Shown: positions 1 through 64,000 of the stretch, piece after piece | Position numbering within the stretch: position 1 is the stretch's first letter | How the letters are laid out: each line of letters begins with the position of its first letter | Origin: Balneola sp. | GTDB lineage: Bacteria; Bacteroidota; Rhodothermia; Balneolales; Balneolaceae | Direction of reading: 5' to 3' | Assembly: GCA_017640785.1 (NCBI GenBank) | Contig: JAEPPZ010000006.1 | Location: forward strand, 62,001-126,000 | DNA length: 64,000 bases | Translations under genes and position numbers: made by a program | Notes under the pieces: generated by a model | The model's input: the letters and a program-made list of their open reading frames with translations, nothing else | What the model was told of the DNA's origin: nothing | The model's database searches: none

Positions 1-226
1 CAAGAACAACGACACCATCAGCAGGAGAAATGACTAAGTTTTCGTCAGACGGCGTTTCTCTTTCAGGATCACGAAAAAAATAAATAACGATTCCACAACA
101 TATACCCACTACAATGTAGATCGGATAAGCGATCCAGTGTGAAACATAAAGTGCTGTAAGAGTGAAAACAATTACTGTAAATAAAACAGCAACTGTCATT
201 GTGAAATAGCCTTCGCGTGCAAACAT
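1..226 (-). CDS. psd: Phosphatidylserine decarboxylase, N-terminal part (cut by window edge)
   Basis: About 75 residues are visible before the window edge. Translation gives a short N-terminus, two hydrophobic stretches (about residues 8-28 and 32-50), then the FFRDPER motif and, further on, SPADGVV. These are hallmarks of the short, membrane-bound phosphatidylserine decarboxylase proenzymes that make phosphatidylethanolamine. The ATG lies 3 nt after the rseP stop, so the gene is probably co-transcribed with dxr and rseP. The pyruvoyl cleavage site would lie outside the window. The family call is good; only the catalytic half is unseen. Confidence 0.8.
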
Positions 227-229
227 AAA

Positions 230-1561
230 TTAAAAGAGCTTTATAACATCATTAAATACTACGAAGATCATCAGTGTGACCAATACAAAGAAACCAATAT
301 TCTGTGCAATTATCCTGACTTTCTCAGTTGGTTCTTTTCGGGTAATGCCTTCGTAGATAAGAAAAACTAAATGCCCACCATCTAAAGCGGGAATAGGCAA
401 GATATTCATAATTGCCAGTGTAATACTCAGTAATGCAGTGATCGTCCAAAAGCCTATCCAACCATTGGAATCTGTAGCCTGTTTTGTCATTTCAGCAATG
501 GCAATCGGGCCTCCTAAATTCTGACGTACGGAAATATCACCTTTAATCATTCTGGCAAATCCCTGTATTATACCTGTCGTTTGGTCCGCTGTTTCTTCCC
601 AACCGGCTGCAATCGATTCAAAGAATCCATACTCAATTCTTGTTCCAAATTGATAGGTTTGAGGAGCGCCAACACCTAGTTTATTATCTTCATTTGGGGT
701 TATACTAAAAGAAAGTATTTCTCCGCTTCTGTCAATAGTTAGATCTAATGGAACACCCTCTTCATTATTTGCTACTATATTAAAAAAAGCCAACCATGTT
801 GTTACTTTCTCACCGTTCATGGCTATAACTCTGTCGCCAACCTCAAGGCCAGCTTCTGCTGCCGGAGAGCCTCTTTCTATTTGAGAGAAAATGCTTGGAG
901 CAATACTTGTTCCGTCAATAAACCCTCTGGTTTGAATGCTGTCTAAAAATGAAGAAGCTACGGGAATAGTAATTTCTTCTCCGTTTCTTATTATCTGATA
1001 ATTCAGATTCTCTGAAGTCAATGCCGATGCAGAAACCAGATCATTGAAATAAGGAACTTCTTCACCGTTTACTCCAATAATTTTGTCGTTATTTCTGAAT
1101 CCTATTTCGTGTAAAATAGATTCTTCAGGTACATAAAGCCCATCAATGTTTTCTAAAGGAACAACGAGCTTACCATTGGTCATGATCATTCCTGAAAAGA
1201 TCACAAAAGCCAGAATCATATTGAAAATAACTCCGGCGGTAATCACAACCATTCTTTGCCAAACAGGTTTACTTCTGTATTCCCACGGCTGGGGTTCTTG
1301 CTCAAGGAATTCGTTATCCATGCTTTCATCCACCATTCCGGCAATTTTCACATAACCGCCTAATGGAGTGGCTCCGATACAATAATCGGTATCTCCTTTT
1401 TTAAATCCCCAAACGCGAGGAGGAAAACCAACCGAAAAGCGTTCTACTCGCATTCCAAATAACTTGGCGGCCAAAAAATGTCCCAGTTCGTGTATGAAAA
1501 CCAGGATCATTAAAGCACCCATAAAGATGCCGATTGTCGATAAAATTTCTATAAACGTCAT
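230..1561 (-). CDS. rseP: RIP metalloprotease RseP (site-2 protease)
   Basis: Intramembrane zinc protease that cleaves membrane anchors such as anti-sigma factors in the inner membrane. The zinc motif HELGH is at residues 24-28 in the first membrane helix, and the second catalytic motif (PALDGG, residues 391-396) is near the C-terminus. Two PDZ-like segments lie between them; the second contains SPAAEAGLEVGD. Length (443 aa) matches E. coli RseP. The ATG is 1 nt downstream of the dxr stop, so the pair is tightly coupled, as often seen in this phylum. An ECF sigma factor is encoded elsewhere in the window, but nothing here links it to this protease. Confidence 0.93.
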   Translation of the reverse strand: MTFIEILSTIGIFMGALMILVFIHELGHFLAAKLFGMRVERFSVGFPPRVWGFKKGDTDYCIGATPLGGYVKIAGMVDESMDNEFLEQEPQPWEYRSKPVWQRMVVITAGVIFNMILAFVIFSGMIMTNGKLVVPLENIDGLYVPEESILHEIGFRNNDKIIGVNGEEVPYFNDLVSASALTSENLNYQIIRNGEEITIPVASSFLDSIQTRGFIDGTSIAPSIFSQIERGSPAAEAGLEVGDRVIAMNGEKVTTWLAFFNIVANNEEGVPLDLTIDRSGEILSFSITPNEDNKLGVGAPQTYQFGTRIEYGFFESIAAGWEETADQTTGIIQGFARMIKGDISVRQNLGGPIAIAEMTKQATDSNGWIGFWTITALLSITLAIMNILPIPALDGGHLVFLIYEGITRKEPTEKVRIIAQNIGFFVLVTLMIFVVFNDVIKLF

Positions 1562-1562
1562 A

Positions 1563-2711
1563 TTACTTAATCTGCGCAGCTAAATCGCGCGTCTCTTTAT
1601 TGATTTCAATTAGTGAGTCAATGTTTACTTCATAACCCGACCCGATTTTTTCAAGACATTCCTCTACAATTTTCGGGATGTCAATATACTTAATTTCTTT
1701 ATCCAAAAAGCGTTTAACTGCTACTTCGTTCGCTGCATTTAAAACCGCCGGAGCAACCCCTCCAATTTCTATAGATTCGATTGCGAGTTTCAGACAAGGA
1801 AACTTCCCGTAATCAACGGGCGAAAAGGTGAGTTCTTGTGCCTGAGTCCAATCCATTCTAGGTGTTTCTAACTTTAGCCTGTCAGGATAAGTCAATGCAT
1901 AGATAATAGGAACTTTCATATCCGGCGGACCAAGCTGTGCTTTGCTGGAACCATCCGTAAAAGTAACTATGGAATGAATAATGCTTTGCGGATGGATGAC
2001 CGGCTCGATCTTAGAAACAGGAATATCAAACAACCATTTTGCCTCTATGATCTCGAGTCCTTTATTCATCATGGTCGCAGAATCTACGGTGATTTTAGCG
2101 CCCATATCCCAGTTCGGATGATCTAAAGCCTGAACTAACGTTACATTTTGCATCTGCTCTTTGTTCAGATCTCTGAACGGACCACCACTTGCAGTGATAA
2201 TGATCTTCTCGATGTTTTCGTGCTTCTCTCCTACTATAGATTGAAGCATTGCACTGTGTTCTGAATCCACAGGAACTAAAGTGCCGGAATACTCATCCAG
2301 AATATTTCTGATGATTTGTCCGCCAACCACCAAAGATTCTTTATTAGCTAGTGCTACTTTCTTTCCGGCTTTCAAGGCTTCGATCGTTGGGACAAATCCC
2401 GCGAATCCCACCAGACTGTTTAATACGGTATCACAATTTTCATGAGTTGCGATCTCAACCAAATTATGAATTCCCGAAAGAAGATTTGTATCGGAATTAA
2501 CAGCTTGTTTCAGATCTGAATAATGATCTTCATTACATATCAAGCCAACTTCGGGAGTAAACTCATTGATCTGTTCAGCCAGTAACTTCCAGTTACCATT
2601 GGCTGTGAGCGCCACAATTTCAAACTTGTCAGGATGTTGACGGACTACTTCCAACACTTGTGTCCCGATAGATCCCGTAGACCCTAAAATAGCCAGTTTT
2701 TGTTTATTCAA
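1563..2711 (-). CDS. dxr: 1-deoxy-D-xylulose 5-phosphate reductoisomerase
   Basis: NADPH-dependent second step of the MEP isoprenoid pathway (DXP to 2-C-methyl-D-erythritol 4-phosphate), cytosolic. The Rossmann motif GSTGSIG is at residues 10-16. Family motifs ASGGPFRD, VDSATMMNKGLE and HPQSIIHS follow, and length (382 aa) is typical. The start is TTG, which places the Rossmann strand at the expected distance. It is followed by rseP after a single base and preceded by a 54-bp gap to the deacetylase gene. Confidence 0.95.
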   Translation of the reverse strand: MNKQKLAILGSTGSIGTQVLEVVRQHPDKFEIVALTANGNWKLLAEQINEFTPEVGLICNEDHYSDLKQAVNSDTNLLSGIHNLVEIATHENCDTVLNSLVGFAGFVPTIEALKAGKKVALANKESLVVGGQIIRNILDEYSGTLVPVDSEHSAMLQSIVGEKHENIEKIIITASGGPFRDLNKEQMQNVTLVQALDHPNWDMGAKITVDSATMMNKGLEIIEAKWLFDIPVSKIEPVIHPQSIIHSIVTFTDGSSKAQLGPPDMKVPIIYALTYPDRLKLETPRMDWTQAQELTFSPVDYGKFPCLKLAIESIEIGGVAPAVLNAANEVAVKRFLDKEIKYIDIPKIVEECLEKIGSGYEVNIDSLIEINKETRDLAAQIK

Positions 2712-2765
2712 TACTTGATGTGTCTTTGATTTTCAGAGCTGAAATATAGAGCACAATGAGCTTAA

Positions 2766-3665
2766 TTAGAAACCTAATTCTTTTGCCATTTCAAACATCT
2801 GAGCATGAGCAATTACTGTTTCTTCAAGTGTGGGTGCATAGCCACCGGAAAGTAATAAAACTAACGGGTATTCCTTTTGAGTGATCATCTCAATCACAAT
2901 ACGATCCCGCTCTCTCAGTCCTTTTAAAGTTAGGGACAATCTCCCAAAATGATCGGTTTCCAGCGGATCGATTCCTCCCAGATAAAAAACGATGTCTGGT
3001 TCAAATGAACTAAGTACCGAATCCAGTGATTCTATCAGATTTCTGTGATATTCTTTGTCTCCGGTTTTGTCGGGTAATCCAACGTCTAAGTTTGAAGGTG
3101 GTTTTTTGAACGGATAGTTCTTTTCTCCGTGGATGGAATACGTAAAAACGGTGTCGTCATCTTTGAATATTTCAGCTGTACCGTTTCCCTGATGTACATC
3201 GCAATCGATCACCAAGGCTTTGTTTATCCACATGGACTGCTGCAGTACTTTTATGGCAACAGCCACATCGTTAAATACGCAAAATCCTTCTCCCCAATCA
3301 GCCATAGCGTGATGGGTTCCTCCAGCTAAATTACCCGCAATTCCATCCTGAAGTGCCATTATTCCGGCGTTCAAAGTGCCCTGAACAGCAAGTCTGGATC
3401 GAATAGCCAGACTTTTTGTCCAAGGCAAACCCATTCTTCTCACTTCTTTTTTATCGAGCGTTCCGTTCCAGACACCGTAAGCATATCGTGATGTATGAGC
3501 CGTCATCAGATTTATGAAATCGATCATTTTGGGTTCAATGATCTCAAATTCAGAAAGGATTTCTTTTTCCAGTAAATAGCGATGCAATCCCTGAAATTTC
3601 CCCATCGGGAAAATATGCTCGTTAGGAATAGTAGCGTAATACTCGGGACTATAACTTACTCTCAA
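2766..3665 (-). CDS. Histone deacetylase-family (arginase-fold) amidohydrolase
   Basis: Member of the HDAC/AcuC/acetylpolyamine amidohydrolase superfamily. The active-site His pair is at 118-119 (THHA), the zinc ligands Asp156 and His158 sit in DCDVHQGNG, and the later GGIDPL segment supplies the third ligand. Length (299 aa) fits the bacterial class. The start is TTG and overlaps the pgeF stop by 4 nt (TTGA), indicating translational coupling. Substrate is unknown; lysine deacetylation or acetylpolyamine hydrolysis are both possible, and the window does encode spermidine synthesis. No signal peptide, so cytosolic. Confidence 0.88.
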   Translation of the reverse strand: MRVSYSPEYYATIPNEHIFPMGKFQGLHRYLLEKEILSEFEIIEPKMIDFINLMTAHTSRYAYGVWNGTLDKKEVRRMGLPWTKSLAIRSRLAVQGTLNAGIMALQDGIAGNLAGGTHHAMADWGEGFCVFNDVAVAIKVLQQSMWINKALVIDCDVHQGNGTAEIFKDDDTVFTYSIHGEKNYPFKKPPSNLDVGLPDKTGDKEYHRNLIESLDSVLSSFEPDIVFYLGGIDPLETDHFGRLSLTLKGLRERDRIVIEMITQKEYPLVLLLSGGYAPTLEETVIAHAQMFEMAKELGF

Positions 3666-4417
3666 ACCGTGTCATTGAGTTTTATGATGCCCATCATTCG
3701 TCCCGATCTTTTTCCGTCTCTTCTGTAAGAATAATAATCAGACTCCGAAAATGTACAACTCCCATGAATTTCAATATTCTCTTCAAGTATGCCTGCACGC
3801 AAAAGCTGAGACTCTATGAATTTTTTGATGTCTATATGTGGCTTTGAGTAGCTTTTTCTGTCTACAAATTCATCCGGGAATTTTTCAGCGACTTCGTTTC
3901 CCACTTCAAATTGTTTTTGAGAGATACACGGACTGATAAACACTTTTATGTCCTTTGGATCGGCATTCAAGCTCACCATTTTTTGTATAGCTTTGTGTAC
4001 AATTTCAGCTTCGGCTCCTCTCCAGCCTGCGTGAACGGCACTTATAACTCCTGCTTTTGAATCGCCAAATAATACTGCAGCACAATCTGCAACCTGAATA
4101 GCCAGAGCCAGCCCTTTTTCCCTAGTTATAAAACCATCAATATTTTTATAGATGCCACCTTTTTGTACTTCAATGATCTCATTTCCATGTACCTGATAAG
4201 CAAAGGCGATATCAGAAATCGGAGTAGAAATAGAGTTGGCTAAAAAATTTCTGTTTCCTTCTACTATTTCTTCATTTTCTTCTGTGTTAAATCCAAGATT
4301 CAAGCCTCTGATCTTAAAATTGTCCTGAACAGACTCTCCCCGCTTTGTAAACCAGGAAGAAATGGTATCTGAATCAAATACGGATGGTTTTATAAAATCA
4401 GGTTGGTAAGACTTCAT
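3662..4417 (-). CDS. pgeF: Peptidoglycan editing factor PgeF (laccase-domain/YfiH protein)
   Basis: Copper/zinc-binding YfiH family, first annotated as polyphenol oxidase and later linked to purine nucleoside phosphorolysis and to preventing misincorporation of serine into peptidoglycan. Metal ligand candidates match the family: His77 (QVHGNE), Cys112 (ADCAAV) and His129 (VHAGWRG). The C-terminal CTFSE...YSYRRDG block is also diagnostic. 251 aa is a normal length. It overlaps the 3' end of aroE by 20 nt and its stop overlaps the deacetylase start, so it is the middle gene of a compact three-gene unit. Confidence 0.92.
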   Translation of the reverse strand: MKSYQPDFIKPSVFDSDTISSWFTKRGESVQDNFKIRGLNLGFNTEENEEIVEGNRNFLANSISTPISDIAFAYQVHGNEIIEVQKGGIYKNIDGFITREKGLALAIQVADCAAVLFGDSKAGVISAVHAGWRGAEAEIVHKAIQKMVSLNADPKDIKVFISPCISQKQFEVGNEVAEKFPDEFVDRKSYSKPHIDIKKFIESQLLRAGILEENIEIHGSCTFSESDYYSYRRDGKRSGRMMGIIKLNDTV

Positions 4418-5255
4418 CTAACTTTGATTTAATTTTCTCAATTGGGAATTCAAATCCCGTCCACAAATTAAACGATTTAGCTCCCTGATATATCAGCATA
4501 TCCAAACCACCAATGGGTGTTCCATCTGCTTGTATGGCTTGTTTCAGGAATTTCGTTTGTCTGGGATTATATACAATGTCATAACAGATCTTTTCATTCA
4601 GAATTTCAATGTCCTGATCCGGTACAGGTGAACTTTCTGTGTTCGGTGTCATTCCCAGTGGAGTGGCATTCACGATCATGGCAGCATCGTCTGCATAAGC
4701 GATCCAGTTGTCATAGCTGCAACGGATAATATTTTCCGAGCCATTGCTTTCATACATTTCCGGCCTTCTCGACACCAACACGATCTGTTCAACTCCAAGA
4801 TCCTGAAGAGCAAAAACAATCGCTTTTGTCGCACCACCTGATCCAAAAATGATCACTCTTTCTCCATGCAGAGTATCTATATAATTCTCTATTGGTTTTA
4901 TGAAGCCGTATGCATCGGTATTATGCCCGATCAATTTTCCATCCTGCTTAACTAAAGTATTGATCGCTCCGATCTCTTTTGCTTCATCAGTTAATTCATC
5001 CACCATATCCAGAAATAATTCTTTATGTGGAATAGTGATATTTGCTCCCAGAAACGAATCATTAGTACAATGTGCCAGAACCATGTTCACATCTCTGGAA
5101 GAAACTGAAACCGAAATGTACTCCCCTCCTATTTTGTTATGCTTTAAAGCAAGGTTATGCATCGCGGGAGATAAACTGTGCATTACAGGATTTCCAATTA
5201 GCAAATAATGGGAAAGCTGACTTTTCTCGGATTCTATAAACTCTGAAAATTTCAA
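4398..5255 (-). CDS. aroE: Shikimate dehydrogenase
   Basis: NADPH-dependent reduction of 3-dehydroshikimate to shikimate. The N-terminal shikimate-binding motif (MHSLSPAMHN), the catalytic Lys segment (NITIPHKE), NTDAYGF, and the Rossmann GSGGATKAI motif are all present. The reading frame stays open upstream to a GTG at 5294, but that GTG lies inside the stem of the terminator for the preceding gene. I therefore choose the TTG at 5255, which starts MKFSEFIESEK and gives 285 aa, closer to the family norm of about 270. First gene of the aroE-pgeF-deacetylase unit. Confidence 0.9.
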   Translation of the reverse strand: MKFSEFIESEKSQLSHYLLIGNPVMHSLSPAMHNLALKHNKIGGEYISVSVSSRDVNMVLAHCTNDSFLGANITIPHKELFLDMVDELTDEAKEIGAINTLVKQDGKLIGHNTDAYGFIKPIENYIDTLHGERVIIFGSGGATKAIVFALQDLGVEQIVLVSRRPEMYESNGSENIIRCSYDNWIAYADDAAMIVNATPLGMTPNTESSPVPDQDIEILNEKICYDIVYNPRQTKFLKQAIQADGTPIGGLDMLIYQGAKSFNLWTGFEFPIEKIKSKLDEVLPT

Positions 5256-5279
5256 AATTAGCGGGCTTGAATTATGGAC

Positions 5280-5310
5280 AAAAAAAATGCGCACCTGATA
5301 GGGTACGCAT
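5280..5310 (-). terminator. Intrinsic terminator of the SRPBCC gene
   Basis: On the minus strand a 9-bp stem (ATGCGTACC / GGTGCGCAT with one G-T wobble) closes a short loop and is followed directly by eight T residues. It lies just past the stop of the SRPBCC gene and overlaps the upstream part of the aroE open frame. Confidence 0.85.
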
Positions 5311-5336
5311 TAAAATACTAAATATTTGCAGAGTAA

Positions 5337-5810
5337 CTATGCGGTTACTTCTTCAGTTTCTTCAGCTGGTTTTAATTCAGTCTCTTTGAATGTACCAGAT
5401 TCAGCAAGTTTCTTAAACGTTTCTAAATCTTTTACCAATTGAGCTGATGACTCTTCAATAAATTTAGCAACTTCTTCGCTAGGCTCGCCAAAAAATGTAC
5501 GATAGTCTAAAGAAAACTCAACACGTGTGCGTTCGCCATTATCTAATGGAGTAAAGCGAATTGTGCCAGTTTGGTTTAGGTTACCGTTGATGGTGATCCA
5601 AGCAAATCTTGTGTTGCGAAGATTGTCAATTAAGTTAGTTGTCCACTTAAATTCTTCGTTACCGATCTTAGTATTATATTCGAATGTTTGTGAATTAATT
5701 CGATTAACTACGTCGATACGCTCCAAAAACTTAGGAAATTCAACTGGATTACTTAATAACTCATACGCTTTGGCAAGAGGTAAATCAATTTCGATTCTTT
5801 CGTGCGCCAT
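5337..5810 (-). CDS. SRPBCC/START-like domain protein
   Basis: 157-aa protein with the polyketide cyclase/START-like (SRPBCC) layout: an N-terminal strand and helix with LLSNPVEFPKFLERIDVV, then a beta-rich middle (FEYNTKIGNEEFKWTTNLID...TRFAWITINGN) and a C-terminal helix. The last 20 residues are acidic and probably disordered. These proteins bind hydrophobic ligands in a cavity; no ligand can be inferred here. No signal peptide. It is monocistronic, with its own terminator downstream and a divergent barrel gene upstream. Confidence 0.75.
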   Translation of the reverse strand: MAHERIEIDLPLAKAYELLSNPVEFPKFLERIDVVNRINSQTFEYNTKIGNEEFKWTTNLIDNLRNTRFAWITINGNLNQTGTIRFTPLDNGERTRVEFSLDYRTFFGEPSEEVAKFIEESSAQLVKDLETFKKLAESGTFKETELKPAEETEEVTA

Positions 5811-5975
5811 AATAGATTTCTTAGTATTGTGTTCGTTTTGAGATTAAAATCTTGATGATGAACCGACTTTCACGGATACAGATAGGATTTAACCATAATG
5901 AACTAAAAATACGGATAAATTGGTTAAGCCTCAATAACAATCACGATATAAATAAACTTTTAATTACTTCTTTTT

Positions 5976-7337
5976 ATGACTATAAGTCAAATCGGGCGTC
6001 CACTATTTTTCTTGATTCTGATTTCCTCTATAAATTTCGCCCCTAAGCTTGTTATATCTCAGGATGTTACCGGATTTCTAAGAAACTATAATGCTGTATT
6101 AACAAGCCCTCCTAACGAATATCTGGTTGGAAGAAACAGACTTGGAATCGATATTTCGTTCAATACTAATTACGGAACTGTGTTTATCTCTAACAAAATA
6201 TTGAATACTTATTCTAAATCTGCGAATAATTACGCGTATGATTTTTCGGAAGGTTATATAGATATTTTTTTTAGGAATAGCGATCTCCGGATTGGGAAGC
6301 AGGTCATAAGTCAGGGAAGAACAAACGGAACATTTATAACCGATATACTCTCCCCTGTAGATGTAAGTGAGTTTTTAACGCTTTCGGTAGAAGATCTTAA
6401 AGGAGGAATACCGGCCGTAAATTATACCAGATACTATGGGAATAATTTTTTAGAATTCATTGCCACTCCTGTTTTTCAATCTAATACACTGGCTAAACCC
6501 AGTTCCAGATGGTTTCCGTTTACAGAGCTGGAAAAAAGCACCAACGTCACTTATGCAGATTCATTAACTGAAAACTCATTCAGCTCTTTTCAGGGAATGA
6601 TAAAGTGGGGAATCCGAAGCAGTTTGAAATGGGATTTGGATCTGACAGCTATGTGGTGGACGGAAGGAAATCCATCCTATAAAAAAGATCTGGTTTTTAC
6701 CGGACCTGTGTTAGCTGCAGAACCAACAATCGAATTGACAAAGACCTATTTAAAATCCCCAATTTTAGGTTATTCCGGGAATTATGTTTTAAATGATAAC
6801 CTGATCTTTAAATCTGAATCTGCATTCCATTTTAAGAAGTATTTCGATTATCTGCCCGAGCTAGCTACTTCTGTAGACCTCAATAGCCTTACTCCTGCTC
6901 AGGGACAGGAATTGATCTTAATTTTCAATCAAAATGAAGATGGTTTTTTATTTGAAAAGCCGTGGCTTATCAACATGATCGGAGTTAAAACAAGTCTATC
7001 CGGACTGGATATTGAGTCTCAGTTCTTTTATGAACGTATATTTAACTATGATGAGTTGATACTACAAGAAGAGAATTTCTTTTATTCTACTCTAAGCCTT
7101 CAGAGATCATTTTTAAGAAACAACCTTTTGTTATCAGCTTTTACCCGATATAATTATGTGGGTAAAGATTTTTGGGTAAACCCGGAAGCTCAATACGATA
7201 TTAAGGACGGGCTTAAAACAGCTCTTGGCTTTCACTTTTTTGGAGGCAAAGAAAGCGAAAACTTCTACGGTCACTTCAATTTTAAAAATTATGCAGCCAG
7301 CTCGTTTGGATATATCAAGCTGACGGCATATTTCTAA
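5976..7337 (+). CDS. Outer-membrane beta-barrel protein, DUF1302-like
   Basis: 453 aa with a hydrophobic N-terminal segment (about residues 8-28) consistent with a signal peptide ending near ISQD. The rest alternates aromatic and polar residues as in barrels, and the protein ends in Phe (KLTAYF), the usual BAM recognition end. A segment near residue 100 (LRIGKQVISQGRTNG...DILSPVDVSEF) resembles the G-Q-x-WG...INPxD pattern of DUF1302 porin-like proteins, which in proteobacteria are often encoded near MMPL/RND exporters. An RND exporter lies 2.8 kb away on the same strand. That family call is from memory of motifs and is tentative; barrel and location are firm. Confidence 0.65.
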   Translation: MTISQIGRPLFFLILISSINFAPKLVISQDVTGFLRNYNAVLTSPPNEYLVGRNRLGIDISFNTNYGTVFISNKILNTYSKSANNYAYDFSEGYIDIFFRNSDLRIGKQVISQGRTNGTFITDILSPVDVSEFLTLSVEDLKGGIPAVNYTRYYGNNFLEFIATPVFQSNTLAKPSSRWFPFTELEKSTNVTYADSLTENSFSSFQGMIKWGIRSSLKWDLDLTAMWWTEGNPSYKKDLVFTGPVLAAEPTIELTKTYLKSPILGYSGNYVLNDNLIFKSESAFHFKKYFDYLPELATSVDLNSLTPAQGQELILIFNQNEDGFLFEKPWLINMIGVKTSLSGLDIESQFFYERIFNYDELILQEENFFYSTLSLQRSFLRNNLLLSAFTRYNYVGKDFWVNPEAQYDIKDGLKTALGFHFFGGKESENFYGHFNFKNYAASSFGYIKLTAYF

Positions 7338-7347
7338 ACATGATCTC

Positions 7348-8652
7348 CTAGAGCTTAGTATCTATATCTCTAACAGTGACAGGTCCTAACTCAAAACTTG
7401 CCTCTTTAGCATAGTTGAGAAGATTGTTTGCTTTTTCTTCTTCACCGGCTTCTTTCAAAATGATTCCGGCATGATAAGCAGGTACAGGCTCGTAGGTTTT
7501 GCCAAGAACTTTATCTTCTAAAATAGATCTGGCTTCTTCAATCTCGCCTTTATGAAACTTTACCCAGGCTTGAAGATCATAAGTTATTGGGCTGGGTCTG
7601 TTTTCTAATTCTTTTTGGATCAGAGCTTCAGCAACTTCAAAATCACCGAATTCCGTAGCAGCCAGTTGAATCAATTCTGCATCATACATTCCATAATATT
7701 TAGGATCGGATGCTTTGCTGTAAAATTCATTCAAATATTCTCTTTTTAAAGAATCATCACCTTCGTATTCTGCAATTTCAGCATACATCAGTAATGCGTC
7801 AGGTGATTCCTGATTACTATGAACAAAGTCCAGGATCTCTTTAGCAAACTCAGTATTTCCATCATGTGCATACGCGATATACGCTATTCCTTTTAAAGAA
7901 TGCAGATATGAAGCACCTGATCTTTTCTTTTTCAATACTTTAAGAAACATGTCGTAAGACTTAGGCACGTTTCCTTCGTGCCCAAGACGATCACCTAAAT
8001 TACTGTGAGCCCATGATGAAAGTGACTCGCTGTAATCGATACGTTCTGCACCTTTTTCAAGAGCACTTATAGATTCTGATGCGTTTCCTGAATAGTCTTC
8101 AAACTGTGATCTCCTGATCAGATAATTAAAGGAAGATTTATTAGTAATCTCATTTTCCAGAATATAGCTGGCATGTTCAAAATCTCCTGTTTCCATACTC
8201 GCATCATAAATGATCATATGACTGAGTAGCTTATCCTCTCCTATTGTGAGAGCTTGTTCAGCATATTCAATAGCTTCTTGAAAATCATGTTTGGTAATAG
8301 ATAACTGAGCTAGTGCCTGTAGAACTCCGGCGTTTTGTTCTTTATAGAAATTATTTGACTCTGTAAGAAGCTCCTCCGCTTTTGCCAGATAGCTTACATC
8401 TTTTGTAATTCCAAATTTTGACTGATATACTGAAGCGAGTTTAACTTTATAAACCGGTGTTTCATTTTCTTCCAGTTTCGAAGTCCAAAAAGTTATATCC
8501 TCATTTACTTTTTCAATGCCACTTTTTTGAACAAATTTTTTCTCATCTATAAATGGCTTGATCTCTTCTTTGTTTACAATGGGTTCCGTATTCTGAGTAC
8601 AACTAATTGTGGTACATACTAATAATACCCCGAATAAAATTCGCTTTAACAT
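7348..8652 (-). CDS. TPR-repeat lipoprotein
   Basis: A lipoprotein signal (MLKRILFGVLLV...CTTISC, Cys about residue 18) is followed by helical repeats with TPR-like pairs such as AIEYAEQALTIGEDKLLSHMII through about residue 420. I start at the ATG 6 nt inside the longest frame because the upstream TTG adds only two residues. The gene is the last of a three-gene minus-strand set after the two DUF4331 genes, although a terminator lies between. TPR lipoproteins adjoin DUF4331 genes in other Bacteroidota (from memory). Probably periplasmic or surface scaffold; function unknown. Confidence 0.8.
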   Translation of the reverse strand: MLKRILFGVLLVCTTISCTQNTEPIVNKEEIKPFIDEKKFVQKSGIEKVNEDITFWTSKLEENETPVYKVKLASVYQSKFGITKDVSYLAKAEELLTESNNFYKEQNAGVLQALAQLSITKHDFQEAIEYAEQALTIGEDKLLSHMIIYDASMETGDFEHASYILENEITNKSSFNYLIRRSQFEDYSGNASESISALEKGAERIDYSESLSSWAHSNLGDRLGHEGNVPKSYDMFLKVLKKKRSGASYLHSLKGIAYIAYAHDGNTEFAKEILDFVHSNQESPDALLMYAEIAEYEGDDSLKREYLNEFYSKASDPKYYGMYDAELIQLAATEFGDFEVAEALIQKELENRPSPITYDLQAWVKFHKGEIEEARSILEDKVLGKTYEPVPAYHAGIILKEAGEEEKANNLLNYAKEASFELGPVTVRDIDTKL

Positions 8653-8678
8653 AATCAACGCTTTTTAAGTTTTTAGAT

Positions 8679-8705
8679 AAAAAAAGAACCCCAGAATCGG
8701 GGCTC
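8679..8705 (-). terminator. Intrinsic terminator after the DUF4331-like lipoprotein gene
   Basis: Minus-strand stem GAGCCCC / GGGGTTC (one G-T wobble), loop of six, then seven T residues. It should end much of the DUF4331 transcript before the TPR lipoprotein gene, so that gene probably depends on read-through or its own promoter. Confidence 0.85.
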
Positions 8706-8725
8706 TTAATAAGATTTTGTTCTGT

Positions 8726-9277
8726 TTAGAACGGTGCAGCTAAGTATGGAAATGTACTTAAGAATGCTTTATCGTTAGAATCCACATTGTCATCAGATAG
8801 TCCCGGAAATTCAGTTCCATCTTCTCCACCGAAAATCAGTAGTAATTCAGTACTGATCACATCATCAGCAAGCGCTCTACCAGTAAGTACATTTGTTCCG
8901 TCGAAGAACGTAGTTTTACCGGTAAGACTAACATTAAGTACATCCGTTGCTAAAAGATCTATAAAAGCATCTCTGTTTTGGCCTAATGCATTAGCATCAG
9001 ATTCATTAGCATAAGCAGGACTTAAACCTGAAAGGTTGGTTTCCATCTCTGTTCTAAAAGCAGCGCTTTGGTTTGATGGAAGTGTAGTATTAAAACTGTT
9101 CTTACTTGAAGCAGAAATAAATACTGTGTTCACTGCCGGGCGTCCCATTTGATCTGCTGTTGTGAAACGAGCATCTTCAGCAATAGGAGTTGATGAACCG
9201 TCGTCATCGTCGTTGCTACAGCCGGTAAAAACTAAGCCTGCAACCAATAAAAGTGTAAATAATTTTGAAAGTTTCAT
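8726..9277 (-). CDS. DUF4331-like lipoprotein (C-terminal-half type)
   Basis: 183 aa with a clear lipobox (LVFTGC, Cys20) followed by an Asp/Ser-rich linker (SNDDDDGSS). The mature part contains RFTTADQMGRPAVNTVFI, a motif of the second half of DUF4331 proteins, and a C-terminal D...LSDDNVDSND segment. The neighbouring upstream gene carries the first-half motif, so the family appears divided over two polypeptides here. Likely anchored to the periplasmic face or the cell surface. Function of DUF4331 is unknown to me. Confidence 0.7.
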   Translation of the reverse strand: MKLSKLFTLLLVAGLVFTGCSNDDDDGSSTPIAEDARFTTADQMGRPAVNTVFISASSKNSFNTTLPSNQSAAFRTEMETNLSGLSPAYANESDANALGQNRDAFIDLLATDVLNVSLTGKTTFFDGTNVLTGRALADDVISTELLLIFGGEDGTEFPGLSDDNVDSNDKAFLSTFPYLAAPF

Positions 9278-9318
9278 TTTGATAATAATTTTAAAATTCT
9301 TGATATAATTAGTTCGTC

Positions 9319-9978
9319 TTAGTTAACGCGATTCTTCGCTTGAACCCATGTATTGATGGTTTCAGCACTTCCTAAAGTAGACTTAGGTACTTCCACTACA
9401 ACACTCATTACATTGGTTCCTGCAAAAGTATCTGAACCTGGATCGTTAAAGCTGGAAGCATTTCCTGCTATAATTTCACCGTATTGAGCAAAGTCCATAA
9501 AGAAAGGATCGTCACGTGGGCCTGCAAATAATGAGATCCCATTATTGATACCAATATTTGCTGAGCTCCCGTATTCCGTGATAGCCACAGAAGCATTGTT
9601 TGTAGCGTTAAATTCAACACCACTTGTCAAACCTGTTTCAGATGGAGCTACCGGACCGTAAGCATATGCTACGCCGTCCGCGAAGATTACCTGAATTACC
9701 AGATCTTCTACATTATCACCTGTGTTATCAATATTAAATTGAATCATGGTGTTCTCGCTAAACTCTGCATCAGCTGTTGCTGTGGGTGATAAAAGTCCCT
9801 GAACATTAGCTACAAATACTAAATTACTGTTTGAAGAGCCTTCAAACGCATAATAATCTGTGATATCAGCTTTTGTACCACTTACTGCCGGAGCATCGAT
9901 ATGATCTGCTGCAAATACTATGATAGAGCCGATCAATACTAGGCTCAGAATGGAGTATGTTATTTTTTTGAAATTCAT
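9319..9978 (-). CDS. DUF4331 family exported protein (N-terminal-half type)
   Basis: 219 aa. A signal peptide of about 24 residues ends at FAA, and the mature protein begins ADHIDAPAVSG, the characteristic DHxDSP-like start of DUF4331 proteins, followed by DITDYYAFEG. The rest is beta-rich (MIQFNIDNTGDNVEDLVIQVIF). It is first of the minus-strand set and is divergent from the RND exporter across 145 bp, so a shared regulatory region is possible. It lacks a lipobox, unlike its partner, and probably is soluble in the periplasm or secreted. Confidence 0.8.
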   Translation of the reverse strand: MNFKKITYSILSLVLIGSIIVFAADHIDAPAVSGTKADITDYYAFEGSSNSNLVFVANVQGLLSPTATADAEFSENTMIQFNIDNTGDNVEDLVIQVIFADGVAYAYGPVAPSETGLTSGVEFNATNNASVAITEYGSSANIGINNGISLFAGPRDDPFFMDFAQYGEIIAGNASSFNDPGSDTFAGTNVMSVVVEVPKSTLGSAETINTWVQAKNRVN

Positions 9979-10123
9979 TGTGATTGGTTGTTATGATTTA
10001 TGATTAATTTCAATTGATACTACGAACAGTATTTGCACATGGATTGCTTTGATTGGAATTTCTTTCAGATAATTTCAGTTTGTCTCATGAACTAACTTAT
10101 CATCTTACTTCTGCACCGATTAA

Positions 10124-12424
10124 ATGCATAAATTCGCTGACTTTGTGATCAATAACCCCAGACTGGTCACTTTCTTTATATTTCTACTGGTTATCGCTGC
10201 GATCTTTCCGGCGTCAAAGATCAGAACCGATTTCGATCTGGAAAACTTTTATCCCAAAACTGATCCTACCGTTCAATCTTATCGTTTGTTGGAAGATGAG
10301 TTTGGCAGAGATGACAATGTGATCATGGTAGGTTTTAAATCAGATTCTCTTTTTACTGTTTCAAGTCTACTGGATCTAAAAGCAATTGTAGATACTCTGG
10401 AAACTATTCCCAATGTAGCTGAGGTGCAAAGCATTTGGTCGGCTGAAGAAATGGTTAATCTAAACGGTACACTTAAATTTGATCCTTTTCTCGGCACTGA
10501 TTCTTTACAATCCAACTTGAATACCATCAAAGAAAGAATTACTTCCGATTCTTTTACAGAAGGATTTCTAATTGACAAAGCGGGCACTACAACTGCTTTT
10601 TTTCTTGAGATAGATGAGGAAAATAATACCTATGAAACGCGCAATGAAATTATTGACCGGTTACAGTCAACTTTAAGTAACTACCCTTCCAAAGATTTCA
10701 AGATCACAGGTATTCCTTTTTTCAGAAATCAGTATGTGAATATTCTCAATGAGGAAGTCATATTCTATATCTCCTTTTCTTCTGTTCTGATCATTTTACT
10801 ATTGTGGTATTTATACCGAAGCATATCCGGAGTTTTGATTCCTATGTTTATAGTATGGTTTACCGTACTGTTTACTGTTGCGGTTATTACTTTAAGCGGT
10901 GGTTATCTGGAAATAATGAGTAGCACCATCGCTCCTATTCTGCTTTGTGTCGGTGTTGCCGACTCCATACATATGATCTCCAAATTTGATGATGCTGTCC
11001 AAAACGGACTCAAAAAAAGAAAAGCAATTATCGAAATGCTACTTACACTTGGCAGCGCTACTTTTCTTACCAGTATAACCACAGCCATAGGATTTGGCAC
11101 TCTATTGACCAGTTCTGTAGTTCCGATGAAACGCTTCGGCATTTACACAGCCGCAGGTGTGCTGATTGCTTACACCATTACCATTCTGTTCCTTCCGGCA
11201 ATTCTGAGAATCACAAATATTAAAAAAGTCTTTCGTGAAACAGGAGGAAAACTGTATCCATGGATTGGAGATAAATTGTTAAACGTTTCCGCATTTAATA
11301 GAAGGCATTATAAAGCAATTTCTTTGAGTGCATTACTGATCTGTTTTGTTGTTGGTATCGGGATCTATCAACTTCAGGTAAACGGTCGGGTATTTGATGA
11401 TGTGAGCAGAGATTCTGAACTGATTAAAGACAGTGACTTCTTCTCTGAAAATCTGGCTCCGGCATTCCCTTTAGAATTCGTTATTGACACAAAAGAGCCT
11501 GAAGGTATCACTGATCCCAAGTTGATACAAAAAATAGACGACCTGCAGCAACACCTGCTGTCATATCCTGAAATAAAACGTGCTACCTCTTTCAGTACTC
11601 TTTTAAAAGAATTACATCAGGTCATGTCGCCAGAGGATGCTGCTCAGTTTTCTCTTCCTGTTGATCAGAATCTTATCGCTCAATACTTACTCCTCTTAGA
11701 AATAACTGATAATGATATCCTGCTAAATGTAACAGATTTCGATTACCAAAAGCTGAGGATTGCTGCTCAAACAGAAGATGCAGGTTCGAAACGTATCAAC
11801 GAGATCAGAGATTCTATTGACGTATATCTGACTCAGAACTTTAATAATGAAGAAATTACCGTTACGGGTTCAACCGTTTTAAGTGCAAATCTGGTTGGTA
11901 AAATGGTTTATTCCCTCGCTTCCAGTATCGGTTTGGCTTTTATTTGTATTTCAATATTGATGGCTTTTCTGTTCAAAGATCTGAAAATGGTGATCATCTC
12001 TTTGATCCCCAATATTATGCCTCTGGTTTTAATTGCAGGAATAATGGGTTATTTGGGGGTGGATATAAAACCTTCTACAGCTGTAATATTTACCATCGCT
12101 TTTGGAATAGCCGTGGATGATACCATTCACTATTTAGCACGGTTCAGGATCGAGTTAAAACGAGGTTTAAGCTTTCAGGATGCTTTGGAAATTACTACAC
12201 AAAAAACAGGTCGCGCCATTATTATTACCAGCATGATTCTTTTACTGGGATTCGGAACTTTAATAACCAGTGAGTTTACTTCCACAACCTTAATGGGGAT
12301 ATTGATCTCTTCAACAATATTTTTTGCTGTGATAGCTGATCTGGTTGTACTTCCCTCCTTGTTTTATTGGCTTAAGCCAAATTTAAGCAAGACTCAAATA
12401 GCTCAGATCAAAGGTGATAGATAA
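10124..12424 (+). CDS. RND superfamily exporter (MMPL/SSD type)
   Basis: 766-aa inner-membrane protein with two repeated halves, each one helix, a large periplasmic domain and a five-helix bundle. The conserved helix-4 motif occurs in both halves: GVADSIHMISKF and GIAVDDTIHYLARF. This is the class called predicted exporters of the RND superfamily, with a sterol-sensing-like domain, rather than the AcrB drug-efflux class. No adaptor or TolC homologue is adjacent. The DUF1302-like barrel upstream could supply the outer-membrane part. Likely cargo would be hydrophobic; this is inference. Confidence 0.88.
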   Translation: MHKFADFVINNPRLVTFFIFLLVIAAIFPASKIRTDFDLENFYPKTDPTVQSYRLLEDEFGRDDNVIMVGFKSDSLFTVSSLLDLKAIVDTLETIPNVAEVQSIWSAEEMVNLNGTLKFDPFLGTDSLQSNLNTIKERITSDSFTEGFLIDKAGTTTAFFLEIDEENNTYETRNEIIDRLQSTLSNYPSKDFKITGIPFFRNQYVNILNEEVIFYISFSSVLIILLLWYLYRSISGVLIPMFIVWFTVLFTVAVITLSGGYLEIMSSTIAPILLCVGVADSIHMISKFDDAVQNGLKKRKAIIEMLLTLGSATFLTSITTAIGFGTLLTSSVVPMKRFGIYTAAGVLIAYTITILFLPAILRITNIKKVFRETGGKLYPWIGDKLLNVSAFNRRHYKAISLSALLICFVVGIGIYQLQVNGRVFDDVSRDSELIKDSDFFSENLAPAFPLEFVIDTKEPEGITDPKLIQKIDDLQQHLLSYPEIKRATSFSTLLKELHQVMSPEDAAQFSLPVDQNLIAQYLLLLEITDNDILLNVTDFDYQKLRIAAQTEDAGSKRINEIRDSIDVYLTQNFNNEEITVTGSTVLSANLVGKMVYSLASSIGLAFICISILMAFLFKDLKMVIISLIPNIMPLVLIAGIMGYLGVDIKPSTAVIFTIAFGIAVDDTIHYLARFRIELKRGLSFQDALEITTQKTGRAIIITSMILLLGFGTLITSEFTSTTLMGILISSTIFFAVIADLVVLPSLFYWLKPNLSKTQIAQIKGDR

Positions 12425-12492
12425 ATTTTACAAATCTCCCTATCCATCTTTAGGTACTCCGGCTGATGGAATTTTGAATAAGAGTTGTATTC

Positions 12493-12524
12493 TTAACCCT
12501 GACAGGGTTAATAAACATTTTTTA
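12493..12524 (+). terminator. Terminator-like hairpin after the RND gene
   Basis: Perfect 8-bp stem TTAACCCT / AGGGTTAA with a 3-nt loop, followed eight bases later by six T residues. It lies between the convergent RND exporter and tmk genes and could serve both strands. Confidence 0.6.
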
Positions 12525-12614
12525 TTCGAATATAGAAGAGTTTTCAGGTTCCATCACCCCGCTTTCAGCGAATGATGGATTTAGCCAAATTTTGATATTT
12601 TTGAAAAGGAATTG

Positions 12615-13211
12615 CTAAAAAGGAAGCTTAGACAGGATAAGATTATGAACCTCATCAACATTTTTTGAAGCATCAATAGTCACAAATCTATCTTCAGATT
12701 TAGAGAGTTCGTCAAAACCCTTTATCACATTCTGAAAGAACTCAATACCGGATTGCTCCATCCTGTCTTTTTGCATATGAGCAGTTCTATTCGCTGATTC
12801 TTCCAAACTAAGTCTCAAATAAAAAGTAACATCAGGAGCTATTTCATGAGAAGCGATCTTATTGATCTGATGCACCTGATCAATAGGAATACTCTTTCTA
12901 CCGTAACCCTGATAAGCTGTAGTGGAATCATAAAACCTATCGAGAATCACAACAACACCATCAGCCAAAAGTGGTTTTACTTTTTCCGCAATTAACTGAG
13001 ATCTCGCCGAAGAAAACAACAATAATTCCGTAACCGGATCGATCTCAATTTCAGGGTTCAATAACATCCCTCTGATTAGTTCTGAAATATCAGTCCCACC
13101 CGGTTCACGAAGTACTCTTACTTCTTTCCCTGATTTAGAGAGATGATCTTTTAAAAGAGAAATCTGAGTCGATTTCCCGCTTCCGTCAATTCCTTCAAAT
13201 GTAATTAGCAT
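12615..13211 (-). CDS. tmk: Thymidylate kinase
   Basis: Phosphorylates dTMP to dTDP. P-loop FEGIDGSGKST is at residues 5-15, the DRx motif at LDRFYDSTTAYQG, and the REPGGT motif follows the second strand. 198 aa is typical. Last gene of a minus-strand stretch; a 104-bp gap separates it from the PspC gene, so it may have its own promoter. Confidence 0.95.
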   Translation of the reverse strand: MLITFEGIDGSGKSTQISLLKDHLSKSGKEVRVLREPGGTDISELIRGMLLNPEIEIDPVTELLLFSSARSQLIAEKVKPLLADGVVVILDRFYDSTTAYQGYGRKSIPIDQVHQINKIASHEIAPDVTFYLRLSLEESANRTAHMQKDRMEQSGIEFFQNVIKGFDELSKSEDRFVTIDASKNVDEVHNLILSKLPF

Positions 13212-13315
13212 GCAGTGAATCTAAGAAGAATTGCAGATAGGATTGAAAAAAATATTTATTTGTATGGAGGTCTATACTTGAAATTGAAATAAACCTAAAT
13301 CAGCCAAATCAGTGA

Positions 13316-14032
13316 TTAGAAATCAAAGTCATCCATCATCTCGATTGGCTCTTTTGGCATCGCTAAGGCCAGACCGATGTAGATAAGTAAACTTGTTCCC
13401 CATCCCATAATAAAAACGGCGCCAAAAATGAAACGAACTACAGTCGAACTTAATCCGAAATATTTAGCTAAACCTCCGCATACTCCCGCAATCTTTTTGT
13501 TAGTTCTGGATTTCATCAATCTCTTAGCATGACGATAACCGAAGTTGTCATAACTATAGTTGCTGGAACTTGAAGACTTCCCGGAAGAATCCAGATCATT
13601 ATTCAGTGTACTTGTAAATTCTTCAGCACCATGAATATCGCTGGAGTATATATTCTTTTTACTTTGGGCCTTTCTTTTTCTGCGGGATTCTTTTTTAGCT
13701 TTTTTCTCTTTCTTTCTATCTCCAACTAAAAACCCAAAACCAACTAACGTTACAAGAATTCCACCAATTATTGGTAAAGCACTAATTGCATCCTGAGCAA
13801 AAGCCGAGAGACCTTGACCCATTGGAAAGCCTATTAATTGAAGCAAAAAAGTGAATGCTATAAAAAGCATACCAAGACCGGCAAATGTTGAAAAATTCCA
13901 AACTCCTTTGCCTTCTTCTTTAGGTTCTTCTTTTAAAAAGTCTTGCATTGCAGACTGTAATTCAAAGTCTTCAAACTCTAGTGTTGCTGAGCCTGTTTTA
14001 GATCCGGTTTTTTGTCGTGTTTTTTCTGCCAT
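13316..14032 (-). CDS. PspC-domain membrane protein
   Basis: 238 aa. Two hydrophobic helices (about residues 47-67 and 78-102), a basic stretch rich in Lys/Arg, a Ser-rich linker, then a C-terminal PspC domain (RTNKKIAGVCGGLAKYFGL... followed by a membrane helix with GWGTSLLIYIGLALAMP). PspC-type domains act in phage-shock-like envelope stress responses; here the domain is at the end rather than the start. No other psp gene is nearby. Role in this organism is not determined. Confidence 0.82.
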   Translation of the reverse strand: MAEKTRQKTGSKTGSATLEFEDFELQSAMQDFLKEEPKEEGKGVWNFSTFAGLGMLFIAFTFLLQLIGFPMGQGLSAFAQDAISALPIIGGILVTLVGFGFLVGDRKKEKKAKKESRRKRKAQSKKNIYSSDIHGAEEFTSTLNNDLDSSGKSSSSSNYSYDNFGYRHAKRLMKSRTNKKIAGVCGGLAKYFGLSSTVVRFIFGAVFIMGWGTSLLIYIGLALAMPKEPIEMMDDFDF

Positions 14033-14053
14033 AATTTTTTCTCCTTTGCGCTA

Positions 14054-14644
14054 CTACGAACCCAAATCGCTATTGTTACGTCTTAAAATCTTTTTTTCAG
14101 TAATTAAAATATCCAGCTTCTCATCAAAGTTCTCAACGGGAATTTGATCTACAAGAAATCCATTAAATAGTAGCCCGACTTTAACTGCATTTTCTTTTTT
14201 TAAGAAACGATCGTAAAACCCTTTCCCATAGCCAAGTCTGTTAAAATCTTTATCAGCAGCTAACAAAGGAACTAAGATCAGATCTGTTTTCTGTTTTTGA
14301 GGGTGAATCTCATCTGGTTCCAGCACTCCCCATTTATTCTCCTTCAGATCTTTAAATGACCACAACTCAGAATGCTTCAATTCTCCTGTTTCAAAATCTG
14401 TAACGGGTACTATCACCTTTTTTCCGGAAGAAATCAGATCATTCAATAAGGAATGAGTGTTAACCTCTTTACGATCATTCATTGAAACAAAACAATGGAT
14501 TACATTTGAATTAATAAACTCCGGGATTTTTTTTAGTTCATTAATTATAGTCTCGGACCAGGATTGCCAATCTTCTTTTTTAATAGACTTTCTGAGCTTT
14601 AACAATCGAGCTCTTAGTTCTGATTTTTGATCAGAAACAGACAT
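14054..14644 (-). CDS. 5-formyltetrahydrofolate cyclo-ligase
   Basis: ATP-dependent conversion of 5-formyl-THF to 5,10-methenyl-THF in folate one-carbon metabolism. An N-terminal basic helix is followed by the substrate-binding middle and the diagnostic GYGKGFYDRFL motif near residue 140. Length 196 aa is normal. The ATG overlaps the bshC stop by 1 nt (TAATG), so translation is coupled to bacillithiol synthesis. Confidence 0.92.
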   Translation of the reverse strand: MSVSDQKSELRARLLKLRKSIKKEDWQSWSETIINELKKIPEFINSNVIHCFVSMNDRKEVNTHSLLNDLISSGKKVIVPVTDFETGELKHSELWSFKDLKENKWGVLEPDEIHPQKQKTDLILVPLLAADKDFNRLGYGKGFYDRFLKKENAVKVGLLFNGFLVDQIPVENFDEKLDILITEKKILRRNNSDLGS

Positions 14645-16251
14645 TATAATCTTATCAAATGATGAGAGTCTAATTGCAGTGGTTCTTTCTCAAGATCTGA
14701 CAAAAGGTTATCCCAAACATCCACTCCATATTTATTCATGAAATACACAAATGAAACCATACGCTCCTGCAGTCCATTATCCGGATATAGCTGAGCTTTG
14801 ATCTTTCTGATGCGTTGTAGCTGAGTTTCTTCCTGCTGTTTAATAGAACGGTAAACCCTTCCTTTTAACTTGTCCAATTCTGTATCAAAACCTGAAACGG
14901 TCTTCCCCACCAAACCATCTAAAGAACCATCAATTTCCTTAATTATATCTTTTGGATCTGCTGAAGCAGATTGAATACTGTGTTTCCAGTTTTTGAACAA
15001 GGCTTCAACATCTGTCGACTCAGAGGTTTTCACATATTCCTTTTCCAGATCTTCAATTCTTTCACCGTATCTGTAAAACTCAAAAGGAATTTTCTCTAAA
15101 ATGCGATCTATTCCCGATTCTATTAAAGTAGCACTGAAACGCGGAAAAATTACGGGCATTTCAAGATCAAAATGAGGGTAAAGTTCTTTCATTTGACCAT
15201 AATAAGCTACTTCTCCGGGGCCTGCCACATATCCTAAAGTTGGCAAAAGTTGATCCTGAATCACAGGTCTCAGAAATACATTAGGAGAAAATTTCCCGGG
15301 CTTGCTGTCAATCAGTTCAAGTAATTCCTTCTCCGACCAACTATTCTCTCCGGCACTCCATGTACCTTCTTCATGATCCAACTTTAATCTTTGCTCATCA
15401 TCATCTATATAGAAAAGATTAGAATCTCCAAGTACTACCTGACGATGAAAGTTAACTTCCAATTTACCTGATTGTTCTTCAAGAGATTTATTAATTACCT
15501 CAGCCTGAGTAACAGACTTCTTAAAAGTATCAGCTACAATTTTCTTTATCGGTTCGAAATTACTTCCCACTATTAATAAACCGTGCTTTCCAAATAGCTC
15601 ATCCATCATTAAAGCAAAAGCTTTTCTGAATGTCACTCCGCTTTTGAAACATCTGTCAAACAGATCCCAAAGTTTTTCAGTAAAATCTGTATCAAACATT
15701 TCAGACTTGATAGAACTCTTTAATTCCTCAATACCGTCTTTAATGTTAATATCTGATACAAGTTTTCCATTTGATTGGTCTGAATACTCAAGCTTTTTAA
15801 ACTCATCATTACCGGGAATGCCAAACCATGCTATTTCCTCAAAATCGTGATCTTCATCTGCAAGCCAGAAAACCGGAACCACAGGTCGTGATAATTTCTT
15901 TTCCCATTCTTTTGCAAGCAAAATGGTAGAAATTGTTTTATAAATGGTAAATACCGGTCCGCCATAAACTCCCAACTGTTGCCCCGTAACAATAGCCAGA
16001 GAATCAGGATCAGCCAACTTTTCTACTTGTTCATTTTGCTCAATGTCCAATTCAGAATGTAAATCTTTGAGAGCCTTAATAAACTTTTTGTGAGATTTCT
16101 GCTTATCAATTCTTTTGGCTTTTGAAGCGATCTCAGAATCAAAAAAAGGATTTACAGCATAAAAGTCGTCGAGGTCTGCATAATTCGATACGTAGGTTTT
16201 AAATAGTTTCGAAAATGGAAGCTTATCGAAAGAGTAAGTTTCTTTAGTCAC
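14644..16251 (-). CDS. bshC: Bacillithiol biosynthesis cysteine-adding enzyme BshC
   Basis: Proposed last step of bacillithiol synthesis, adding cysteine to glucosaminyl-malate. Family signature VTGQQLGVYGGPVFTIYKT is near residue 90, followed by FWLADEDHDFEE. A helical C-terminal region and full length of 535 aa fit the family. The start is GTG and shares one base with the stop of the BFN gene (TAGTG). The bshA and bshB genes are not in the window. Presence implies bacillithiol as the low-molecular-weight thiol. Confidence 0.94.
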   Translation of the reverse strand: MTKETYSFDKLPFSKLFKTYVSNYADLDDFYAVNPFFDSEIASKAKRIDKQKSHKKFIKALKDLHSELDIEQNEQVEKLADPDSLAIVTGQQLGVYGGPVFTIYKTISTILLAKEWEKKLSRPVVPVFWLADEDHDFEEIAWFGIPGNDEFKKLEYSDQSNGKLVSDINIKDGIEELKSSIKSEMFDTDFTEKLWDLFDRCFKSGVTFRKAFALMMDELFGKHGLLIVGSNFEPIKKIVADTFKKSVTQAEVINKSLEEQSGKLEVNFHRQVVLGDSNLFYIDDDEQRLKLDHEEGTWSAGENSWSEKELLELIDSKPGKFSPNVFLRPVIQDQLLPTLGYVAGPGEVAYYGQMKELYPHFDLEMPVIFPRFSATLIESGIDRILEKIPFEFYRYGERIEDLEKEYVKTSESTDVEALFKNWKHSIQSASADPKDIIKEIDGSLDGLVGKTVSGFDTELDKLKGRVYRSIKQQEETQLQRIRKIKAQLYPDNGLQERMVSFVYFMNKYGVDVWDNLLSDLEKEPLQLDSHHLIRL

Positions 16252-16832
16252 TAATTGGCCTTAAGTTTTTGAATAGTATCTCTGATTTTTGCAGCTTTCT
16301 CGTAGTTTTCTGCTTCTATAGCTTCTTTCAAAGCCTGATTAAGCTCTTCAAGTCTGGATAAGCTTTTCTTTACCGGTTCTTCGATCTCTACATTCAAAGC
16401 TTCTTCCAATGTGGTTGAATCTGGTTCTGTAGAAATTCCTGCTTCACTTAAAACACTATCTGAAACAAAAATATCTGAGCCAAATCGCACAGAAAGAGCA
16501 ATTGCATCACTTGGGCGCGCATCTAATTCTAAAGTTTCACCATCCTTATCAAGAATAACCTGCGCATAAAAAGTACCTTCTGATAACTCATTTACAAAGA
16601 TATATTTGATCTCTGCATTAAAACTGAGAATCAAATTCTTTAAAAGATCATGAGTCATTGGTCGTGGTGGTTTGATGTTCTCAAGCTCAAGAGCGATAGC
16701 TTGTGCCTCAAATGAACCAATGATAATAGGAAGCCGTCGATTACCTTTTACTTCGGATAGTATCAACGCATAGGCCCCTCCACTACTTGGGCTTGTTGAT
16801 AATCCTAAAATTTCCATTCTTATTTTTTTCAA
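16251..16832 (-). CDS. Bifunctional nuclease (BFN/DUF151) domain protein with UVR motif
   Basis: 193 aa: an N-terminal BFN domain (EILGLSTSPSSGGAYALIL... RPMTHDLLKN... LDARPSDAIALSVRFGSDIFV) and a C-terminal UvrB/UvrC-type UVR helix pair (LNQALKEAIEAENYEKAAKIRD). The family was named for reported DNase/RNase activity. The TTG start (MKKIRMEILGL) is preferred over the ATG five codons later because relatives commonly begin MKKI.EILGL. First gene of the BFN-bshC-fau run; divergent from nuoA. Confidence 0.88.
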   Translation of the reverse strand: MKKIRMEILGLSTSPSSGGAYALILSEVKGNRRLPIIIGSFEAQAIALELENIKPPRPMTHDLLKNLILSFNAEIKYIFVNELSEGTFYAQVILDKDGETLELDARPSDAIALSVRFGSDIFVSDSVLSEAGISTEPDSTTLEEALNVEIEEPVKKSLSRLEELNQALKEAIEAENYEKAAKIRDTIQKLKAN

Positions 16833-16990
16833 ACGATAACCTTTATGTACTTTTCCATAAATGTACGGTTTTTTATGTAAGTGTTAAACCGAATTGAATA
16901 GCTTTCGCGTTCATTTTATTTAGAATTATTCTTAATAAAAATTCCTGCTCATAAAAAGTAAATTTAAGCCTATATTCACGCCCGATTTCA

Positions 16991-17019
16991 TTGACATTGC
17001 CAAACATTGAGGCTAACTT
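16991..17019 (+). promoter_or_regulatory. Candidate promoter for the nuo operon
   Basis: TTGACA at 16991-16996, a 17-bp spacer, then TAACTT at 17014-17019, giving a start site about 25 nt before the nuoA ATG. Sequence match only. Confidence 0.4.
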
Positions 17020-17049
17020 TTAGCTCATAAATTGTGACTTAATAATTCT

Positions 17050-17424
17050 ATGCTCGACAGTTATTTTCCTATTTTAATCCTTGCTGGTATCGCCATCGTT
17101 CTGGCTCTTCTACTAATGACTCTGTCAAGAATACTTGGCCCCTACCGCCCAAACAAGCACAAATTAAATCCATATGAAAGTGGAATGGATCCGGTTGGTG
17201 AAGCCCGTGAAAGGTATTCGATCAGTTTTTATCTGGTTGCAATGGAATTTATAGTGTTCGATCTCGAGGTGGTATTTATCTACCCGTGGGCGGTAAGATA
17301 TTTAGATTTAGGACTTGGAACGTTCATTTCGATGATGGTATTTATAACTATACTCCTGATCGGTCTTTTATACACCTTGAAAAAAGGAACTTTAGACTGG
17401 GATCTTAAAACAAATAAAATATAG
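17050..17424 (+). CDS. nuoA: NADH-quinone oxidoreductase subunit A
   Basis: Membrane-arm subunit of complex I with three hydrophobic helices and the family motif [26 protein letters not shown] between the first two. 124 aa. First gene of the nuo cluster, preceded by a promoter-like sequence and followed by nuoB after 8 bp. Confidence 0.95.
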
Positions 17425-17432
17425 AGTTTATA

Positions 17433-17915
17433 ATGGGAATTGAATCCGCACTTGGTGAAGGTTATTTAACCACCCGCTTAGACAAATTAATAAATTGGGG
17501 TCGCGCAAATGCAGCTTGGCCAATGCCAATGGGTTTAGCTTGTTGCGCTATTGAGATGATGGCTTTTGCCGGTCCTAAGTATGATGTATCCCGATTTGGG
17601 TCAGAAGTATTTCGCTTCTCCCCTCGTCAAAGCGATGTAATGATCGTAGCAGGTTGGACTACCTATAAAATGTCGCACGCTATCAGAAGAATATGGGATC
17701 AAATGCCTGATCCAAAATGGTGTATCGCAATGGGAGCTTGTGCTTCTACCGGTGGAATGCACAGATGCTACGGAGTAGTTCAGGGAGTAGATAATTTCCT
17801 TCCTGTTGATGCTTATGTTTCCGGATGTCCACCAAGACCGGACGCCGTAATACACGCACTAATGAAAATTCAAGACAAAATTAAAACAGAACATTCTGTT
17901 CTTTTGGATACCTAG
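17433..17915 (+). CDS. nuoB: NADH-quinone oxidoreductase subunit B
   Basis: Carries the terminal N2 [4Fe-4S] cluster of complex I next to the quinone site. Adjacent Cys37-Cys38 (LACCAIEMM), Cys103 in [15 protein letters not shown] and Cys132 in SGCPPRPD are the expected ligands. 160 aa. Cytoplasmic peripheral arm; lies between nuoA and nuoC with very short gaps. Confidence 0.96.
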
Positions 17916-17918
17916 TCT

Positions 17919-18431
17919 ATGAGCTTAGAATTAAATGACACTTTACAAACTTTGGTAGATGGTCTTACAGAAAACTTTTCTGATAAGCTTATAGAAGTAT
18001 ACCAAAGTAGCGGAGACACTTTTGTACGGGTTGAAGCTGATTCAATTCTGGAAATATCAAAATATCTTAAAGAGAAGCAGCATTTTGTTTTTCTTTGCGA
18101 TGTTTTTGGTAACGATCGCTACACATCTGACGAGCGCTTTGAAGTTGTTTATAATCTTATGAACCTTCGTACACAAACCAGAGTATTTATTAAAGTTCGT
18201 GTAGAAGAAGAAAACCCAACATTAGAATCTGTTTCTTCGGTTTGGAAGGCTGCAGGTTGGAACGAACGTGAAGTTTATGATATGTTCGGAGTTCGTTTTG
18301 AAAACCACCCTGATCTAAGAAGAATATTTATGCCTGAAGATTTTGAGTATTTCCCGATGAGAAAAGAATTTCCTCTTTTGGGAATTCCGGGATCGATAGA
18401 ATTGCCGAACACAACACCAGATACGGAGTAA
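17919..18431 (+). CDS. nuoC: NADH-quinone oxidoreductase subunit C
   Basis: 30-kDa subunit family of the complex I peripheral arm. Signature WKAAGWNEREVYDMFGVRF followed by HPDLRRIFMPEDF near the C-terminus. 170 aa; separate from nuoD, unlike the fused nuoCD of E. coli. Confidence 0.95.
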   Translation: MSLELNDTLQTLVDGLTENFSDKLIEVYQSSGDTFVRVEADSILEISKYLKEKQHFVFLCDVFGNDRYTSDERFEVVYNLMNLRTQTRVFIKVRVEEENPTLESVSSVWKAAGWNEREVYDMFGVRFENHPDLRRIFMPEDFEYFPMRKEFPLLGIPGSIELPNTTPDTE

Positions 18432-18436
18432 GGCAT

Positions 18437-19729
18437 ATGAAAGTAACAGACATTAACAGTAGAGTAAATCCACAGTTTCAAGAGAAACATCAGCGTAGTA
18501 TATATAAAAGTCTTGAAGACAAACATACTACTATTGAAGATGTGGATATCGATGATCCATTAAATGCCAAGATGATCCTGAACATGGGTCCTCAGCACCC
18601 TGCAACTCACGGAGTTCTTCGTTTAGTACTTCAATTGCGTGGAGAGACCATCGAAAAAACAAAACTTGATATAGGTTACCTGCACAGAGGCGTTGAAAAA
18701 ATTGCTGAGAATAAAACCTATCAGGAGTTTATGCCATACACAGATCGTATGGATTACCTCTCTCCTTACAGCAATAACGTAGCTCTTTGTACTGCAGTAG
18801 AAAAAATTGCAAATGTTGAAGTTCCTGATCGCGCTCATTATATAAGAATGATCGGTTGTGAATTGGCTCGAATCTCTTCTCACCTTCTTTGGTTGGGAAC
18901 GATGGTTATGGATGCCGGAGCAATATCATTTTTTATCTGGACATTCCGAGAGCGTGAAAAGATCTATGACATTATGGATCAAATTGCAGGACACAGATTT
19001 ACCGTTTCTCATTCCAGAATTGGTGGTGTAGCTAATGATTTGACCAGTGACGCATCTGCGATCATCAAAGAGTTCATCGGCAAGTTCCCGCAAGAGCTTA
19101 AAGACTGGCATGGACTTTTAGATAGAAACAGAATATTCATCGACAGAAATGAAAATGTTGGTGTTCTTGAAACTGATAAAGCGTTAGATATTGGAGCAAC
19201 AGGTCCTGTTCTAAGAGCTTCAGGCTTTGCAGTTGATCAAAGAATTATAGCACCATACGCAAAATACGACCAAGTGGAGTTTGAAGTTCCTACACGTTTG
19301 GAGGGTGATAACCTTGCCAGATACTTTGTGCGTATGGAAGAAATGAAAGAAAGTATCCGAATTATTCAGCAGTGTTTAGATAAAATGCCTAAAGGCCCGA
19401 TCAGATCTAACAATGCTAAACATGCCTACCCTTCTAAAGATGAAGTTTATTATTCGATGGAAGGTATGATTCACGACTTTATGATGACCGATACAGGAAT
19501 TTGTCCGCCTGCCGGAGCAGAATGCTACCATGCTGTAGAGTCTCCAAAAGGCGAGCTTGGATATTACATTCAAAGTGACGGAACCGGACATCCCTGGAGA
19601 ATTAAAATTAATACTCCTTCATTCAGAAACCTGCAGGTACTCGAAAACATCCTCGATGGAGAGATGGTTGCTGATACCGTAGTTGTGATTGGTGGAGTTG
19701 ACCCTGTAATGGGAGAAGCAGATAAATAA
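18437..19729 (+). CDS. nuoD: NADH-quinone oxidoreductase subunit D
   Basis: 49-kDa subunit that forms the quinone-binding cavity with NuoB. Motif GPQHPATHGVLR near residue 53 includes the quinone-site His; LDIGYLHRGVEK follows, and the end is GGVDPVMGEADK, close to the family's usual C-terminus. 430 aa, with about 40 extra N-terminal residues before the conserved core. Its stop overlaps the nuoE start (TAATG). Confidence 0.96.
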   Translation: MKVTDINSRVNPQFQEKHQRSIYKSLEDKHTTIEDVDIDDPLNAKMILNMGPQHPATHGVLRLVLQLRGETIEKTKLDIGYLHRGVEKIAENKTYQEFMPYTDRMDYLSPYSNNVALCTAVEKIANVEVPDRAHYIRMIGCELARISSHLLWLGTMVMDAGAISFFIWTFREREKIYDIMDQIAGHRFTVSHSRIGGVANDLTSDASAIIKEFIGKFPQELKDWHGLLDRNRIFIDRNENVGVLETDKALDIGATGPVLRASGFAVDQRIIAPYAKYDQVEFEVPTRLEGDNLARYFVRMEEMKESIRIIQQCLDKMPKGPIRSNNAKHAYPSKDEVYYSMEGMIHDFMMTDTGICPPAGAECYHAVESPKGELGYYIQSDGTGHPWRIKINTPSFRNLQVLENILDGEMVADTVVVIGGVDPVMGEADK

Positions 19730-20268
19730 TGGCGAATAACTACGAATTCACCCCGGAAGATTTAAAAGAAATTGAGACTATCAAAGCTAAGTTCCCGGAA
19801 GTAATGCCGGCTACTTTACCTACTCTTTGGGTTGCTCAACGAAGATTTGGACATGTGGAACCTGAAGTACAGCATCTGGTTGCTGAGACTTTAGACCTGC
19901 CTGTTTCCCACGTACACGGTGTTGCAACTTTCTATACTCAGTATTACAAAGAGAAAATGGGTAAGTATGTACTTGATGTATGTACTACAACAAGTTGCCA
20001 ACTTTGTGGCGGATATGATATGCTTCATTATTTGGAGGAAAAACTTGGCATAAAAGCAGGCGAAACTACCAAAGACGGAATGTTTAGTATTCAATCAGTG
20101 GAGTGTTTAGGAGCTTGTGGATATGCTCCAATGATGCAGATCACAAACGATGTGTATGTAAACAATCTTACGGAAGAAAAGCTTGATGAAGTTATTGAAA
20201 GCTTGAAAGCAGATAAAATGCCTGAATTTGAATCGGTTGGTATGCCACAACACACGGAAAGGAGTTAA
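19729..20268 (+). CDS. nuoE: NADH-quinone oxidoreductase subunit E
   Basis: 24-kDa thioredoxin-like [2Fe-2S] subunit. Ligands Cys85 and Cys90 (CTTTSC) and Cys126 and Cys130 (CLGAC) are in place. 179 aa. Works with NuoF in the NADH-dehydrogenase module; nuoF begins 3 bp downstream. Confidence 0.95.
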   Translation: MANNYEFTPEDLKEIETIKAKFPEVMPATLPTLWVAQRRFGHVEPEVQHLVAETLDLPVSHVHGVATFYTQYYKEKMGKYVLDVCTTTSCQLCGGYDMLHYLEEKLGIKAGETTKDGMFSIQSVECLGACGYAPMMQITNDVYVNNLTEEKLDEVIESLKADKMPEFESVGMPQHTERS

Positions 20269-20271
20269 GAA

Positions 20272-21555
20272 ATGTCATTCGATTGGAAATCATATACTCC
20301 CGTAATTATCCCGGATATCCCTAACCTTCATGAGATCGATGTTTACACCAAAAATGGTGGCTATGACTCTCTAAAAAAGGTTTTATCTAACGATTGGGAT
20401 CCTGAAAAAGTAATTAATGAAGTTAAAGCCGCAAATATTCGTGGACGTGGTGGTGCAGGATTTAATGCAGGTTTAAAGTGGTCTTTCATGCCGAAACCTG
20501 ATGGCGGACCTAGATATTTAGCTTGTAATGGTGATGAATCAGAGCCGGGTACTTTTAAAGACAGAAAGATCTTTGAATATAATCCTCATCTTTTCATTGA
20601 AGGGGCTCTTATTGCAGCTTATGCAATGCAGTGTAGTGCCATTTACGTTTATATCCGTGGAGAGTATTACTCCTGGATAAAGATGATGGAGAAAGCTCTT
20701 AAAGATGCTTACGACAAAGGCTTTATCGGAAAAAATATCCTTGGTTCCGGATTTGATGTGGAATTTCATGTTACAGGCGGAGCAGGAGCTTACATCTGTG
20801 GTGAAGAAACTTCCATGCTTGAATCTTTGGAAGGAAAACGTGGGTATCCAAGAGTTAAACCTCCCTTCCCTGCCCAAAAAGGATTATGGGGACGCCCAAC
20901 CACTATCAACAATATTGAAACACTTTCTTGTGTGCCATTGGTAATCAAAAATGGTGCTGATTGGTTTTCCGGAATTGGAGCAGAAACTCATCCCGGTCCG
21001 GTTCTTTATGGTATCTCCGGACATGTTAACAGACCTGGAGTTTATGAGTTACCAACAGGAATGCCTATAGAAACTTTGATCAATGAAGTAGCCGGCGGTA
21101 TGAGAAACGGCAAGAAATTAAAGGGATTGATTCCAGGCGGATCTTCAACTCCAATTCTTACTGCAGAAATGGTTAAAGGTACAAATATGGATGCAGATTC
21201 ATTGCGCGAAGCTGGTTCTATGATGGGAACTGCAGGAATGATTGTGATGGATGAAGATACGGACATGGTTGAAATGCTGTGGAGAATTTCTCATTTCTAT
21301 CATCATGAATCCTGTGGACAATGTACTCCTTGCCGTGAAGGAACCGGTTGGTTAGAAAAGATCTTATTGAAGATCAGAAACGGTGATGGTGAGATCAGAG
21401 ATCTGGAATTATTGATCGATCTTTGTTCACAAATGGAAGGTCGTACAATTTGTGCGCTTGCTGATGCTGCTGCATGGCCGGTGCGTTATACTATTGACAG
21501 ATTTAGAGACGAATTTGAAGCTCGTTGCAAAAAAAGTACATATGCACTTGCTTAA
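20272..21555 (+). CDS. nuoF: NADH-quinone oxidoreductase subunit F
   Basis: 51-kDa subunit with the NADH- and FMN-binding sites and cluster N3. The GRGGAGFNAGLKW motif is near residue 60, GAGAYICGEETSMLESLEG near residue 165, and the [4Fe-4S] ligands are Cys348, Cys351, Cys354 and Cys394 (SCGQCTPC...TICAL). 427 aa. A 64-bp gap with a hairpin repeat separates it from nuoG. Confidence 0.96.
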   Translation: MSFDWKSYTPVIIPDIPNLHEIDVYTKNGGYDSLKKVLSNDWDPEKVINEVKAANIRGRGGAGFNAGLKWSFMPKPDGGPRYLACNGDESEPGTFKDRKIFEYNPHLFIEGALIAAYAMQCSAIYVYIRGEYYSWIKMMEKALKDAYDKGFIGKNILGSGFDVEFHVTGGAGAYICGEETSMLESLEGKRGYPRVKPPFPAQKGLWGRPTTINNIETLSCVPLVIKNGADWFSGIGAETHPGPVLYGISGHVNRPGVYELPTGMPIETLINEVAGGMRNGKKLKGLIPGGSSTPILTAEMVKGTNMDADSLREAGSMMGTAGMIVMDEDTDMVEMLWRISHFYHHESCGQCTPCREGTGWLEKILLKIRNGDGEIRDLELLIDLCSQMEGRTICALADAAAWPVRYTIDRFRDEFEARCKKSTYALA

Positions 21556-21560
21556 TTATC

Positions 21561-21607
21561 AACCACAAAGAACACAGAGAAAAACAGCTTAGTGCCCTCT
21601 GTGGTTT
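21561..21607. repeat. Palindromic repeat inside the nuo operon
   Basis: AACCACA at 21561-21567 pairs with TGTGGTT at 21600-21606, and CACAGAG (21573-21579) pairs with CTCTGTG (21597-21603) as an alternative. The wording (accacaaag...cacagag...ctctgtggt) matches a dispersed intergenic repeat type I recall from many bacterial genomes. Confidence 0.6.
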
Positions 21608-21619
21608 AAATAAGAAATT

Positions 21620-23356
21620 ATGCCAGAAATATTTATAGACGGTAAACGATACGAATTTGAGGGCAAACCTAAATTGCTCCAGTTCATTTTGGATAATGGT
21701 AAAGAAGTACCATTCTTCTGCTACCACCCTGAAATGAGCGCGCCTGCAAATTGTCGCCAGTGTTATGTAAAAGTTGGAACTCCTGTACAGAATCGGGAAA
21801 CAGGCGAATACGAACTGGATGAAAATGGTGAACGAGTTATTCGTTGGTTCCCTAAAATGCAGACATCCTGCAGTATGGAAATGACCGATGGAATGGTTGT
21901 TCATACTCAGGAAACCAGCGAGGAAGTAGCTCGTGCTCAGAAAGATACTATGGAGTTGATCCTGATCAACCACCCTCTTGATTGCCCGATTTGTGATCAA
22001 GCAGGAGAATGTCCTCTTCAAATTCAGACTTATAAATACGGACCTGAAGGCTCCCGTTTTGAAGTTAAGAAAGTTCATAAGCCTAAAAGAGTTGAACTCG
22101 GACCAAGAGTAACTTTAGATGCTGAGCGTTGCATCAACTGTACACGCTGTGTTAGATTTACGGAAGAAATTTCCGGTACACATCAGCTTACAATTTCTTC
22201 TCGTGGAGATAAAAACTATCCTATTACTGCTCCCGGAATGGAATTTGACGATCCATATTCTTTGAACACTGTAGACATTTGTCCGGTTGGAGCACTTACT
22301 TCTACCGATTTCAGATTTAAGGCTCGTGTTTGGGAGATGAATCAAACTCCAAGCATCGACATTACCGGCGGTAAAGGAACTAATGTTGATCTTTGGACTC
22401 GTGATAACTTGGTATTACGTCTTACTCCTCGTTACAATGAGAACGTGAATACTCACTGGATGCCAGATGAAGCACGCATGGCATATAGAAAGTTCAACGA
22501 GAATCGTATTTCAAGACCTTCTATTAAAGCGGATGGTAATAATCAGATCAAAACTTCATGGAATAACGCAATTGAGACGTTTGCAGAAAAGCTTGAAGCT
22601 GTAAAACCCGCAGATGTTCTGGTATTAGGTTCTGCTCACGCTTCTGTTGAAGAAAATTATTCTTTAATGAAGTTATTCAGCACTTGGGGCGTAAGTGATT
22701 TTCACTTCTCTCCTGATGTTAAAGAAGGTTTTGGTGATGATTTCTTATTAACAGACGATCAAGCTCCAAATACAAATGGTGTTAAGGCACTAGGTTTTTC
22801 TGAAACTTCAGCTGAAGATCTTAAAGCAGCAATTAAATCAGCAAAAGTTGTAGTACTACTGAACGATGAGTTAGTAGATCGTGGAGTACTTGATTCTGAA
22901 GATCTAAAAAAACCTTTTGTGATTTCACTTGCTACAAACGAAACGGAAACATCAAAATCAACAGATCTTGTTATTCCTATTACTTGTATTGCTGAACATG
23001 CAGCAAGTTATGTAAACGTAGAAGGTAGAATTCAACGCTCCCTTCCTGCAAAAGAAACCAAATACACTCATCGTAAATTGGATCTTGAGATGTCGGAGGG
23101 TCGACTTGATCGCTACGGAACCAATTTTGACAACTGGGTTAATGAAGACAACAAAGTTGATTGTACTCCAATCTGGGAGCTCATGAATAATCTTGGAAAG
23201 AGATTAGGATTGTCTGTGCAGTTTGGTACATCCAGAGAAATAATGGATGAGATCGCTTCTTCAAATTCTAGTTTTGAAGGTGTTAGTTATGAGAAAATGG
23301 ACGATGAAAACGGAATCCAGTTAACCGGAATGAATAAAGAAGAGGTATCTGCATAA
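21620..23356 (+). CDS. nuoG: NADH-quinone oxidoreductase subunit G (short form)
   Basis: Iron-sulfur subunit of the NADH module. An N-terminal ferredoxin-like domain has FCYHPEMSAPANCRQC; the His-Cys4 region HPLDCPICDQAGECPLQ follows, then two Cys-rich 4Fe-4S motifs (CINCTRC and DICPVGAL). The remaining 350 residues are a reduced, inactive molybdopterin-oxidoreductase-like domain. At 578 aa it is much shorter than E. coli NuoG (about 900 aa), which seems natural because the frame ends cleanly against nuoH (TAATG overlap). Confidence 0.93.
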   Translation: MPEIFIDGKRYEFEGKPKLLQFILDNGKEVPFFCYHPEMSAPANCRQCYVKVGTPVQNRETGEYELDENGERVIRWFPKMQTSCSMEMTDGMVVHTQETSEEVARAQKDTMELILINHPLDCPICDQAGECPLQIQTYKYGPEGSRFEVKKVHKPKRVELGPRVTLDAERCINCTRCVRFTEEISGTHQLTISSRGDKNYPITAPGMEFDDPYSLNTVDICPVGALTSTDFRFKARVWEMNQTPSIDITGGKGTNVDLWTRDNLVLRLTPRYNENVNTHWMPDEARMAYRKFNENRISRPSIKADGNNQIKTSWNNAIETFAEKLEAVKPADVLVLGSAHASVEENYSLMKLFSTWGVSDFHFSPDVKEGFGDDFLLTDDQAPNTNGVKALGFSETSAEDLKAAIKSAKVVVLLNDELVDRGVLDSEDLKKPFVISLATNETETSKSTDLVIPITCIAEHAASYVNVEGRIQRSLPAKETKYTHRKLDLEMSEGRLDRYGTNFDNWVNEDNKVDCTPIWELMNNLGKRLGLSVQFGTSREIMDEIASSNSSFEGVSYEKMDDENGIQLTGMNKEEVSA

Positions 23357-24381
23357 TGAATCCAGCTATTCTTGAAATCGGACCTTTAGCAATACCTGTT
23401 TGGGCAATCGTTCTCGGAGTTGGAATGATAAGTTATTTGAACTCGGCTGCTATTCTTGTTTATGCTGAGCGTAGAATCGCTGCTTTTATACAAAATCGGG
23501 TTGGACCGAATCGTGTTGGACCTTTCGGTTTGTTACAGCCTTTGGCTGATGTACTTAAGCTTCTTTTAAAAGAAGATGTAACCCCTACTCACGGATACAA
23601 AAAACTTCACGCAATTGCACCAATGATTCCGGTGATCACGGCATTGCTTTCTGTTGCAGTTATCCCTTTTGGAGCAGGTTTGTATGTAACCGATATTAAT
23701 GCAGCTGTTCTGTATTTACTTGCTGTAGCTTCTCTTGGTGTTTATGGAGTAACGTTGGCGGGTTGGGCTTCTAACAGTAAGTATTCTCTTCTAGGTGGAT
23801 TAAGAGCAGCCGCTCAGATGATAAGCTACGAACTTCCTATGGGTATGGCTGTAGCTTCTGTAATTTTGATGACCGGTTCTTTGAGTTTGGTTGATATCGC
23901 AGAATCACAATCTATGTGGTGGAACTTCTTTGTAAATCCACTTGGTGCTGTGATCTTCATTATTTGTGCATTTGCAGAATCAAACAGAACTCCTTTTGAT
24001 CTAGTAGAAGCAGAGCAGGAACTAGTTGGTGGTTTTCATACAGAGTACAGCTCCATGAAATTCGGAATGTTCTTCCTAGCTGAATACATGCACGTATTTA
24101 TTGGAAGTATCTTAATTACCACATTCTTCTTTGGTAGTTACCACCTTCCTTTTGCTGATCTATATATACCTGCAGACATGAACATATGGTTAAAAGGCAT
24201 TTTGGATGTATCTGTATTTACCTTGAAAGTTTGCTTCTGGTGCTTTGTATTTATTTGGGTTCGTTGGACGATTCCACGCTTCAAATACAATCAGGTAATG
24301 AAACTGGGGTGGGCAAGATTACTTCCTCTCAGTATCATTAACTTTATGGTGATAGCAACTATCATGTACTTCACAAACTGA
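23356..24381 (+). CDS. nuoH: NADH-quinone oxidoreductase subunit H
   Basis: Membrane subunit that docks the peripheral arm and completes the quinone chamber. About eight hydrophobic helices; motifs [22 protein letters not shown] (split here by position near residue 35) and [22 protein letters not shown] are diagnostic. 341 aa. It is the last nuo gene here: a strong terminator follows and nuoI-N are absent from the window. Confidence 0.95.
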
Positions 24382-24408
24382 TATCAGTTATCAAATTTCG
24401 CTCTTCGT

Positions 24409-24441
24409 AACCCTGATTCTTAATTGAGTCAGGGTTTTTTT
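24409..24441 (+). terminator. Intrinsic terminator of nuoA-H
   Basis: Stem AACCCTGA / TCAGGGTT (8 bp), 12-nt loop, then seven T residues overlapping the stem end. It lies 27 nt after the nuoH stop. Confidence 0.9.
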
Positions 24442-24463
24442 GATCACAGATTACACTGATTCC

Positions 24464-24491
24464 TTCTCACTTCTCACTTCTCACTTCTCAC
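24464..24491. repeat. Tandem 7-bp repeat (TTCTCAC x4)
   Basis: Four exact copies of TTCTCAC between the nuo terminator and the collagen-like lipoprotein gene. Otherwise this 220-bp gap shows nothing beyond the terminator. Confidence 0.9.
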
Positions 24492-24604
24492 CTAAAAATA
24501 TCGCATCAATTGCCTAACCCAAACATGTGATAACAACCTTGTTTGCAGATAGATAAATTCTTTCAGGCTTTAAAAAAGAAGTCTCAACATTAACGGAGCA
24601 AGTC

Positions 24605-25129
24605 ATGAAACATTCAAACTCTTTTTTACCACTACTTTCAATATTTTTACTAATTCAAGCATGTACTATAACAAATGAAGGTCCACGTGGACCAAAAGGA
24701 AATGACGGTGCTGACGGAGTTCAAATTTACTCCAGTACAAGTACAATTTTCGCTGATGACTTTGACATCGTTGATGAATTTGTTTCTATAAATGAATTTG
24801 AATGGGACTTGCTGGATGAATCTACCGTGGATGAAGGGTTAGTTCTTGGGTATCTTCAATTCGAAGGAACTACTTCATGGCATGCACTACCTTTCAGTAC
24901 TCCTTTTCAGGATGATCTTGTAAACCTTAGATACGTGTTTGATATAAACAGTTTCGATCTTTTATTAGAAGGTGAGGTTGCTGATAACAACGAGGTAAAT
25001 GAAGATCTCTTTGATGGAGACGTATTACGTGTAGTAGCCATCCCTCCTTCATTGTTATTCAAAAGCAAGGGTCTTGATTACAGAAACTACAATCAGGTAG
25101 CTGATTTTTATGGATTAGATAATGAATAA
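24605..25129 (+). CDS. Lipoprotein with short collagen-like segment
   Basis: 174 aa. Lipobox LLIQAC (Cys20) then TITNEGPRGPKGNDGADGVQ, four to five Gly-X-Y triplets directly after the lipid anchor. The remainder is acidic (LFDGDVLRVVAIPPSLLF near the end) with no family I recognise. The short collagen-like stretch could act as a stalk lifting the domain from the membrane. Monocistronic with a terminator downstream. Confidence 0.75.
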   Translation: MKHSNSFLPLLSIFLLIQACTITNEGPRGPKGNDGADGVQIYSSTSTIFADDFDIVDEFVSINEFEWDLLDESTVDEGLVLGYLQFEGTTSWHALPFSTPFQDDLVNLRYVFDINSFDLLLEGEVADNNEVNEDLFDGDVLRVVAIPPSLLFKSKGLDYRNYNQVADFYGLDNE

Positions 25130-25164
25130 TTTCTGATTCAAATAATTACAACTTTTTCTTAATT

Positions 25165-25189
25165 GGCTGTGCATTTGCATGGCCTTTTT
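25165..25189 (+). terminator. Intrinsic terminator of the collagen-like lipoprotein gene
   Basis: A 9-bp stem GGCTGTGCA / TGCATGGCC with two G-T wobbles and a tight loop, followed by five T residues. It covers an upstream in-frame ATG (25179) of the cupin gene, which argues against that start. Confidence 0.65.
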
Positions 25190-25202
25190 ATTTTCTTTCA
25201 GG

Positions 25203-25571
25203 ATGAATGAATCAATAAATCTACTGAAGAAATTCAGCCTGTTCAACGACCAATGGTCTCCGAAAATCATCGCAGAATGCAACGGACAACTTATTAAACT
25301 CGCTAAGATAGAAGGCGAATTTGTATGGCACAATCATCCTGACGAAGATGAAGTTTTCTTTATAGTAAAAGGTAAACTATTGCTTAAATTCAAAGACAAA
25401 GATGTATACTTAGAAGAAGGTGAACTATATGTAGTTCCAAAAGGTGTTGATCATTTCCCTGTCGCAGACCAAGAATGCTGGGTAATGTTGATAGAACCTA
25501 AAGGTACTAAACATACCGGTGAAACTGATTTTGAACTTTCTGTTGATGAAAAAGATCAGAAGTGGATCTAA
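25203..25571 (+). CDS. Small cupin-domain protein
   Basis: 122-aa single-domain cupin. The metal-site motif is intact: WHNHPDEDEVFFIVKG supplies two His and one Glu, and VDHFPVADQEC supplies the third His. Such small cupins bind a metal and act in varied enzyme or sensing roles; no substrate can be inferred. I start at ATG 25203 because the earlier ATG lies inside the terminator stem. The next gene starts 4 bp after its stop, so the two are probably co-transcribed. Confidence 0.85.
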   Translation: MNESINLLKKFSLFNDQWSPKIIAECNGQLIKLAKIEGEFVWHNHPDEDEVFFIVKGKLLLKFKDKDVYLEEGELYVVPKGVDHFPVADQECWVMLIEPKGTKHTGETDFELSVDEKDQKWI

Positions 25572-25575
25572 ATAT

Positions 25576-26223
25576 ATGAAAACAAAAAAAATTCGGGGCT
25601 TTAAACAGATACTTCATCATATTCAGGAATGGAGATCACAAATCATAGATTTAGATCTGGATGTTATTCGCTCAAATCAAAGAGATTATGCTAAAATTTG
25701 GGTTCCTCCATACAGCTATCTCGCAATAGGAAATTCTACCTACCCAGAGCCGAAAGGACAAGCACGAAAAGAAATCCTGGAAGTTTTACTCGATACTTAT
25801 GATAGCTGGAAAACAACTCTGGATACTTTGGATGAACCCTATTATCTCAAAATATGGCTTTATGATCAGCGCTTCTCAAAATCACAGGTAGTATGTGGTA
25901 TTAATAGTTTTTTGGACTTTTATGAAAACACTTTTTATAAACCTGAGGATCAGAAAAAGATCGATCCTTCGAATTATGGAAAATTGAGTAGTAGAATTCA
26001 ATCACTCGATTGGGAATATGCTTGGGATGAAGAACATTTCGATAACACTTCTATTGGCGAGATTGATCACTATGCTACAGAAAAAGACTTTTATGAAACT
26101 AGAAGATGGTTTAAAGAGCGCTTAAAAAAACCACATCGTAAAATAAAAAATCCTGATCCGGATAGCGATATAAAAGAATACTATTCGTTCCGACGTGGCA
26201 CTGTATGGATCGGAGGAAAATAG
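25576..26223 (+). CDS. Hypothetical protein, 215 aa
   Basis: No family recognised. The chosen ATG gives MKTKKIRGFKQILHHIQEW; an upstream TTG-type start would overlap the cupin frame and is less likely. The protein is soluble, rich in Trp/Tyr and charged residues (WVPPYSYLAIGNS, YYLKIWLYDQRFSKSQVVCGI), with no signal peptide. The composition suggests a folded cytosolic domain. Pairing with the cupin 4 bp upstream is the only functional hint. Confidence 0.7.
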   Translation: MKTKKIRGFKQILHHIQEWRSQIIDLDLDVIRSNQRDYAKIWVPPYSYLAIGNSTYPEPKGQARKEILEVLLDTYDSWKTTLDTLDEPYYLKIWLYDQRFSKSQVVCGINSFLDFYENTFYKPEDQKKIDPSNYGKLSSRIQSLDWEYAWDEEHFDNTSIGEIDHYATEKDFYETRRWFKERLKKPHRKIKNPDPDSDIKEYYSFRRGTVWIGGK

Positions 26224-26305
26224 ATTTATCTATTTATTTTTATTGATACCATCTTGACTCACAGATTCTACAATGTTAATATGATCACTAAAAAAAAATT
26301 AGAAA

Positions 26306-27847
26306 GTGAAAAAACTAACGCTCTTACTCCTATTCCTGATTTTTACACAAACCTCACAAGCACAGGACGAGATTATTATTGGATTACTAAACCTGGAATT
26401 ATGTAATTGCGTTTCAGGTGAAAATGCAACTTCTGCTTCAACAATTGATGAATTTATTTCAGCTATAGATGTTTGCTTTGGTAATATAGTTCAAGAAAAT
26501 GAATCCGTACTGGAGCAAGCATGGACAGATACCACACAAGAATTCAGTTTTGAAGCCTTAAGTAACAAGTATACTCAACAGCTAGGCGAGGAATTAGCTC
26601 TTTCTTGTCCTGTTTTTGTTGAAAAGCTTCAGATGTATCAACAAAATACAACAACAGACTCATTGAATACATCAGGTTCGGTTCATGAGCAATTTTTTTA
26701 TGCTAATAAATTAATGGAAGAGTCAAGATGTAATGAAGCAATACCTGTTTACTCTGAAATTATAAGAAATCCTTCTATAAACGCTAACTTAAGAGTTACG
26801 GCTTATAATAATCGTGGAGTATGTCGAAACGAATTAGGCGATTACTATAAAGCAATATCTGATTTGTATGTAGCTCTTGAAATGAATCCTAATTATGTGA
26901 TTTCCTATATTAATCTGGGAGAATCTAAAACTTTAATTGGTGATTATAATAGTGCATTAGCAGATTTAAATTATGCATTAGAATTAAACCCGGAAAGTAA
27001 AGAAGCCTTATCAAATCGAGGCTTTGCTTATAATTATCTTGGAAATTATGAACAAGCAATTTCAGATTTTGATAATGCTTTAAGAATAGATTCTACCTAT
27101 GCAGAAGCATATTTTGGCAAAGGGAACACATATCTGATTACCGCTGAGAACGAAAAAGCTTTAGAAAATTTCAAATTAACTGAACAATTTTCCCCGGGCT
27201 ATCCAGATCTTAGTTACTACATTTCTGAAGCGTATCAGGGATTAAACATGAATAAAGAAGCGATTAAGTCTTTAAGAGAAGATCCTGCAACCAAAAGCGA
27301 TTATATTAATCTTAACGAGCTAGGGTTAATTTTCTATTCTGATGAACAGTATGATTCAGCAGCTCACTATTATTCCTTGTCACTCGAAATCGATAGAAGC
27401 AGTGTTCAGATATATTTGAACCGTGCCTACGCCTACCAAGATGATGGCAATCATTCTAAAGCGATTGCAGATTTTTCCAAAGTGCTTGAAATGCAGTCAA
27501 ACTCTATTGAAGCCCTAATGTTGAGAGGAAATTCCTATACCGAATTAGAGAATTTTGATCTAGCTCTTAATGATTACAATCAAGCCATAGCTTTTGACTC
27601 TACTTCTGCACGTGTATTTGATAACAGAGCTCGATTAAAAGTTAAGACCAATGATTTAGAAGGTGCGATAGATGACTATACAAAATCAATTGACCTTTAT
27701 AACGCTGATCCTGTAGTATTTAAAGAGCGTGGTGAAAGTTATATTAAACTGGAACAAACAGAAAAAGCTTGTTCTGATTTTAATAAAGCAAAAGCACTGG
27801 ATTCGGAAGATGTTGATGAACTGATAGCCGAACATTGTAAGGAATAA
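26306..27847 (+). CDS. Exported TPR-repeat protein
   Basis: 513 aa with a signal peptide (KKLTLLLLFLIF ... SQAQ) and no lipobox. A 120-residue N-terminal region is followed by about nine TPR motifs, for example NRGVCRNELGDYYKAISDLY and ALSNRGFAYNYLGNYEQAIS. Start is GTG; a nearby ATG at 26281 is out of frame. Probably a periplasmic or outer-membrane-associated scaffold. Convergent with the Omp85-like gene with only 4 bp between the stops. Confidence 0.85.
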   Translation: MKKLTLLLLFLIFTQTSQAQDEIIIGLLNLELCNCVSGENATSASTIDEFISAIDVCFGNIVQENESVLEQAWTDTTQEFSFEALSNKYTQQLGEELALSCPVFVEKLQMYQQNTTTDSLNTSGSVHEQFFYANKLMEESRCNEAIPVYSEIIRNPSINANLRVTAYNNRGVCRNELGDYYKAISDLYVALEMNPNYVISYINLGESKTLIGDYNSALADLNYALELNPESKEALSNRGFAYNYLGNYEQAISDFDNALRIDSTYAEAYFGKGNTYLITAENEKALENFKLTEQFSPGYPDLSYYISEAYQGLNMNKEAIKSLREDPATKSDYINLNELGLIFYSDEQYDSAAHYYSLSLEIDRSSVQIYLNRAYAYQDDGNHSKAIADFSKVLEMQSNSIEALMLRGNSYTELENFDLALNDYNQAIAFDSTSARVFDNRARLKVKTNDLEGAIDDYTKSIDLYNADPVVFKERGESYIKLEQTEKACSDFNKAKALDSEDVDELIAEHCKE

Positions 27848-27851
27848 GGAT

Positions 27852-29495
27852 TTATAGCCCCGTACTTATCCCAAAATGCACTTTTCCATTTCCGAATGTT
27901 TCGGTAGATGAAAGTGCATACGTAAACTTTAACCTCCCAATTGCTGTTCTAAAACTCAATCCAAATCCCCCTGAGTAAAGAAAATCCTTTTGGGTGAAAC
28001 TATTGTCTATTTCGGAATATAATTGTGGTCTTTTATAAAAACCGGCTGCTGTAAACAAAAACAGATACGAATACTGATCTGTTAAAAAACGATATTCTAT
28101 ATCTCCCCAAAGCAATTCTGATGCTGAAAATTGTTCTTCTGAATAGCCTCTTAAAGAATTAGCTCCTGCAAATCTGAACAGGTCACTTTCTGTAAACTGA
28201 TCTCCGATCACATAAAACCCATTGAGACTCGTCGCTAAAACAGATTTCTCAAACAATGGAATATAGCCTCTTACTTTTGTCTCTAATCTCTGTTGACGAA
28301 AAGCCAGTGCTGAATCGTCTTCAATATCTTTATTAGCAACTCCGTAGATAACATCTAAAGAAAAGCCTGAAGTCGGAACCTCTCTCCTGTCCAGCTTTGA
28401 ATAGTTAAATCCAAGATCACCGCCTTGCTTCTTCCCGTCCGGTTCTTTTGAAAAGTTCGATGTGGAACCTGAGATCGAACTTTGAGAATAAATCCTGCTT
28501 TTAATGCTAAATTCAGAATTAAGGAAATAACTGCCCGACAAACCAATGTTCCTCGTTTGATAAGTTGTGTCATTCTGATAGAAAGAGAAATCCATTCCAA
28601 TGCTTAACGGAATATTTGCTATCCAATCCTGAGATACGCCGAGTATTAAGCGACTTGTTTCCGGTTTTAAGCGCTGATATTGTAATTCGAAGGTATTTCC
28701 CTCTCTTAACACATTCCAAAGCGATATATCAAGGTCTCCAACAATTTGACCTTTACCGGTTTCATCAGGTACAAAACCGATCAAGCCATCCAGTTGATTA
28801 AGGTTTTGCTCTTTAACTTCAAACAAAACTACATAGTTGTCACTTTCTTCGTAAATAACCGGATCTGAGACTTGCTCAACTAACTCACTGGAACTAAGAT
28901 TTCTTCTGATCCGGTCCAGGTTTTCTTTTGATGCCATAAGAGAATCTTCCATTTGAGCCAATCTGGATAAATACCTTTGAGAGCTAATCCTGTTTCCTTT
29001 AAAAATGATCTTACTGACGCGGATCTGCTCGCCGCATATTTTTTTAGCTGTAATAGAAACGGTTTTCGACAGAGAATCTAAGTTTACTTCCTCTATACTG
29101 ACCTTAGCATTTAAATATCCTTCTTCTACTGTTTTAAGATATTCTTCGTTAATACGTTTTTCAATCAACTCTTTTGAGTAAAACTCTCCAGTAATCTCAT
29201 AAGCAACAAATACGCTATCTACTTCAAGTTCAAAAGCTAAACTCCTTATTCGATATCTTAGCCCGGTTTTAACTTGGATTGGCTCTTCATCTGTTGATGA
29301 AATCTGAACATCGAAATATCCCTTATCAGTATAGAAGGCTGTGAGATGTTGAATTGTATTTTTCTGATCTTCTTCCTGCAGGACTATACTTCTGGAGATT
29401 TCACCGTTTTCTAGTACCTGTATTGATCTTTCCTGAGCAAAACCTATCCCGGGGATATTAAACAATACTACTAAAGAGAAAAGGAATTTAATCAT
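27852..29495 (-). CDS. Omp85/BamA-superfamily outer-membrane protein
   Basis: 547 aa. Signal peptide MIKFLFSLVVLF...GFAQ, a periplasmic part with a POTRA-like unit (VSKIIFKGNRISSQRYLSRLAQM near residue 155), then a C-terminal barrel with the surface-antigen features LRGYSEEQFSASELLWGDIEYRF and FGLSFRTAIGRLKFTYA. It is shorter than BamA and resembles TamA-like members. It is the last gene of the polyamine operon, 18 bp after speE, an unexpected neighbour for an outer-membrane insertase family protein. Confidence 0.82.
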   Translation of the reverse strand: MIKFLFSLVVLFNIPGIGFAQERSIQVLENGEISRSIVLQEEDQKNTIQHLTAFYTDKGYFDVQISSTDEEPIQVKTGLRYRIRSLAFELEVDSVFVAYEITGEFYSKELIEKRINEEYLKTVEEGYLNAKVSIEEVNLDSLSKTVSITAKKICGEQIRVSKIIFKGNRISSQRYLSRLAQMEDSLMASKENLDRIRRNLSSSELVEQVSDPVIYEESDNYVVLFEVKEQNLNQLDGLIGFVPDETGKGQIVGDLDISLWNVLREGNTFELQYQRLKPETSRLILGVSQDWIANIPLSIGMDFSFYQNDTTYQTRNIGLSGSYFLNSEFSIKSRIYSQSSISGSTSNFSKEPDGKKQGGDLGFNYSKLDRREVPTSGFSLDVIYGVANKDIEDDSALAFRQQRLETKVRGYIPLFEKSVLATSLNGFYVIGDQFTESDLFRFAGANSLRGYSEEQFSASELLWGDIEYRFLTDQYSYLFLFTAAGFYKRPQLYSEIDNSFTQKDFLYSGGFGLSFRTAIGRLKFTYALSSTETFGNGKVHFGISTGL

Positions 29496-29513
29496 GAAAG
29501 CTAAACGATGAGT

Positions 29514-30392
29514 CTAGCGGATAATTTCGGCTACAAAATTCGGTAATGCAAACGATCCCTGATGAACTTCCTTGTTATAGTATTTAAGATCACTTCCAAA
29601 CTCTGATAATCCCTTTTCTATTCTTTCAAAGATTTCCGTTTCCTCAGGTTGGTTTCCTTTTGAAGCAAAAGCAAAACTCCACATTCCTGCGGGATATAAT
29701 GGTATAAAGCCCAGATACATAGAGGATTCATCAAATACTAATTCTAATGCATCGAAAACTTGTTTAATGCTTGGATGATACTCTTCAACCCATGGCGATT
29801 CCGTCTGTCCGGTAAGAACGCCGTCTTTCTTTAAAGCTGTAAAACATAATTCAAAGAATTCTTTTTCAAACAGTCCTTCTGCGGGACCAACAGGATCGGA
29901 ACCGTCTATAATTATCACATCATATTCAGCAATCGAATTCTTAACGAAGGCGATACCATCTTCAAAAAGAACATTTAAGCGAGGATCTTCCCAAGCTCCA
30001 ACATCAGGTAAAAATTCTTTAGAAGCCCTGACAACTGCTTCATCAATTTCCACCATATCAACTTGTTTGACTGAAAAATGTCTGAGTACTTCTCTGGCAG
30101 TTCCACCATCACCACCTCCAATGATCAACACTTTTTCAGGATTCGGATGCGAAAACATACCCACATGAGCAAGCATTTCATGATAAACGAACTCATCTTT
30201 CTCGGAAAGCATCACCATTCCATCGATGGTCATCAGATTTCCCCATGTATCCGTTTCAAAAACTTCAACCTTCTGATACGGAGTTTGCTCAGAAAACAGA
30301 ACTTTGTTTACTCCAACGGTAAGCCCCGTTCTTTTGTGATAATACTCAGTGTAGCTTTGAGTGTTTAGTTTTGAGTTTTTAGACTGTTTCAT
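29514..30392 (-). CDS. speE: Spermidine synthase (aminopropyltransferase)
   Basis: Transfers an aminopropyl group from decarboxylated SAM to putrescine or a related amine. GGGDGGTAREVLRH is the SAM-binding motif near residue 95; MVEIDEAVV and IDGSDPVGPAEGLF carry the catalytic and substrate-binding acidic residues. 292 aa. The first 14 residues (KQSKNSKLNTQS) are encoded by AT-rich sequence forming an inverted repeat with the end of pdaD. Member of speD-pdaD-speE. With an arginine decarboxylase but no agmatinase in the operon, agmatine is a possible acceptor. Confidence 0.93.
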   Translation of the reverse strand: MKQSKNSKLNTQSYTEYYHKRTGLTVGVNKVLFSEQTPYQKVEVFETDTWGNLMTIDGMVMLSEKDEFVYHEMLAHVGMFSHPNPEKVLIIGGGDGGTAREVLRHFSVKQVDMVEIDEAVVRASKEFLPDVGAWEDPRLNVLFEDGIAFVKNSIAEYDVIIIDGSDPVGPAEGLFEKEFFELCFTALKKDGVLTGQTESPWVEEYHPSIKQVFDALELVFDESSMYLGFIPLYPAGMWSFAFASKGNQPEETEIFERIEKGLSEFGSDLKYYNKEVHQGSFALPNFVAEIIR

Positions 30393-30466
30393 TCTTAATT
30401 TATTTCAATAACATTTAGTATTACAACTTTATCACTCATCACTAAAAACTGATCACTCAAAACTAA
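30365..30466 (-). promoter_or_regulatory. Inverted repeat bracketing the speE start
   Basis: In the mRNA sense, TTAGTTTTGAGT (30466-30455, overlapping the pdaD stop) can pair with ACTCAAAACTAA (30376-30365, codons 6-10 of speE). Twelve perfect pairs would enclose the speE ribosome-binding site and start. It may be a translation-control hairpin or simply a low-complexity repeat; the stem is AT-rich. Confidence 0.4.
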
Positions 30467-30957
30467 TCCTCATACCAAAGAACGGCAGCCGCAAAAGTAG
30501 CAGCACACTTAGTAACCTGATGTTCAATACCAACAAACTTAATCTCTTTAAGAGCTCTCTTTCTATATTCGAAGGCATCCACAACCATTTGCTTCACAAT
30601 AGTTTCCACATATTCCAAACGGGTATGATCTTCGAATTCCATGATCACTCCGGGTTGTGTTTCATCTTCAGGAATACCAACTGCAATTGCAGAAGCGATC
30701 CACATTTGTGGAGTTTGTGAATCAATATGAGCATAAGCCAGAGGGATCAATCCACCGCCCGGTAATTCTATTTCATCTCTGGAAACTTCCTTTGCTCCCG
30801 GAGGACAAATACTACTCATTCTCATAAGATTGGTATCTCCAACTCCTGCCTCAAGCAGTGCATTATCAAAAGCGTTCAATCTAGTATTTCCTTCCGCTGC
30901 ACCCGACACCAAGCAATATACATTCGGAGTTTCTACCATTGTCATCTTAGACTTCAT
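30463..30957 (-). CDS. pdaD: Pyruvoyl-dependent arginine decarboxylase
   Basis: Converts arginine to agmatine, first step of polyamine synthesis. The proenzyme self-cleaves between two serines to form the pyruvoyl group; here Ser48-Ser49 in RMSSICPPGAKE. LPGGGLIPLAYAHI and the acidic EFEDHTRLEYVE helix are family features. 164 aa matches PvlArgDC. This enzyme replaces the PLP-dependent SpeA. It lies 6 bp downstream of speD. Confidence 0.92.
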   Translation of the reverse strand: MKSKMTMVETPNVYCLVSGAAEGNTRLNAFDNALLEAGVGDTNLMRMSSICPPGAKEVSRDEIELPGGGLIPLAYAHIDSQTPQMWIASAIAVGIPEDETQPGVIMEFEDHTRLEYVETIVKQMVVDAFEYRKRALKEIKFVGIEHQVTKCAATFAAAVLWYED

Positions 30958-30963
30958 TCTATC

Positions 30964-31371
30964 TTAATTCTCTTTTACTGTTTCTGTTGAAGGTTTGAAA
31001 AGCAATCGTTGTCCCTGAGGCACTTTGAATAAACCCCTCTTCATTTCCATACTGGATATATTTTTCGAAGAAAAAGCATCTTTTAAAAATTCCTGGATTA
31101 TCCAGGGATCGATTGTATCACCGCAGGTAAAAATATCTACTGCCGCGTAATTATATTCCGGCCAGGTGTGAATGGCTACATGTGATTCAGCGATCACAAC
31201 TACTCCACTAACGCCATAAGGACTGAATTTGTGGAAATTATGCGAAATAATAGTCGCATTAGCTTCCTTTGTAGCATTAAGCATCGCTTCTTCAATGAAT
31301 TCAACATCATTTATCGAGGAGCTGTCGCAATCATAAAATTCAACTAAGATCTGTCTTCCAAGTGCTTCCAA
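30964..31371 (-). CDS. speD: S-adenosylmethionine decarboxylase proenzyme
   Basis: Makes decarboxylated SAM, the aminopropyl donor for SpeE. Prokaryotic class 1B type: self-cleavage between Glu62 and Ser63 (AESH), His68 as processing residue and Cys83 (FTCGD) as catalytic acid. The TTG start gives [16 protein letters not shown], the normal N-terminus. 135 aa. First gene of the polyamine operon; divergent from the dehydrogenase E1 gene. Confidence 0.94.
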
Positions 31372-31511
31372 TAATCAGGATAGTTAAAAAATTAATAGTA
31401 TGGATTAACCGCTTTGGTTATTATTGATGAACAGTTATACTTAAAAAAAGTTCAAAAAATTCATCAATCTTTTTTCAAAGTCCCCAAGATACGGATATTT
31501 CTAAAAATTCA

Positions 31512-33494
31512 ATGATTAAGACTTCTAAAAAAATTTCGAAAGCTAAAGCGATTGAGATTTACACTTCACTCCTTCTTCCTCGACAGATAGAGGAACGCAT
31601 GCTGAACCTTCTCAGGCAAAACAAGATCAGTAAATGGTTTTCAGGAATTGGTCAGGAAGCCGTCGCTGTTGGTGTCGCTCTTTCTTCCAAAAAAGAAGAC
31701 TTCATCCTGCCGATGCACCGGAATCTTGGTGTGTTTACCAGCCGAAAAGTCCCCTTCTACCCATTATTCTGTCAACTTTTTGGTAAAGCGGATGGATTCA
31801 GTGGTGGACGCGAACGCTCTTTCCATTTCGGAACCCTGGAGCACAACATAGTTGGCATGATCTCTCATTTAGCCGCAATGATGCCGGTTGCCGATGGGCT
31901 CGCGTTAGCTTCAAAGATTCGGAAAGAAGATTCTGTCGCTTTCTCTTTTTGTGGTGATGGCGCTACCAGCGAAGGTGATTTTCATGAAGCATTGAATTTA
32001 GCTGCTGTTTGGAAACTTCCTGTTGTGTTCGTTATTGAGAACAACGGATACGGGCTTTCCACTCCGACTAATGAACAATTTGCCTGCGAAAAGCTTTCTG
32101 ATCGCGCCAAAGGATACGGAATGAAAGGCTTTCATATCGATGGAAATAACATCCTTGAAGTGATGGAAACCATTGAAAAAGCCCGAAAACTAGCTTTAAA
32201 AGGTGAGCCCGTTTTGATAGAAGCCAAAACCTTTCGTATGCGTGGACACGAAGAAGCATCCGGAACTCATTACGTTCCTGATATTTTATTTAAAGATTGG
32301 GCAGAAAAAGACCCGATTCTAAGGTTCGAGCAATTCTTAGAAAACGAAGGTTATGCAGACCAAAAAGAGTTTGAGAAGATCAAAGAAGAAGTAAAAGCTT
32401 CTTTCAAAAAAGATCTGGATAAAGCTTTAAAAGCTGATGAACCGGTTTGGAACAAGGAAAAGGAATTGGGAGCGGTTTATGCGGAAGCACCGACTTCAAA
32501 ACCTGCTCCCAGCAATGGTAAAAAGGTAGAACGTAGATTTGTAGACGCCATTCAGGCCGGATTAAAGCAAGCGTTTGAAGAAGATGATTCTACCATTATT
32601 CTGGGACAGGATATTGCAGAGTATGGCGGAGTGTTTAAGATCACTGAAGGCTTCTTAGAACAGTTCGGGGCCGACAGAGTACGTAATACTCCAATTATTG
32701 AGTCGGGAGCCTTAGGAGCCGCACTAGGACTTTCTTACGCCGGAATGAATCCTGTAGTGGAGATGCAGTTCTCTGATTTCATTTCCTGTGGATTCAATCA
32801 GATCGTGAATAACATTGCAAAATCTCATTACCGATGGAGTCCCGCCGTAAATATTACCATTCGCGCTCCTCATGGTGGTGGCGTTGGTGCAGGTCCTTTT
32901 CATTCTCAATCGCCGGAAGGTTGGTTTATGCAAATTCCCGGTTTAAAAGTTGTGGTTCCGGCGACAGTCGAGGATGCTCAGAATTTACTGTACAGTTCTA
33001 TGTTCGATCCGAACCCGGTGTTATTCTTTGAGCACAAAAAACTGTACCGAAGTATTCGGGAAGATGTTTCTGAGAAAGCAGTGTACGAACCACTCGGGAA
33101 AGCCAAAGTTCGAAGAGAAGGAACTGATGCCACAATCGTTACTTACGGAATGGGCGTTTGGTGGGCGTTGGAAACAGCAGAAGAATTGGCCAAGCAAGGA
33201 ATCTCACTTGAAGTGATCGATCTGCGAACCCTCCTTCCTCTCGACCTTGAAACGATCAAGACATCTGTTGCCAAAACTCACAAAGTGTTGCTATTACAAG
33301 AACCTTCTCTAACGATGGGACCCATGGCTGAAATTTCAGCTCTGATCTCCGAACATTGCTTCGAAGAGCTGGATGCTCCTGTAATTCGGTGCGGCTCTTT
33401 GGATATGCCCATCCCCTTCAACAAAGCATTAGAAGATGAGTTTTTGAAAAGGAATGTTTTTGAGGAGAGGGTTAGAGAGTTAATTCAATTTTAA
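31512..33494 (+). CDS. Fused 2-oxoacid dehydrogenase E1 (alpha + beta)
   Basis: 660 aa joining both E1 subunits. Alpha part (about residues 1-335): MHRNLGVFTSR, and the thiamine diphosphate motif GDGATSEGDFHEALNLAA...NNGYG. Beta part (from about 342): FVDAIQAGLKQAF, GQDIAEYGG, EMQFSDFI, HGGGVGAGPFHSQSPE, and the transketolase C-terminal domain. The pattern fits branched-chain 2-oxoacid (2-oxoisovalerate) dehydrogenase best. E2 and E3 genes are not adjacent. Single gene with its own upstream region. Confidence 0.93.
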   Translation: MIKTSKKISKAKAIEIYTSLLLPRQIEERMLNLLRQNKISKWFSGIGQEAVAVGVALSSKKEDFILPMHRNLGVFTSRKVPFYPLFCQLFGKADGFSGGRERSFHFGTLEHNIVGMISHLAAMMPVADGLALASKIRKEDSVAFSFCGDGATSEGDFHEALNLAAVWKLPVVFVIENNGYGLSTPTNEQFACEKLSDRAKGYGMKGFHIDGNNILEVMETIEKARKLALKGEPVLIEAKTFRMRGHEEASGTHYVPDILFKDWAEKDPILRFEQFLENEGYADQKEFEKIKEEVKASFKKDLDKALKADEPVWNKEKELGAVYAEAPTSKPAPSNGKKVERRFVDAIQAGLKQAFEEDDSTIILGQDIAEYGGVFKITEGFLEQFGADRVRNTPIIESGALGAALGLSYAGMNPVVEMQFSDFISCGFNQIVNNIAKSHYRWSPAVNITIRAPHGGGVGAGPFHSQSPEGWFMQIPGLKVVVPATVEDAQNLLYSSMFDPNPVLFFEHKKLYRSIREDVSEKAVYEPLGKAKVRREGTDATIVTYGMGVWWALETAEELAKQGISLEVIDLRTLLPLDLETIKTSVAKTHKVLLLQEPSLTMGPMAEISALISEHCFEELDAPVIRCGSLDMPIPFNKALEDEFLKRNVFEERVRELIQF

Positions 33495-33536
33495 TTTGCA
33501 AGAAATAAGCTCAAAATTACACAAAGACAATCAATC

Positions 33537-34327
33537 ATGAGTGATGAAGAAATAACCTATTTGATTTCAAAAAAAGTCCTAGAAGGAAAAATATCAAAAT
33601 CTGACGGAATTAATGAACTTTCTTCAAGAATTAATCTGAACAAAGGTTCAGCAAGTATTATAATTGGACAAGTCTATCCTAAACTGATTGAAGGAGTATT
33701 ATTTAAAAGAACAGTCTCAGTAGCATATTTTTCTTGTTTTTTGAAATGTATTAAAAGGGATTATGGAAATGAACAACTATCAATTTCATTATCCGGATTA
33801 AAAAAACATATTGACTACATTCTGACAACTGGAGATTCTAAAATTTCACTTAGAAAAGTTTATAAAGAGTATTTGGAATTATTTAAAACTCTCTTACAAA
33901 GAACCAGAAAGATGAAATTGAACAATCTGAAATTATAGATTTCTATAAAGAAAAATCAAAAAGAGACTTAAAAACTGAATTAGATAATCTACCTGAATCT
34001 GAAACTGATGTAGTCTTTATTAAACAGAAAAAATATAAACGAGATAATAAGGCTATTGCTCTAATAAAATTATTGAGAGATAGTGAATGCCAAATTTGTA
34101 GAGAATATATTTTAAAAAAAGACGGAACAAAATACATTGAAGCCGCACATATAAAAGCAAAAAAGGACAAAGGAAATGAGACTCTTGAAAATATCTTATT
34201 ATTATGCCCCAACCATCATAAAGAATTTGATTTAGGAGATTTAAATATTGTATTTCATTCAAAAGAGAAAATAGAATTCACATTGAATGAGAATGACTAT
34301 GAAATTACCCTTTTAATAAATAGTTAA
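33537..34327 (+). pseudogene. HNH endonuclease-like gene with internal frameshift
   Basis: The first frame (33537-33938, 133 aa) gives a helical N-terminal region ending artificially at KTLLQRTRKMKLNN. A second frame, open from 33887 to 34327, continues with QKDEIEQSEIIDFYKE... and an HNH-type zinc fold: CQIC, EAAHI, LLLCPNHHKEFD. The two overlap between 33887 and 33938, so one shift there restores a protein of about 263 aa. Causes could be a disrupting mutation, a sequencing error or programmed frameshifting; no obvious slippery heptamer stands out. The region is very AT-rich compared with its neighbours, suggesting acquisition. Confidence 0.72.
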
Positions 34328-34378
34328 AAATTTCTATCCTTCAGTTCCGCAAGAAAAAATTCATTAAAAAGATGGATC

Positions 34379-34603
34379 ATGACAGAGATTAAAATAGAAG
34401 ACAAACAAGAGTATTTTACCAATGAATATCCTTTTTCTAACCCTCCAAAATTGACTGAAAAAAGAGAATGTTTGCATTGTGGTGAGACAATTATTATTGG
34501 TGATTTCAAAGTATTTAAAGATAATTCAAACAATGAATACATTTGCTGTCCAAATGCACCAAGATGCGATGGGACAGTTATTGACTGGATGCCTTCAAAA
34601 TAG
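34379..34603 (+). CDS. Small zinc-ribbon-like protein
   Basis: 74 aa, with paired cysteines CLHCGE in the middle and CCPNAPRCDGT near the end, spaced as for one zinc site, between an acidic N-terminus and an end in DWMPSK. No family name recalled. It follows the HNH gene by 51 bp on the same strand and may have arrived with it. Confidence 0.6.
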   Translation: MTEIKIEDKQEYFTNEYPFSNPPKLTEKRECLHCGETIIIGDFKVFKDNSNNEYICCPNAPRCDGTVIDWMPSK

Positions 34604-34722
34604 AATTTGATTAATTAATATCCCTCCCAAGTTCCTGCTTGGGAGAACAAAAAGGAGCTCCTGCTCCAAATAAGTCAAATCGGAACCGGAAGATCACTTC
34701 GCTCCGCTCGTGAATGGTTCAA
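34604..34722. repeat. Intergenic hairpin cluster
   Basis: CTCCCAAG / CTTGGGAG at 34624-34645 (8-bp stem, loop TTCCTG) and GGAGC / GCTCC at 34654-34667 (loop TCCT). Read as arm-G(C/T)TCCTGC-arm they share a loop while the arms differ. Similar loops recur near 60.03 and 60.22 kb. Confidence 0.7.
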
Positions 34723-34744
34723 TGATACAAAACCTATTGTTTCC
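34723..34744. promoter_or_regulatory. Operator-like palindrome 1 upstream of satD
   Basis: TGATACAA, 6-bp spacer, TTGTTTCC. Same 8-6-8 architecture as two further sites closer to the gene; least perfect of the three. Confidence 0.5.
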
Positions 34745-34755
34745 CGTCTCTATCG

Positions 34756-34770
34756 CAAGCGTCCCGCTTG
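34756..34770. repeat. Short hairpin CAAGCG-TCC-CGCTTG
   Basis: Perfect 6-bp stem with loop TCC, between operator-like sites 1 and 2. The TCC loop is shared with hairpins at 60.01 and 60.77 kb whose arms are different. Confidence 0.7.
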
Positions 34771-34791
34771 TGTAGCATTACCACTATCAAC

Positions 34792-34813
34792 TGAAACAAA
34801 TCCTATTGTTTCA
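34792..34813. promoter_or_regulatory. Operator-like palindrome 2 upstream of satD
   Basis: TGAAACAA, 6-bp spacer, TTGTTTCA: a perfect 8-bp inverted repeat. Its spacer differs from that of site 1 in one base, and its centre is 29 bp from that of site 3. Confidence 0.6.
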
Positions 34814-34820
34814 TTTTTAA

Positions 34821-34842
34821 TGAAACATATTGCATTGTTTCA
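34821..34842. promoter_or_regulatory. Operator-like palindrome 3 upstream of satD
   Basis: TGAAACAT, 6-bp spacer, TTGTTTCA. The dyad extends as AATGAAACA / TGTTTCATT (9 bp). It overlaps the -35 and spacer of the candidate satD promoter. Confidence 0.6.
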
Positions 34843-34858
34843 TTTTTTTTGATACAAT
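34830..34858 (+). promoter_or_regulatory. Candidate satD promoter, possibly leaderless
   Basis: TTGCAT (34830-34835), 17 bp, TACAAT (34853-34858). The predicted start would fall at or next to the ATG at 34864, so the mRNA could be leaderless; no ribosome-binding site is seen. A half-site TGATACAA (34850-34857) overlaps the -10. Confidence 0.35.
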
Positions 34859-34863
34859 ACAAC

Positions 34864-35502
34864 ATGCCTAAAAAACAACATAGCTATCCCATATTTATGG
34901 GAGATGTAGTTAACAGCTCAGATTATGACGGAGAGGTGCTCAGCAAAGGACTGAAAGAGCTTGTTGAAAGTACTAACAAGAAGTTCAGCAAAGACATCCT
35001 CTCTCCTCTTACCATTACCTTGGGGGATGAATTTCAAGGTGTGCTGAACTCAGTATCAACAGGAATAGATCTGCTTTTTCATCTTGAAGAAGAATTACTT
35101 AAAGCAGAACCTGATTTTAAACTTCATTACGTGCTTCTACTGGGCGAGATCGAGACGGAAATAAATCCTGAAATAGCTTATGAAATGATGGGCAAAGGTT
35201 TAACAGAAGCGCGAAAAATGCTCTCATCCAAAAAAAGAAACCGTAAGCGTTTCCGGTTTAAACTTCAGAATAAAGAACAAACAGAGCAGCTTTCAAGGAT
35301 ATTTGAAGTATTGGATACGATCATCCTGAACTGGAAAAAGGAAGATTATCCTTTGATACTGGATATGATCAACAACGACAACAATAGTGAAGTAGGCGAA
35401 CTTCATGATAAAAACCGAGATCAAATCTGGAAAAGACGAAAAACTTTGATGATCAATGAGTATAATCTGCTAAAAGATTTCATCAAAATATACATCAAAT
35501 AA
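34864..35502 (+). CDS. SatD-family protein
   Basis: 212 aa. The N-terminal IFMGDVVNSSDYDGE (residues about 10-24) and LTITLGDEFQGVLNS motifs match the SatD family; the GDxxxS and GDEFQG residues recall nucleotidyl-cyclase-like ferredoxin folds, which is my inference. The C-terminal helical half has a basic stretch (KKRNRKRFRFK). The ATG at 34864 is preferred over a TTG five codons upstream. A small membrane protein follows after 2 bp. The operator-like array in front suggests tight, probably cooperative, control. Confidence 0.78.
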   Translation: MPKKQHSYPIFMGDVVNSSDYDGEVLSKGLKELVESTNKKFSKDILSPLTITLGDEFQGVLNSVSTGIDLLFHLEEELLKAEPDFKLHYVLLLGEIETEINPEIAYEMMGKGLTEARKMLSSKKRNRKRFRFKLQNKEQTEQLSRIFEVLDTIILNWKKEDYPLILDMINNDNNSEVGELHDKNRDQIWKRRKTLMINEYNLLKDFIKIYIK

Positions 35503-35504
35503 CT

Positions 35505-35822
35505 ATGATTGGAGATATGCTCGTTGGTTGGTTAGTGATGGAATTGTTCGCTAATATTTCAATCAACGTTATTCTGGGACATTCAAATACAAGCTGGAGT
35601 TCGTTTGGTAAAGGAGTGTTGGAAAGATTATTTCTGTCTGTAGGAATTTTAGCTGGCTACCCGCACGTGATCATCGCCTTTGGAGCACTAAAAATTGGCA
35701 CACGATTACACGAGGACAAAAGCTCCAAAATTTCTAACGATTATTTTCTAGTTGGTAATTTTATATCACTGTTAGCAGTTGTAATATACGTGTATACCTG
35801 CTTCAGTTATTTTGGATGGTGA
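35505..35822 (+). CDS. Small membrane protein paired with SatD
   Basis: 105 aa with about three hydrophobic segments (residues 5-25, 42-62, 80-102). It starts 2 bp after the satD stop, so the two are almost certainly co-translated. Many satD genes are followed by a DUF3307-type membrane protein; this one occupies that place but I cannot confirm family membership. Together they may form a cytosolic sensor and a membrane partner. Confidence 0.7.
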   Translation: MIGDMLVGWLVMELFANISINVILGHSNTSWSSFGKGVLERLFLSVGILAGYPHVIIAFGALKIGTRLHEDKSSKISNDYFLVGNFISLLAVVIYVYTCFSYFGW

Positions 35823-35860
35823 TAAAGAAACAACATAAAATATATAATTCCGGTTGATTA

Positions 35861-36958
35861 ATGAGTAAAGCAGAAACAGCAAAAGCTGAAGATTCGTTAA
35901 CAGATTATCCCTTAGAGCCTTTTTTTAATGACAGCCACGATCTGTTTTGTATAGCAGGTTTTGATGGTTTTTTCAGAAAAGTCAATCCTGCAGTTAGCAG
36001 AGTGCTGGGTTTCTCAGAAGAGGAGCTTTATTCCCGATCTATAAAATCGTTTATACATCCACTGGATCAGGAACACACCTGGAAATACAGAAAAAGGCTA
36101 ATCAGCGGGTCAGGCTTTAAGAAATACGAGAACCGATATCTTACTAAAAGCGGGGAAACCGTTTGGCTTTCATGGACATCAATTCCTGTTGATCAATATG
36201 GAGTGGTTTATGCAGTAGCAAAAGATATTACTCAGGCAAAACAGAGAGAAGAAGAACGAAATGAGTTAATTACAAATCTGACTCAGATCAATAAAGAACT
36301 GAAAAATATCACCTATACTACTTCTCATGATCTTAGAACACCAGTGAGCAACCTTATGTCTGTGTTTAGTTTACTAGATTTAAGTAAGATACAGGATGAA
36401 GAAACTCTAGAGTTTATAAATATTCTAAAGTCTGCAACAGACCAACTTCGAAACACTTTGAACGATTATGTAGATATTCTGAATAAAAAGAATTCGGTTT
36501 ATTCTGAAATATCAATTAACAGCCTTAGTGAAACGGTTGAAGAAGTAATAAACTCAGTTAACGCACTGATTAAAGAAACAAACACTGTTATAAAAACCGA
36601 CATTTCTACGGATATATCTATTCCGTTTAACCGGGGAAATTTAAAGAGTGTCATACTGAATCTGCTAACTAACTCAATTAAGTATGCACATCCGGAAAGA
36701 AGTGCAGTTATAACAATAAAAGCGGTCGAAGAAAGCAATAAAGTCACCTTCACATTTAGCGATAACGGTATCGGCTTCGACAGCGAAGCAAATGCTGACA
36801 GGATTTTTGAGCTGAACCAAAAATTTCATGATCACGAAGACAGTAAAGGAGTCGGGCTGTACCTTGTACATAATCATGTAACAAACATGGGAGGTAGAAT
36901 TTCTGTGAATAGTACCGTCAATAAAGGCACTACTTTTACTATTACTTTCAAGAAATAG
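35861..36958 (+). CDS. PAS-domain sensor histidine kinase
   Basis: 365 aa. PAS domain (about residues 22-130: DLFCIAGFDGFFRKVNPAVSRVLGF) with PAC motif, a short coiled coil, the phospho-acceptor His156 in TSHDLRTPVSNL, and a HATPase domain with NLLTNSIKYAHPE, DNGIGFD and GVGLYLV. No membrane segment or signal peptide, so cytosolic; typical of bacteriophytochrome-like PAS kinases in this phylum. No response regulator is next to it. Confidence 0.92.
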   Translation: MSKAETAKAEDSLTDYPLEPFFNDSHDLFCIAGFDGFFRKVNPAVSRVLGFSEEELYSRSIKSFIHPLDQEHTWKYRKRLISGSGFKKYENRYLTKSGETVWLSWTSIPVDQYGVVYAVAKDITQAKQREEERNELITNLTQINKELKNITYTTSHDLRTPVSNLMSVFSLLDLSKIQDEETLEFINILKSATDQLRNTLNDYVDILNKKNSVYSEISINSLSETVEEVINSVNALIKETNTVIKTDISTDISIPFNRGNLKSVILNLLTNSIKYAHPERSAVITIKAVEESNKVTFTFSDNGIGFDSEANADRIFELNQKFHDHEDSKGVGLYLVHNHVTNMGGRISVNSTVNKGTTFTITFKK

Positions 36959-37054
36959 AAGATCTTAGACTCAGCTCTCCTTAAAGTTTCTGATTCAGAA
37001 TCTATTGCTTCATTAAGAGTTCAGATGTAGATTCAGGAAACTTAACATCCGATA

Positions 37055-38182
37055 ATGAAAAAACTCGTTCTATTACCCTTTTTATTGCTGATCAGCTATT
37101 CCTCTGTAAATGCATATCAAGCTGAAGAACTAAAACTATCACTTCAAGAGCTTATTGATAATGCTATTGAACAAGATTCTACCATCCCCGGAATTCTTTT
37201 GCATGTAGAAGCACCTGACTTAGACCTCTCCTACTCAATTTCTTCTGGAGTTTCTGATCTTTCAACAAGAGCTCCTTTACCCGAAAATGGTACAGCCCGA
37301 GTTGCCAGCAATACCAAAACCTATATAGCAGTTTCTGTGTTAAGGCTATGGGAACAGGGAATGCTTGAACTTGATGATCCTATCAGTAAACACATTTCAC
37401 GTAAACACGCTCAAATTCTCAAAAGTGATGGATATGATCTTAATAAAATTACTATACGACATCTTTTAACTCATACTGCCGGATTATTTGATCATGCCGG
37501 TTCAAACACGTACATCGAAAAAGTATTTGCTGATCCTTCTCATGAGTGGACCAGAACTGAACAAGTTCAGGGTTGCGTTGATTGGGGCGACCCGTTATTT
37601 GAGCCGGGTGAACAATTCAGTTATTCTGACACCGGATATATTCTTCTTGGAGAGATCATTGAAAATGTCACTGAGAAATCTTTAGGAAAAGCTGTTCGCG
37701 AGCTCATTGGCTTCAAAAAGCTTGGTTTAAATGCAACCTGGTGGGAGAAAACTGAACAAAAACCCACTGCTTCACCGGAGAGAATACATCAATATTTTCA
37801 AGGAATGGACACCTTTAATTTTGATCCATCCTTAGATCTTTATGGTGGTGGTGGATTGGTTGCTAGCGCCAAAGACATGTCCAGATTTTATCAAGAATTA
37901 TTTACAGGAAATGTTTTTGAACAATCTTCCACTTTGGATACCATGATTACGAAAGTAAATTTCCCTAAGGGTTATACTCCTTCCAGTGATTACAGAATGG
38001 GAATTTTTTACTTCAACTTTAATGAAATGGATATGTATTCTCATTCAGGATTTTGGAGCACTCAAGCAACCTACATTCCTGAATTAGATGCTTCGGTTTC
38101 TATTATCATTACTCAATTCGCAAAAGGGAGATTGATAAACAGACTTTTGATTGAAACTGCTGGTTTGCTAGAGGATTATTAA
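37055..38182 (+). CDS. Class C beta-lactamase-related serine hydrolase, exported
   Basis: 375 aa with signal peptide (MKKLVLLPFLLLIS...NAYQ). SxxK is Ser85-Asn-Thr-Lys88, the second box is Tyr190-Ser-Asp (YSDTGY) and HSGFW near the end replaces KTG. This is the S12 esterase/D-alanyl-D-alanine carboxypeptidase-like group (PF00144). Activity could be esterase, peptidase or peptidoglycan hydrolase. Monocistronic. Confidence 0.88.
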   Translation: MKKLVLLPFLLLISYSSVNAYQAEELKLSLQELIDNAIEQDSTIPGILLHVEAPDLDLSYSISSGVSDLSTRAPLPENGTARVASNTKTYIAVSVLRLWEQGMLELDDPISKHISRKHAQILKSDGYDLNKITIRHLLTHTAGLFDHAGSNTYIEKVFADPSHEWTRTEQVQGCVDWGDPLFEPGEQFSYSDTGYILLGEIIENVTEKSLGKAVRELIGFKKLGLNATWWEKTEQKPTASPERIHQYFQGMDTFNFDPSLDLYGGGGLVASAKDMSRFYQELFTGNVFEQSSTLDTMITKVNFPKGYTPSSDYRMGIFYFNFNEMDMYSHSGFWSTQATYIPELDASVSIIITQFAKGRLINRLLIETAGLLEDY

Positions 38183-38221
38183 AGAAGATCAGGTCTATTT
38201 TTAGATCATTGTGAAACTAGT

Positions 38222-38297
38222 TTACCGGACGTGAACGTCCTGCTAGCTTAAATTCTCCGGCTTCAAAGTTTAAGCAAGTAGAGCCTTCAGACTCGGT
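38222..38297. repeat. Repeat copy E1 with GGACGT-GA-ACGTCC hairpin
   Basis: The palindrome at 38227-38240 is flanked by ACC on the left and TGCTAGCTTAAATTCTCC on the right, then CTTCAAAGTTTA. It matches copy E2, 187 bp downstream, with scattered substitutions. The palindrome scaffold also matches the 60-kb repeats but with different arms. Confidence 0.9.
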
Positions 38298-38408
38298 GAT
38301 AAGCCTCAAAGCCATCTTGCGTGAGCTTGGATTGTTTTGAAAAAGATTAAGCCTCAATAAAAATTTAGATTTTCAGCAATCAATGGAAATCAATCTCATC
38401 ATCCTAAT

Positions 38409-38485
38409 TCACCGGACGTGAACGTCCTACTAGCTTAAATTCTCCAACTTCAAAGTTTAGACTAATAGAGACTTCAGGCGCGGCG
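38409..38485. repeat. Repeat copy E2 with GGACGT-GA-ACGTCC hairpin
   Basis: Direct repeat of E1. The hairpin at 38414-38427 is unchanged, and most substitutions are in the tail (after ATTCTCC). Confidence 0.9.
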
Positions 38486-38522
38486 AATTAACCCAAATCG
38501 CTTAGAAAGAAGAAAGAGCAAT

Positions 38523-41276
38523 CTACCTCCCCTGAAAAGTCTCTCCGCTTAATATCCATTCCGGTTCCCCTATTCCTTTCAGATAATAATCAAAATATTC
38601 CTTCATTCTGATAGCGTAATCAAGCTTATTTGGGAATTTCTGTAAATGATGTGGTTCATCATGATACTGCAGAAAGATCACATCTTTGTTGTATCGTCTC
38701 ATTGCTAAGTACATCTCAATGCTTTGATACCAAGGCACAGCGCCATCTGCATCGCCATGTTGGATCAACATTGGAGTCGTGATCTTATCCGCAAAGAATA
38801 CAGGAGAATTCTCGATGTATTTTTCCGGGGCTTCGATCAAACTCTGTCCAATACGACTTTGTGTTTTCTCATACTGAAATTGTCGAGCTAATCCGGATCC
38901 CCAACGAATTCCTGAATAAGCACTGGTCATATTACTAACCGGAGCTCCTGAAACCGCAGCGTCAAAAATATCCGTTTGAGTGACAATAAAAGCTGTTTGA
39001 TAACCACTCCAGGAATGACCGTGTAAACCAAGTTTATCCTCATCTGCGATTCCCAATTCGATCAACTTTTGAATTCCGGGCACTAAACTTTTGGTGGCTG
39101 CGAATCCCGGTCTTCCAATTTCAAAGCGAATATCCGGTAGAAATACTACATAATCGTCGCTGACGTATTGAGCAAAAACAGGTCTGTGATTGGTTTTAGG
39201 CTCATTAAAATCATGTAAGCGATCTGTAAAAAATCGGTAGTAGTAAGTCATGATGGGATATCTCTTTTTCGGATCGTAATTATCCGGTTTAATGACAACT
39301 CCCTGAATGTAAGTCCCGTCTAAACTCAGCCAGTCCACTAATTCAGCACTTCCCCAATTCCATTTCTTTTTCAGGTCCGTATGCAGTTTAGAGATCTGCT
39401 TTGTTTTTTTAAACTTCCAATCATTAGAAACCCAAAGATTTGGGAATTCATCGTAAGCTTCTCTTTTAAACAAGATCTTATCAGAATTCTCTGCTTTAGA
39501 TACAAATGTGAACTTCTTGTCTTCCTCCAAAAGCTTTTTAATGCCTTCCTGATTCACTTTCGCAGAATAGAAGCCAAAATTCTTTTTCAGATCGTGATAT
39601 GAAGTAAGCAGCAGATCATCACCATTTCTGAATATGTTATCATCACCAAGAGATCGAACTCTGAAGATCCTTTTCTCCTCCCTGCCCTTGCCATCTGTGA
39701 TGTTTCTATGATTTCCCCTGATTAATGGAATCTGCCAAACGTCATATTTATCGTAGATCAATGCAGCGTCACCACCATTTACCCAGCCTCCAATTCCATA
39801 ACCGGGAACATCAGAAGGATAGTCATGATCTTCATTATAAAAAGGGACGTTCAAGCTCTCAGTAACATTTCGAGTTTGTTTAGTATCCACATTATAAACA
39901 TGCCAGTTCTTGTCGTTATAATATAACACCCTGTGACCTTTAGGAGTCAGCATCGCCCCACCATTTGAGATCCTTTCTGCTACTTTCGTTCTTTCTCCGG
40001 TTTCCAGATCTACCAAATACCAATCCTGAAAAAATCCCTCATGAGTGATATCCCTAAGATATGGTTCGTCAGAACTTCCCATTACATAATTGTCACTGTC
40101 TGAAACCTGAATGGATGGCATTTCCTGATCAGCTAACTGAATCCATCTATCATCATTTAAGTGATACACAGCTGTATATGTTCTGTTCTTACGACCATTA
40201 AATGTTGCTATTTCATGCGTTTTGATTCTCGGATCATCTCCATGCCAAAGATCCATGCCTCGATCTTCAATGATCTCATCCACTGCGTAAATATCAATTT
40301 CTTCATCGTCTTTATCTTCTTTTTTGGTGATGAGATCTACCATATCTCTAGGCATCAATCCAAAAAATAATCTTGGGCGACCGAACTCATAGCTTTGTTC
40401 AAATTGAAGATCGTTATTACTTCTTAAAGCCCATCCATCTTTAACATCTTCGGGTGTGATCAATGTTTTAAGTTCTTTATCAGAAGCATTCCAAATATGT
40501 AAGCTTGCATCACTATCTGTATAACTGGAATCAAAACTTGCTTTGGTAAAAGCGATCTGAGGATTTTTAGTATCCCAAGTCAAGTTAGAATAGTATCCAT
40601 CTTTTGATGAATGAATTGTAGCTTTATCATCAGTTTTAAGATCCTGTATGAAAAGTCCGTTAATTTCTCCTGATGTATCGATTACTGAATACGCAAAGTA
40701 ATTTGATAAGCTATCGAAGCTCATTTCTGAAATAAAATCCAGCTCGCTGCTTTCATTATTTTCCAAATTCCATAATGTTACTGAAGTTCCAAGTTTCTTA
40801 TTCTTGTTCTTCAAGTCTGTAATTTCTTTTGATTGATATCTTTTGGTGGCCAACCAGTTACCATCGTTAGATAACAAATACGATGATATACTGTCTAACT
40901 GTATGATTTCACCGGTATCAATATTAAGGATCGAAAGTCCGCGTTTAGGTTTATCCTTTTTAGCTTTCAATTCTTCGACCAATGGAACATTCCGATAAGC
41001 AATTACCCAGTTTTCATTATGAGCAATTTTTGGATTGGCTCCCATCTCAATTTCATATCTGTCTTTTTTGGAGGTATGCTGAATTACAACTTTCCCATCA
41101 CCCCTGTCAGGCCAAACACCATAAGCGATCCAATTTCCTTGGCTGGAAATAACAGGTGAATTGATATCTTCGAACTTCATTACATCTTCGAAGGTCAACT
41201 TTCCCTGAGCGGAAATTATATCAGTAAAAAAAAGGGTCAATAAAATACAGAGTGAGGCAGAAATGCGAAATTTCAT
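38523..41276 (-). CDS. S9 family (prolyl oligopeptidase-type) peptidase, exported
   Basis: 917 aa with signal peptide (ASLCILLTLFFTDIISAQG). A long beta-propeller-like N-terminal region is followed by a C-terminal alpha/beta hydrolase domain with nucleophile Ser755 (GHSWSG), Asp842 (QHGDADGAVP) and His876/877 (HDEPHHLQ). Larger than DPP-IV (about 740 aa); related exported S9 peptidases of this size are common in Bacteroidota. Probably periplasmic peptide scavenging. The 3' gap holds the E1/E2 repeats. Confidence 0.92.
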   Translation of the reverse strand: MKFRISASLCILLTLFFTDIISAQGKLTFEDVMKFEDINSPVISSQGNWIAYGVWPDRGDGKVVIQHTSKKDRYEIEMGANPKIAHNENWVIAYRNVPLVEELKAKKDKPKRGLSILNIDTGEIIQLDSISSYLLSNDGNWLATKRYQSKEITDLKNKNKKLGTSVTLWNLENNESSELDFISEMSFDSLSNYFAYSVIDTSGEINGLFIQDLKTDDKATIHSSKDGYYSNLTWDTKNPQIAFTKASFDSSYTDSDASLHIWNASDKELKTLITPEDVKDGWALRSNNDLQFEQSYEFGRPRLFFGLMPRDMVDLITKKEDKDDEEIDIYAVDEIIEDRGMDLWHGDDPRIKTHEIATFNGRKNRTYTAVYHLNDDRWIQLADQEMPSIQVSDSDNYVMGSSDEPYLRDITHEGFFQDWYLVDLETGERTKVAERISNGGAMLTPKGHRVLYYNDKNWHVYNVDTKQTRNVTESLNVPFYNEDHDYPSDVPGYGIGGWVNGGDAALIYDKYDVWQIPLIRGNHRNITDGKGREEKRIFRVRSLGDDNIFRNGDDLLLTSYHDLKKNFGFYSAKVNQEGIKKLLEEDKKFTFVSKAENSDKILFKREAYDEFPNLWVSNDWKFKKTKQISKLHTDLKKKWNWGSAELVDWLSLDGTYIQGVVIKPDNYDPKKRYPIMTYYYRFFTDRLHDFNEPKTNHRPVFAQYVSDDYVVFLPDIRFEIGRPGFAATKSLVPGIQKLIELGIADEDKLGLHGHSWSGYQTAFIVTQTDIFDAAVSGAPVSNMTSAYSGIRWGSGLARQFQYEKTQSRIGQSLIEAPEKYIENSPVFFADKITTPMLIQHGDADGAVPWYQSIEMYLAMRRYNKDVIFLQYHDEPHHLQKFPNKLDYAIRMKEYFDYYLKGIGEPEWILSGETFQGR

Positions 41277-41360
41277 CAGCGCTTAGTTAGTTAATTGATC
41301 TAAGCCTGAAAGAAATTGATTCTCAGTGTCTATTCAAAATTACGGACTGTAAATTTTAGC

Positions 41361-41395
41361 AATAAAAAAGACGAAGCCATAATTACTTCGTCTTT
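41361..41395 (-). terminator. Intrinsic terminator of the sigma factor unit
   Basis: 10-bp stem AAAGACGAAG / CTTCGTCTTT with a 9-nt loop; on the minus strand it runs into TTTTTTATT. The stem is symmetric enough to act on both strands. Confidence 0.85.
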
Positions 41396-41401
41396 ATATA
41401 A

Positions 41402-41647
41402 TTAGTTCTCTGATTGAGCAATCCGATCATTCAGTCTCTCTAAAAATCCTTCCTTAGCTTTTACTTCCTGAAGCATGCTCAAAAGCCTTTTTCCTTCTTT
41501 CGCAGAGAATGCAAGTTCACGAAGATCATCATCATGAACAAGCACCTCTTCGAAAGTGTCTCTCTCGACCAGCTCTAAATTATCTTCAGCGTAATCAGCT
41601 ATATAGTTTTCTATGACCGGATGGTATTCTTTATCTAAAAATTTCAT
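41402..41647 (-). CDS. Small soluble protein downstream of ECF sigma (possible anti-sigma)
   Basis: 81 aa, acidic and predicted all-helical (LVERDTFEEVLVHDDDLRELAFS, then KEGKRLLSMLQEVKAKEGFLE). No membrane segment, signal peptide or zinc-binding His/Cys motif. It lies 45 bp after the sigma gene before a shared terminator, the usual place for an anti-sigma factor, but without sequence features that prove it. Confidence 0.7.
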   Translation of the reverse strand: MKFLDKEYHPVIENYIADYAEDNLELVERDTFEEVLVHDDDLRELAFSAKEGKRLLSMLQEVKAKEGFLERLNDRIAQSEN

Positions 41648-41692
41648 AAAAGGTAATGCTAGTGTCTTGTTTCATTACCTTGTAGTCAGTTC

Positions 41693-42304
41693 TTAGAAAG
41701 AAGTTCCCAAATCAACATAACTTTCTATCATATGCTGAACTTGAGCTCTACCACGGTTAATTCTGGACTTCACAGTACCCATTGGAATACCCGTTGCATC
41801 CGAAATTTCTTCGTACGTCATATCCTGAAGATCTCTCAACATAACTACCTCTCTGAAATCTTCCGGTAACGACATTAATGCCTTTTCAAGTTGCTCCAGG
41901 CTTAATTTTTCGTGTAATTCCTGATCAGGAAGAATGTTTGGATCTTCTATATGCATCTCAAAATCTTCAGAATCATTAGGATCTTTATGAATAGAAACCT
42001 TGTACATTCTCTGCTTTTTCTTGTACAAACTTTTAGCAAGATTTAAAGCGATGGTGTACATCCACGTAGAAAACTTCGCAATTCTCTCATAAGAAGCTTT
42101 GCTTTTATGTACTCTCAGAAAGGTTTCCTGAACTAAATCTTCGCAATCCTGATGGTCATGCGTATATCGGTATAGAAAATTATGAAGGCGGTCCTGATAA
42201 CGTCTGACCAGTTCTGTAAATGCAGGTTCGTGATCGTTTTGGAAATATTCCATCAGATCTTCATCACTGTAATCTTTTACTGATACTGCTTTAAATGCGT
42301 CCAT
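41693..42304 (-). CDS. ECF-type RNA polymerase sigma factor
   Basis: 203 aa. Region 2: LVRRYQDRLHNFLYRYTHDHQDCEDLVQETFLRV and FSTWMYTIALNLA; region 4: LPEDFREVVMLRDLQDMTYEEISDATG with helix-turn-helix IPMGTVKSRINRGR. The linker is longer than usual (about 35 acidic residues). It is followed by a small helical protein and a terminator, so a two-gene unit. Regulon and stimulus unknown. Confidence 0.93.
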   Translation of the reverse strand: MDAFKAVSVKDYSDEDLMEYFQNDHEPAFTELVRRYQDRLHNFLYRYTHDHQDCEDLVQETFLRVHKSKASYERIAKFSTWMYTIALNLAKSLYKKKQRMYKVSIHKDPNDSEDFEMHIEDPNILPDQELHEKLSLEQLEKALMSLPEDFREVVMLRDLQDMTYEEISDATGIPMGTVKSRINRGRAQVQHMIESYVDLGTSF

Positions 42305-42354
42305 TTCTAATCCACTAAGTTTTAGTTCAAATTGTTATGAAACGCGAAGTCGGA

Positions 42355-43413
42355 TTAACCGATGATTCGCTTAACAAGAAGAAATAAAATCGAAGTGGAG
42401 TCTAAAGTGGTAAACCCTTTAATGGAGCGGTCTGCGTCCAAAAGGGCTTCAAAAACACGCGGCATATCGCTGTAGCGAAAATTCGAAGCATCATCCCAAA
42501 GCTTATTAAAGTACCAGGCACTAGCAATACCGAGTTCGCTTTGGATCTGATTCTTGGCTTTGCCTTTTTCAGCAAGCCTTTGAATTTGCCAGATGTTTGT
42601 AAACACACTGTTAAAGAACCCCACGAGTCGAATAATTTCTCCCGTGTCTGTCTTAGTGTGTTGCAACATCTGTTCCGATATGTATAGGGCCTGTTCCAAA
42701 TTACGCTTCATGAGCGCTTCTTTGAGCTCAATCGCCGTATACTCGCGATATGAGCCGATTATTTTTTTTACAGCGGCTTCTGAGACGTTTTCAGAAGTGT
42801 CCAGAAAAGTGCACACTTTGTCTATTTCAGTAGACAAAAGCTGTAAATTATTCCCTACAAACTGGGCCAGTAATTGAGCTGCAGCCGGCTCAATTGTTTT
42901 TTTGTGATGAGATTTTGTCCAGCTGATCACCCAATCCGGGATCAAGTAATCAGGCAAGGCTTCAAATTGATAATAGCCTACATTCTTATTCTTTGATAGT
43001 GCCTTTCCAAGGTTAGTGTTCCCCGCAGGCTTTCCGGTATCAAAAAGAACGAGTAAACACGTCGGATTTGGATTTTCTATATAAGAAATAAAATCCTGAA
43101 TGGATCCTTCACTTCCTGCTCCCTTTCCGATCTGTAAGAAGTTCTTAATGATGAGTACTCGTTTCTCTGCCATCATCGGAAAACTGCGCGCGGCACCTAA
43201 TGCCTTTGCAGGACTTACATCTTGTCCATACAGCAGATCAAAGTTAAAATCTTTTTCATGAGGCTGGATGACATTTGAAAATTTATCCAGCAACCGATCT
43301 AAATAGAACTCTTCATCACCGAATAAATAATAGATCGGTTTCATATCAGGAGTATTGATCTCTTTGATCAAGCTCTGATAGATATCGTTGCTATTTCGTT
43401 TTTTCGCTGCCAT
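42355..43413 (-). CDS. holA: DNA polymerase III delta subunit
   Basis: Clamp-loader subunit that opens the beta clamp. 352 aa with the family start PIYYLFGDEEFYLDRLLDKF, the middle RVLIIKNFLQI, and the C-terminal collar region (AIELKEALMKRNLEQALYISEQML). Lies 50 bp upstream of the sigma gene on the same strand; divergent from the alpha/beta hydrolase. Confidence 0.92.
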   Translation of the reverse strand: MAAKKRNSNDIYQSLIKEINTPDMKPIYYLFGDEEFYLDRLLDKFSNVIQPHEKDFNFDLLYGQDVSPAKALGAARSFPMMAEKRVLIIKNFLQIGKGAGSEGSIQDFISYIENPNPTCLLVLFDTGKPAGNTNLGKALSKNKNVGYYQFEALPDYLIPDWVISWTKSHHKKTIEPAAAQLLAQFVGNNLQLLSTEIDKVCTFLDTSENVSEAAVKKIIGSYREYTAIELKEALMKRNLEQALYISEQMLQHTKTDTGEIIRLVGFFNSVFTNIWQIQRLAEKGKAKNQIQSELGIASAWYFNKLWDDASNFRYSDMPRVFEALLDADRSIKGFTTLDSTSILFLLVKRIIG

Positions 43414-43526
43414 CGGGTGATGAAGATAAGGAATGTGAGTTCTAATGAAATGATGAATTCTTAAACTTTATTACAAAATTTGAAATACCATTTTCATTAC
43501 TATGCTATCAGATAATAAAATCATAT

Positions 43527-44441
43527 ATGAAATACATTTTCTATTCACTTCTTACCGGTCTTTTTATATTCCTGTCACAGATTGGACTTGCACAGCAGTC
43601 TCAATTTATTGATGAAAACGGAGGTATAATACATTTCCGAGTGTTTGGGGATGGAACACCTGTTCTGATCATAAACGGTGGGCCGGGAATGAATAGTGAT
43701 GGATTTTCAGGGTTGGCTGAGACCTTAGGAGAATCGTACAAAGCAATTATTTACGATCAGCGAGGTACCGGAAGATCTGAACTCCCTGAAATAAGCTCAC
43801 GAAGTATTACTCTGGATTTGATGGTTAAAGACATTGAAGCCATCAGAAAAGAATTAAAACTTGAGGAATGGGTTATTCTGGGACATTCTTTCGGAGGAAT
43901 ACTAGCCTCTTATTACACATCAAAGCATCCAACTAGAGTATCCGGTTTGATCTTATCGTCCTCCGGTGGATTGGATATGAGTCTTTTTTCTAGTTTAAAT
44001 ATTACCGGCAGACTCACTTCGCTACAAAGAGACTCTCTGAACTACTGGACTCGAAAAATTCAAAATGGCGACACCACTTATTTTGCCAGTTTACAAAGAG
44101 GCAAATATCTGGCACCGGCTTACTTAAATGATAAGTCGTTTGTGCCAAAAGTTGCAGAACGTCTAACTCAAGGAAATTCTGAAATAAACACTCTGGTATA
44201 TCAGGATATGAGAAGAATCGGTTATGATGCAACTGAAGAATTAAAAGGATTTGAAAACCCTGTTCTGATCATTCAGGGAAAACATGATATCATTCCGGTC
44301 GCTGTATCTGAAAAAGCCCGTTCTGTTTTTAAACACTCAAAGCTTCTGATATTACCAAACAGTTCTCATTATGGTTGGTTAGAAGATTCACTATTATATT
44401 TTACCGAAATAGATTCTTTGCTATCACTCACTCAAAATTAG
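43527..44441 (+). CDS. Alpha/beta hydrolase, proline iminopeptidase-like, exported
   Basis: 304 aa with signal peptide ending near LAQQ. Oxyanion motif NGGPG (50-54), DQRGTGRS, nucleophile Ser121 in LGHSFGG, Asp in GKHDIIP and His in NSSHYGW. The GGPG plus DQRGxGRS combination is typical of S33 prolyl aminopeptidases. Export suggests peptide degradation in the periplasm. Confidence 0.86.
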   Translation: MKYIFYSLLTGLFIFLSQIGLAQQSQFIDENGGIIHFRVFGDGTPVLIINGGPGMNSDGFSGLAETLGESYKAIIYDQRGTGRSELPEISSRSITLDLMVKDIEAIRKELKLEEWVILGHSFGGILASYYTSKHPTRVSGLILSSSGGLDMSLFSSLNITGRLTSLQRDSLNYWTRKIQNGDTTYFASLQRGKYLAPAYLNDKSFVPKVAERLTQGNSEINTLVYQDMRRIGYDATEELKGFENPVLIIQGKHDIIPVAVSEKARSVFKHSKLLILPNSSHYGWLEDSLLYFTEIDSLLSLTQN

Positions 44442-44571
44442 TTTATGAATAGATTCCTAGTTCTCTTTCAGAATTTTTAATCTTTGTTGTAAACAAAAAG
44501 AAGCGTTAATTCCTTCTATGATAGACCAATCTGGTTTATAGATTATTCATAAGAACTAACTAAGGAAGACC

Positions 44572-44763
44572 ATGGGAATATTCTTTGATCTGATGCAACA
44601 AAATGAACTTGAAAAACAACAAGCACAAGCTGATACTTTAGAAGACAGGGTTGAAATCTTAGAACTGGAACTTCAGAAAACAAGAGCACTTCTGATCAAG
44701 ACTCTTCAGGTTCTGGAAACTTATGTTGGCAAAGATATTGATGGCGATGGAAAGACCGGATAA
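44572..44763 (+). CDS. Small coiled-coil protein, 63 aa
   Basis: Preceded by a good ribosome-binding site (AAGGAAGA, 5 nt before ATG). A heptad-rich helix (about residues 10-52) is followed by DIDGDGKTG, which looks like half an EF-hand loop. No family recognised. Could oligomerise; cytosolic. Confidence 0.65.
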   Translation: MGIFFDLMQQNELEKQQAQADTLEDRVEILELELQKTRALLIKTLQVLETYVGKDIDGDGKTG

Positions 44764-44809
44764 TCCCTGAATGATTTTGCTACTTTAGTATGTTATCTCA
44801 AAAAAAACT

Positions 44810-45094
44810 ATGGCTAAAGAATTTAAGCAATACGAGATAGACAGGATCATTGGAATGGCTTGGGAAGATCGTACTCCTTTTGATGCTATAGAACACCAGT
44901 TTGGCCTATCTGAAGAAGAAGTTATAAAACTAATGAGGAAGGAACTCAAGCGTAATAGTTGGGAGCGATGGAGAAAAAGAGTTTCAGGAAGAGATACCAA
45001 ATATCGCAAACTTCGAAGCGATAAGGTAAAGCGCTTTGTTTCCGCTGCCCAAAATCCTATCACCGGAAACAGAATTTCTAAAAAGAAGTACTAA
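44810..45094 (+). CDS. TIGR03643-family small basic protein
   Basis: 94 aa, basic. Conserved IIGMAWEDRTPFDAIEHQFGLSE with a helix-turn-helix-like helix pair, then NSWERWRKRVSGR. I recognise it as the TIGR03643 family of uncharacterised proteins. The N-terminal half looks able to bind DNA, which is inference. It lies 46 bp after the coiled-coil gene on the same strand. Confidence 0.82.
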   Translation: MAKEFKQYEIDRIIGMAWEDRTPFDAIEHQFGLSEEEVIKLMRKELKRNSWERWRKRVSGRDTKYRKLRSDKVKRFVSAAQNPITGNRISKKKY

Positions 45095-45262
45095 ATCTGC
45101 TTGTTAACAATTTGTTCGTATCGATATTTTTCCATTCGTAAGTGCCTACTACTAGAAACTTAAATATCTTCAACTTCAATAGTATTCTCTTCGGACATAA
45201 ATTTCGAAGGATGGACGTACCTTATTTGAAATTTGCAGTTTGAAATTTGAGATTTCTTAAAA

Positions 45263-46759
45263 CTATGGTTTTAAGCGTCCCATCATTCTTGGAAACGGAA
45301 TCGTCTCTCTAACATGAGATAATCCACATAGCCACGCAACCGTTCGTTCAAGACCTAGGCCGAAGCCAGAGTGTGGTACAGAGCCGAATCTACGTAGATC
45401 TAAATACCAACCGAATACGTCCATTGGTAAATCGTGCTTTTCGATATGGTTTTCTAAGAATTCCAGGTCGTCTTCACGCTGACTCCCTCCTATGATCTCA
45501 CCGTATCCTTCCGGAGCAAGAACATCAACACCAAGAACAAGTCTTTCGTCTTCAGGATCACGCTTCATATAGAAAGCCTTAATCTCTGCAGGCCATCTGT
45601 GAACCATCAACGGAACTTCTTGCTGAAGCATCAATACTGTTTCATCACTTCCGCCAAAGTCATTCCCCCATTCAAAATTCTGAGCAGATTCTTTCCATTG
45701 CGGAATGTTTCTGTAATCTTCTTCGATCTGGTCCAATCGCTGACCAATTTCAATTACACGTTGATCGATCTGCTTCTTTCTCCATTTCTTAGCAGAACCG
45801 TGCTCCTTTTTGATCTCTTCTCTCTCCTGCTTCAGATCCTTTTCTTCCTGCTTACGATCTTCGATCATTTGATCAAGCATATCGGCAGTCTCTTTACTCT
45901 TCAACTGTTCTACAGCTTCTGAATAAGTAATTCTTTGGAAAGGGTTTTCAGCTACTTTCTCAAGTTTAGAAATATCTCTTTCAAGAATTTCTAATTCATT
46001 TTTTCTCTTTTCAACAACTTTCCCAACAATGAAGCGGATCATATCTTCTGCAAGATCCATATTCATATCCAGATCATAGTACGCCATTTCCGGTTCTATC
46101 ATCCAGAATTCGGTTAGATGGCGACGAGTTTTGGATTTCTCAGCCCGAAAAGTTGGTCCAAATGTATAGATTAATCCATGAGCCATTGCCATCGCTTCGC
46201 CGTACAGCTGACCGGTTTGCGCTAAATACGCTTTCTCATCAAAATAGTCTGTTTCGAATAAAGTAGTACTTCCCTCAGCCGCATTACTGGTAAAGATGGG
46301 CGAATCCATTTGCACGAAATTGCGCTCTTGGAAGAATGTATGAATCGCGAAAATGATCTCATTCCGAACTCTCATAGCGGCCCACTGTCGCTGGCTTCGT
46401 AACCACAAATGACGGTTATTCATCAAAAACTCAACACCATGTTCTTTTGGAGTGATCGGATAATCTTCAGCGATCTGTACCACTTTTACTTCAGAAACAT
46501 GAATTTCATGTCCGCCGATACTTCTTTCATCAGCTTTAACTGTACCGGTAATTTCAAGCGAACTTTCCTGGCGAAGCGAAGTAGCAGCTTCCCAATCTGA
46601 ATCTGAAACATCATCTTTTGCAACCACACATTGAGTGATTCCGGTTCCGTCTCTCATTTCTATAAATACAAGGCTTCCACTACTTCGGTAATTGTATACC
46701 CAGCCTTTTAAAGTTACTTGCTTATCAACGTTTTCGCTTAATTTGTTGATGTAATTCAT
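45263..46759 (-). CDS. asnS: Asparagine-tRNA ligase
   Basis: Class IIb synthetase. OB-fold anticodon domain at residues 1-105 ([26 protein letters not shown]), motif 2 [21 protein letters not shown] and motif 3 [16 protein letters not shown]. The Asn-specific context ([12 protein letters not shown]) follows a highly charged, probably coiled-coil insertion at about residues 291-361, which raises length to 498 aa from about 460. Last gene of a three-gene minus-strand unit with M16 peptidase and a barrel-like protein. Confidence 0.95.
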
Positions 46760-46773
46760 TTTATAAAATTAAT

Positions 46774-47838
46774 TTAAAAACTTATACCTGGAAATGCCCC
46801 AAGTGTTATGCCATAAAAAACTTGGCCCGAATAACTATTACTTAACCAAAATCCTAGATTCAGATTTTTCAGAGGTATAACCCCAGGAAAAATTTCTAGT
46901 TTAAAATTCTCTGCTTGGTTACCATCTGAATTAAATAATACTGATATCATTAATGAATTATTTTTATCGATAAAAAATCCAAGCGCAGGTGATACTTCTA
47001 TTGTTTCTATTTTATCATTATTTCTTGAATAAACGATATCTTTAGTTTTAAAACCAGCACCTACCGAAATAGTATGATTTTTATAATCATATCCCAACCC
47101 TGCTAACCCTCCCATTCCAAAATAACCAAAAAGTGATAACGGTTGATTCTTAAAATATGGTTTCCACTTAAATGAAAAATTTTGACCCGAATTTCTAATT
47201 GAAAAATCTAAAAATCGAAGGCTAACTTGAGAAGACCAATCCCTAATAATAATCTCATGTGAAAAAAAGTGCTGAACAGATTTATTGCTAAACAATAATA
47301 TACCTAATGGATCAAAAATATAAATATCTGCTACGGCATCGAAACTCAACAAGCCTTTATAATTTTTTTCCACAACTTCATTCAAAAAATGGTAGGACAT
47401 TACCGTGAACCCTGCAAAAAATCTTGATCTCTTATATCCCTTTAAGGTATAATAATCAGATAATGTAGCATACACCGTTCCACCTCCTAAAGTATGTAAT
47501 AAGTAATTAGGCATCCAGTTGTCATTATCCTCATCAAATCCAGTGGGTAAAACTTCACTCCTTAAAAAAGCCCCCCACCCAACCTCATTTATACTTTTAA
47601 ATGGATGCAATAATGAATATGTGACATTATTAAATCCATCCTTTAGCCCCATCTCAGAAAATTTATTTGAAATACTTGAAGCTTGTACTACATCAAAACC
47701 TCCATTCAAAAGTGTATTAAGAGTAGATGTACGCGCTTCAGAGCCATAATTTTTTCCAGTATAAAAATATCCATATTGTGCTTTTAAACTAAAACACAGC
47801 ATTATCTTAAATAAAATAAGAGAAAACAGAATTCTCAT
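46774..47838 (-). CDS. Predicted outer-membrane barrel protein of unknown family
   Basis: 354 aa with signal peptide (LFSLILFKIMLCFSLKAQ) and a C-terminal Phe (GAFPGISF). The first half has a conserved-looking PNYLLHTLGGGTVYATLSDYY, with HFLNEVVEKN further on; the second half alternates as a barrel (QVSLRFLDFSIRNSG ... FGYFGMGGLAGLGYDY). Codon use is more AT-rich than in asnS and the M16 gene, between which it sits with gaps of 14 and 6 bp. Family not recognised. Confidence 0.72.
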   Translation of the reverse strand: MRILFSLILFKIMLCFSLKAQYGYFYTGKNYGSEARTSTLNTLLNGGFDVVQASSISNKFSEMGLKDGFNNVTYSLLHPFKSINEVGWGAFLRSEVLPTGFDEDNDNWMPNYLLHTLGGGTVYATLSDYYTLKGYKRSRFFAGFTVMSYHFLNEVVEKNYKGLLSFDAVADIYIFDPLGILLFSNKSVQHFFSHEIIIRDWSSQVSLRFLDFSIRNSGQNFSFKWKPYFKNQPLSLFGYFGMGGLAGLGYDYKNHTISVGAGFKTKDIVYSRNNDKIETIEVSPALGFFIDKNNSLMISVLFNSDGNQAENFKLEIFPGVIPLKNLNLGFWLSNSYSGQVFYGITLGAFPGISF

Positions 47839-47844
47839 GTTTGA

Positions 47845-49095
47845 CTAGTTCTCAGGAGTAAGAACTGCTTCCATAAAGTATTTCTGGTCAAAGAAATCTT
47901 TTGAAAATTCTAAGATCTGTTCTGATGTAACTGTATCGATATTTTCGACCAACTCATCCAAAGTTACAAAACGGTCAAAATATAGCTCACTTTTTGCTAA
48001 TCTCATCATTCGGTTACTGGTATTTTCCTGAGAAAGTAACAGTTTTCCTTTTAATTGAGATTTAGCTTCTTCCAGTTCTTTTTCAGGTACTAATTCTTCA
48101 CTGATAGATTTCAGTTCTGCCACTACCAATTCGTGAACATGCTCAACGTAATCTTTATCCGTTCCCACGTACACCCCCCACATTCCTGAATCAGTGTAGG
48201 ATTGGTTAAACGTCTGAATAGAATAGCAGTAACCGTATTTTTCACGCACATTCTGATGAAGTCTTGAACTCATTCCACCACCAAGAATAGTATTTGCCAG
48301 CAAAAGCAGATACTTATCATCGTGATCAAAATTAAGTCCTCTCCTTCCTAAAATATAATGAGTTTGTTCGATCGGCTTAGTAAGCTCAAGTTTACTTGTA
48401 TCAAACTCATTCAGTGGCTGTTCTTCGTTATCAACATCCTGAGCCGGAAGATCGCCCAAATATTCAGAAACTAATTTTACAACGTCATCATGTTCAACAT
48501 TTCCGGCAACAGAGATCAGTAAATTTCCGGCACGGTATCTTTCTTCCATGTACTCATACAGATCTTCTCGGGTAAATGACGAAACGGTTTCCTCAAGTCC
48601 AAGTACCGGACGACCTAATTCATGTCCCTGAAACATTCTTGTATTATATTCCTCAAAAAGATAATCATCCGGAGAATCTCTGTACATTTTCATCTCTTCG
48701 ATAACCACTTTCTTCTCTTTTTCGACTTCCTCTTCCGGGAAACTTGGATTCAAAACCATATCTGAAAGCACATCTAAAGCTCTTTCGATCTGTGTATTTA
48801 CACAACGTGCAAAATAGCAGGTGTATTCAGATGATGTGAAAGCGTTCAGGTATCCACCCACAGATTCCATACTCAGAGCTATGTCATAGGCAGAACGTTT
48901 ATCAGTTCCTTTAAACAACATATGCTCCAGAAAGTGCGTAATTCCAGCTTGTTTAGGAGTTTCATTTCTGGATCCGGTTTTTACCCAGATTCCAACTGAA
49001 ATGCTTTTAACACTTTCAATTTTTTCTGTTACAATTCTAAGACCATTCGGAAGTGTGGTCTTGGTTACTGAATCGATTTCTTTAAGGTTTTCCAT
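47845..49095 (-). CDS. M16-family zinc peptidase (processing-peptidase-like)
   Basis: 416 aa. Inverted zinc motif His54-Phe-Leu-Glu57-His58 (HFLEH) with the distal acidic ligand in KVVIEEMKMYRDSPDD. A second M16 C-terminal domain follows (SVAGNVEHDDVV...). No signal peptide, so likely cytosolic, resembling PqqL/YmxG-type peptidases that degrade small peptides. First gene of the unit with the barrel protein and asnS. Confidence 0.92.
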   Translation of the reverse strand: MENLKEIDSVTKTTLPNGLRIVTEKIESVKSISVGIWVKTGSRNETPKQAGITHFLEHMLFKGTDKRSAYDIALSMESVGGYLNAFTSSEYTCYFARCVNTQIERALDVLSDMVLNPSFPEEEVEKEKKVVIEEMKMYRDSPDDYLFEEYNTRMFQGHELGRPVLGLEETVSSFTREDLYEYMEERYRAGNLLISVAGNVEHDDVVKLVSEYLGDLPAQDVDNEEQPLNEFDTSKLELTKPIEQTHYILGRRGLNFDHDDKYLLLLANTILGGGMSSRLHQNVREKYGYCYSIQTFNQSYTDSGMWGVYVGTDKDYVEHVHELVVAELKSISEELVPEKELEEAKSQLKGKLLLSQENTSNRMMRLAKSELYFDRFVTLDELVENIDTVTSEQILEFSKDFFDQKYFMEAVLTPEN

Positions 49096-49275
49096 AAGGA
49101 ATTAAACGAGTGCTTCTATTATTTTTTGATGTGTTCAAAGATACTATTATTGATATCGAGAATCAGTAATGGATTGCAATAAATCTCTTCTATTTTATAT
49201 ATGATAGTCACCCATATAGATGTCATGTAATTAGTTGACAGTTAAATAGTGATAGTTTTGGAAAAATTCGCCCTT

Positions 49276-49424
49276 AGTATTTAAGACCGAGAAGAGAGCA
49301 TGATCCGAATGCGTCTGCGAAGCAGGAATAATCCTTTCTGGTGAAGAGTATATTAATTTTGTCAGAATGAACGAAGACCTTTAGGATTATTCAGCGCAGG
49401 ATTAGTGAGCCCGTCTTAAATACT
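49276..49424. repeat. Large nested inverted repeat 1
   Basis: Outer arms AGTATTTAAGAC (49276-49287) and GTCTTAAATACT (49413-49424), 12 bp perfect; inner arms AATAATCCT (49327-49335) and AGGATTATT (49383-49391). A further arm GAACGAAGACCTTT (49369-49382) pairs perfectly with 49609-49622 in the second structure, linking the two. Confidence 0.85.
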
Positions 49425-49428
49425 TCGG

Positions 49429-49550
49429 CTTGATCTTTTGTCCCGTTCGAACGGGATATCAAGACAAAAGTAGGTACCCTTGTGCTAAGTCAAGCCATTT
49501 AAAAAGATTCAGTCCCATGGATCTATGTACTTTTGTACCGACAAAAGTAC
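49429..49550. repeat. Palindromes with CTTGAT/ATCAAG and GTACTTTTGT/ACAAAAGTAC arms
   Basis: TCCCGTTCGAACGGGA (49441-49456) is a perfect 16-bp palindrome enclosed by CTTGAT (49429-49434) and ATCAAG (49458-49463). GTACTTTTGT (49527-49536) pairs with ACAAAAGTAC (49541-49550). Similar cttgat/acaaaagta sequences recur between genes in Bacteroidota, from memory. Confidence 0.85.
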
Positions 49551-49565
49551 CAAAAGCTCCCGACA

Positions 49566-49713
49566 AGAATTATTGGCGCGAACTCCATTGCATCGACTAA
49601 TCATTACAAAAGGTCTTCGTTCGTATGATGCCTATTCACAAATCATCCTGAGTGTAATGATTGCTCCTTTGGAGCCGTCGATTTCATTACTTTCTTGGCT
49701 CGCCAATAATTCT
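49566..49713. repeat. Large nested inverted repeat 2
   Basis: AGAATTATTGGCG (49566-49578) with CGCCAATAATTCT (49701-49713), ATCGAC (49592-49597) with GTCGAT (49677-49682), and AATCATTACA (49599-49608) with TGTAATGATT (49653-49662). All perfect and properly nested, so the 148 bp could fold into one long hairpin or cruciform. Confidence 0.88.
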
Positions 49714-49910
49714 AAAGGTCGGTGTAATTGGAAGCTTTTTATGAATTCTCAGGATTATAAACAAATGAAATTTTTTAAGAGAATTATCTAACATCTACAA
49801 TCCGTAGCGAAGGATATGCATAAAGCAATTATGTATGAGTTCATTAGTTGTGCAGACTCTTCACTACGTCATCTCCGCTTTGCTGCGTTGACTTGCTCTG
49901 AGTGACTTAC

Positions 49911-49945
49911 AAAAAAAAGGCGCTATTCATTACTGAACAGCGCCT
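49911..49945 (-). terminator. Intrinsic terminator of pnp
   Basis: Minus-strand stem GGCGCT / AGCGCC, extended inside by TTCA / TGAA, followed by eight T residues. Confidence 0.9.
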
Positions 49946-49965
49946 CTAAGTTTATTCTAAAAGAA

Positions 49966-52077
49966 TTAATCTTCTTTTTCGATCAATGCTTTTCTGGACA
50001 GACGAAGTTTTCCGCCATGTTCAACTTTCAGAAGTTTAACTTCGATCTCATCACCTAACGATAGATAGTCTGTAACTTTCTCTACACGTGTGTGATCGAT
50101 CTCTGAAATATGAAGTAGTCCGTCTTTGCCCGGAGCAACTTCAACAAATGCACCAAAGTCTTTGATCGACTTAACAACACCTTTGTAAGTAGCGCCTTCT
50201 TCAAGATGACCAACAATCATTTTGATCCTTTTCTTGGCTTCTTCAGCTTTGTCAAGATCGTTAGCTGAAATCGTAATCTGACCTTTACCATTCGAATCTT
50301 CTTCGATCATAATTTCAGTTCCGGTTTCTTTCTGAAGTGTTTGGATAACTTTTCCACCAGGCCCGATTACAGCACCAATATCACTACCATCAATTTCCAT
50401 TCTCAGGAACTGAGGAGCGTATTGTGAAATATTTTCTCTTGGTGAAGAAATAGTTTTAGCCATTTCGCCAAGAATATGTAATCTACCTTTTTGAGCTTGT
50501 TCAAGAGCTTCTTCGATAGTTTCAAAGCTGATGCCCTGAACTTTCATATCCATTTGGCAAGCAGTGATACCGTCTGATGTTCCAGCAGTTTTGAAGTCCA
50601 TGTCACCCATGAAATCTTCTTCCCCACGAATATCAGATAGAATTGCTGTGTTGTCTTTTCCAACGATCATTCCCATTGCAATACCTGCAACCGGCTTTTT
50701 GATCGGTACACCAGCGTCCATAAGAGCCATTGAACCACCACAAACAGAAGCCATTGAAGACGAACCATTTGATTCAGTGATATCAGAAATAATACGGATA
50801 ACATATCCGAACTCTTCGAAAGTCGGCATCATCATTCTTAAAGAACGCTCAGCTAAATGACCGTGACCGATTTCTCTTCTTCCAGGTCCTCTTAAAAATC
50901 CTGCTTCACCAACAGAATATGGAGGGAAACTGTAGTGCAGATAAAACTGCTTAGCTTCCTGATCAAATAGAGTGTCAACGCTTTGCTCATCACGGCGTGT
51001 TCCTAAAGTAGCAGAAACTAATGCCTGAGTTTCACCTCTTGTGAAAATTGCAGAACCGTGAGTTCTTGGCATATAACCAACCTGAGTCCAGATATCTCTG
51101 ATCTCGTCGGTTGCACGACCATCAATTCTACGACCTTTTTCAAGGATCATATTGCGAAGTTCTTCTTTTTCGATGTTACCAAGAACTTTCTTAGCAACTG
51201 AAAGCTGATCATCGTCATATTCTTCTGACTCAAGAGCTTCCATTACTTCGTCTTTTACTTCGCGAATCTTCGCGTTGTACTCTTCTTTACCAAGACCAAT
51301 ATTTACTATTTCTTTGATCTTGTCAGAAGCTAATTCAGAAACTTTTGATTCTACATCTTCAGGCAGAGTTGGAGAAACAAATTCTCTTTTCTCTTTTCCT
51401 AATTCCTTACGAAGCTCATTTTGGAAGTCACAAAGCTTTTTGATCGCTCCGTGAGCTGCTTTGATCGCATTCAGCATTTCTGCTTCTGAGATCTCTTCCA
51501 TTTCACCTTCGATCATAAGGATACTGTCTTCAGTACCACCAACGATCATATCGATGTCGCTGTCTTTTAATTCAGTAACTGTTGGGTTTATGATGAACTC
51601 GCCATCAACTCTACCCACTCTTACTTCTGCCATTGGTCCGTCAAACGGAATGTCTGATAAGTGAACAGCCAGTGAAGCACCAACTCCACCTAAAACATCT
51701 CCATCGTGCTCATCATCTGATGAGATCACACTTGAGATAACTTGAGTATCACAAACATATCCCTTTGGGAATAATGGTCTTAAAACTCTGTCAATTAATC
51801 TACTGGATAGGATCTCTTTTTCGTTAGAACGTCCTTCTCTTTTCATAAATCCACCAGGAAAACGTCCTGCAGCAGAAAAACTTTCTTTATGGTCAACCGT
51901 TAGCGGGAAAAAATCCTGACCCGGCTTTGGTTCCTTAGCGCTTACTGCTGTACAAAGTACCATAGTATCGCCCATTTTAACTACAACAGAACCGTCTGCT
52001 TGTTTAGCTATTCGTCCTGTTTCTACAGATAGCACCTTTCCCGGTGCAAATTCTATACTTCTAAAATCTTCTTTCAT
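49966..52077 (-). CDS. pnp: Polyribonucleotide nucleotidyltransferase
   Basis: 3'-5' phosphorolytic exoribonuclease of RNA turnover. 703 aa with two RNase PH domains (catalytic GDMDFKTAGTSDGITACQMD in the second), an all-helical linker, a KH domain (about 555-615: GSDIGAVIGPGGKVIQTLQKET) and an S1 domain at the end (GVVKSIKDFGAFVEVAPGKDG). Downstream of rpsO, the conserved rpsO-pnp order, but with a terminator between the two genes that would lower read-through. Confidence 0.96.
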   Translation of the reverse strand: MKEDFRSIEFAPGKVLSVETGRIAKQADGSVVVKMGDTMVLCTAVSAKEPKPGQDFFPLTVDHKESFSAAGRFPGGFMKREGRSNEKEILSSRLIDRVLRPLFPKGYVCDTQVISSVISSDDEHDGDVLGGVGASLAVHLSDIPFDGPMAEVRVGRVDGEFIINPTVTELKDSDIDMIVGGTEDSILMIEGEMEEISEAEMLNAIKAAHGAIKKLCDFQNELRKELGKEKREFVSPTLPEDVESKVSELASDKIKEIVNIGLGKEEYNAKIREVKDEVMEALESEEYDDDQLSVAKKVLGNIEKEELRNMILEKGRRIDGRATDEIRDIWTQVGYMPRTHGSAIFTRGETQALVSATLGTRRDEQSVDTLFDQEAKQFYLHYSFPPYSVGEAGFLRGPGRREIGHGHLAERSLRMMMPTFEEFGYVIRIISDITESNGSSSMASVCGGSMALMDAGVPIKKPVAGIAMGMIVGKDNTAILSDIRGEEDFMGDMDFKTAGTSDGITACQMDMKVQGISFETIEEALEQAQKGRLHILGEMAKTISSPRENISQYAPQFLRMEIDGSDIGAVIGPGGKVIQTLQKETGTEIMIEEDSNGKGQITISANDLDKAEEAKKRIKMIVGHLEEGATYKGVVKSIKDFGAFVEVAPGKDGLLHISEIDHTRVEKVTDYLSLGDEIEVKLLKVEHGGKLRLSRKALIEKED

Positions 52078-52168
52078 TTATTTCTTTTTGTCTTTTGTTT
52101 ATTGCTTTATCCCACACTAACCTTAAAGATTGGCTTTTACACAAATAGATAATTAAGTGGGAGAATTG

Positions 52169-52196
52169 AAAAAGGCTCCAGATAGTTGGAGCCTTT
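52169..52196 (-). terminator. Terminator between rpsO and pnp
   Basis: 10-bp stem AAAGGCTCCA / TGGAGCCTTT, 6-nt loop, short T-run on the minus strand. Symmetric enough to act in both directions. Confidence 0.85.
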
Positions 52197-52199
52197 AAA

Positions 52200-52469
52200 T
52201 TATTTTCTAATACCAAGCTCTTTGATAAGCTCTCTGTATTTTTGAATATCGTTCTTCATCAGGTAGTTAAGCAAACGACGACGCTTACCTACTAATTTCA
52301 ATAATCCGCGACGAGAAGCGTGATCTTTCTGATTCGTTTTTAAATGCTCAGTAAGATGATTGATACGGTGCGTAAAAAGGGCAATTTGTCCTTCAGTTGT
52401 ACCGGTATTGGCTTCTTCTCCGCCATGTTTTTTGAAAATATCTTTTTTTTCTTCTGCAGTAATGCTCAT
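52200..52469 (-). CDS. rpsO: 30S ribosomal protein S15
   Basis: 89 aa, full-length S15: [45 protein letters not shown] contains the 16S rRNA contact residues His-x-x-Asp-x-x-Ser (split here as KDHASRRGL). Binds 16S rRNA helices 20-22. Followed by a terminator and pnp. Confidence 0.97.
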
Positions 52470-52509
52470 TACAATTCAGTTATTCTTAAACTCGTTTTAA
52501 TATAGGTAA

Positions 52510-52540
52510 CAAAGATAAGCTTTTTAATAGTAACCAACAA
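52510..52540 (-). promoter_or_regulatory. Candidate Bacteroidota-type promoter for rpsO
   Basis: On the minus strand TTGTTGG is followed 17-20 bp later by TATCTTTG, which fits the phylum's -7 consensus TAnnTTTG. It would give a leader of about 35 nt. Sequence match only. Confidence 0.35.
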
Positions 52541-52638
52541 CGAGTATTCAAATAAAATATAGCTTTCTACTATTGTCAGAACATAGTTTCAGAATTAATT
52601 CACAAAGCTTAATTTGGTTACAATTTAATTCATATAAG

Positions 52639-53082
52639 ATGGCCCTACTTAGTTGGAAGAAAGACGTTATTGCGATAGGATATGACCTTTTCATTGATGG
52701 GAATCTAGTTGGAGAAATAAAAAATGAACGACTATCCAGTAACTCTTATGTAAAAGTTAATGGGAGGAAGTACTTTTTTGAATCAGAAGGCTTAAGTCAA
52801 AAGACTATTAATGTTATTGATATGAATAGCAGGAAGCAAATCGGTAAAATCGTTTTTAACTTTTGGAGAACTAAAGCCTCTATTGCTCTTTTTGATAAGG
52901 AATTTATGTGGAAAAGCGATAATTTTTTTTACAGAAAATGGAGCATACACAGTACTGCGAGTAATCCTTTAATTAGATCAAAGTTGTATAAAGGAGATTC
53001 GCATGAAGTAAATAACGAAGTTGACGAGTTGCTTTTATTTTGTGGTATTGTAACTCTTGTAAGAAGAAGGAATAATGGTTGA
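52639..53082 (+). CDS. Hypothetical protein, beta-repeat (LURP-one/tubby-like?)
   Basis: 147 aa from ATG 52639; the frame is open 22 codons further upstream to a TTG, and the true start is unsure. Alternating pattern (YDLFIDGNLVGEIKN, VKVNGRKYFFESEG, RKQIGKIVFNFWRTKASIAL, FMWKSDNFFYRKWSI) resembles small proteins with a single tubby/LURP-one-like sheet. That resemblance is from pattern memory only. No signal peptide. Convergent with ribF. Confidence 0.6.
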   Translation: MALLSWKKDVIAIGYDLFIDGNLVGEIKNERLSSNSYVKVNGRKYFFESEGLSQKTINVIDMNSRKQIGKIVFNFWRTKASIALFDKEFMWKSDNFFYRKWSIHSTASNPLIRSKLYKGDSHEVNNEVDELLLFCGIVTLVRRRNNG

Positions 53083-53096
53083 TTCTGCTTACTCTT

Positions 53097-54029
53097 TTAT
53101 AATTCCCTTAATGCATTTTCTTTATCTCTAGCTAACTGAGACACTAACTCATCAATACCAGAGAACTTAATTTCATCTCTTAATCTCTTCAAAAAACGAA
53201 CCTGAATGGTTTGACCATAAATATCTTCATCAAAATCAAAGATATTGACTTCCAACCTCAACTCAATTTTATCAAAAGTAGGTCTGTGTCCAATGTTCAT
53301 CATCCCGCCATACCAATTCCCACCAACTCTTACCTTTACAGCGTAAACACCATTTTTAGGAATTACTTTATTTGGATGTTCAGCTTTCAAATTAGCGGTG
53401 GGAAACCCAATCTTTCTCCCTCTTTTGTCACCGTGAATTACAATTCCATTGAGCAAATATTTACGCCCTAAAAGTTTTGCTGCTTGCTCTACATTTCCTT
53501 CTTCTGAAAGCTCTCTTCTAATGGTAGTACTACTTACCGTAACTGTACCCATTTCCCGTTTTGAAACCACAAATGCATCGAAACCCAATTCTTTACCCAG
53601 ATTCTCAACAGTTTCAATAGTTCCGGTACGATCCTTACCAAAGTGGTGATCATAACCAATTACAAATTCGCTAACCCCCACCCTTTCAAAAACGATCTTT
53701 TTCACAAACTCTTCAGAACTCAATAAAGAAAAATCTCTTGTAAATGGAATGATCAACAAAACATCGATCCCGATTTCTTCCAGTATCTCTCTTCGCTCCT
53801 GAATCGTAGTGAGTTGTTTTATTCCAGCACTACCGGGATTGATGATATCACGCGGATGAGGATCAAATGAAATTACAACACTCCGTGCATTTCGTTCTAT
53901 TGCCTTCCGAACTACCGTTTCTATAAGTGCTTTGTGTCCTAAATGAACACCATCAAACGTCCCAACTGTAACAACCGAATTTGAAACCCGGTCTATATCT
54001 TTTAGAAAAATGAGCTCAGTCTTTGGCAT
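53097..54029 (-). CDS. ribF: Bifunctional riboflavin kinase/FAD synthetase
   Basis: Makes FMN and then FAD from riboflavin. The N-terminal adenylyltransferase domain has TVGTFDGVHLGHKAL (residues about 21-35) and SSTTIRREL; the C-terminal flavokinase domain has GRKIGFPTANL and NGVYAV. 310 aa. Start overlaps the 3' end of truB by 14 nt. Last gene of the rimP operon. Confidence 0.95.
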   Translation of the reverse strand: MPKTELIFLKDIDRVSNSVVTVGTFDGVHLGHKALIETVVRKAIERNARSVVISFDPHPRDIINPGSAGIKQLTTIQERREILEEIGIDVLLIIPFTRDFSLLSSEEFVKKIVFERVGVSEFVIGYDHHFGKDRTGTIETVENLGKELGFDAFVVSKREMGTVTVSSTTIRRELSEEGNVEQAAKLLGRKYLLNGIVIHGDKRGRKIGFPTANLKAEHPNKVIPKNGVYAVKVRVGGNWYGGMMNIGHRPTFDKIELRLEVNIFDFDEDIYGQTIQVRFLKRLRDEIKFSGIDELVSQLARDKENALREL

Positions 54030-54753
54030 TTAACAATTCATCAATTTTGTGAGGTGATAATGCTTTTTGTGAAGAATACTCTCCTATCGCAGTTCGTTCC
54101 AAACCCGATAAATGTCCCAATGAGTTTAACAACTTTCCAAGATCATGTGCGATAGATCGGATATAGGTTCCCTTACTGCAAGTAATGCTGATCAACAGTT
54201 TATTATTTTCGAAACTGATAATTTGATGGGAATGAATTGTAACAGGTCGAGCCGCTAATTCTACTGCTTTACCTCTCCTAGCTAATTCATAAGATCGTTT
54301 ACCACCAACTTTTAAAGCTGAATACACGGGAGGAACCTGAGAAATTTCTCCACTAAAATACTCTTCAAGCACTTTTTCGATTTTGTCTGTAGTAATATGA
54401 TCGGTTGGTGCAGTTTCATCTACTTCTGAATCAGCGTCATATGTAGGAGTTGATCCGCCAAAAGTAATTTCACCTATATAGGTTTTAGGCATTTCCTGAA
54501 GCTGAGAAATAGATTTCGTTGCTCTACCAGAACATAAAATCAATAAACCTGTTGCCATTGGATCCAGCGTACCTGCATGGCCGACTTTTTTAGTCCGCAA
54601 TCTCCCGCGAACATATCTTACTACATCAAAACTGGTCCACGTTTGAGGTTTGTTTACAAGGAGAATGGAAGCTGTCCCAAAATCAAAATCCGGAGATGGA
54701 AGATTTTCAGTATCAAAAACCTGAATTTGTTCCAGAGGCAGGGCTTTCGCCAT
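54016..54753 (-). CDS. truB: tRNA pseudouridine(55) synthase
   Basis: Forms pseudouridine 55 in the T-loop of tRNAs. Catalytic Asp64 in GHAGTLDPMATG, preceded by the KP motif (LLVNKPQTWTS). The C-terminal part has RSIAHDLG. 245 aa, the short form without a PUA domain. Sits 2 bp after rbfA. Confidence 0.95.
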   Translation of the reverse strand: MAKALPLEQIQVFDTENLPSPDFDFGTASILLVNKPQTWTSFDVVRYVRGRLRTKKVGHAGTLDPMATGLLILCSGRATKSISQLQEMPKTYIGEITFGGSTPTYDADSEVDETAPTDHITTDKIEKVLEEYFSGEISQVPPVYSALKVGGKRSYELARRGKAVELAARPVTIHSHQIISFENNKLLISITCSKGTYIRSIAHDLGKLLNSLGHLSGLERTAIGEYSSQKALSPHKIDELLNAKD

Positions 54754-54755
54754 GT

Positions 54756-55130
54756 TTAATCCTCTTCGTCTTCGGTGGGAGCTTTAGGTTGCTGATCTAC
54801 TTTATCGAATAGTTTCTCGATCTTGTTTACGTATTCAGCAGTATCATCCACATAGAAATGAAGTTCAGGAATTTTACGAACCTGATGTCTAATCTTGGCT
54901 GCTAAAGTATGTCGGATCTCATCGATATGATCATCGAGATGCTGATAAATTGCTTTTTCGTCTCTTCCCGGTGCAAACACACTTAGATACACTCTCGCAA
55001 TAGAAAGGTCGTCAGTCATCAATACTTTTGTAACGGTGATAAACGTACCGACAGGTTGATATTCTCGTTGAAGAATTTCACCTAAATCACGTTTTAGAAC
55101 ACCGCCTAAGCGTTCTGTTCTAATACTCAT
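54756..55130 (-). CDS. rbfA: 30S ribosome-binding factor A
   Basis: 124 aa KH-like protein for late 30S maturation. Typical N-terminus (RTERLGGVLKRDLGEILQ), and IRHQVRKIPELHFYVDDTAEY with the characteristic kinked helix. Acidic tail. Lies between infB and truB, 17 bp after infB. Confidence 0.94.
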   Translation of the reverse strand: MSIRTERLGGVLKRDLGEILQREYQPVGTFITVTKVLMTDDLSIARVYLSVFAPGRDEKAIYQHLDDHIDEIRHTLAAKIRHQVRKIPELHFYVDDTAEYVNKIEKLFDKVDQQPKAPTEDEED

Positions 55131-55147
55131 TTAAACCTCTTCTTTAC

Positions 55148-57940
55148 TTAATTTGCGTCTTCCAGCGTACGTTTCTCTTCAGTGATCTTGTAGCTTTCAA
55201 AGTTGTCGCCAACTTTAATATCATTGTAGTTTTGTATGCTGATACCACACTCATAACCGGCTGCTACTTCTTTCACATCATCTTTAAATCGTTTCAATGC
55301 TCCAACAGCACCATCATAAATAACAACACCATCACGAATTATACGAACCGGGTTATTTCTATCGATCTTGCCATCAAGTACATAACAACCTGCAATTGTA
55401 CCCACTTTAGATACTTTAAAGATCTCACGAACTTCAACGTTACCAAGAATTTGTTCTTTCAATTCAGGTGAAAGAAGGCCTTCAAGAGCATCTCTAACTT
55501 CATCCACAGCATCATAAATAACTGAGAATAATCGGATATCAATTTCTTCCGTTTCAGCAAGCTTACGAGCCTGTTGTGTAGGTCGAACCTGGAAACCGAT
55601 AATAATCGCATCGGAAGCAGAAGCTAACAATACATCAGATTCAGAAATCGCACCTGCACCTGTATGGATGATATTTACAGCAACCTCGTCATTACTGATC
55701 TTCTGTAATGAACCGGAAAGTGCTTCAATAGAACCGTCCACATCTGCTTTTATAATGATATTCAATTCAGAAACTTCACCAAGAGCTAATCTTCTTGAAA
55801 GATCATCAAGAGTCATGTGCTTGGTTTTTCTCATTGCCTGCTCACGACGTATTTGATTACGTTGACTTGCTACATCTTTAGCTGTTTTTTCATCTTCAGC
55901 TACTACTAGAGAGTCACCGGCCTGAGGCATTTCATCGAAACCCATAAGCTGAACCGGAGTTGCAGGACCTGCTTCTTTAATTCTTTCACCACGGTCATTT
56001 TCCATTGCACGAACTCTACCAAAACAAGGTCCAGCTACAAATGGATCACCAACTTTAAGCGTACCACCTTGTACAAGAACATTCGCAATAATACCTTTTC
56101 CTTTATCAAGTCTGGATTCAAGTACAACACCGTTTGCTCTTCGTCCGGGATTTGCTTTCAATTCTCTTAGTTCGGCTTCGATAAGAACTTTTTCGAGTAA
56201 CTCATCGATTCCTTCACCGGTTTTAGCAGAAACAAGTGCAAACTGAGTTTCTCCACCCCAATCCTCAACGATTACTCCATGATCAGAAAGCTGTTGCTTG
56301 ATCTTGTCAGGAGTTGAACCCGGCTTATCGATCTTGTTGATCGCTACTACCATTGGAACACCGGCAGCTTTTGCGTGATTAATTGCCTCAATAGTTTGGG
56401 GCATCACAGAATCATCAGCAGCAACTACTAGAATTACTATATCGGTTGCCTGAGCACCACGGGAACGCATTGCGGTAAAAGCCTCGTGACCCGGAGTATC
56501 CAGGAATGTAATTTGTTTCTCGTTATGCATAACAGAATAAGCACCAACGTGCTGCGTGATACCACCGGCCTCACCTTCTGCTACTCTTTCTTCACGAATG
56601 TAATCCAATAAAGAGGTTTTACCGTGATCAACGTGACCCATTACAGTAATAATCGGAGCGCGATCTTTAAGATCTTCCGGATTGTCCTCTTCGATCTCAA
56701 GTTCTTCATCCATTTCCTCAGCATCAATGAACTTGACTTCTTTGCCGAATTCTTCTGATACTAATTCTATGGTTCCCGCATCCAGTCTTTGGTTGATGGT
56801 GATCATCAAACCAATACTCATACATGCGGAAATAATATCGTTAACGCCTACTTCCAGTTCTTCTGCGAGGTCATTGGCAGTAATGAATTCGGTGACTTCA
56901 ATGACACCTGCTTCCATTTCTTCCATTTCCTGCATTTGTTGCAGTTCTTCCTCTCTTTCCTCTTTACGTTGACGTCTTCTCTTTCCACGCTTGCTACCAA
57001 CATTGGAATTACCCTGGATCTTCTGCATGGTCTCGCGCATCATGCGGTCCACATCAATCTCATCTACCTCAGATTTACCGGTTGGCTTACCCTTTGGCTT
57101 CTTACGGGTTTTATTTTTTGCTGATTTATTATCGTCGTCCTTCTTAGCTGTTGTAGCAGGTTTGGAATCATCACGATCCTTACGACGTTTTCTCTTCTTA
57201 CGCTTCTTGGTAGCGCCTGTTAAGTCATTGGTAAAGGAAGTTTTACCTAGAACTTTAGTCCCTTTTAACTTACCTGCTTTACCTTTTATAGTTTCCTTTT
57301 CTTCAGGCTCTTCTTCCTTCTGATCTTCTTCATCGTCATCATCAGAATCTTCATCGCTTTCATCATCAGAATCTTCTTCAACATCAGAATCTTCATCTTT
57401 GGATTCTTCCTCTTCCTCAGATTCTTCCTGATCTTCTACTTCTTCTTCTTTCTCAGGAGCAGGCTCAGTTTTAGTTTCCTCTTCTTCTTCTTCGGCAACT
57501 TCTTCTTCCTCATCAGCTGTTTCTTCTTCAGCAACTACCTCTGGCTCTTCTTCCTCCTCAACCTCAGGTTCTTCAACTTCTTCAACAGGCTCAAGAGGTA
57601 ACTCTTCTTCCTTCTCATCAGCTGCTGGCTCATCTTCAGGCTCTAAACCAAGAGACTCATCAATTGGTTCAAGTGAATCCAGCGTTACACTTTCATTTCT
57701 TTGGTCCATTATAGAACTACGGCGACTTTCATACTCTTCGCGGGATCTTTCATGATCCTGACTTTTAGCTTTATCTTCGCCATAGATTCCTTCCAAAACC
57801 GAATACATTTCCGGTGTTATTTTGAAATTCGGTCTATTAGCTACTTCAAAGTCTTCGCTTAATGCATCAACAATAGTTTGTGTTGTTACATTAAACTCTG
57901 AAGCAACTTTAAATAATGGTTTTGGTCTATTTATGGACAT
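55148..57940 (-). CDS. infB: Translation initiation factor IF-2
   Basis: GTPase that brings initiator tRNA to the 30S subunit. N-terminal IF2 domain, an extremely acidic linker at about residues 94-217, a Lys/Arg-rich stretch, then the G domain with G1 GHVDHGKT (about 434-441), DTPGHEAF, NKID, and domains II-IV ending NFESYKITEEKRTLED. 930 aa. The acidic linker is more extended than in most bacteria and is encoded by GAA/GAG/GAT-rich sequence that creates long false frames on the other strand. Confidence 0.96.
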   Translation of the reverse strand: MSINRPKPLFKVASEFNVTTQTIVDALSEDFEVANRPNFKITPEMYSVLEGIYGEDKAKSQDHERSREEYESRRSSIMDQRNESVTLDSLEPIDESLGLEPEDEPAADEKEEELPLEPVEEVEEPEVEEEEEPEVVAEEETADEEEEVAEEEEEETKTEPAPEKEEEVEDQEESEEEEESKDEDSDVEEDSDDESDEDSDDDDEEDQKEEEPEEKETIKGKAGKLKGTKVLGKTSFTNDLTGATKKRKKRKRRKDRDDSKPATTAKKDDDNKSAKNKTRKKPKGKPTGKSEVDEIDVDRMMRETMQKIQGNSNVGSKRGKRRRQRKEEREEELQQMQEMEEMEAGVIEVTEFITANDLAEELEVGVNDIISACMSIGLMITINQRLDAGTIELVSEEFGKEVKFIDAEEMDEELEIEEDNPEDLKDRAPIITVMGHVDHGKTSLLDYIREERVAEGEAGGITQHVGAYSVMHNEKQITFLDTPGHEAFTAMRSRGAQATDIVILVVAADDSVMPQTIEAINHAKAAGVPMVVAINKIDKPGSTPDKIKQQLSDHGVIVEDWGGETQFALVSAKTGEGIDELLEKVLIEAELRELKANPGRRANGVVLESRLDKGKGIIANVLVQGGTLKVGDPFVAGPCFGRVRAMENDRGERIKEAGPATPVQLMGFDEMPQAGDSLVVAEDEKTAKDVASQRNQIRREQAMRKTKHMTLDDLSRRLALGEVSELNIIIKADVDGSIEALSGSLQKISNDEVAVNIIHTGAGAISESDVLLASASDAIIIGFQVRPTQQARKLAETEEIDIRLFSVIYDAVDEVRDALEGLLSPELKEQILGNVEVREIFKVSKVGTIAGCYVLDGKIDRNNPVRIIRDGVVIYDGAVGALKRFKDDVKEVAAGYECGISIQNYNDIKVGDNFESYKITEEKRTLEDAN

Positions 57941-57999
57941 ATATGATTTTTTGTGTCTATTGAAAGTTAAATTACAAACCGGATGTTATTCCTTGCAAA

Positions 58000-59256
58000 T
58001 TAACCTTCTTCTTCGAACTCGTATCTGATCACATCCATGATCTTTTTAGCGAGTTCTGCGTCAATAACTTCTTTTGTTCTGTTTACCAACTCATCAGCAT
58101 TTAATTCCAATACTGCACGAGCGGTATCACAACCTATTTCGTGCAAAGCTGCAATCGCTTCTTTGCCAAAATCTTCCTCAAATTCTGCTAAGTCTATATC
58201 ATCTTCTTCTTCAACTTCACGGTATACATCAATTTCGCATTCAGCTAATTTTGATGCAAGACGGATATTAACTCCACCTTTACCAATTGCTTTTGATACT
58301 TCATCAGCCGGAACCAATACACTTGCGTTCTTGCCTTCTTCATCTAGTTCTACTTTAAGAACTTCAGCAGGCTGTAGTGCTCTTTTGATAAACTCATGCT
58401 TATCAGCAGTGTAATTAATTACATCAATATTTTCGTTCTGAAGTTCACGTACGATGGCATGAATTCTAATTCCCTTCATACCAACACATGCTCCAACAGG
58501 ATCAACTCTTTCATCGTGTGAAATAACCGCTACTTTAGAACGATCTCCCGGAGAACGGGCTATTTTCACCAAATCGATGATTCCGTCAAATACTTCTGGA
58601 ATTTCATTTTCAAATAGTCTTTCCAGGAATAACTCAGAAGTTCTGGAGATAATAACTGTAGGATTACCATTACGCATGTGAACTCCGGTCACAACTGCAC
58701 GGATAGTATCTCCTTTTCTGTAACGGTCTTTGTAGATCTGCTCGTTTTTTGGGAGCATTAATTCCACACCGTTATGATTTACTAAAATGTCTTTGTTCTG
58801 GCGAACCTGATAAACATCACCTAAAATAATTTCGCCAACACGATCTGTGTAGTCATCGTAAATATTGTCTTTCTCGATCTCGCGAATTCGTTGTGCCAGT
58901 TGTTGGCGAGCCATCATTACTGCACGACGACCAAAGTCAACGATCTGAACTTCCTGTGCTAATTCATCATACAGTTCAATATCCGGATCGATCTTTTTAG
59001 CATCTTCCAGAGAAATTTCTGCAACTTCATCGGTAAGTTCTTCTTTAGGAACTACTTCCTGAATGTGTAATATCTGTAGTTCTCCTCTGTCTGCATTCAA
59101 AATCACTGAGAATGCATCATCGGTTTCGTAAGTTTTACGAATCATTGTGCGGAACACATCCTCTAATATTGATAGCAATAGATCGCGATCAATTCCTTTT
59201 TCTTTTGCGATTTCTGCAAATGAGGAGATAATTTGTTTTGATAAGTCGTTCTGCAT
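58000..59256 (-). CDS. nusA: Transcription termination/antitermination factor NusA
   Basis: 418 aa: N-terminal RNA polymerase-binding domain, S1 domain (about 135-200: RVGEIILGDVYQVRQNKDILVNHN), two KH domains (VDPVGACVGMKGIRIHAIVREL and ADEVSKAIGKGGVNIRLASKL), and one helix-hairpin-helix-like end (LHEIGCDTARAVLEL). It lacks the two long C-terminal acidic repeats of E. coli NusA. Between rimP and infB, the conserved order. Confidence 0.95.
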   Translation of the reverse strand: MQNDLSKQIISSFAEIAKEKGIDRDLLLSILEDVFRTMIRKTYETDDAFSVILNADRGELQILHIQEVVPKEELTDEVAEISLEDAKKIDPDIELYDELAQEVQIVDFGRRAVMMARQQLAQRIREIEKDNIYDDYTDRVGEIILGDVYQVRQNKDILVNHNGVELMLPKNEQIYKDRYRKGDTIRAVVTGVHMRNGNPTVIISRTSELFLERLFENEIPEVFDGIIDLVKIARSPGDRSKVAVISHDERVDPVGACVGMKGIRIHAIVRELQNENIDVINYTADKHEFIKRALQPAEVLKVELDEEGKNASVLVPADEVSKAIGKGGVNIRLASKLAECEIDVYREVEEEDDIDLAEFEEDFGKEAIAALHEIGCDTARAVLELNADELVNRTKEVIDAELAKKIMDVIRYEFEEEG

Positions 59257-59276
59257 CAGCGTTGCTTAAGTATGTA

Positions 59277-59738
59277 TTAAATATTTGGGACGATCTTTGC
59301 TTCTTTTATATCGTCGAATAAAACCTTAACGGATTTCCCGTTTTGGTCTTCTAGCATAATTCCGTTTTCATCCATACCAACTATTATTCCTTCAGCCTTG
59401 TCGTATTCATCTTCTTTCTTGAATTTGACCTTAGCTTTTCGACCTTGATTCTTTTTGTACTGACGCACATCAGAAAGAGGTCTGCTAAGTCCCGGAGACG
59501 AAACATTTAGTCGATATTTATTTTCAAATAACTCGTGTGCTTCTATCAAAAACCCTAGTTCTCGGCTGATATCTGCACATTCATCCAGATTAACTCCACG
59601 ATCTTGTGCGTCCAGATATAACCATACCTCGTTCAAACCGCTACCGGTTTTATGTTCTATATCAACGACAAAGAGATCCTTAGACTCTACTAAAGGAGCC
59701 GCTAAGTCTTTAATTTTTTGTATGGTATCAAGCTGCAT
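59277..59738 (-). CDS. rimP: Ribosome maturation factor RimP
   Basis: 153 aa. N-terminal alpha/beta domain with EVWLYLDAQDRGVNLDECADISRELG and a C-terminal SH3-like domain (GRKAKVKFKKEDEYDKAEGIIVG); the NVSSPGLSRPL motif joins them. Needed for 30S assembly. First gene of the rimP-nusA-infB-rbfA-truB-ribF operon, with a promoter and a terminator-like hairpin directly upstream. Confidence 0.94.
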   Translation of the reverse strand: MQLDTIQKIKDLAAPLVESKDLFVVDIEHKTGSGLNEVWLYLDAQDRGVNLDECADISRELGFLIEAHELFENKYRLNVSSPGLSRPLSDVRQYKKNQGRKAKVKFKKEDEYDKAEGIIVGMDENGIMLEDQNGKSVKVLFDDIKEAKIVPNI

Positions 59739-59756
59739 GATCCGGGAAATAAGGAC

Positions 59757-59784
59757 AAAAAAAAGCGAGTGCCTTCACGACGCT
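59757..59784 (-). terminator. Terminator-like hairpin in the rimP leader (possible attenuator)
   Basis: Minus strand: AGCG, TC, GTG, loop AAGG, CAC, T, CGCT, then eight T residues. The stem is short (4 + 3 bp with a small internal loop) but the T-run is strong. It lies between the candidate promoter and rimP, with no upstream minus-strand gene for over 500 bp. Confidence 0.45.
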
Positions 59785-59797
59785 CACCTAGATTCTA

Positions 59798-59826
59798 AAT
59801 ATAGCCTTAATTATGGAATCTTTCAA
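59798..59826 (-). promoter_or_regulatory. Candidate promoter of the rimP-nusA-infB operon
   Basis: On the minus strand TTGAAA (59826-59821), 17-bp spacer, TATATT (59803-59798). The start would be near 59791, leaving a leader of about 50 nt that contains the terminator-like hairpin. Confidence 0.5.
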
Positions 59827-59910
59827 AGATTGATATAGGGTTTGTTTTGGAATAAAGGATATTCTTTAAAAATAAAATGTATTCCATAGTCTTATATAAA
59901 ATTTCACGTC

Positions 59911-60240
59911 CTTTCCACCGAGCCTGAAGGCTCTTCTAGTTTAAGGTGTAATTCTGAGCGGAGCTCCTCCGATTGAATTCCGCAGCTGAGCTACGTCCTA
60001 GTTCCGTACCTCCGGTGCGGAACGCCCCTGGAAGCTCTGCTTCCACTGGTATTAATTATTTAAGGTGTATAACATAGAGCCTGAACGATGTTAATAGCTA
60101 TTTCACTTACATCCACCGAGCCTAAAGGCTCTCCTTGTTTAAAGTGTACTATTTCAGCATTTAACAAGGAGGACATTTACGGCTAATGCGGAGCGGAGCT
60201 CCTCCGGTTGAATTCCGTAGCAGAGCTACGGAACTAGATT
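59911..60240. repeat. Intergenic cluster of hairpin modules (A1-B1-C1, A2-B2)
   Basis: In order: A1 hairpin GAGCCT-GA-AGGCTC (59920-59933) with tail TTCTAGTTTAA; B1 (59955-59996), with a GGAGCTCC-centred palindrome and a second stem; C1 (60001-60049), with stem GTTCCGTACC-TCC-GGTGCGGAAC then GGAAGC-TCT-GCTTCC; a partial A near 60076; A2 (60118-60131); B2 (60188-60236), ending in CCGTAGC-AGA-GCTACGG. No coding frame. The same modules recur at 60761-60860. Confidence 0.85.
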
Positions 60241-60324
60241 AAAAGACTTCAGATATCTTGAGGGCATTATTAAAAATGCACATAACAAAATAATAGAAAG
60301 GATTAGTATTTTTTTAAAAACTTC

Positions 60325-60678
60325 TCACTCTTTCTCAAAATACCTCCTTATTAGTTGGTATTTGTATGTTTGACCTTTTTTGTTTTTAAGAATAAAGTAT
60401 TCTTGGTTAGAATTTTTGATCAAAGTATCACCTACATCCATTACACTTGAAAGTCTTGGAAGTTCGCCATCTGGTTTATATGAAAACTCAAATTCCTTGC
60501 TCGGATGATCAGAAGTTTCGATATAATATCCGAATGCACCGTATTTAAACTCGGTGACAATACCATTGATTGTAGAATTATCAAACAAAATCATTTTTTG
60601 ATTCGGCTTTTCCCTACAATTTGAATTTGTAATCACCAATAAAAAAATACTTAAGGAGACTTTTAAAATTTTTTTCAT
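60325..60678 (-). CDS. Small lipoprotein of unknown function
   Basis: 117 aa from the ATG at 60678 (KKILKVSLSIFLLVITNSNC, Cys21, a plausible though weak lipobox). A second ATG seven codons upstream would put charged residues before the signal and is less likely. Mature part: IVTEFKYGAFGYYIETSDHPS, beta-rich, ending RYFEKE. No family recognised. Flanked on both sides by hairpin-repeat clusters. Confidence 0.65.
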   Translation of the reverse strand: MKKILKVSLSIFLLVITNSNCREKPNQKMILFDNSTINGIVTEFKYGAFGYYIETSDHPSKEFEFSYKPDGELPRLSSVMDVGDTLIKNSNQEYFILKNKKGQTYKYQLIRRYFEKE

Positions 60679-60754
60679 GTATTTATTCTCTTTTTTCATA
60701 TGTATCTAATAAGGTTTCTGTTGAACTCTGAGAAAAACCTTTCACTCGTTCCGT

Positions 60755-60860
60755 TTCCTCGTTCCGTTCCTCCGGTGCGGACGCCCATCAGAAGCTCTGA
60801 TTCCATTATTTGCAACTATATTCGTGCATAACGCCGAGCCTGAAGGCTCTCCTAGTTTAA
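60755..60860. repeat. Second hairpin-module cluster (C2-A3)
   Basis: C2 (60761-60805) repeats C1 with substitutions, including one arm change that weakens the second stem (AGAAGC-TCT-GATTCC). A3 hairpin GAGCCT-GA-AGGCTC is at 60836-60849, followed by TCCTAGTTTAA. The rest of the 315-bp gap before 61015 shows nothing else recognisable. Confidence 0.85.
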
Positions 60861-61014
60861 TACTTTCTATTCTGTCTTTCATCAAGAAAAATGTTTACGC
60901 CCACAAAACCTTAATTAAGAAATCTCTGACTCTCTTTTAAATTATTACCATTAATAACTTTTTTCTAAATCTTTACTCATCATTTTATATCATCCTGCAC
61001 ATTTCAAACTAACT

Positions 61015-63822
61015 ATGATTATGAAAAAGATTCTTTCTTCCTTTCTTGTTTTACTTATTGCACTTTTTATCTCTGATAATTCCAGCGCTCAACATGTTGA
61101 GTCTACAACAAAAGCTGAATTGGACACTTCTATTGAGCAGCGCGACAAACTCAGAGAATCATCAGCTTTTAAAAACTATCCACTCCGTAATGTAGGACCG
61201 GTGGTTATGAGTGGTCGCGTTTCTGATATTGCCGTACATCCGGAGAACAGCCGAATATTTTATGTGGGTTATGCTTCAGGAGGAGTTTACAAAACTGTGA
61301 ATAGCGGTAATACCATGAAACCTGTCTTCGATCATGAAGACGCCTTAGGAATTGGAGATCTTGCTATTTCCAGAGCAAACCCTGATGTGATCTGGGTTGG
61401 AACCGGAGAAAATAACAGCAGTCGTTCCAGTTATGCCGGTGCAGGCGTTTTCAAAAGTATGGATGGCGGAGAAACCTGGAAATACACGGGGTTGAGAAAC
61501 ACTCAGCATATTGGAAGAATCGTAACTCATCCTACAAATGAAGATATTGCCTGGGTTGGATCATTGGGAGCTTTGTATTCATACAACAATGAAAGAGGTG
61601 TGTATAAAACTACTGATGGTGGCGAAACATGGAGCAGAACTCTTTTTGTAAACGACAGCACCGGAGTGATTGATCTTGTAATCCACCCAACTGATCCGAA
61701 TATTCTTTGGGCTTCTACCTGGGAGAAAGATCGAAAAGCGTGGAATTTTAAAGAAGGCGGAAACGGATCTTCTATTTATAAATCAACTGATGGAGGTGAA
61801 TCCTGGAGCAAATCAGTAAAAGGATTTCCTCAGGGAGATTTTGTTGGGAGAATTGGTTTAGACGTGAGCCTAAGTAATCCGGACGTGATCTACGCTATTT
61901 TGGACAATCAGTTTGAAGTCAAAGAAGAAAGAGATTCTGATAGCGATGCACTTACGCAGACCTCATTTATCGAAATGTCTGATAAAGACTTTAAAGAGCT
62001 GGATAATAAAAAACTGGAAACGTTCCTTCGCAGAAATGGCTTCCCAGAAAAGTACACTGCAAAGAGTGTTAAAGCGGATGTCGAGAATGGAAAATATAAG
62101 CCAAAAGCTTTAGGTGAATTTCTTGGAGATGCGAATGCTGCACTTTTCAACACCAGTATCAAGGGTTTGGAAGTGTATCGTTCTGATGATGGCGGAGAAA
62201 GCTGGAATATCACTCATGATTACGAAATTCCGGGTGTTTATAATACCTATGGATATTATTTCGGAGAGATTAGAGTTGATCCAAATGATGAGAATATAAT
62301 CTATGCATTAGGGGTTCCTTTCATAAAATCTACCGACGGTGGAAAAAGCTGGACACGAAAAGCAGCTAACGATCCTGTTCACGCAGATCAACAAGCACTG
62401 TGGATAGACCCGAACGATTCTGAGCATATACTTTTAGGTAACGATGGTGGGTTGTATGAAAGTCATGACGGAGGTGAAAATTTCATTCATCACAATTCTG
62501 AAGCTGTAGGCCAATTTTATACTGTAAGTGTAGATATGGAAAAACCTTATAATATCTATGGAGGATTACAAGATAATGGCACTTTTGTTGGACCTTCTAC
62601 CTCCACACCAAATAGAAACAGACCTTGGGAAAGATTGTTTGGTGGAGATGGTATGCATGTTTTTGCTAATCCGAATAATGCAGATCTAGTTTATGTAGGT
62701 TTCCAATACGGAAATTACTTTCGTTTAGACAGAGATAAAGGAACTTCTTCCCGAATTACTCCACGCCATGAAGTTGGAGAACCACGCTACCGCTACAACT
62801 GGAATACACCTGTAAACCTAAGTCATCATAATCCTGATGTGGTTTATTTCGGATCTCAAAAGCTAAGCAGGTCTTTAGATAGAGGTGAAACATGGACGGC
62901 AATCAGTCCTGATCTCACTAATGATCATCCGAATGGAAATGTCCCCTACTCTACTATAACCACAATTGCAGAATCCCCTTTAGACTTCAATCAAATTTGG
63001 GTTGGTACAGATGATGGTAATATTCAACTAACACGAGATGGTGGTGCCAGCTGGATCAATGTAACCGGAAGCATTCCTAAAGATCTCTGGGTAAGTGAAG
63101 TTCACGCTTCTGTTCATGACAAAGGAACAGCATACGTTTCTCTTAATGGATATCGTTTCGATGATTTTGATACTTACCTATATAAAACAACTGATTTCGG
63201 CAAAACATGGAAATCTTTGAAAGGTAATCTTCCAAATGAGGTCGCTAATGTGATTGTTCAGGATCCTGTAGTTCCTTCCATTCTTTATGCAGGATTGGAT
63301 CATGGCACTTACATCAGTTTCAATGATGGTAACGAATGGCATTATCTGAACCAACTTCCTAATGTGGCAAGCTATGATATGGTTGTTCATCCTCGTGAAC
63401 ATGAACTGGTTATTGGTACACACGGTAGAAGTATCTGGGTAATGGACGTTAAACCTCTTCATAAACTCTCTAAAAGAATAAATGAAAAGGTAACCGGATT
63501 TTCACCGGAAGACATTCGTTACTCAAACAGATGGGGATCTCAGTTTGCACCATATAGAGAACCTTTTAATCCGAGTGTGGATCTGATGTATTTCGTTTCA
63601 AACAAAAATGGAGATTCAGTCGAAATATCCGTTAAAAATAAAGAAGACAACAAAGTATTCACTACTAAACAGAGTGCTGAATATGGTTTTAATGTATTTG
63701 AATGGGATTTGGTAATTGATACAGATAGAGACGGTAATAAATCTTACATTCAGAAAGGTGAATACACCATCGAATACAAAGTTGGAAGATCAATACATAT
63801 TACAAGTTTCAATGTTAAATAG
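61015..63822 (+). CDS. Exported sortilin/BNR-repeat protein (VPS10-like glycosyl hydrolase family)
   Basis: 935 aa with signal peptide (KKILSSFLVLLIALFISDNSSAQ); the ATG two codons later is an equal start candidate. The protein is a beta-propeller with repeated Asp-boxes: SMDGGETW, TTDGGETW, STDGGESW, SDDGGESW, STDGGKSW, RDGGASW. This is the VPS10/sortilin-type family commonly annotated as glycosyl hydrolase in Bacteroidota, for which enzymatic activity is not clear. Its 3' end overlaps the next gene by 11 nt. Confidence 0.88.
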   Translation: MIMKKILSSFLVLLIALFISDNSSAQHVESTTKAELDTSIEQRDKLRESSAFKNYPLRNVGPVVMSGRVSDIAVHPENSRIFYVGYASGGVYKTVNSGNTMKPVFDHEDALGIGDLAISRANPDVIWVGTGENNSSRSSYAGAGVFKSMDGGETWKYTGLRNTQHIGRIVTHPTNEDIAWVGSLGALYSYNNERGVYKTTDGGETWSRTLFVNDSTGVIDLVIHPTDPNILWASTWEKDRKAWNFKEGGNGSSIYKSTDGGESWSKSVKGFPQGDFVGRIGLDVSLSNPDVIYAILDNQFEVKEERDSDSDALTQTSFIEMSDKDFKELDNKKLETFLRRNGFPEKYTAKSVKADVENGKYKPKALGEFLGDANAALFNTSIKGLEVYRSDDGGESWNITHDYEIPGVYNTYGYYFGEIRVDPNDENIIYALGVPFIKSTDGGKSWTRKAANDPVHADQQALWIDPNDSEHILLGNDGGLYESHDGGENFIHHNSEAVGQFYTVSVDMEKPYNIYGGLQDNGTFVGPSTSTPNRNRPWERLFGGDGMHVFANPNNADLVYVGFQYGNYFRLDRDKGTSSRITPRHEVGEPRYRYNWNTPVNLSHHNPDVVYFGSQKLSRSLDRGETWTAISPDLTNDHPNGNVPYSTITTIAESPLDFNQIWVGTDDGNIQLTRDGGASWINVTGSIPKDLWVSEVHASVHDKGTAYVSLNGYRFDDFDTYLYKTTDFGKTWKSLKGNLPNEVANVIVQDPVVPSILYAGLDHGTYISFNDGNEWHYLNQLPNVASYDMVVHPREHELVIGTHGRSIWVMDVKPLHKLSKRINEKVTGFSPEDIRYSNRWGSQFAPYREPFNPSVDLMYFVSNKNGDSVEISVKNKEDNKVFTTKQSAEYGFNVFEWDLVIDTDRDGNKSYIQKGEYTIEYKVGRSIHITSFNVK

Positions 63823-64000
63823 ACTATGCCTGATTACCCTCTCCATCATGTTGTTGAATGCATGTGGAGAGCCTGAAAAAAAGAAGAACCCTACTGAAAC
63901 CAAAGGACGTGTTCTTGAATACACAAATACACTTTCTTTTTTAAGTGCTGATGGAGAAGTCGTTTCGACGCTCAGATTTGTGAAAGCTGATAATGAAGCT
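63812..64000 (+). CDS. Lipoprotein, N-terminal part (cut by window edge; possibly DUF192)
   Basis: 63 codons are visible. MLNRLCLITLSIMLLNAC gives a lipobox (Cys18), then a Lys/Glu-rich linker and NTLSFLSADGEVVSTLRFVKADNEA. The last stretch recalls the start of DUF192 domains (FxxxDGxxV...xEIADxxxE), but the diagnostic GLM motif would lie outside the window. It overlaps the sortilin-like gene by 11 nt, so translation is coupled. Confidence 0.55.
   Translation, partial: MLNRLCLITLSIMLLNACGEPEKKKNPTETKGRVLEYTNTLSFLSADGEVVSTLRFVKADNEA

Follow-up and report, generated by a model that had tools for sequence, protein, structure and literature searches.

Phased palindrome arrays at satD genes point to SatD proteins as probable autoregulators of a two-gene operon

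Results

The satD locus of Balneola sp.

The window, by which we mean the whole 64,000-nucleotide stretch of Balneola sp. DNA that was analyzed, contains a satD gene that is preceded by a group of palindromes and followed by a small gene (Table 1). The SatD family (PF16264) takes its name from satD, a gene in the sat (secretion and acid tolerance) operon of Streptococcus mutans, and the window protein matches the family profile over residues 11-176 with 60.2 bits (cut-off 29). A sequence-only reading of the window had described three palindromes with an 8-6-8 geometry upstream of satD, and a pattern search returned exact matches at all three places (sites 1 to 3). Sites 2 and 3 are separated by 29 bp center to center, as claimed, and the half-site TGATACAA at 34850-34857 does overlap the candidate -10 element TACAAT (34853-34858). 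This half-site lies within a fourth, degenerate site, which matches at 13/16 positions in the window and at 14/16 in the relatives L021 and L030. The half-sites form an unbroken run with alternating orientation, with centers at 34795, 34810, 34824, 34839, and 34853 and thus center spacings of 15, 14, 15, and 14 bp. The description of the three sites as equal has to be given up, since site 1 is lineage-specific and displaced: it is 69 bp away from site 2, does not keep the register, and has an imperfect arm (TTTCC). Parts of the stretch around site 1 are repeated many times in the genome as dispersed repeats. Further upstream, at 34625-34672, there is a palindromic stretch (CTCCCAAGTTCCTGCTTGGGAG and its neighbor) that recurs in similar form at ∼11 further places in the genome; this dispersed repeat adjoins satD in several Balneola species.

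The characterization of the palindromes as operator-like elements at the satD promoter is borne out, with site 3 lying over the candidate -35 and site 4 over the candidate -10 and the ATG. The candidate promoter itself is a weak match to the consensus and falls under the threshold of the promoter scan. The satD ATG at 34864 is 6 nt past the candidate -10, so the satD mRNA is plausibly leaderless, as had been suggested. An in-frame TTG at 34849, 15 nt before the ATG and within the promoter region, is also found in five Balneola species and is an unlikely start.

Table 1 Features of the satD locus, in window coordinates
Feature	Position	Strand	Basis
Site 1, displaced imperfect out-of-register copy, TGATACAAAACCTATTGTTTCC	34723..34744		sequence, pattern search; 2/5 Balneola species
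Site 2, putative operator dyad that opens the phased array, TGAAACAAATCCTATTGTTTCA	34792..34813		sequence, genome scan, alignment
Site 3, putative operator dyad over candidate -35 (TTGCAT), TGAAACATATTGCATTGTTTCA	34821..34842		nearly invariant in five species
Site 4, degenerate in-register putative operator, TGATACAATACAACATGCCTAA, overlaps -10 and start codon	34850..34871		13/16 positions
Candidate promoter, TTGCAT-N17-TACAAT, TG before -10	34830..34858	+	inferred from sequence; conserved in relatives
satD (212 aa), class III cyclase-like/palm domain at the N terminus (∼1-133), helix-turn-helix at the C terminus (∼159-194)	34864..35502	+	PF16264, AlphaFold2, Foldseek, profiles
Codons of the predicted recognition helix NRDQIWKRRKT (residues 184-194)	35413..35445	+	model helix 185-194
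Partner gene, 2 bp downstream of satD; product of 105 aa with ∼3 hydrophobic segments	35505..35822	+	ORF, hydrophobicity

The motif in the genome and in close relatives

The genome (3.39 Mb, 18 contigs) was scanned with the 22-bp motif, a check proposed in the sequence-only reading, and the motif proved not to be scattered at random. Sites 2 and 3 are the only perfect copies of the palindrome TGAWACAW-N6-WTGTWTCA, and a tolerance of one mismatch brings in just site 1 and one unrelated place. Within the window, every exact match to the motif is one of the sites upstream of satD, and the 15 matches with up to three mismatches are an ordinary number (10.3 ± 3.4 in shuffles). With no exact palindromes in the rest of the genome, the regulon is predicted to comprise just the satD operon. 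A wider regulon is not claimed, as the count with up to one mismatch is just four as compared to three for the reversed pattern. At up to two mismatches there are 62 places genome-wide versus 22 for the reversed pattern (∼3-fold), an excess that could be due to composition or to weak extra sites.

SatD is present in 41/92 Balneolaceae genomes. Alignment of the satD upstream regions of close relatives, also proposed earlier, revealed that the motif is conserved: sites 2, 3, and 4 keep their sequence, their register, and their distance to the ATG in five Balneola species. Only two of the five have site 1, and there extra sequence parts it from the array. Pairs of sites at 29 bp with up to one mismatch each are located at satD in 10/12 genomes carrying the window type of SatD, and in 0/12 genomes that do not carry this type.

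SatD is encoded together with a predicted membrane protein

The expected small membrane partner of SatD is found directly downstream as a 105-aa predicted membrane protein, which has no significant match to a Pfam family. This arrangement extends beyond the window, since the gene directly downstream of satD encodes a predicted membrane protein at 84 of the 89 loci where the next gene could be read, and among these the two genes often overlap by 4 bp. The partners are of three unrelated-looking kinds, which are the ∼105-aa kind of the window, a ∼245-aa kind, and a DUF3307-like kind (the name DUF3307 is taken from a plasmid annotation). The examined loci have SatD in common, with partners from families that look unrelated. 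On a Sphingomonas insulae plasmid (L147), a gene annotated as a Pycsar system effector (3072-3561) adjoins the SatD-DUF3307 pair, and this neighbor possibly links the cyclase-like SatD to nucleotide signaling or defense.

SatD is predicted to join a cyclase-like domain to a helix-turn-helix

AlphaFold2 models were obtained with pLDDT values of 94.5 for the window SatD and 96.6 for a second SatD encoded in the same genome. In both models, an alpha/beta domain at the N terminus leads into a helical domain at the C terminus that contains a helix-turn-helix. The latter is also matched by profiles, with Sigma70_r4 just above the cut-off for L102. A Foldseek search with the N-terminal domain of the window SatD returned class III cyclases as top matches (Ma1120, E = 5e-5, prob 1.00; TM by target ∼0.5-0.6 for the cyclase matches), and the second SatD gave weaker matches to cyclases, GGDEF, and Cas10/Cmr2 palm domains, none of which was below 0.001. 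The predicted fold is shared with class III adenylyl/guanylyl cyclases (Ma1120, Rv1900c) and palm domains (GGDEF, Cas10/Cmr2).

Residues D14 and D55 are invariant in the SatD alignment and align with the metal aspartates of Ma1120 (TDI and GD), with a weak profile E-value of 0.015. In the same profile alignment, the substrate-specifying lysine that precedes the GD motif in Ma1120 is Ile in the window SatD, and the class III transition-state Asn/Arg pair is seemingly absent in a motif comparison made by eye, outside the alignments. Since the substrate lysine is replaced, we do not file SatD as a cyclase enzyme. The retention of the metal aspartates together with this replacement leads us to propose that the N-terminal domain, as modeled, probably senses a nucleotide or a metal. 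Two other readings were considered and set aside. As for a defense system, neither the window SatD nor its partner had a PADLOC match, and the paralogues had only weak matches in the helix-turn-helix region; as for a phage origin, a tblastn search with one query found no SatD in phage records.

Arrays with a 28/29-bp period are a property of the SatD family

We collected 98 distinct SatD (PF16264) loci from the host phylum and scored each upstream region for two palindromes that share one consensus at a spacing of 22 to 40 bp. The best phased spacing was 28 or 29 bp at 91/98 SatD loci, as compared to 13/98 dinucleotide-shuffled sequences and 11/80 control upstream regions from other genes of the SatD loci; the seven remaining SatD loci have a best period other than 28/29 bp. 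A score of at least 18/21 was reached by 74/98 SatD upstream regions versus 1/80 of the others, and after dereplication at 50% identity the 28/29-bp best period was still present at 35/40 loci. The arrays consist of two to several units, and in distant relatives the palindrome sequence changes while the layout is unchanged. The array noted at the window satD is thus real, but it is not peculiar to this gene; it is a SatD family property with a clade-specific sequence.

Ten plasmid-borne SatD genes served as a test outside the 98 loci. Arrays at 28-29 bp precede satD on plasmids of Alphaproteobacteria (Sphingomonas parapaucimobilis and Agrobacterium), Vibrio, Pseudoalteromonas, and Segatella, and a weak one is found on a Salinivibrio plasmid. 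Two near-identical haloarchaeal plasmid loci (L144/L145) carry a 28-29 bp array of the GTTCGCC type before a SatD-DUF3307 operon, which indicates that the arrangement crosses domains. A Klebsiella plasmid satD has a 28-29 bp array once its start codon is moved upstream, and one of the ten, the Sphingomonas insulae gene (L147), has none. The Klebsiella pneumoniae plasmid (L151, NZ_LR890364.1) is a 4.4-kb ColRNAI plasmid with only five annotated features that contains a SatD-DUF3307 pair; its satD seems to be annotated with a start too far downstream, and the 29-bp array precedes the upstream ATG.

The operator sequence follows the SatD lineage

Across the loci, operator similarity correlates with the similarity of the SatD N-terminal domain (r = 0.67), and the palindrome sequence tracks the SatD clade and not the host genome. 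Eight genomes that encode two SatD paralogues are informative in this respect. The operators of the two paralogues are 0.26-0.57 similar, like those of distant SatD pairs, and each operator finds its best match among the SatD of other genomes at 0.66-1.00, which a host-wide regulator cannot easily explain. One of these is the Balneola genome of the window, in which a second satD (L106 2570-3166, G000:C15:229781) is paired with a gene for a DUF3307-like membrane protein and has a different operator array, made of GCAGATA-type half-sites. The looser pattern of this paralogue, ATCTG-N8-CAGAT, has ten exact matches genome-wide and is therefore less exclusive.

Particular residues of the predicted recognition helix go with particular half-sites. 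The half-sites are TGAAACA/TGATACA for SatD proteins with (I/V)WKRR, including those of a different family within the phylum, TGCAACA/TGCATCA for those with IYRRR, and TGAAATA-like for those with WKRE/WKRF. Given N-domain similarity, the recognition helix retains a partial correlation of r = 0.18 with operator similarity (0/2000 permutations). The best predictors of operator similarity beyond overall identity, among 184 alignment columns, are K190 and Q187, both within the recognition helix. A stricter permutation gave P = 0.025 for the helix maximum and P = 0.37 for the maximum over all columns, so this link between helix columns and operator sequence is suggestive only. Taken as a block, the helix-turn-helix columns explain the operators no better than other columns (p = 0.41).

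Discussion

Our current hypothesis, which we regard as probable, is that SatD proteins are self-addressed transcriptional autoregulators that bind phased palindromes at the promoter of their own two-gene operon and probably repress it. That SatD itself could be the regulator had been raised in the sequence-only reading, and the match between operator and SatD lineage, the predicted helix-turn-helix, and the arrays at SatD's own gene support it. The C-terminal helix-turn-helix of SatD dimers would bind the dyads of the array, whose half-sites alternate every 14-15 bp in a 28-29 bp repeat and cover the promoter of SatD and the membrane protein. Because the array reaches over the candidate -35, the -10, and the start codon, an occupied run should block transcription of satD and its partner; repression is the most likely sign of the autoregulation, judged solely by this overlap with the candidate promoter. 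Repression would be lifted by a ligand of the cyclase-like domain or by the membrane partner, and a nucleotide or metal sensed by the N-terminal domain could set DNA binding. As the operator sequence is particular to each SatD lineage, paralogues within one cell should not cross-talk.

It is improbable that another host transcription factor binds the array, with SatD as a mere target. Many regulators do act in trans, but such a factor would have to switch with each SatD clade, in bacteria and archaea, while keeping the 28-29 bp pitch. The operator follows the SatD lineage, the eight genomes with two SatD have two different operators, the usual linked gene encodes a membrane protein, and the motif has no regulon past satD. 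We consider it very unlikely that the palindromes act as RNA or DNA structures such as terminators, hairpins, or mobile-element ends. Dispersed repeats do occur in the upstream stretch, site 1 among them, yet sites 2 and 3 have no copies elsewhere in the genome, the 28-29 bp pitch is conserved with variable spacer sequence and alternating dyads, the arms are clade-specific in many genomes, and a likely leaderless transcript would exclude the array. Chance or A+T-rich composition can be practically dismissed: the AT-rich genome does contain many low-stringency matches (62 when two mismatches are tolerated), but the exact sites are confined to satD and the period is missing from shuffled and neighboring upstream regions.

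The rival with the best prospects, although we still think it rather unlikely, is that SatD bound to the array activates transcription or forms a partition- or silencing-like nucleoprotein filament, and is not a simple repressor. The continuous half-sites alternating every 14-15 bp, the arrays of two to several units, and the presence of SatD on plasmids, including the 4.4-kb Klebsiella plasmid, are consistent with this proposal. However, most SatD loci are on large genome contigs, and the position of the arrays, immediately next to the start of satD and with one in-register site across both the candidate -10 and the ATG, fits autorepression. We infer that the two alternating kinds of dyad reflect two dimer contacts that would build a cooperative lattice. 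A bolder form of autoregulation, which we put forward only tentatively, is a nucleotide-controlled lattice in which alternating dimer contacts of the cyclase domain and of the HTH/C-helix polymerize along the 14-15 bp half-sites and the state of the nucleotide or partner breaks the lattice.

Phage CI is an autogenous helix-turn-helix repressor with several cooperative operators. SatD resembles such repressors in its phased palindromes over its own promoter and its lineage-specific operators. It differs in its effector domain, in its operon with a membrane protein, and in the uniform 28-29 bp alternating lattice seen throughout the family. Class III cyclases share the metal aspartates with SatD (D14 and D55) but not the Ma1120 substrate lysine, and, unlike them, SatD has its cyclase-like domain fused to a C-terminal helix-turn-helix and has putative operators at its own gene. 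Streptococcal SatD belongs to the same Pfam family, PF16264, as the window protein; there, SatD is described only as an acid-tolerance-associated protein (PMC10326533, PMC11323703), and satD of S. pyogenes is described as essential but accessory (PMC11323703). The arrays reported here were read outside streptococcal loci. In our literature search, with subscription papers and preprints outside its scope, no paper was found that connects SatD with either DNA binding or a cyclase fold.

These findings provide a testable function for a widespread uncharacterized family, PF16264, and its membrane partners, including the DUF3307 proteins. They would link a predicted cyclase/palm-type fold to direct DNA binding, and they offer a speculative lead on the essentiality of satD in the tested S. 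pyogenes strains, where loss of an autorepressor could deregulate neighboring genes. If the lattice reading is true, the family would represent general, orthogonal one-gene switches that drive membrane effectors in bacteria and archaea. The data set also pairs about sixty predicted DNA-binding helices with their operators, and both a recognition code and many orthogonal regulators could come out of it.
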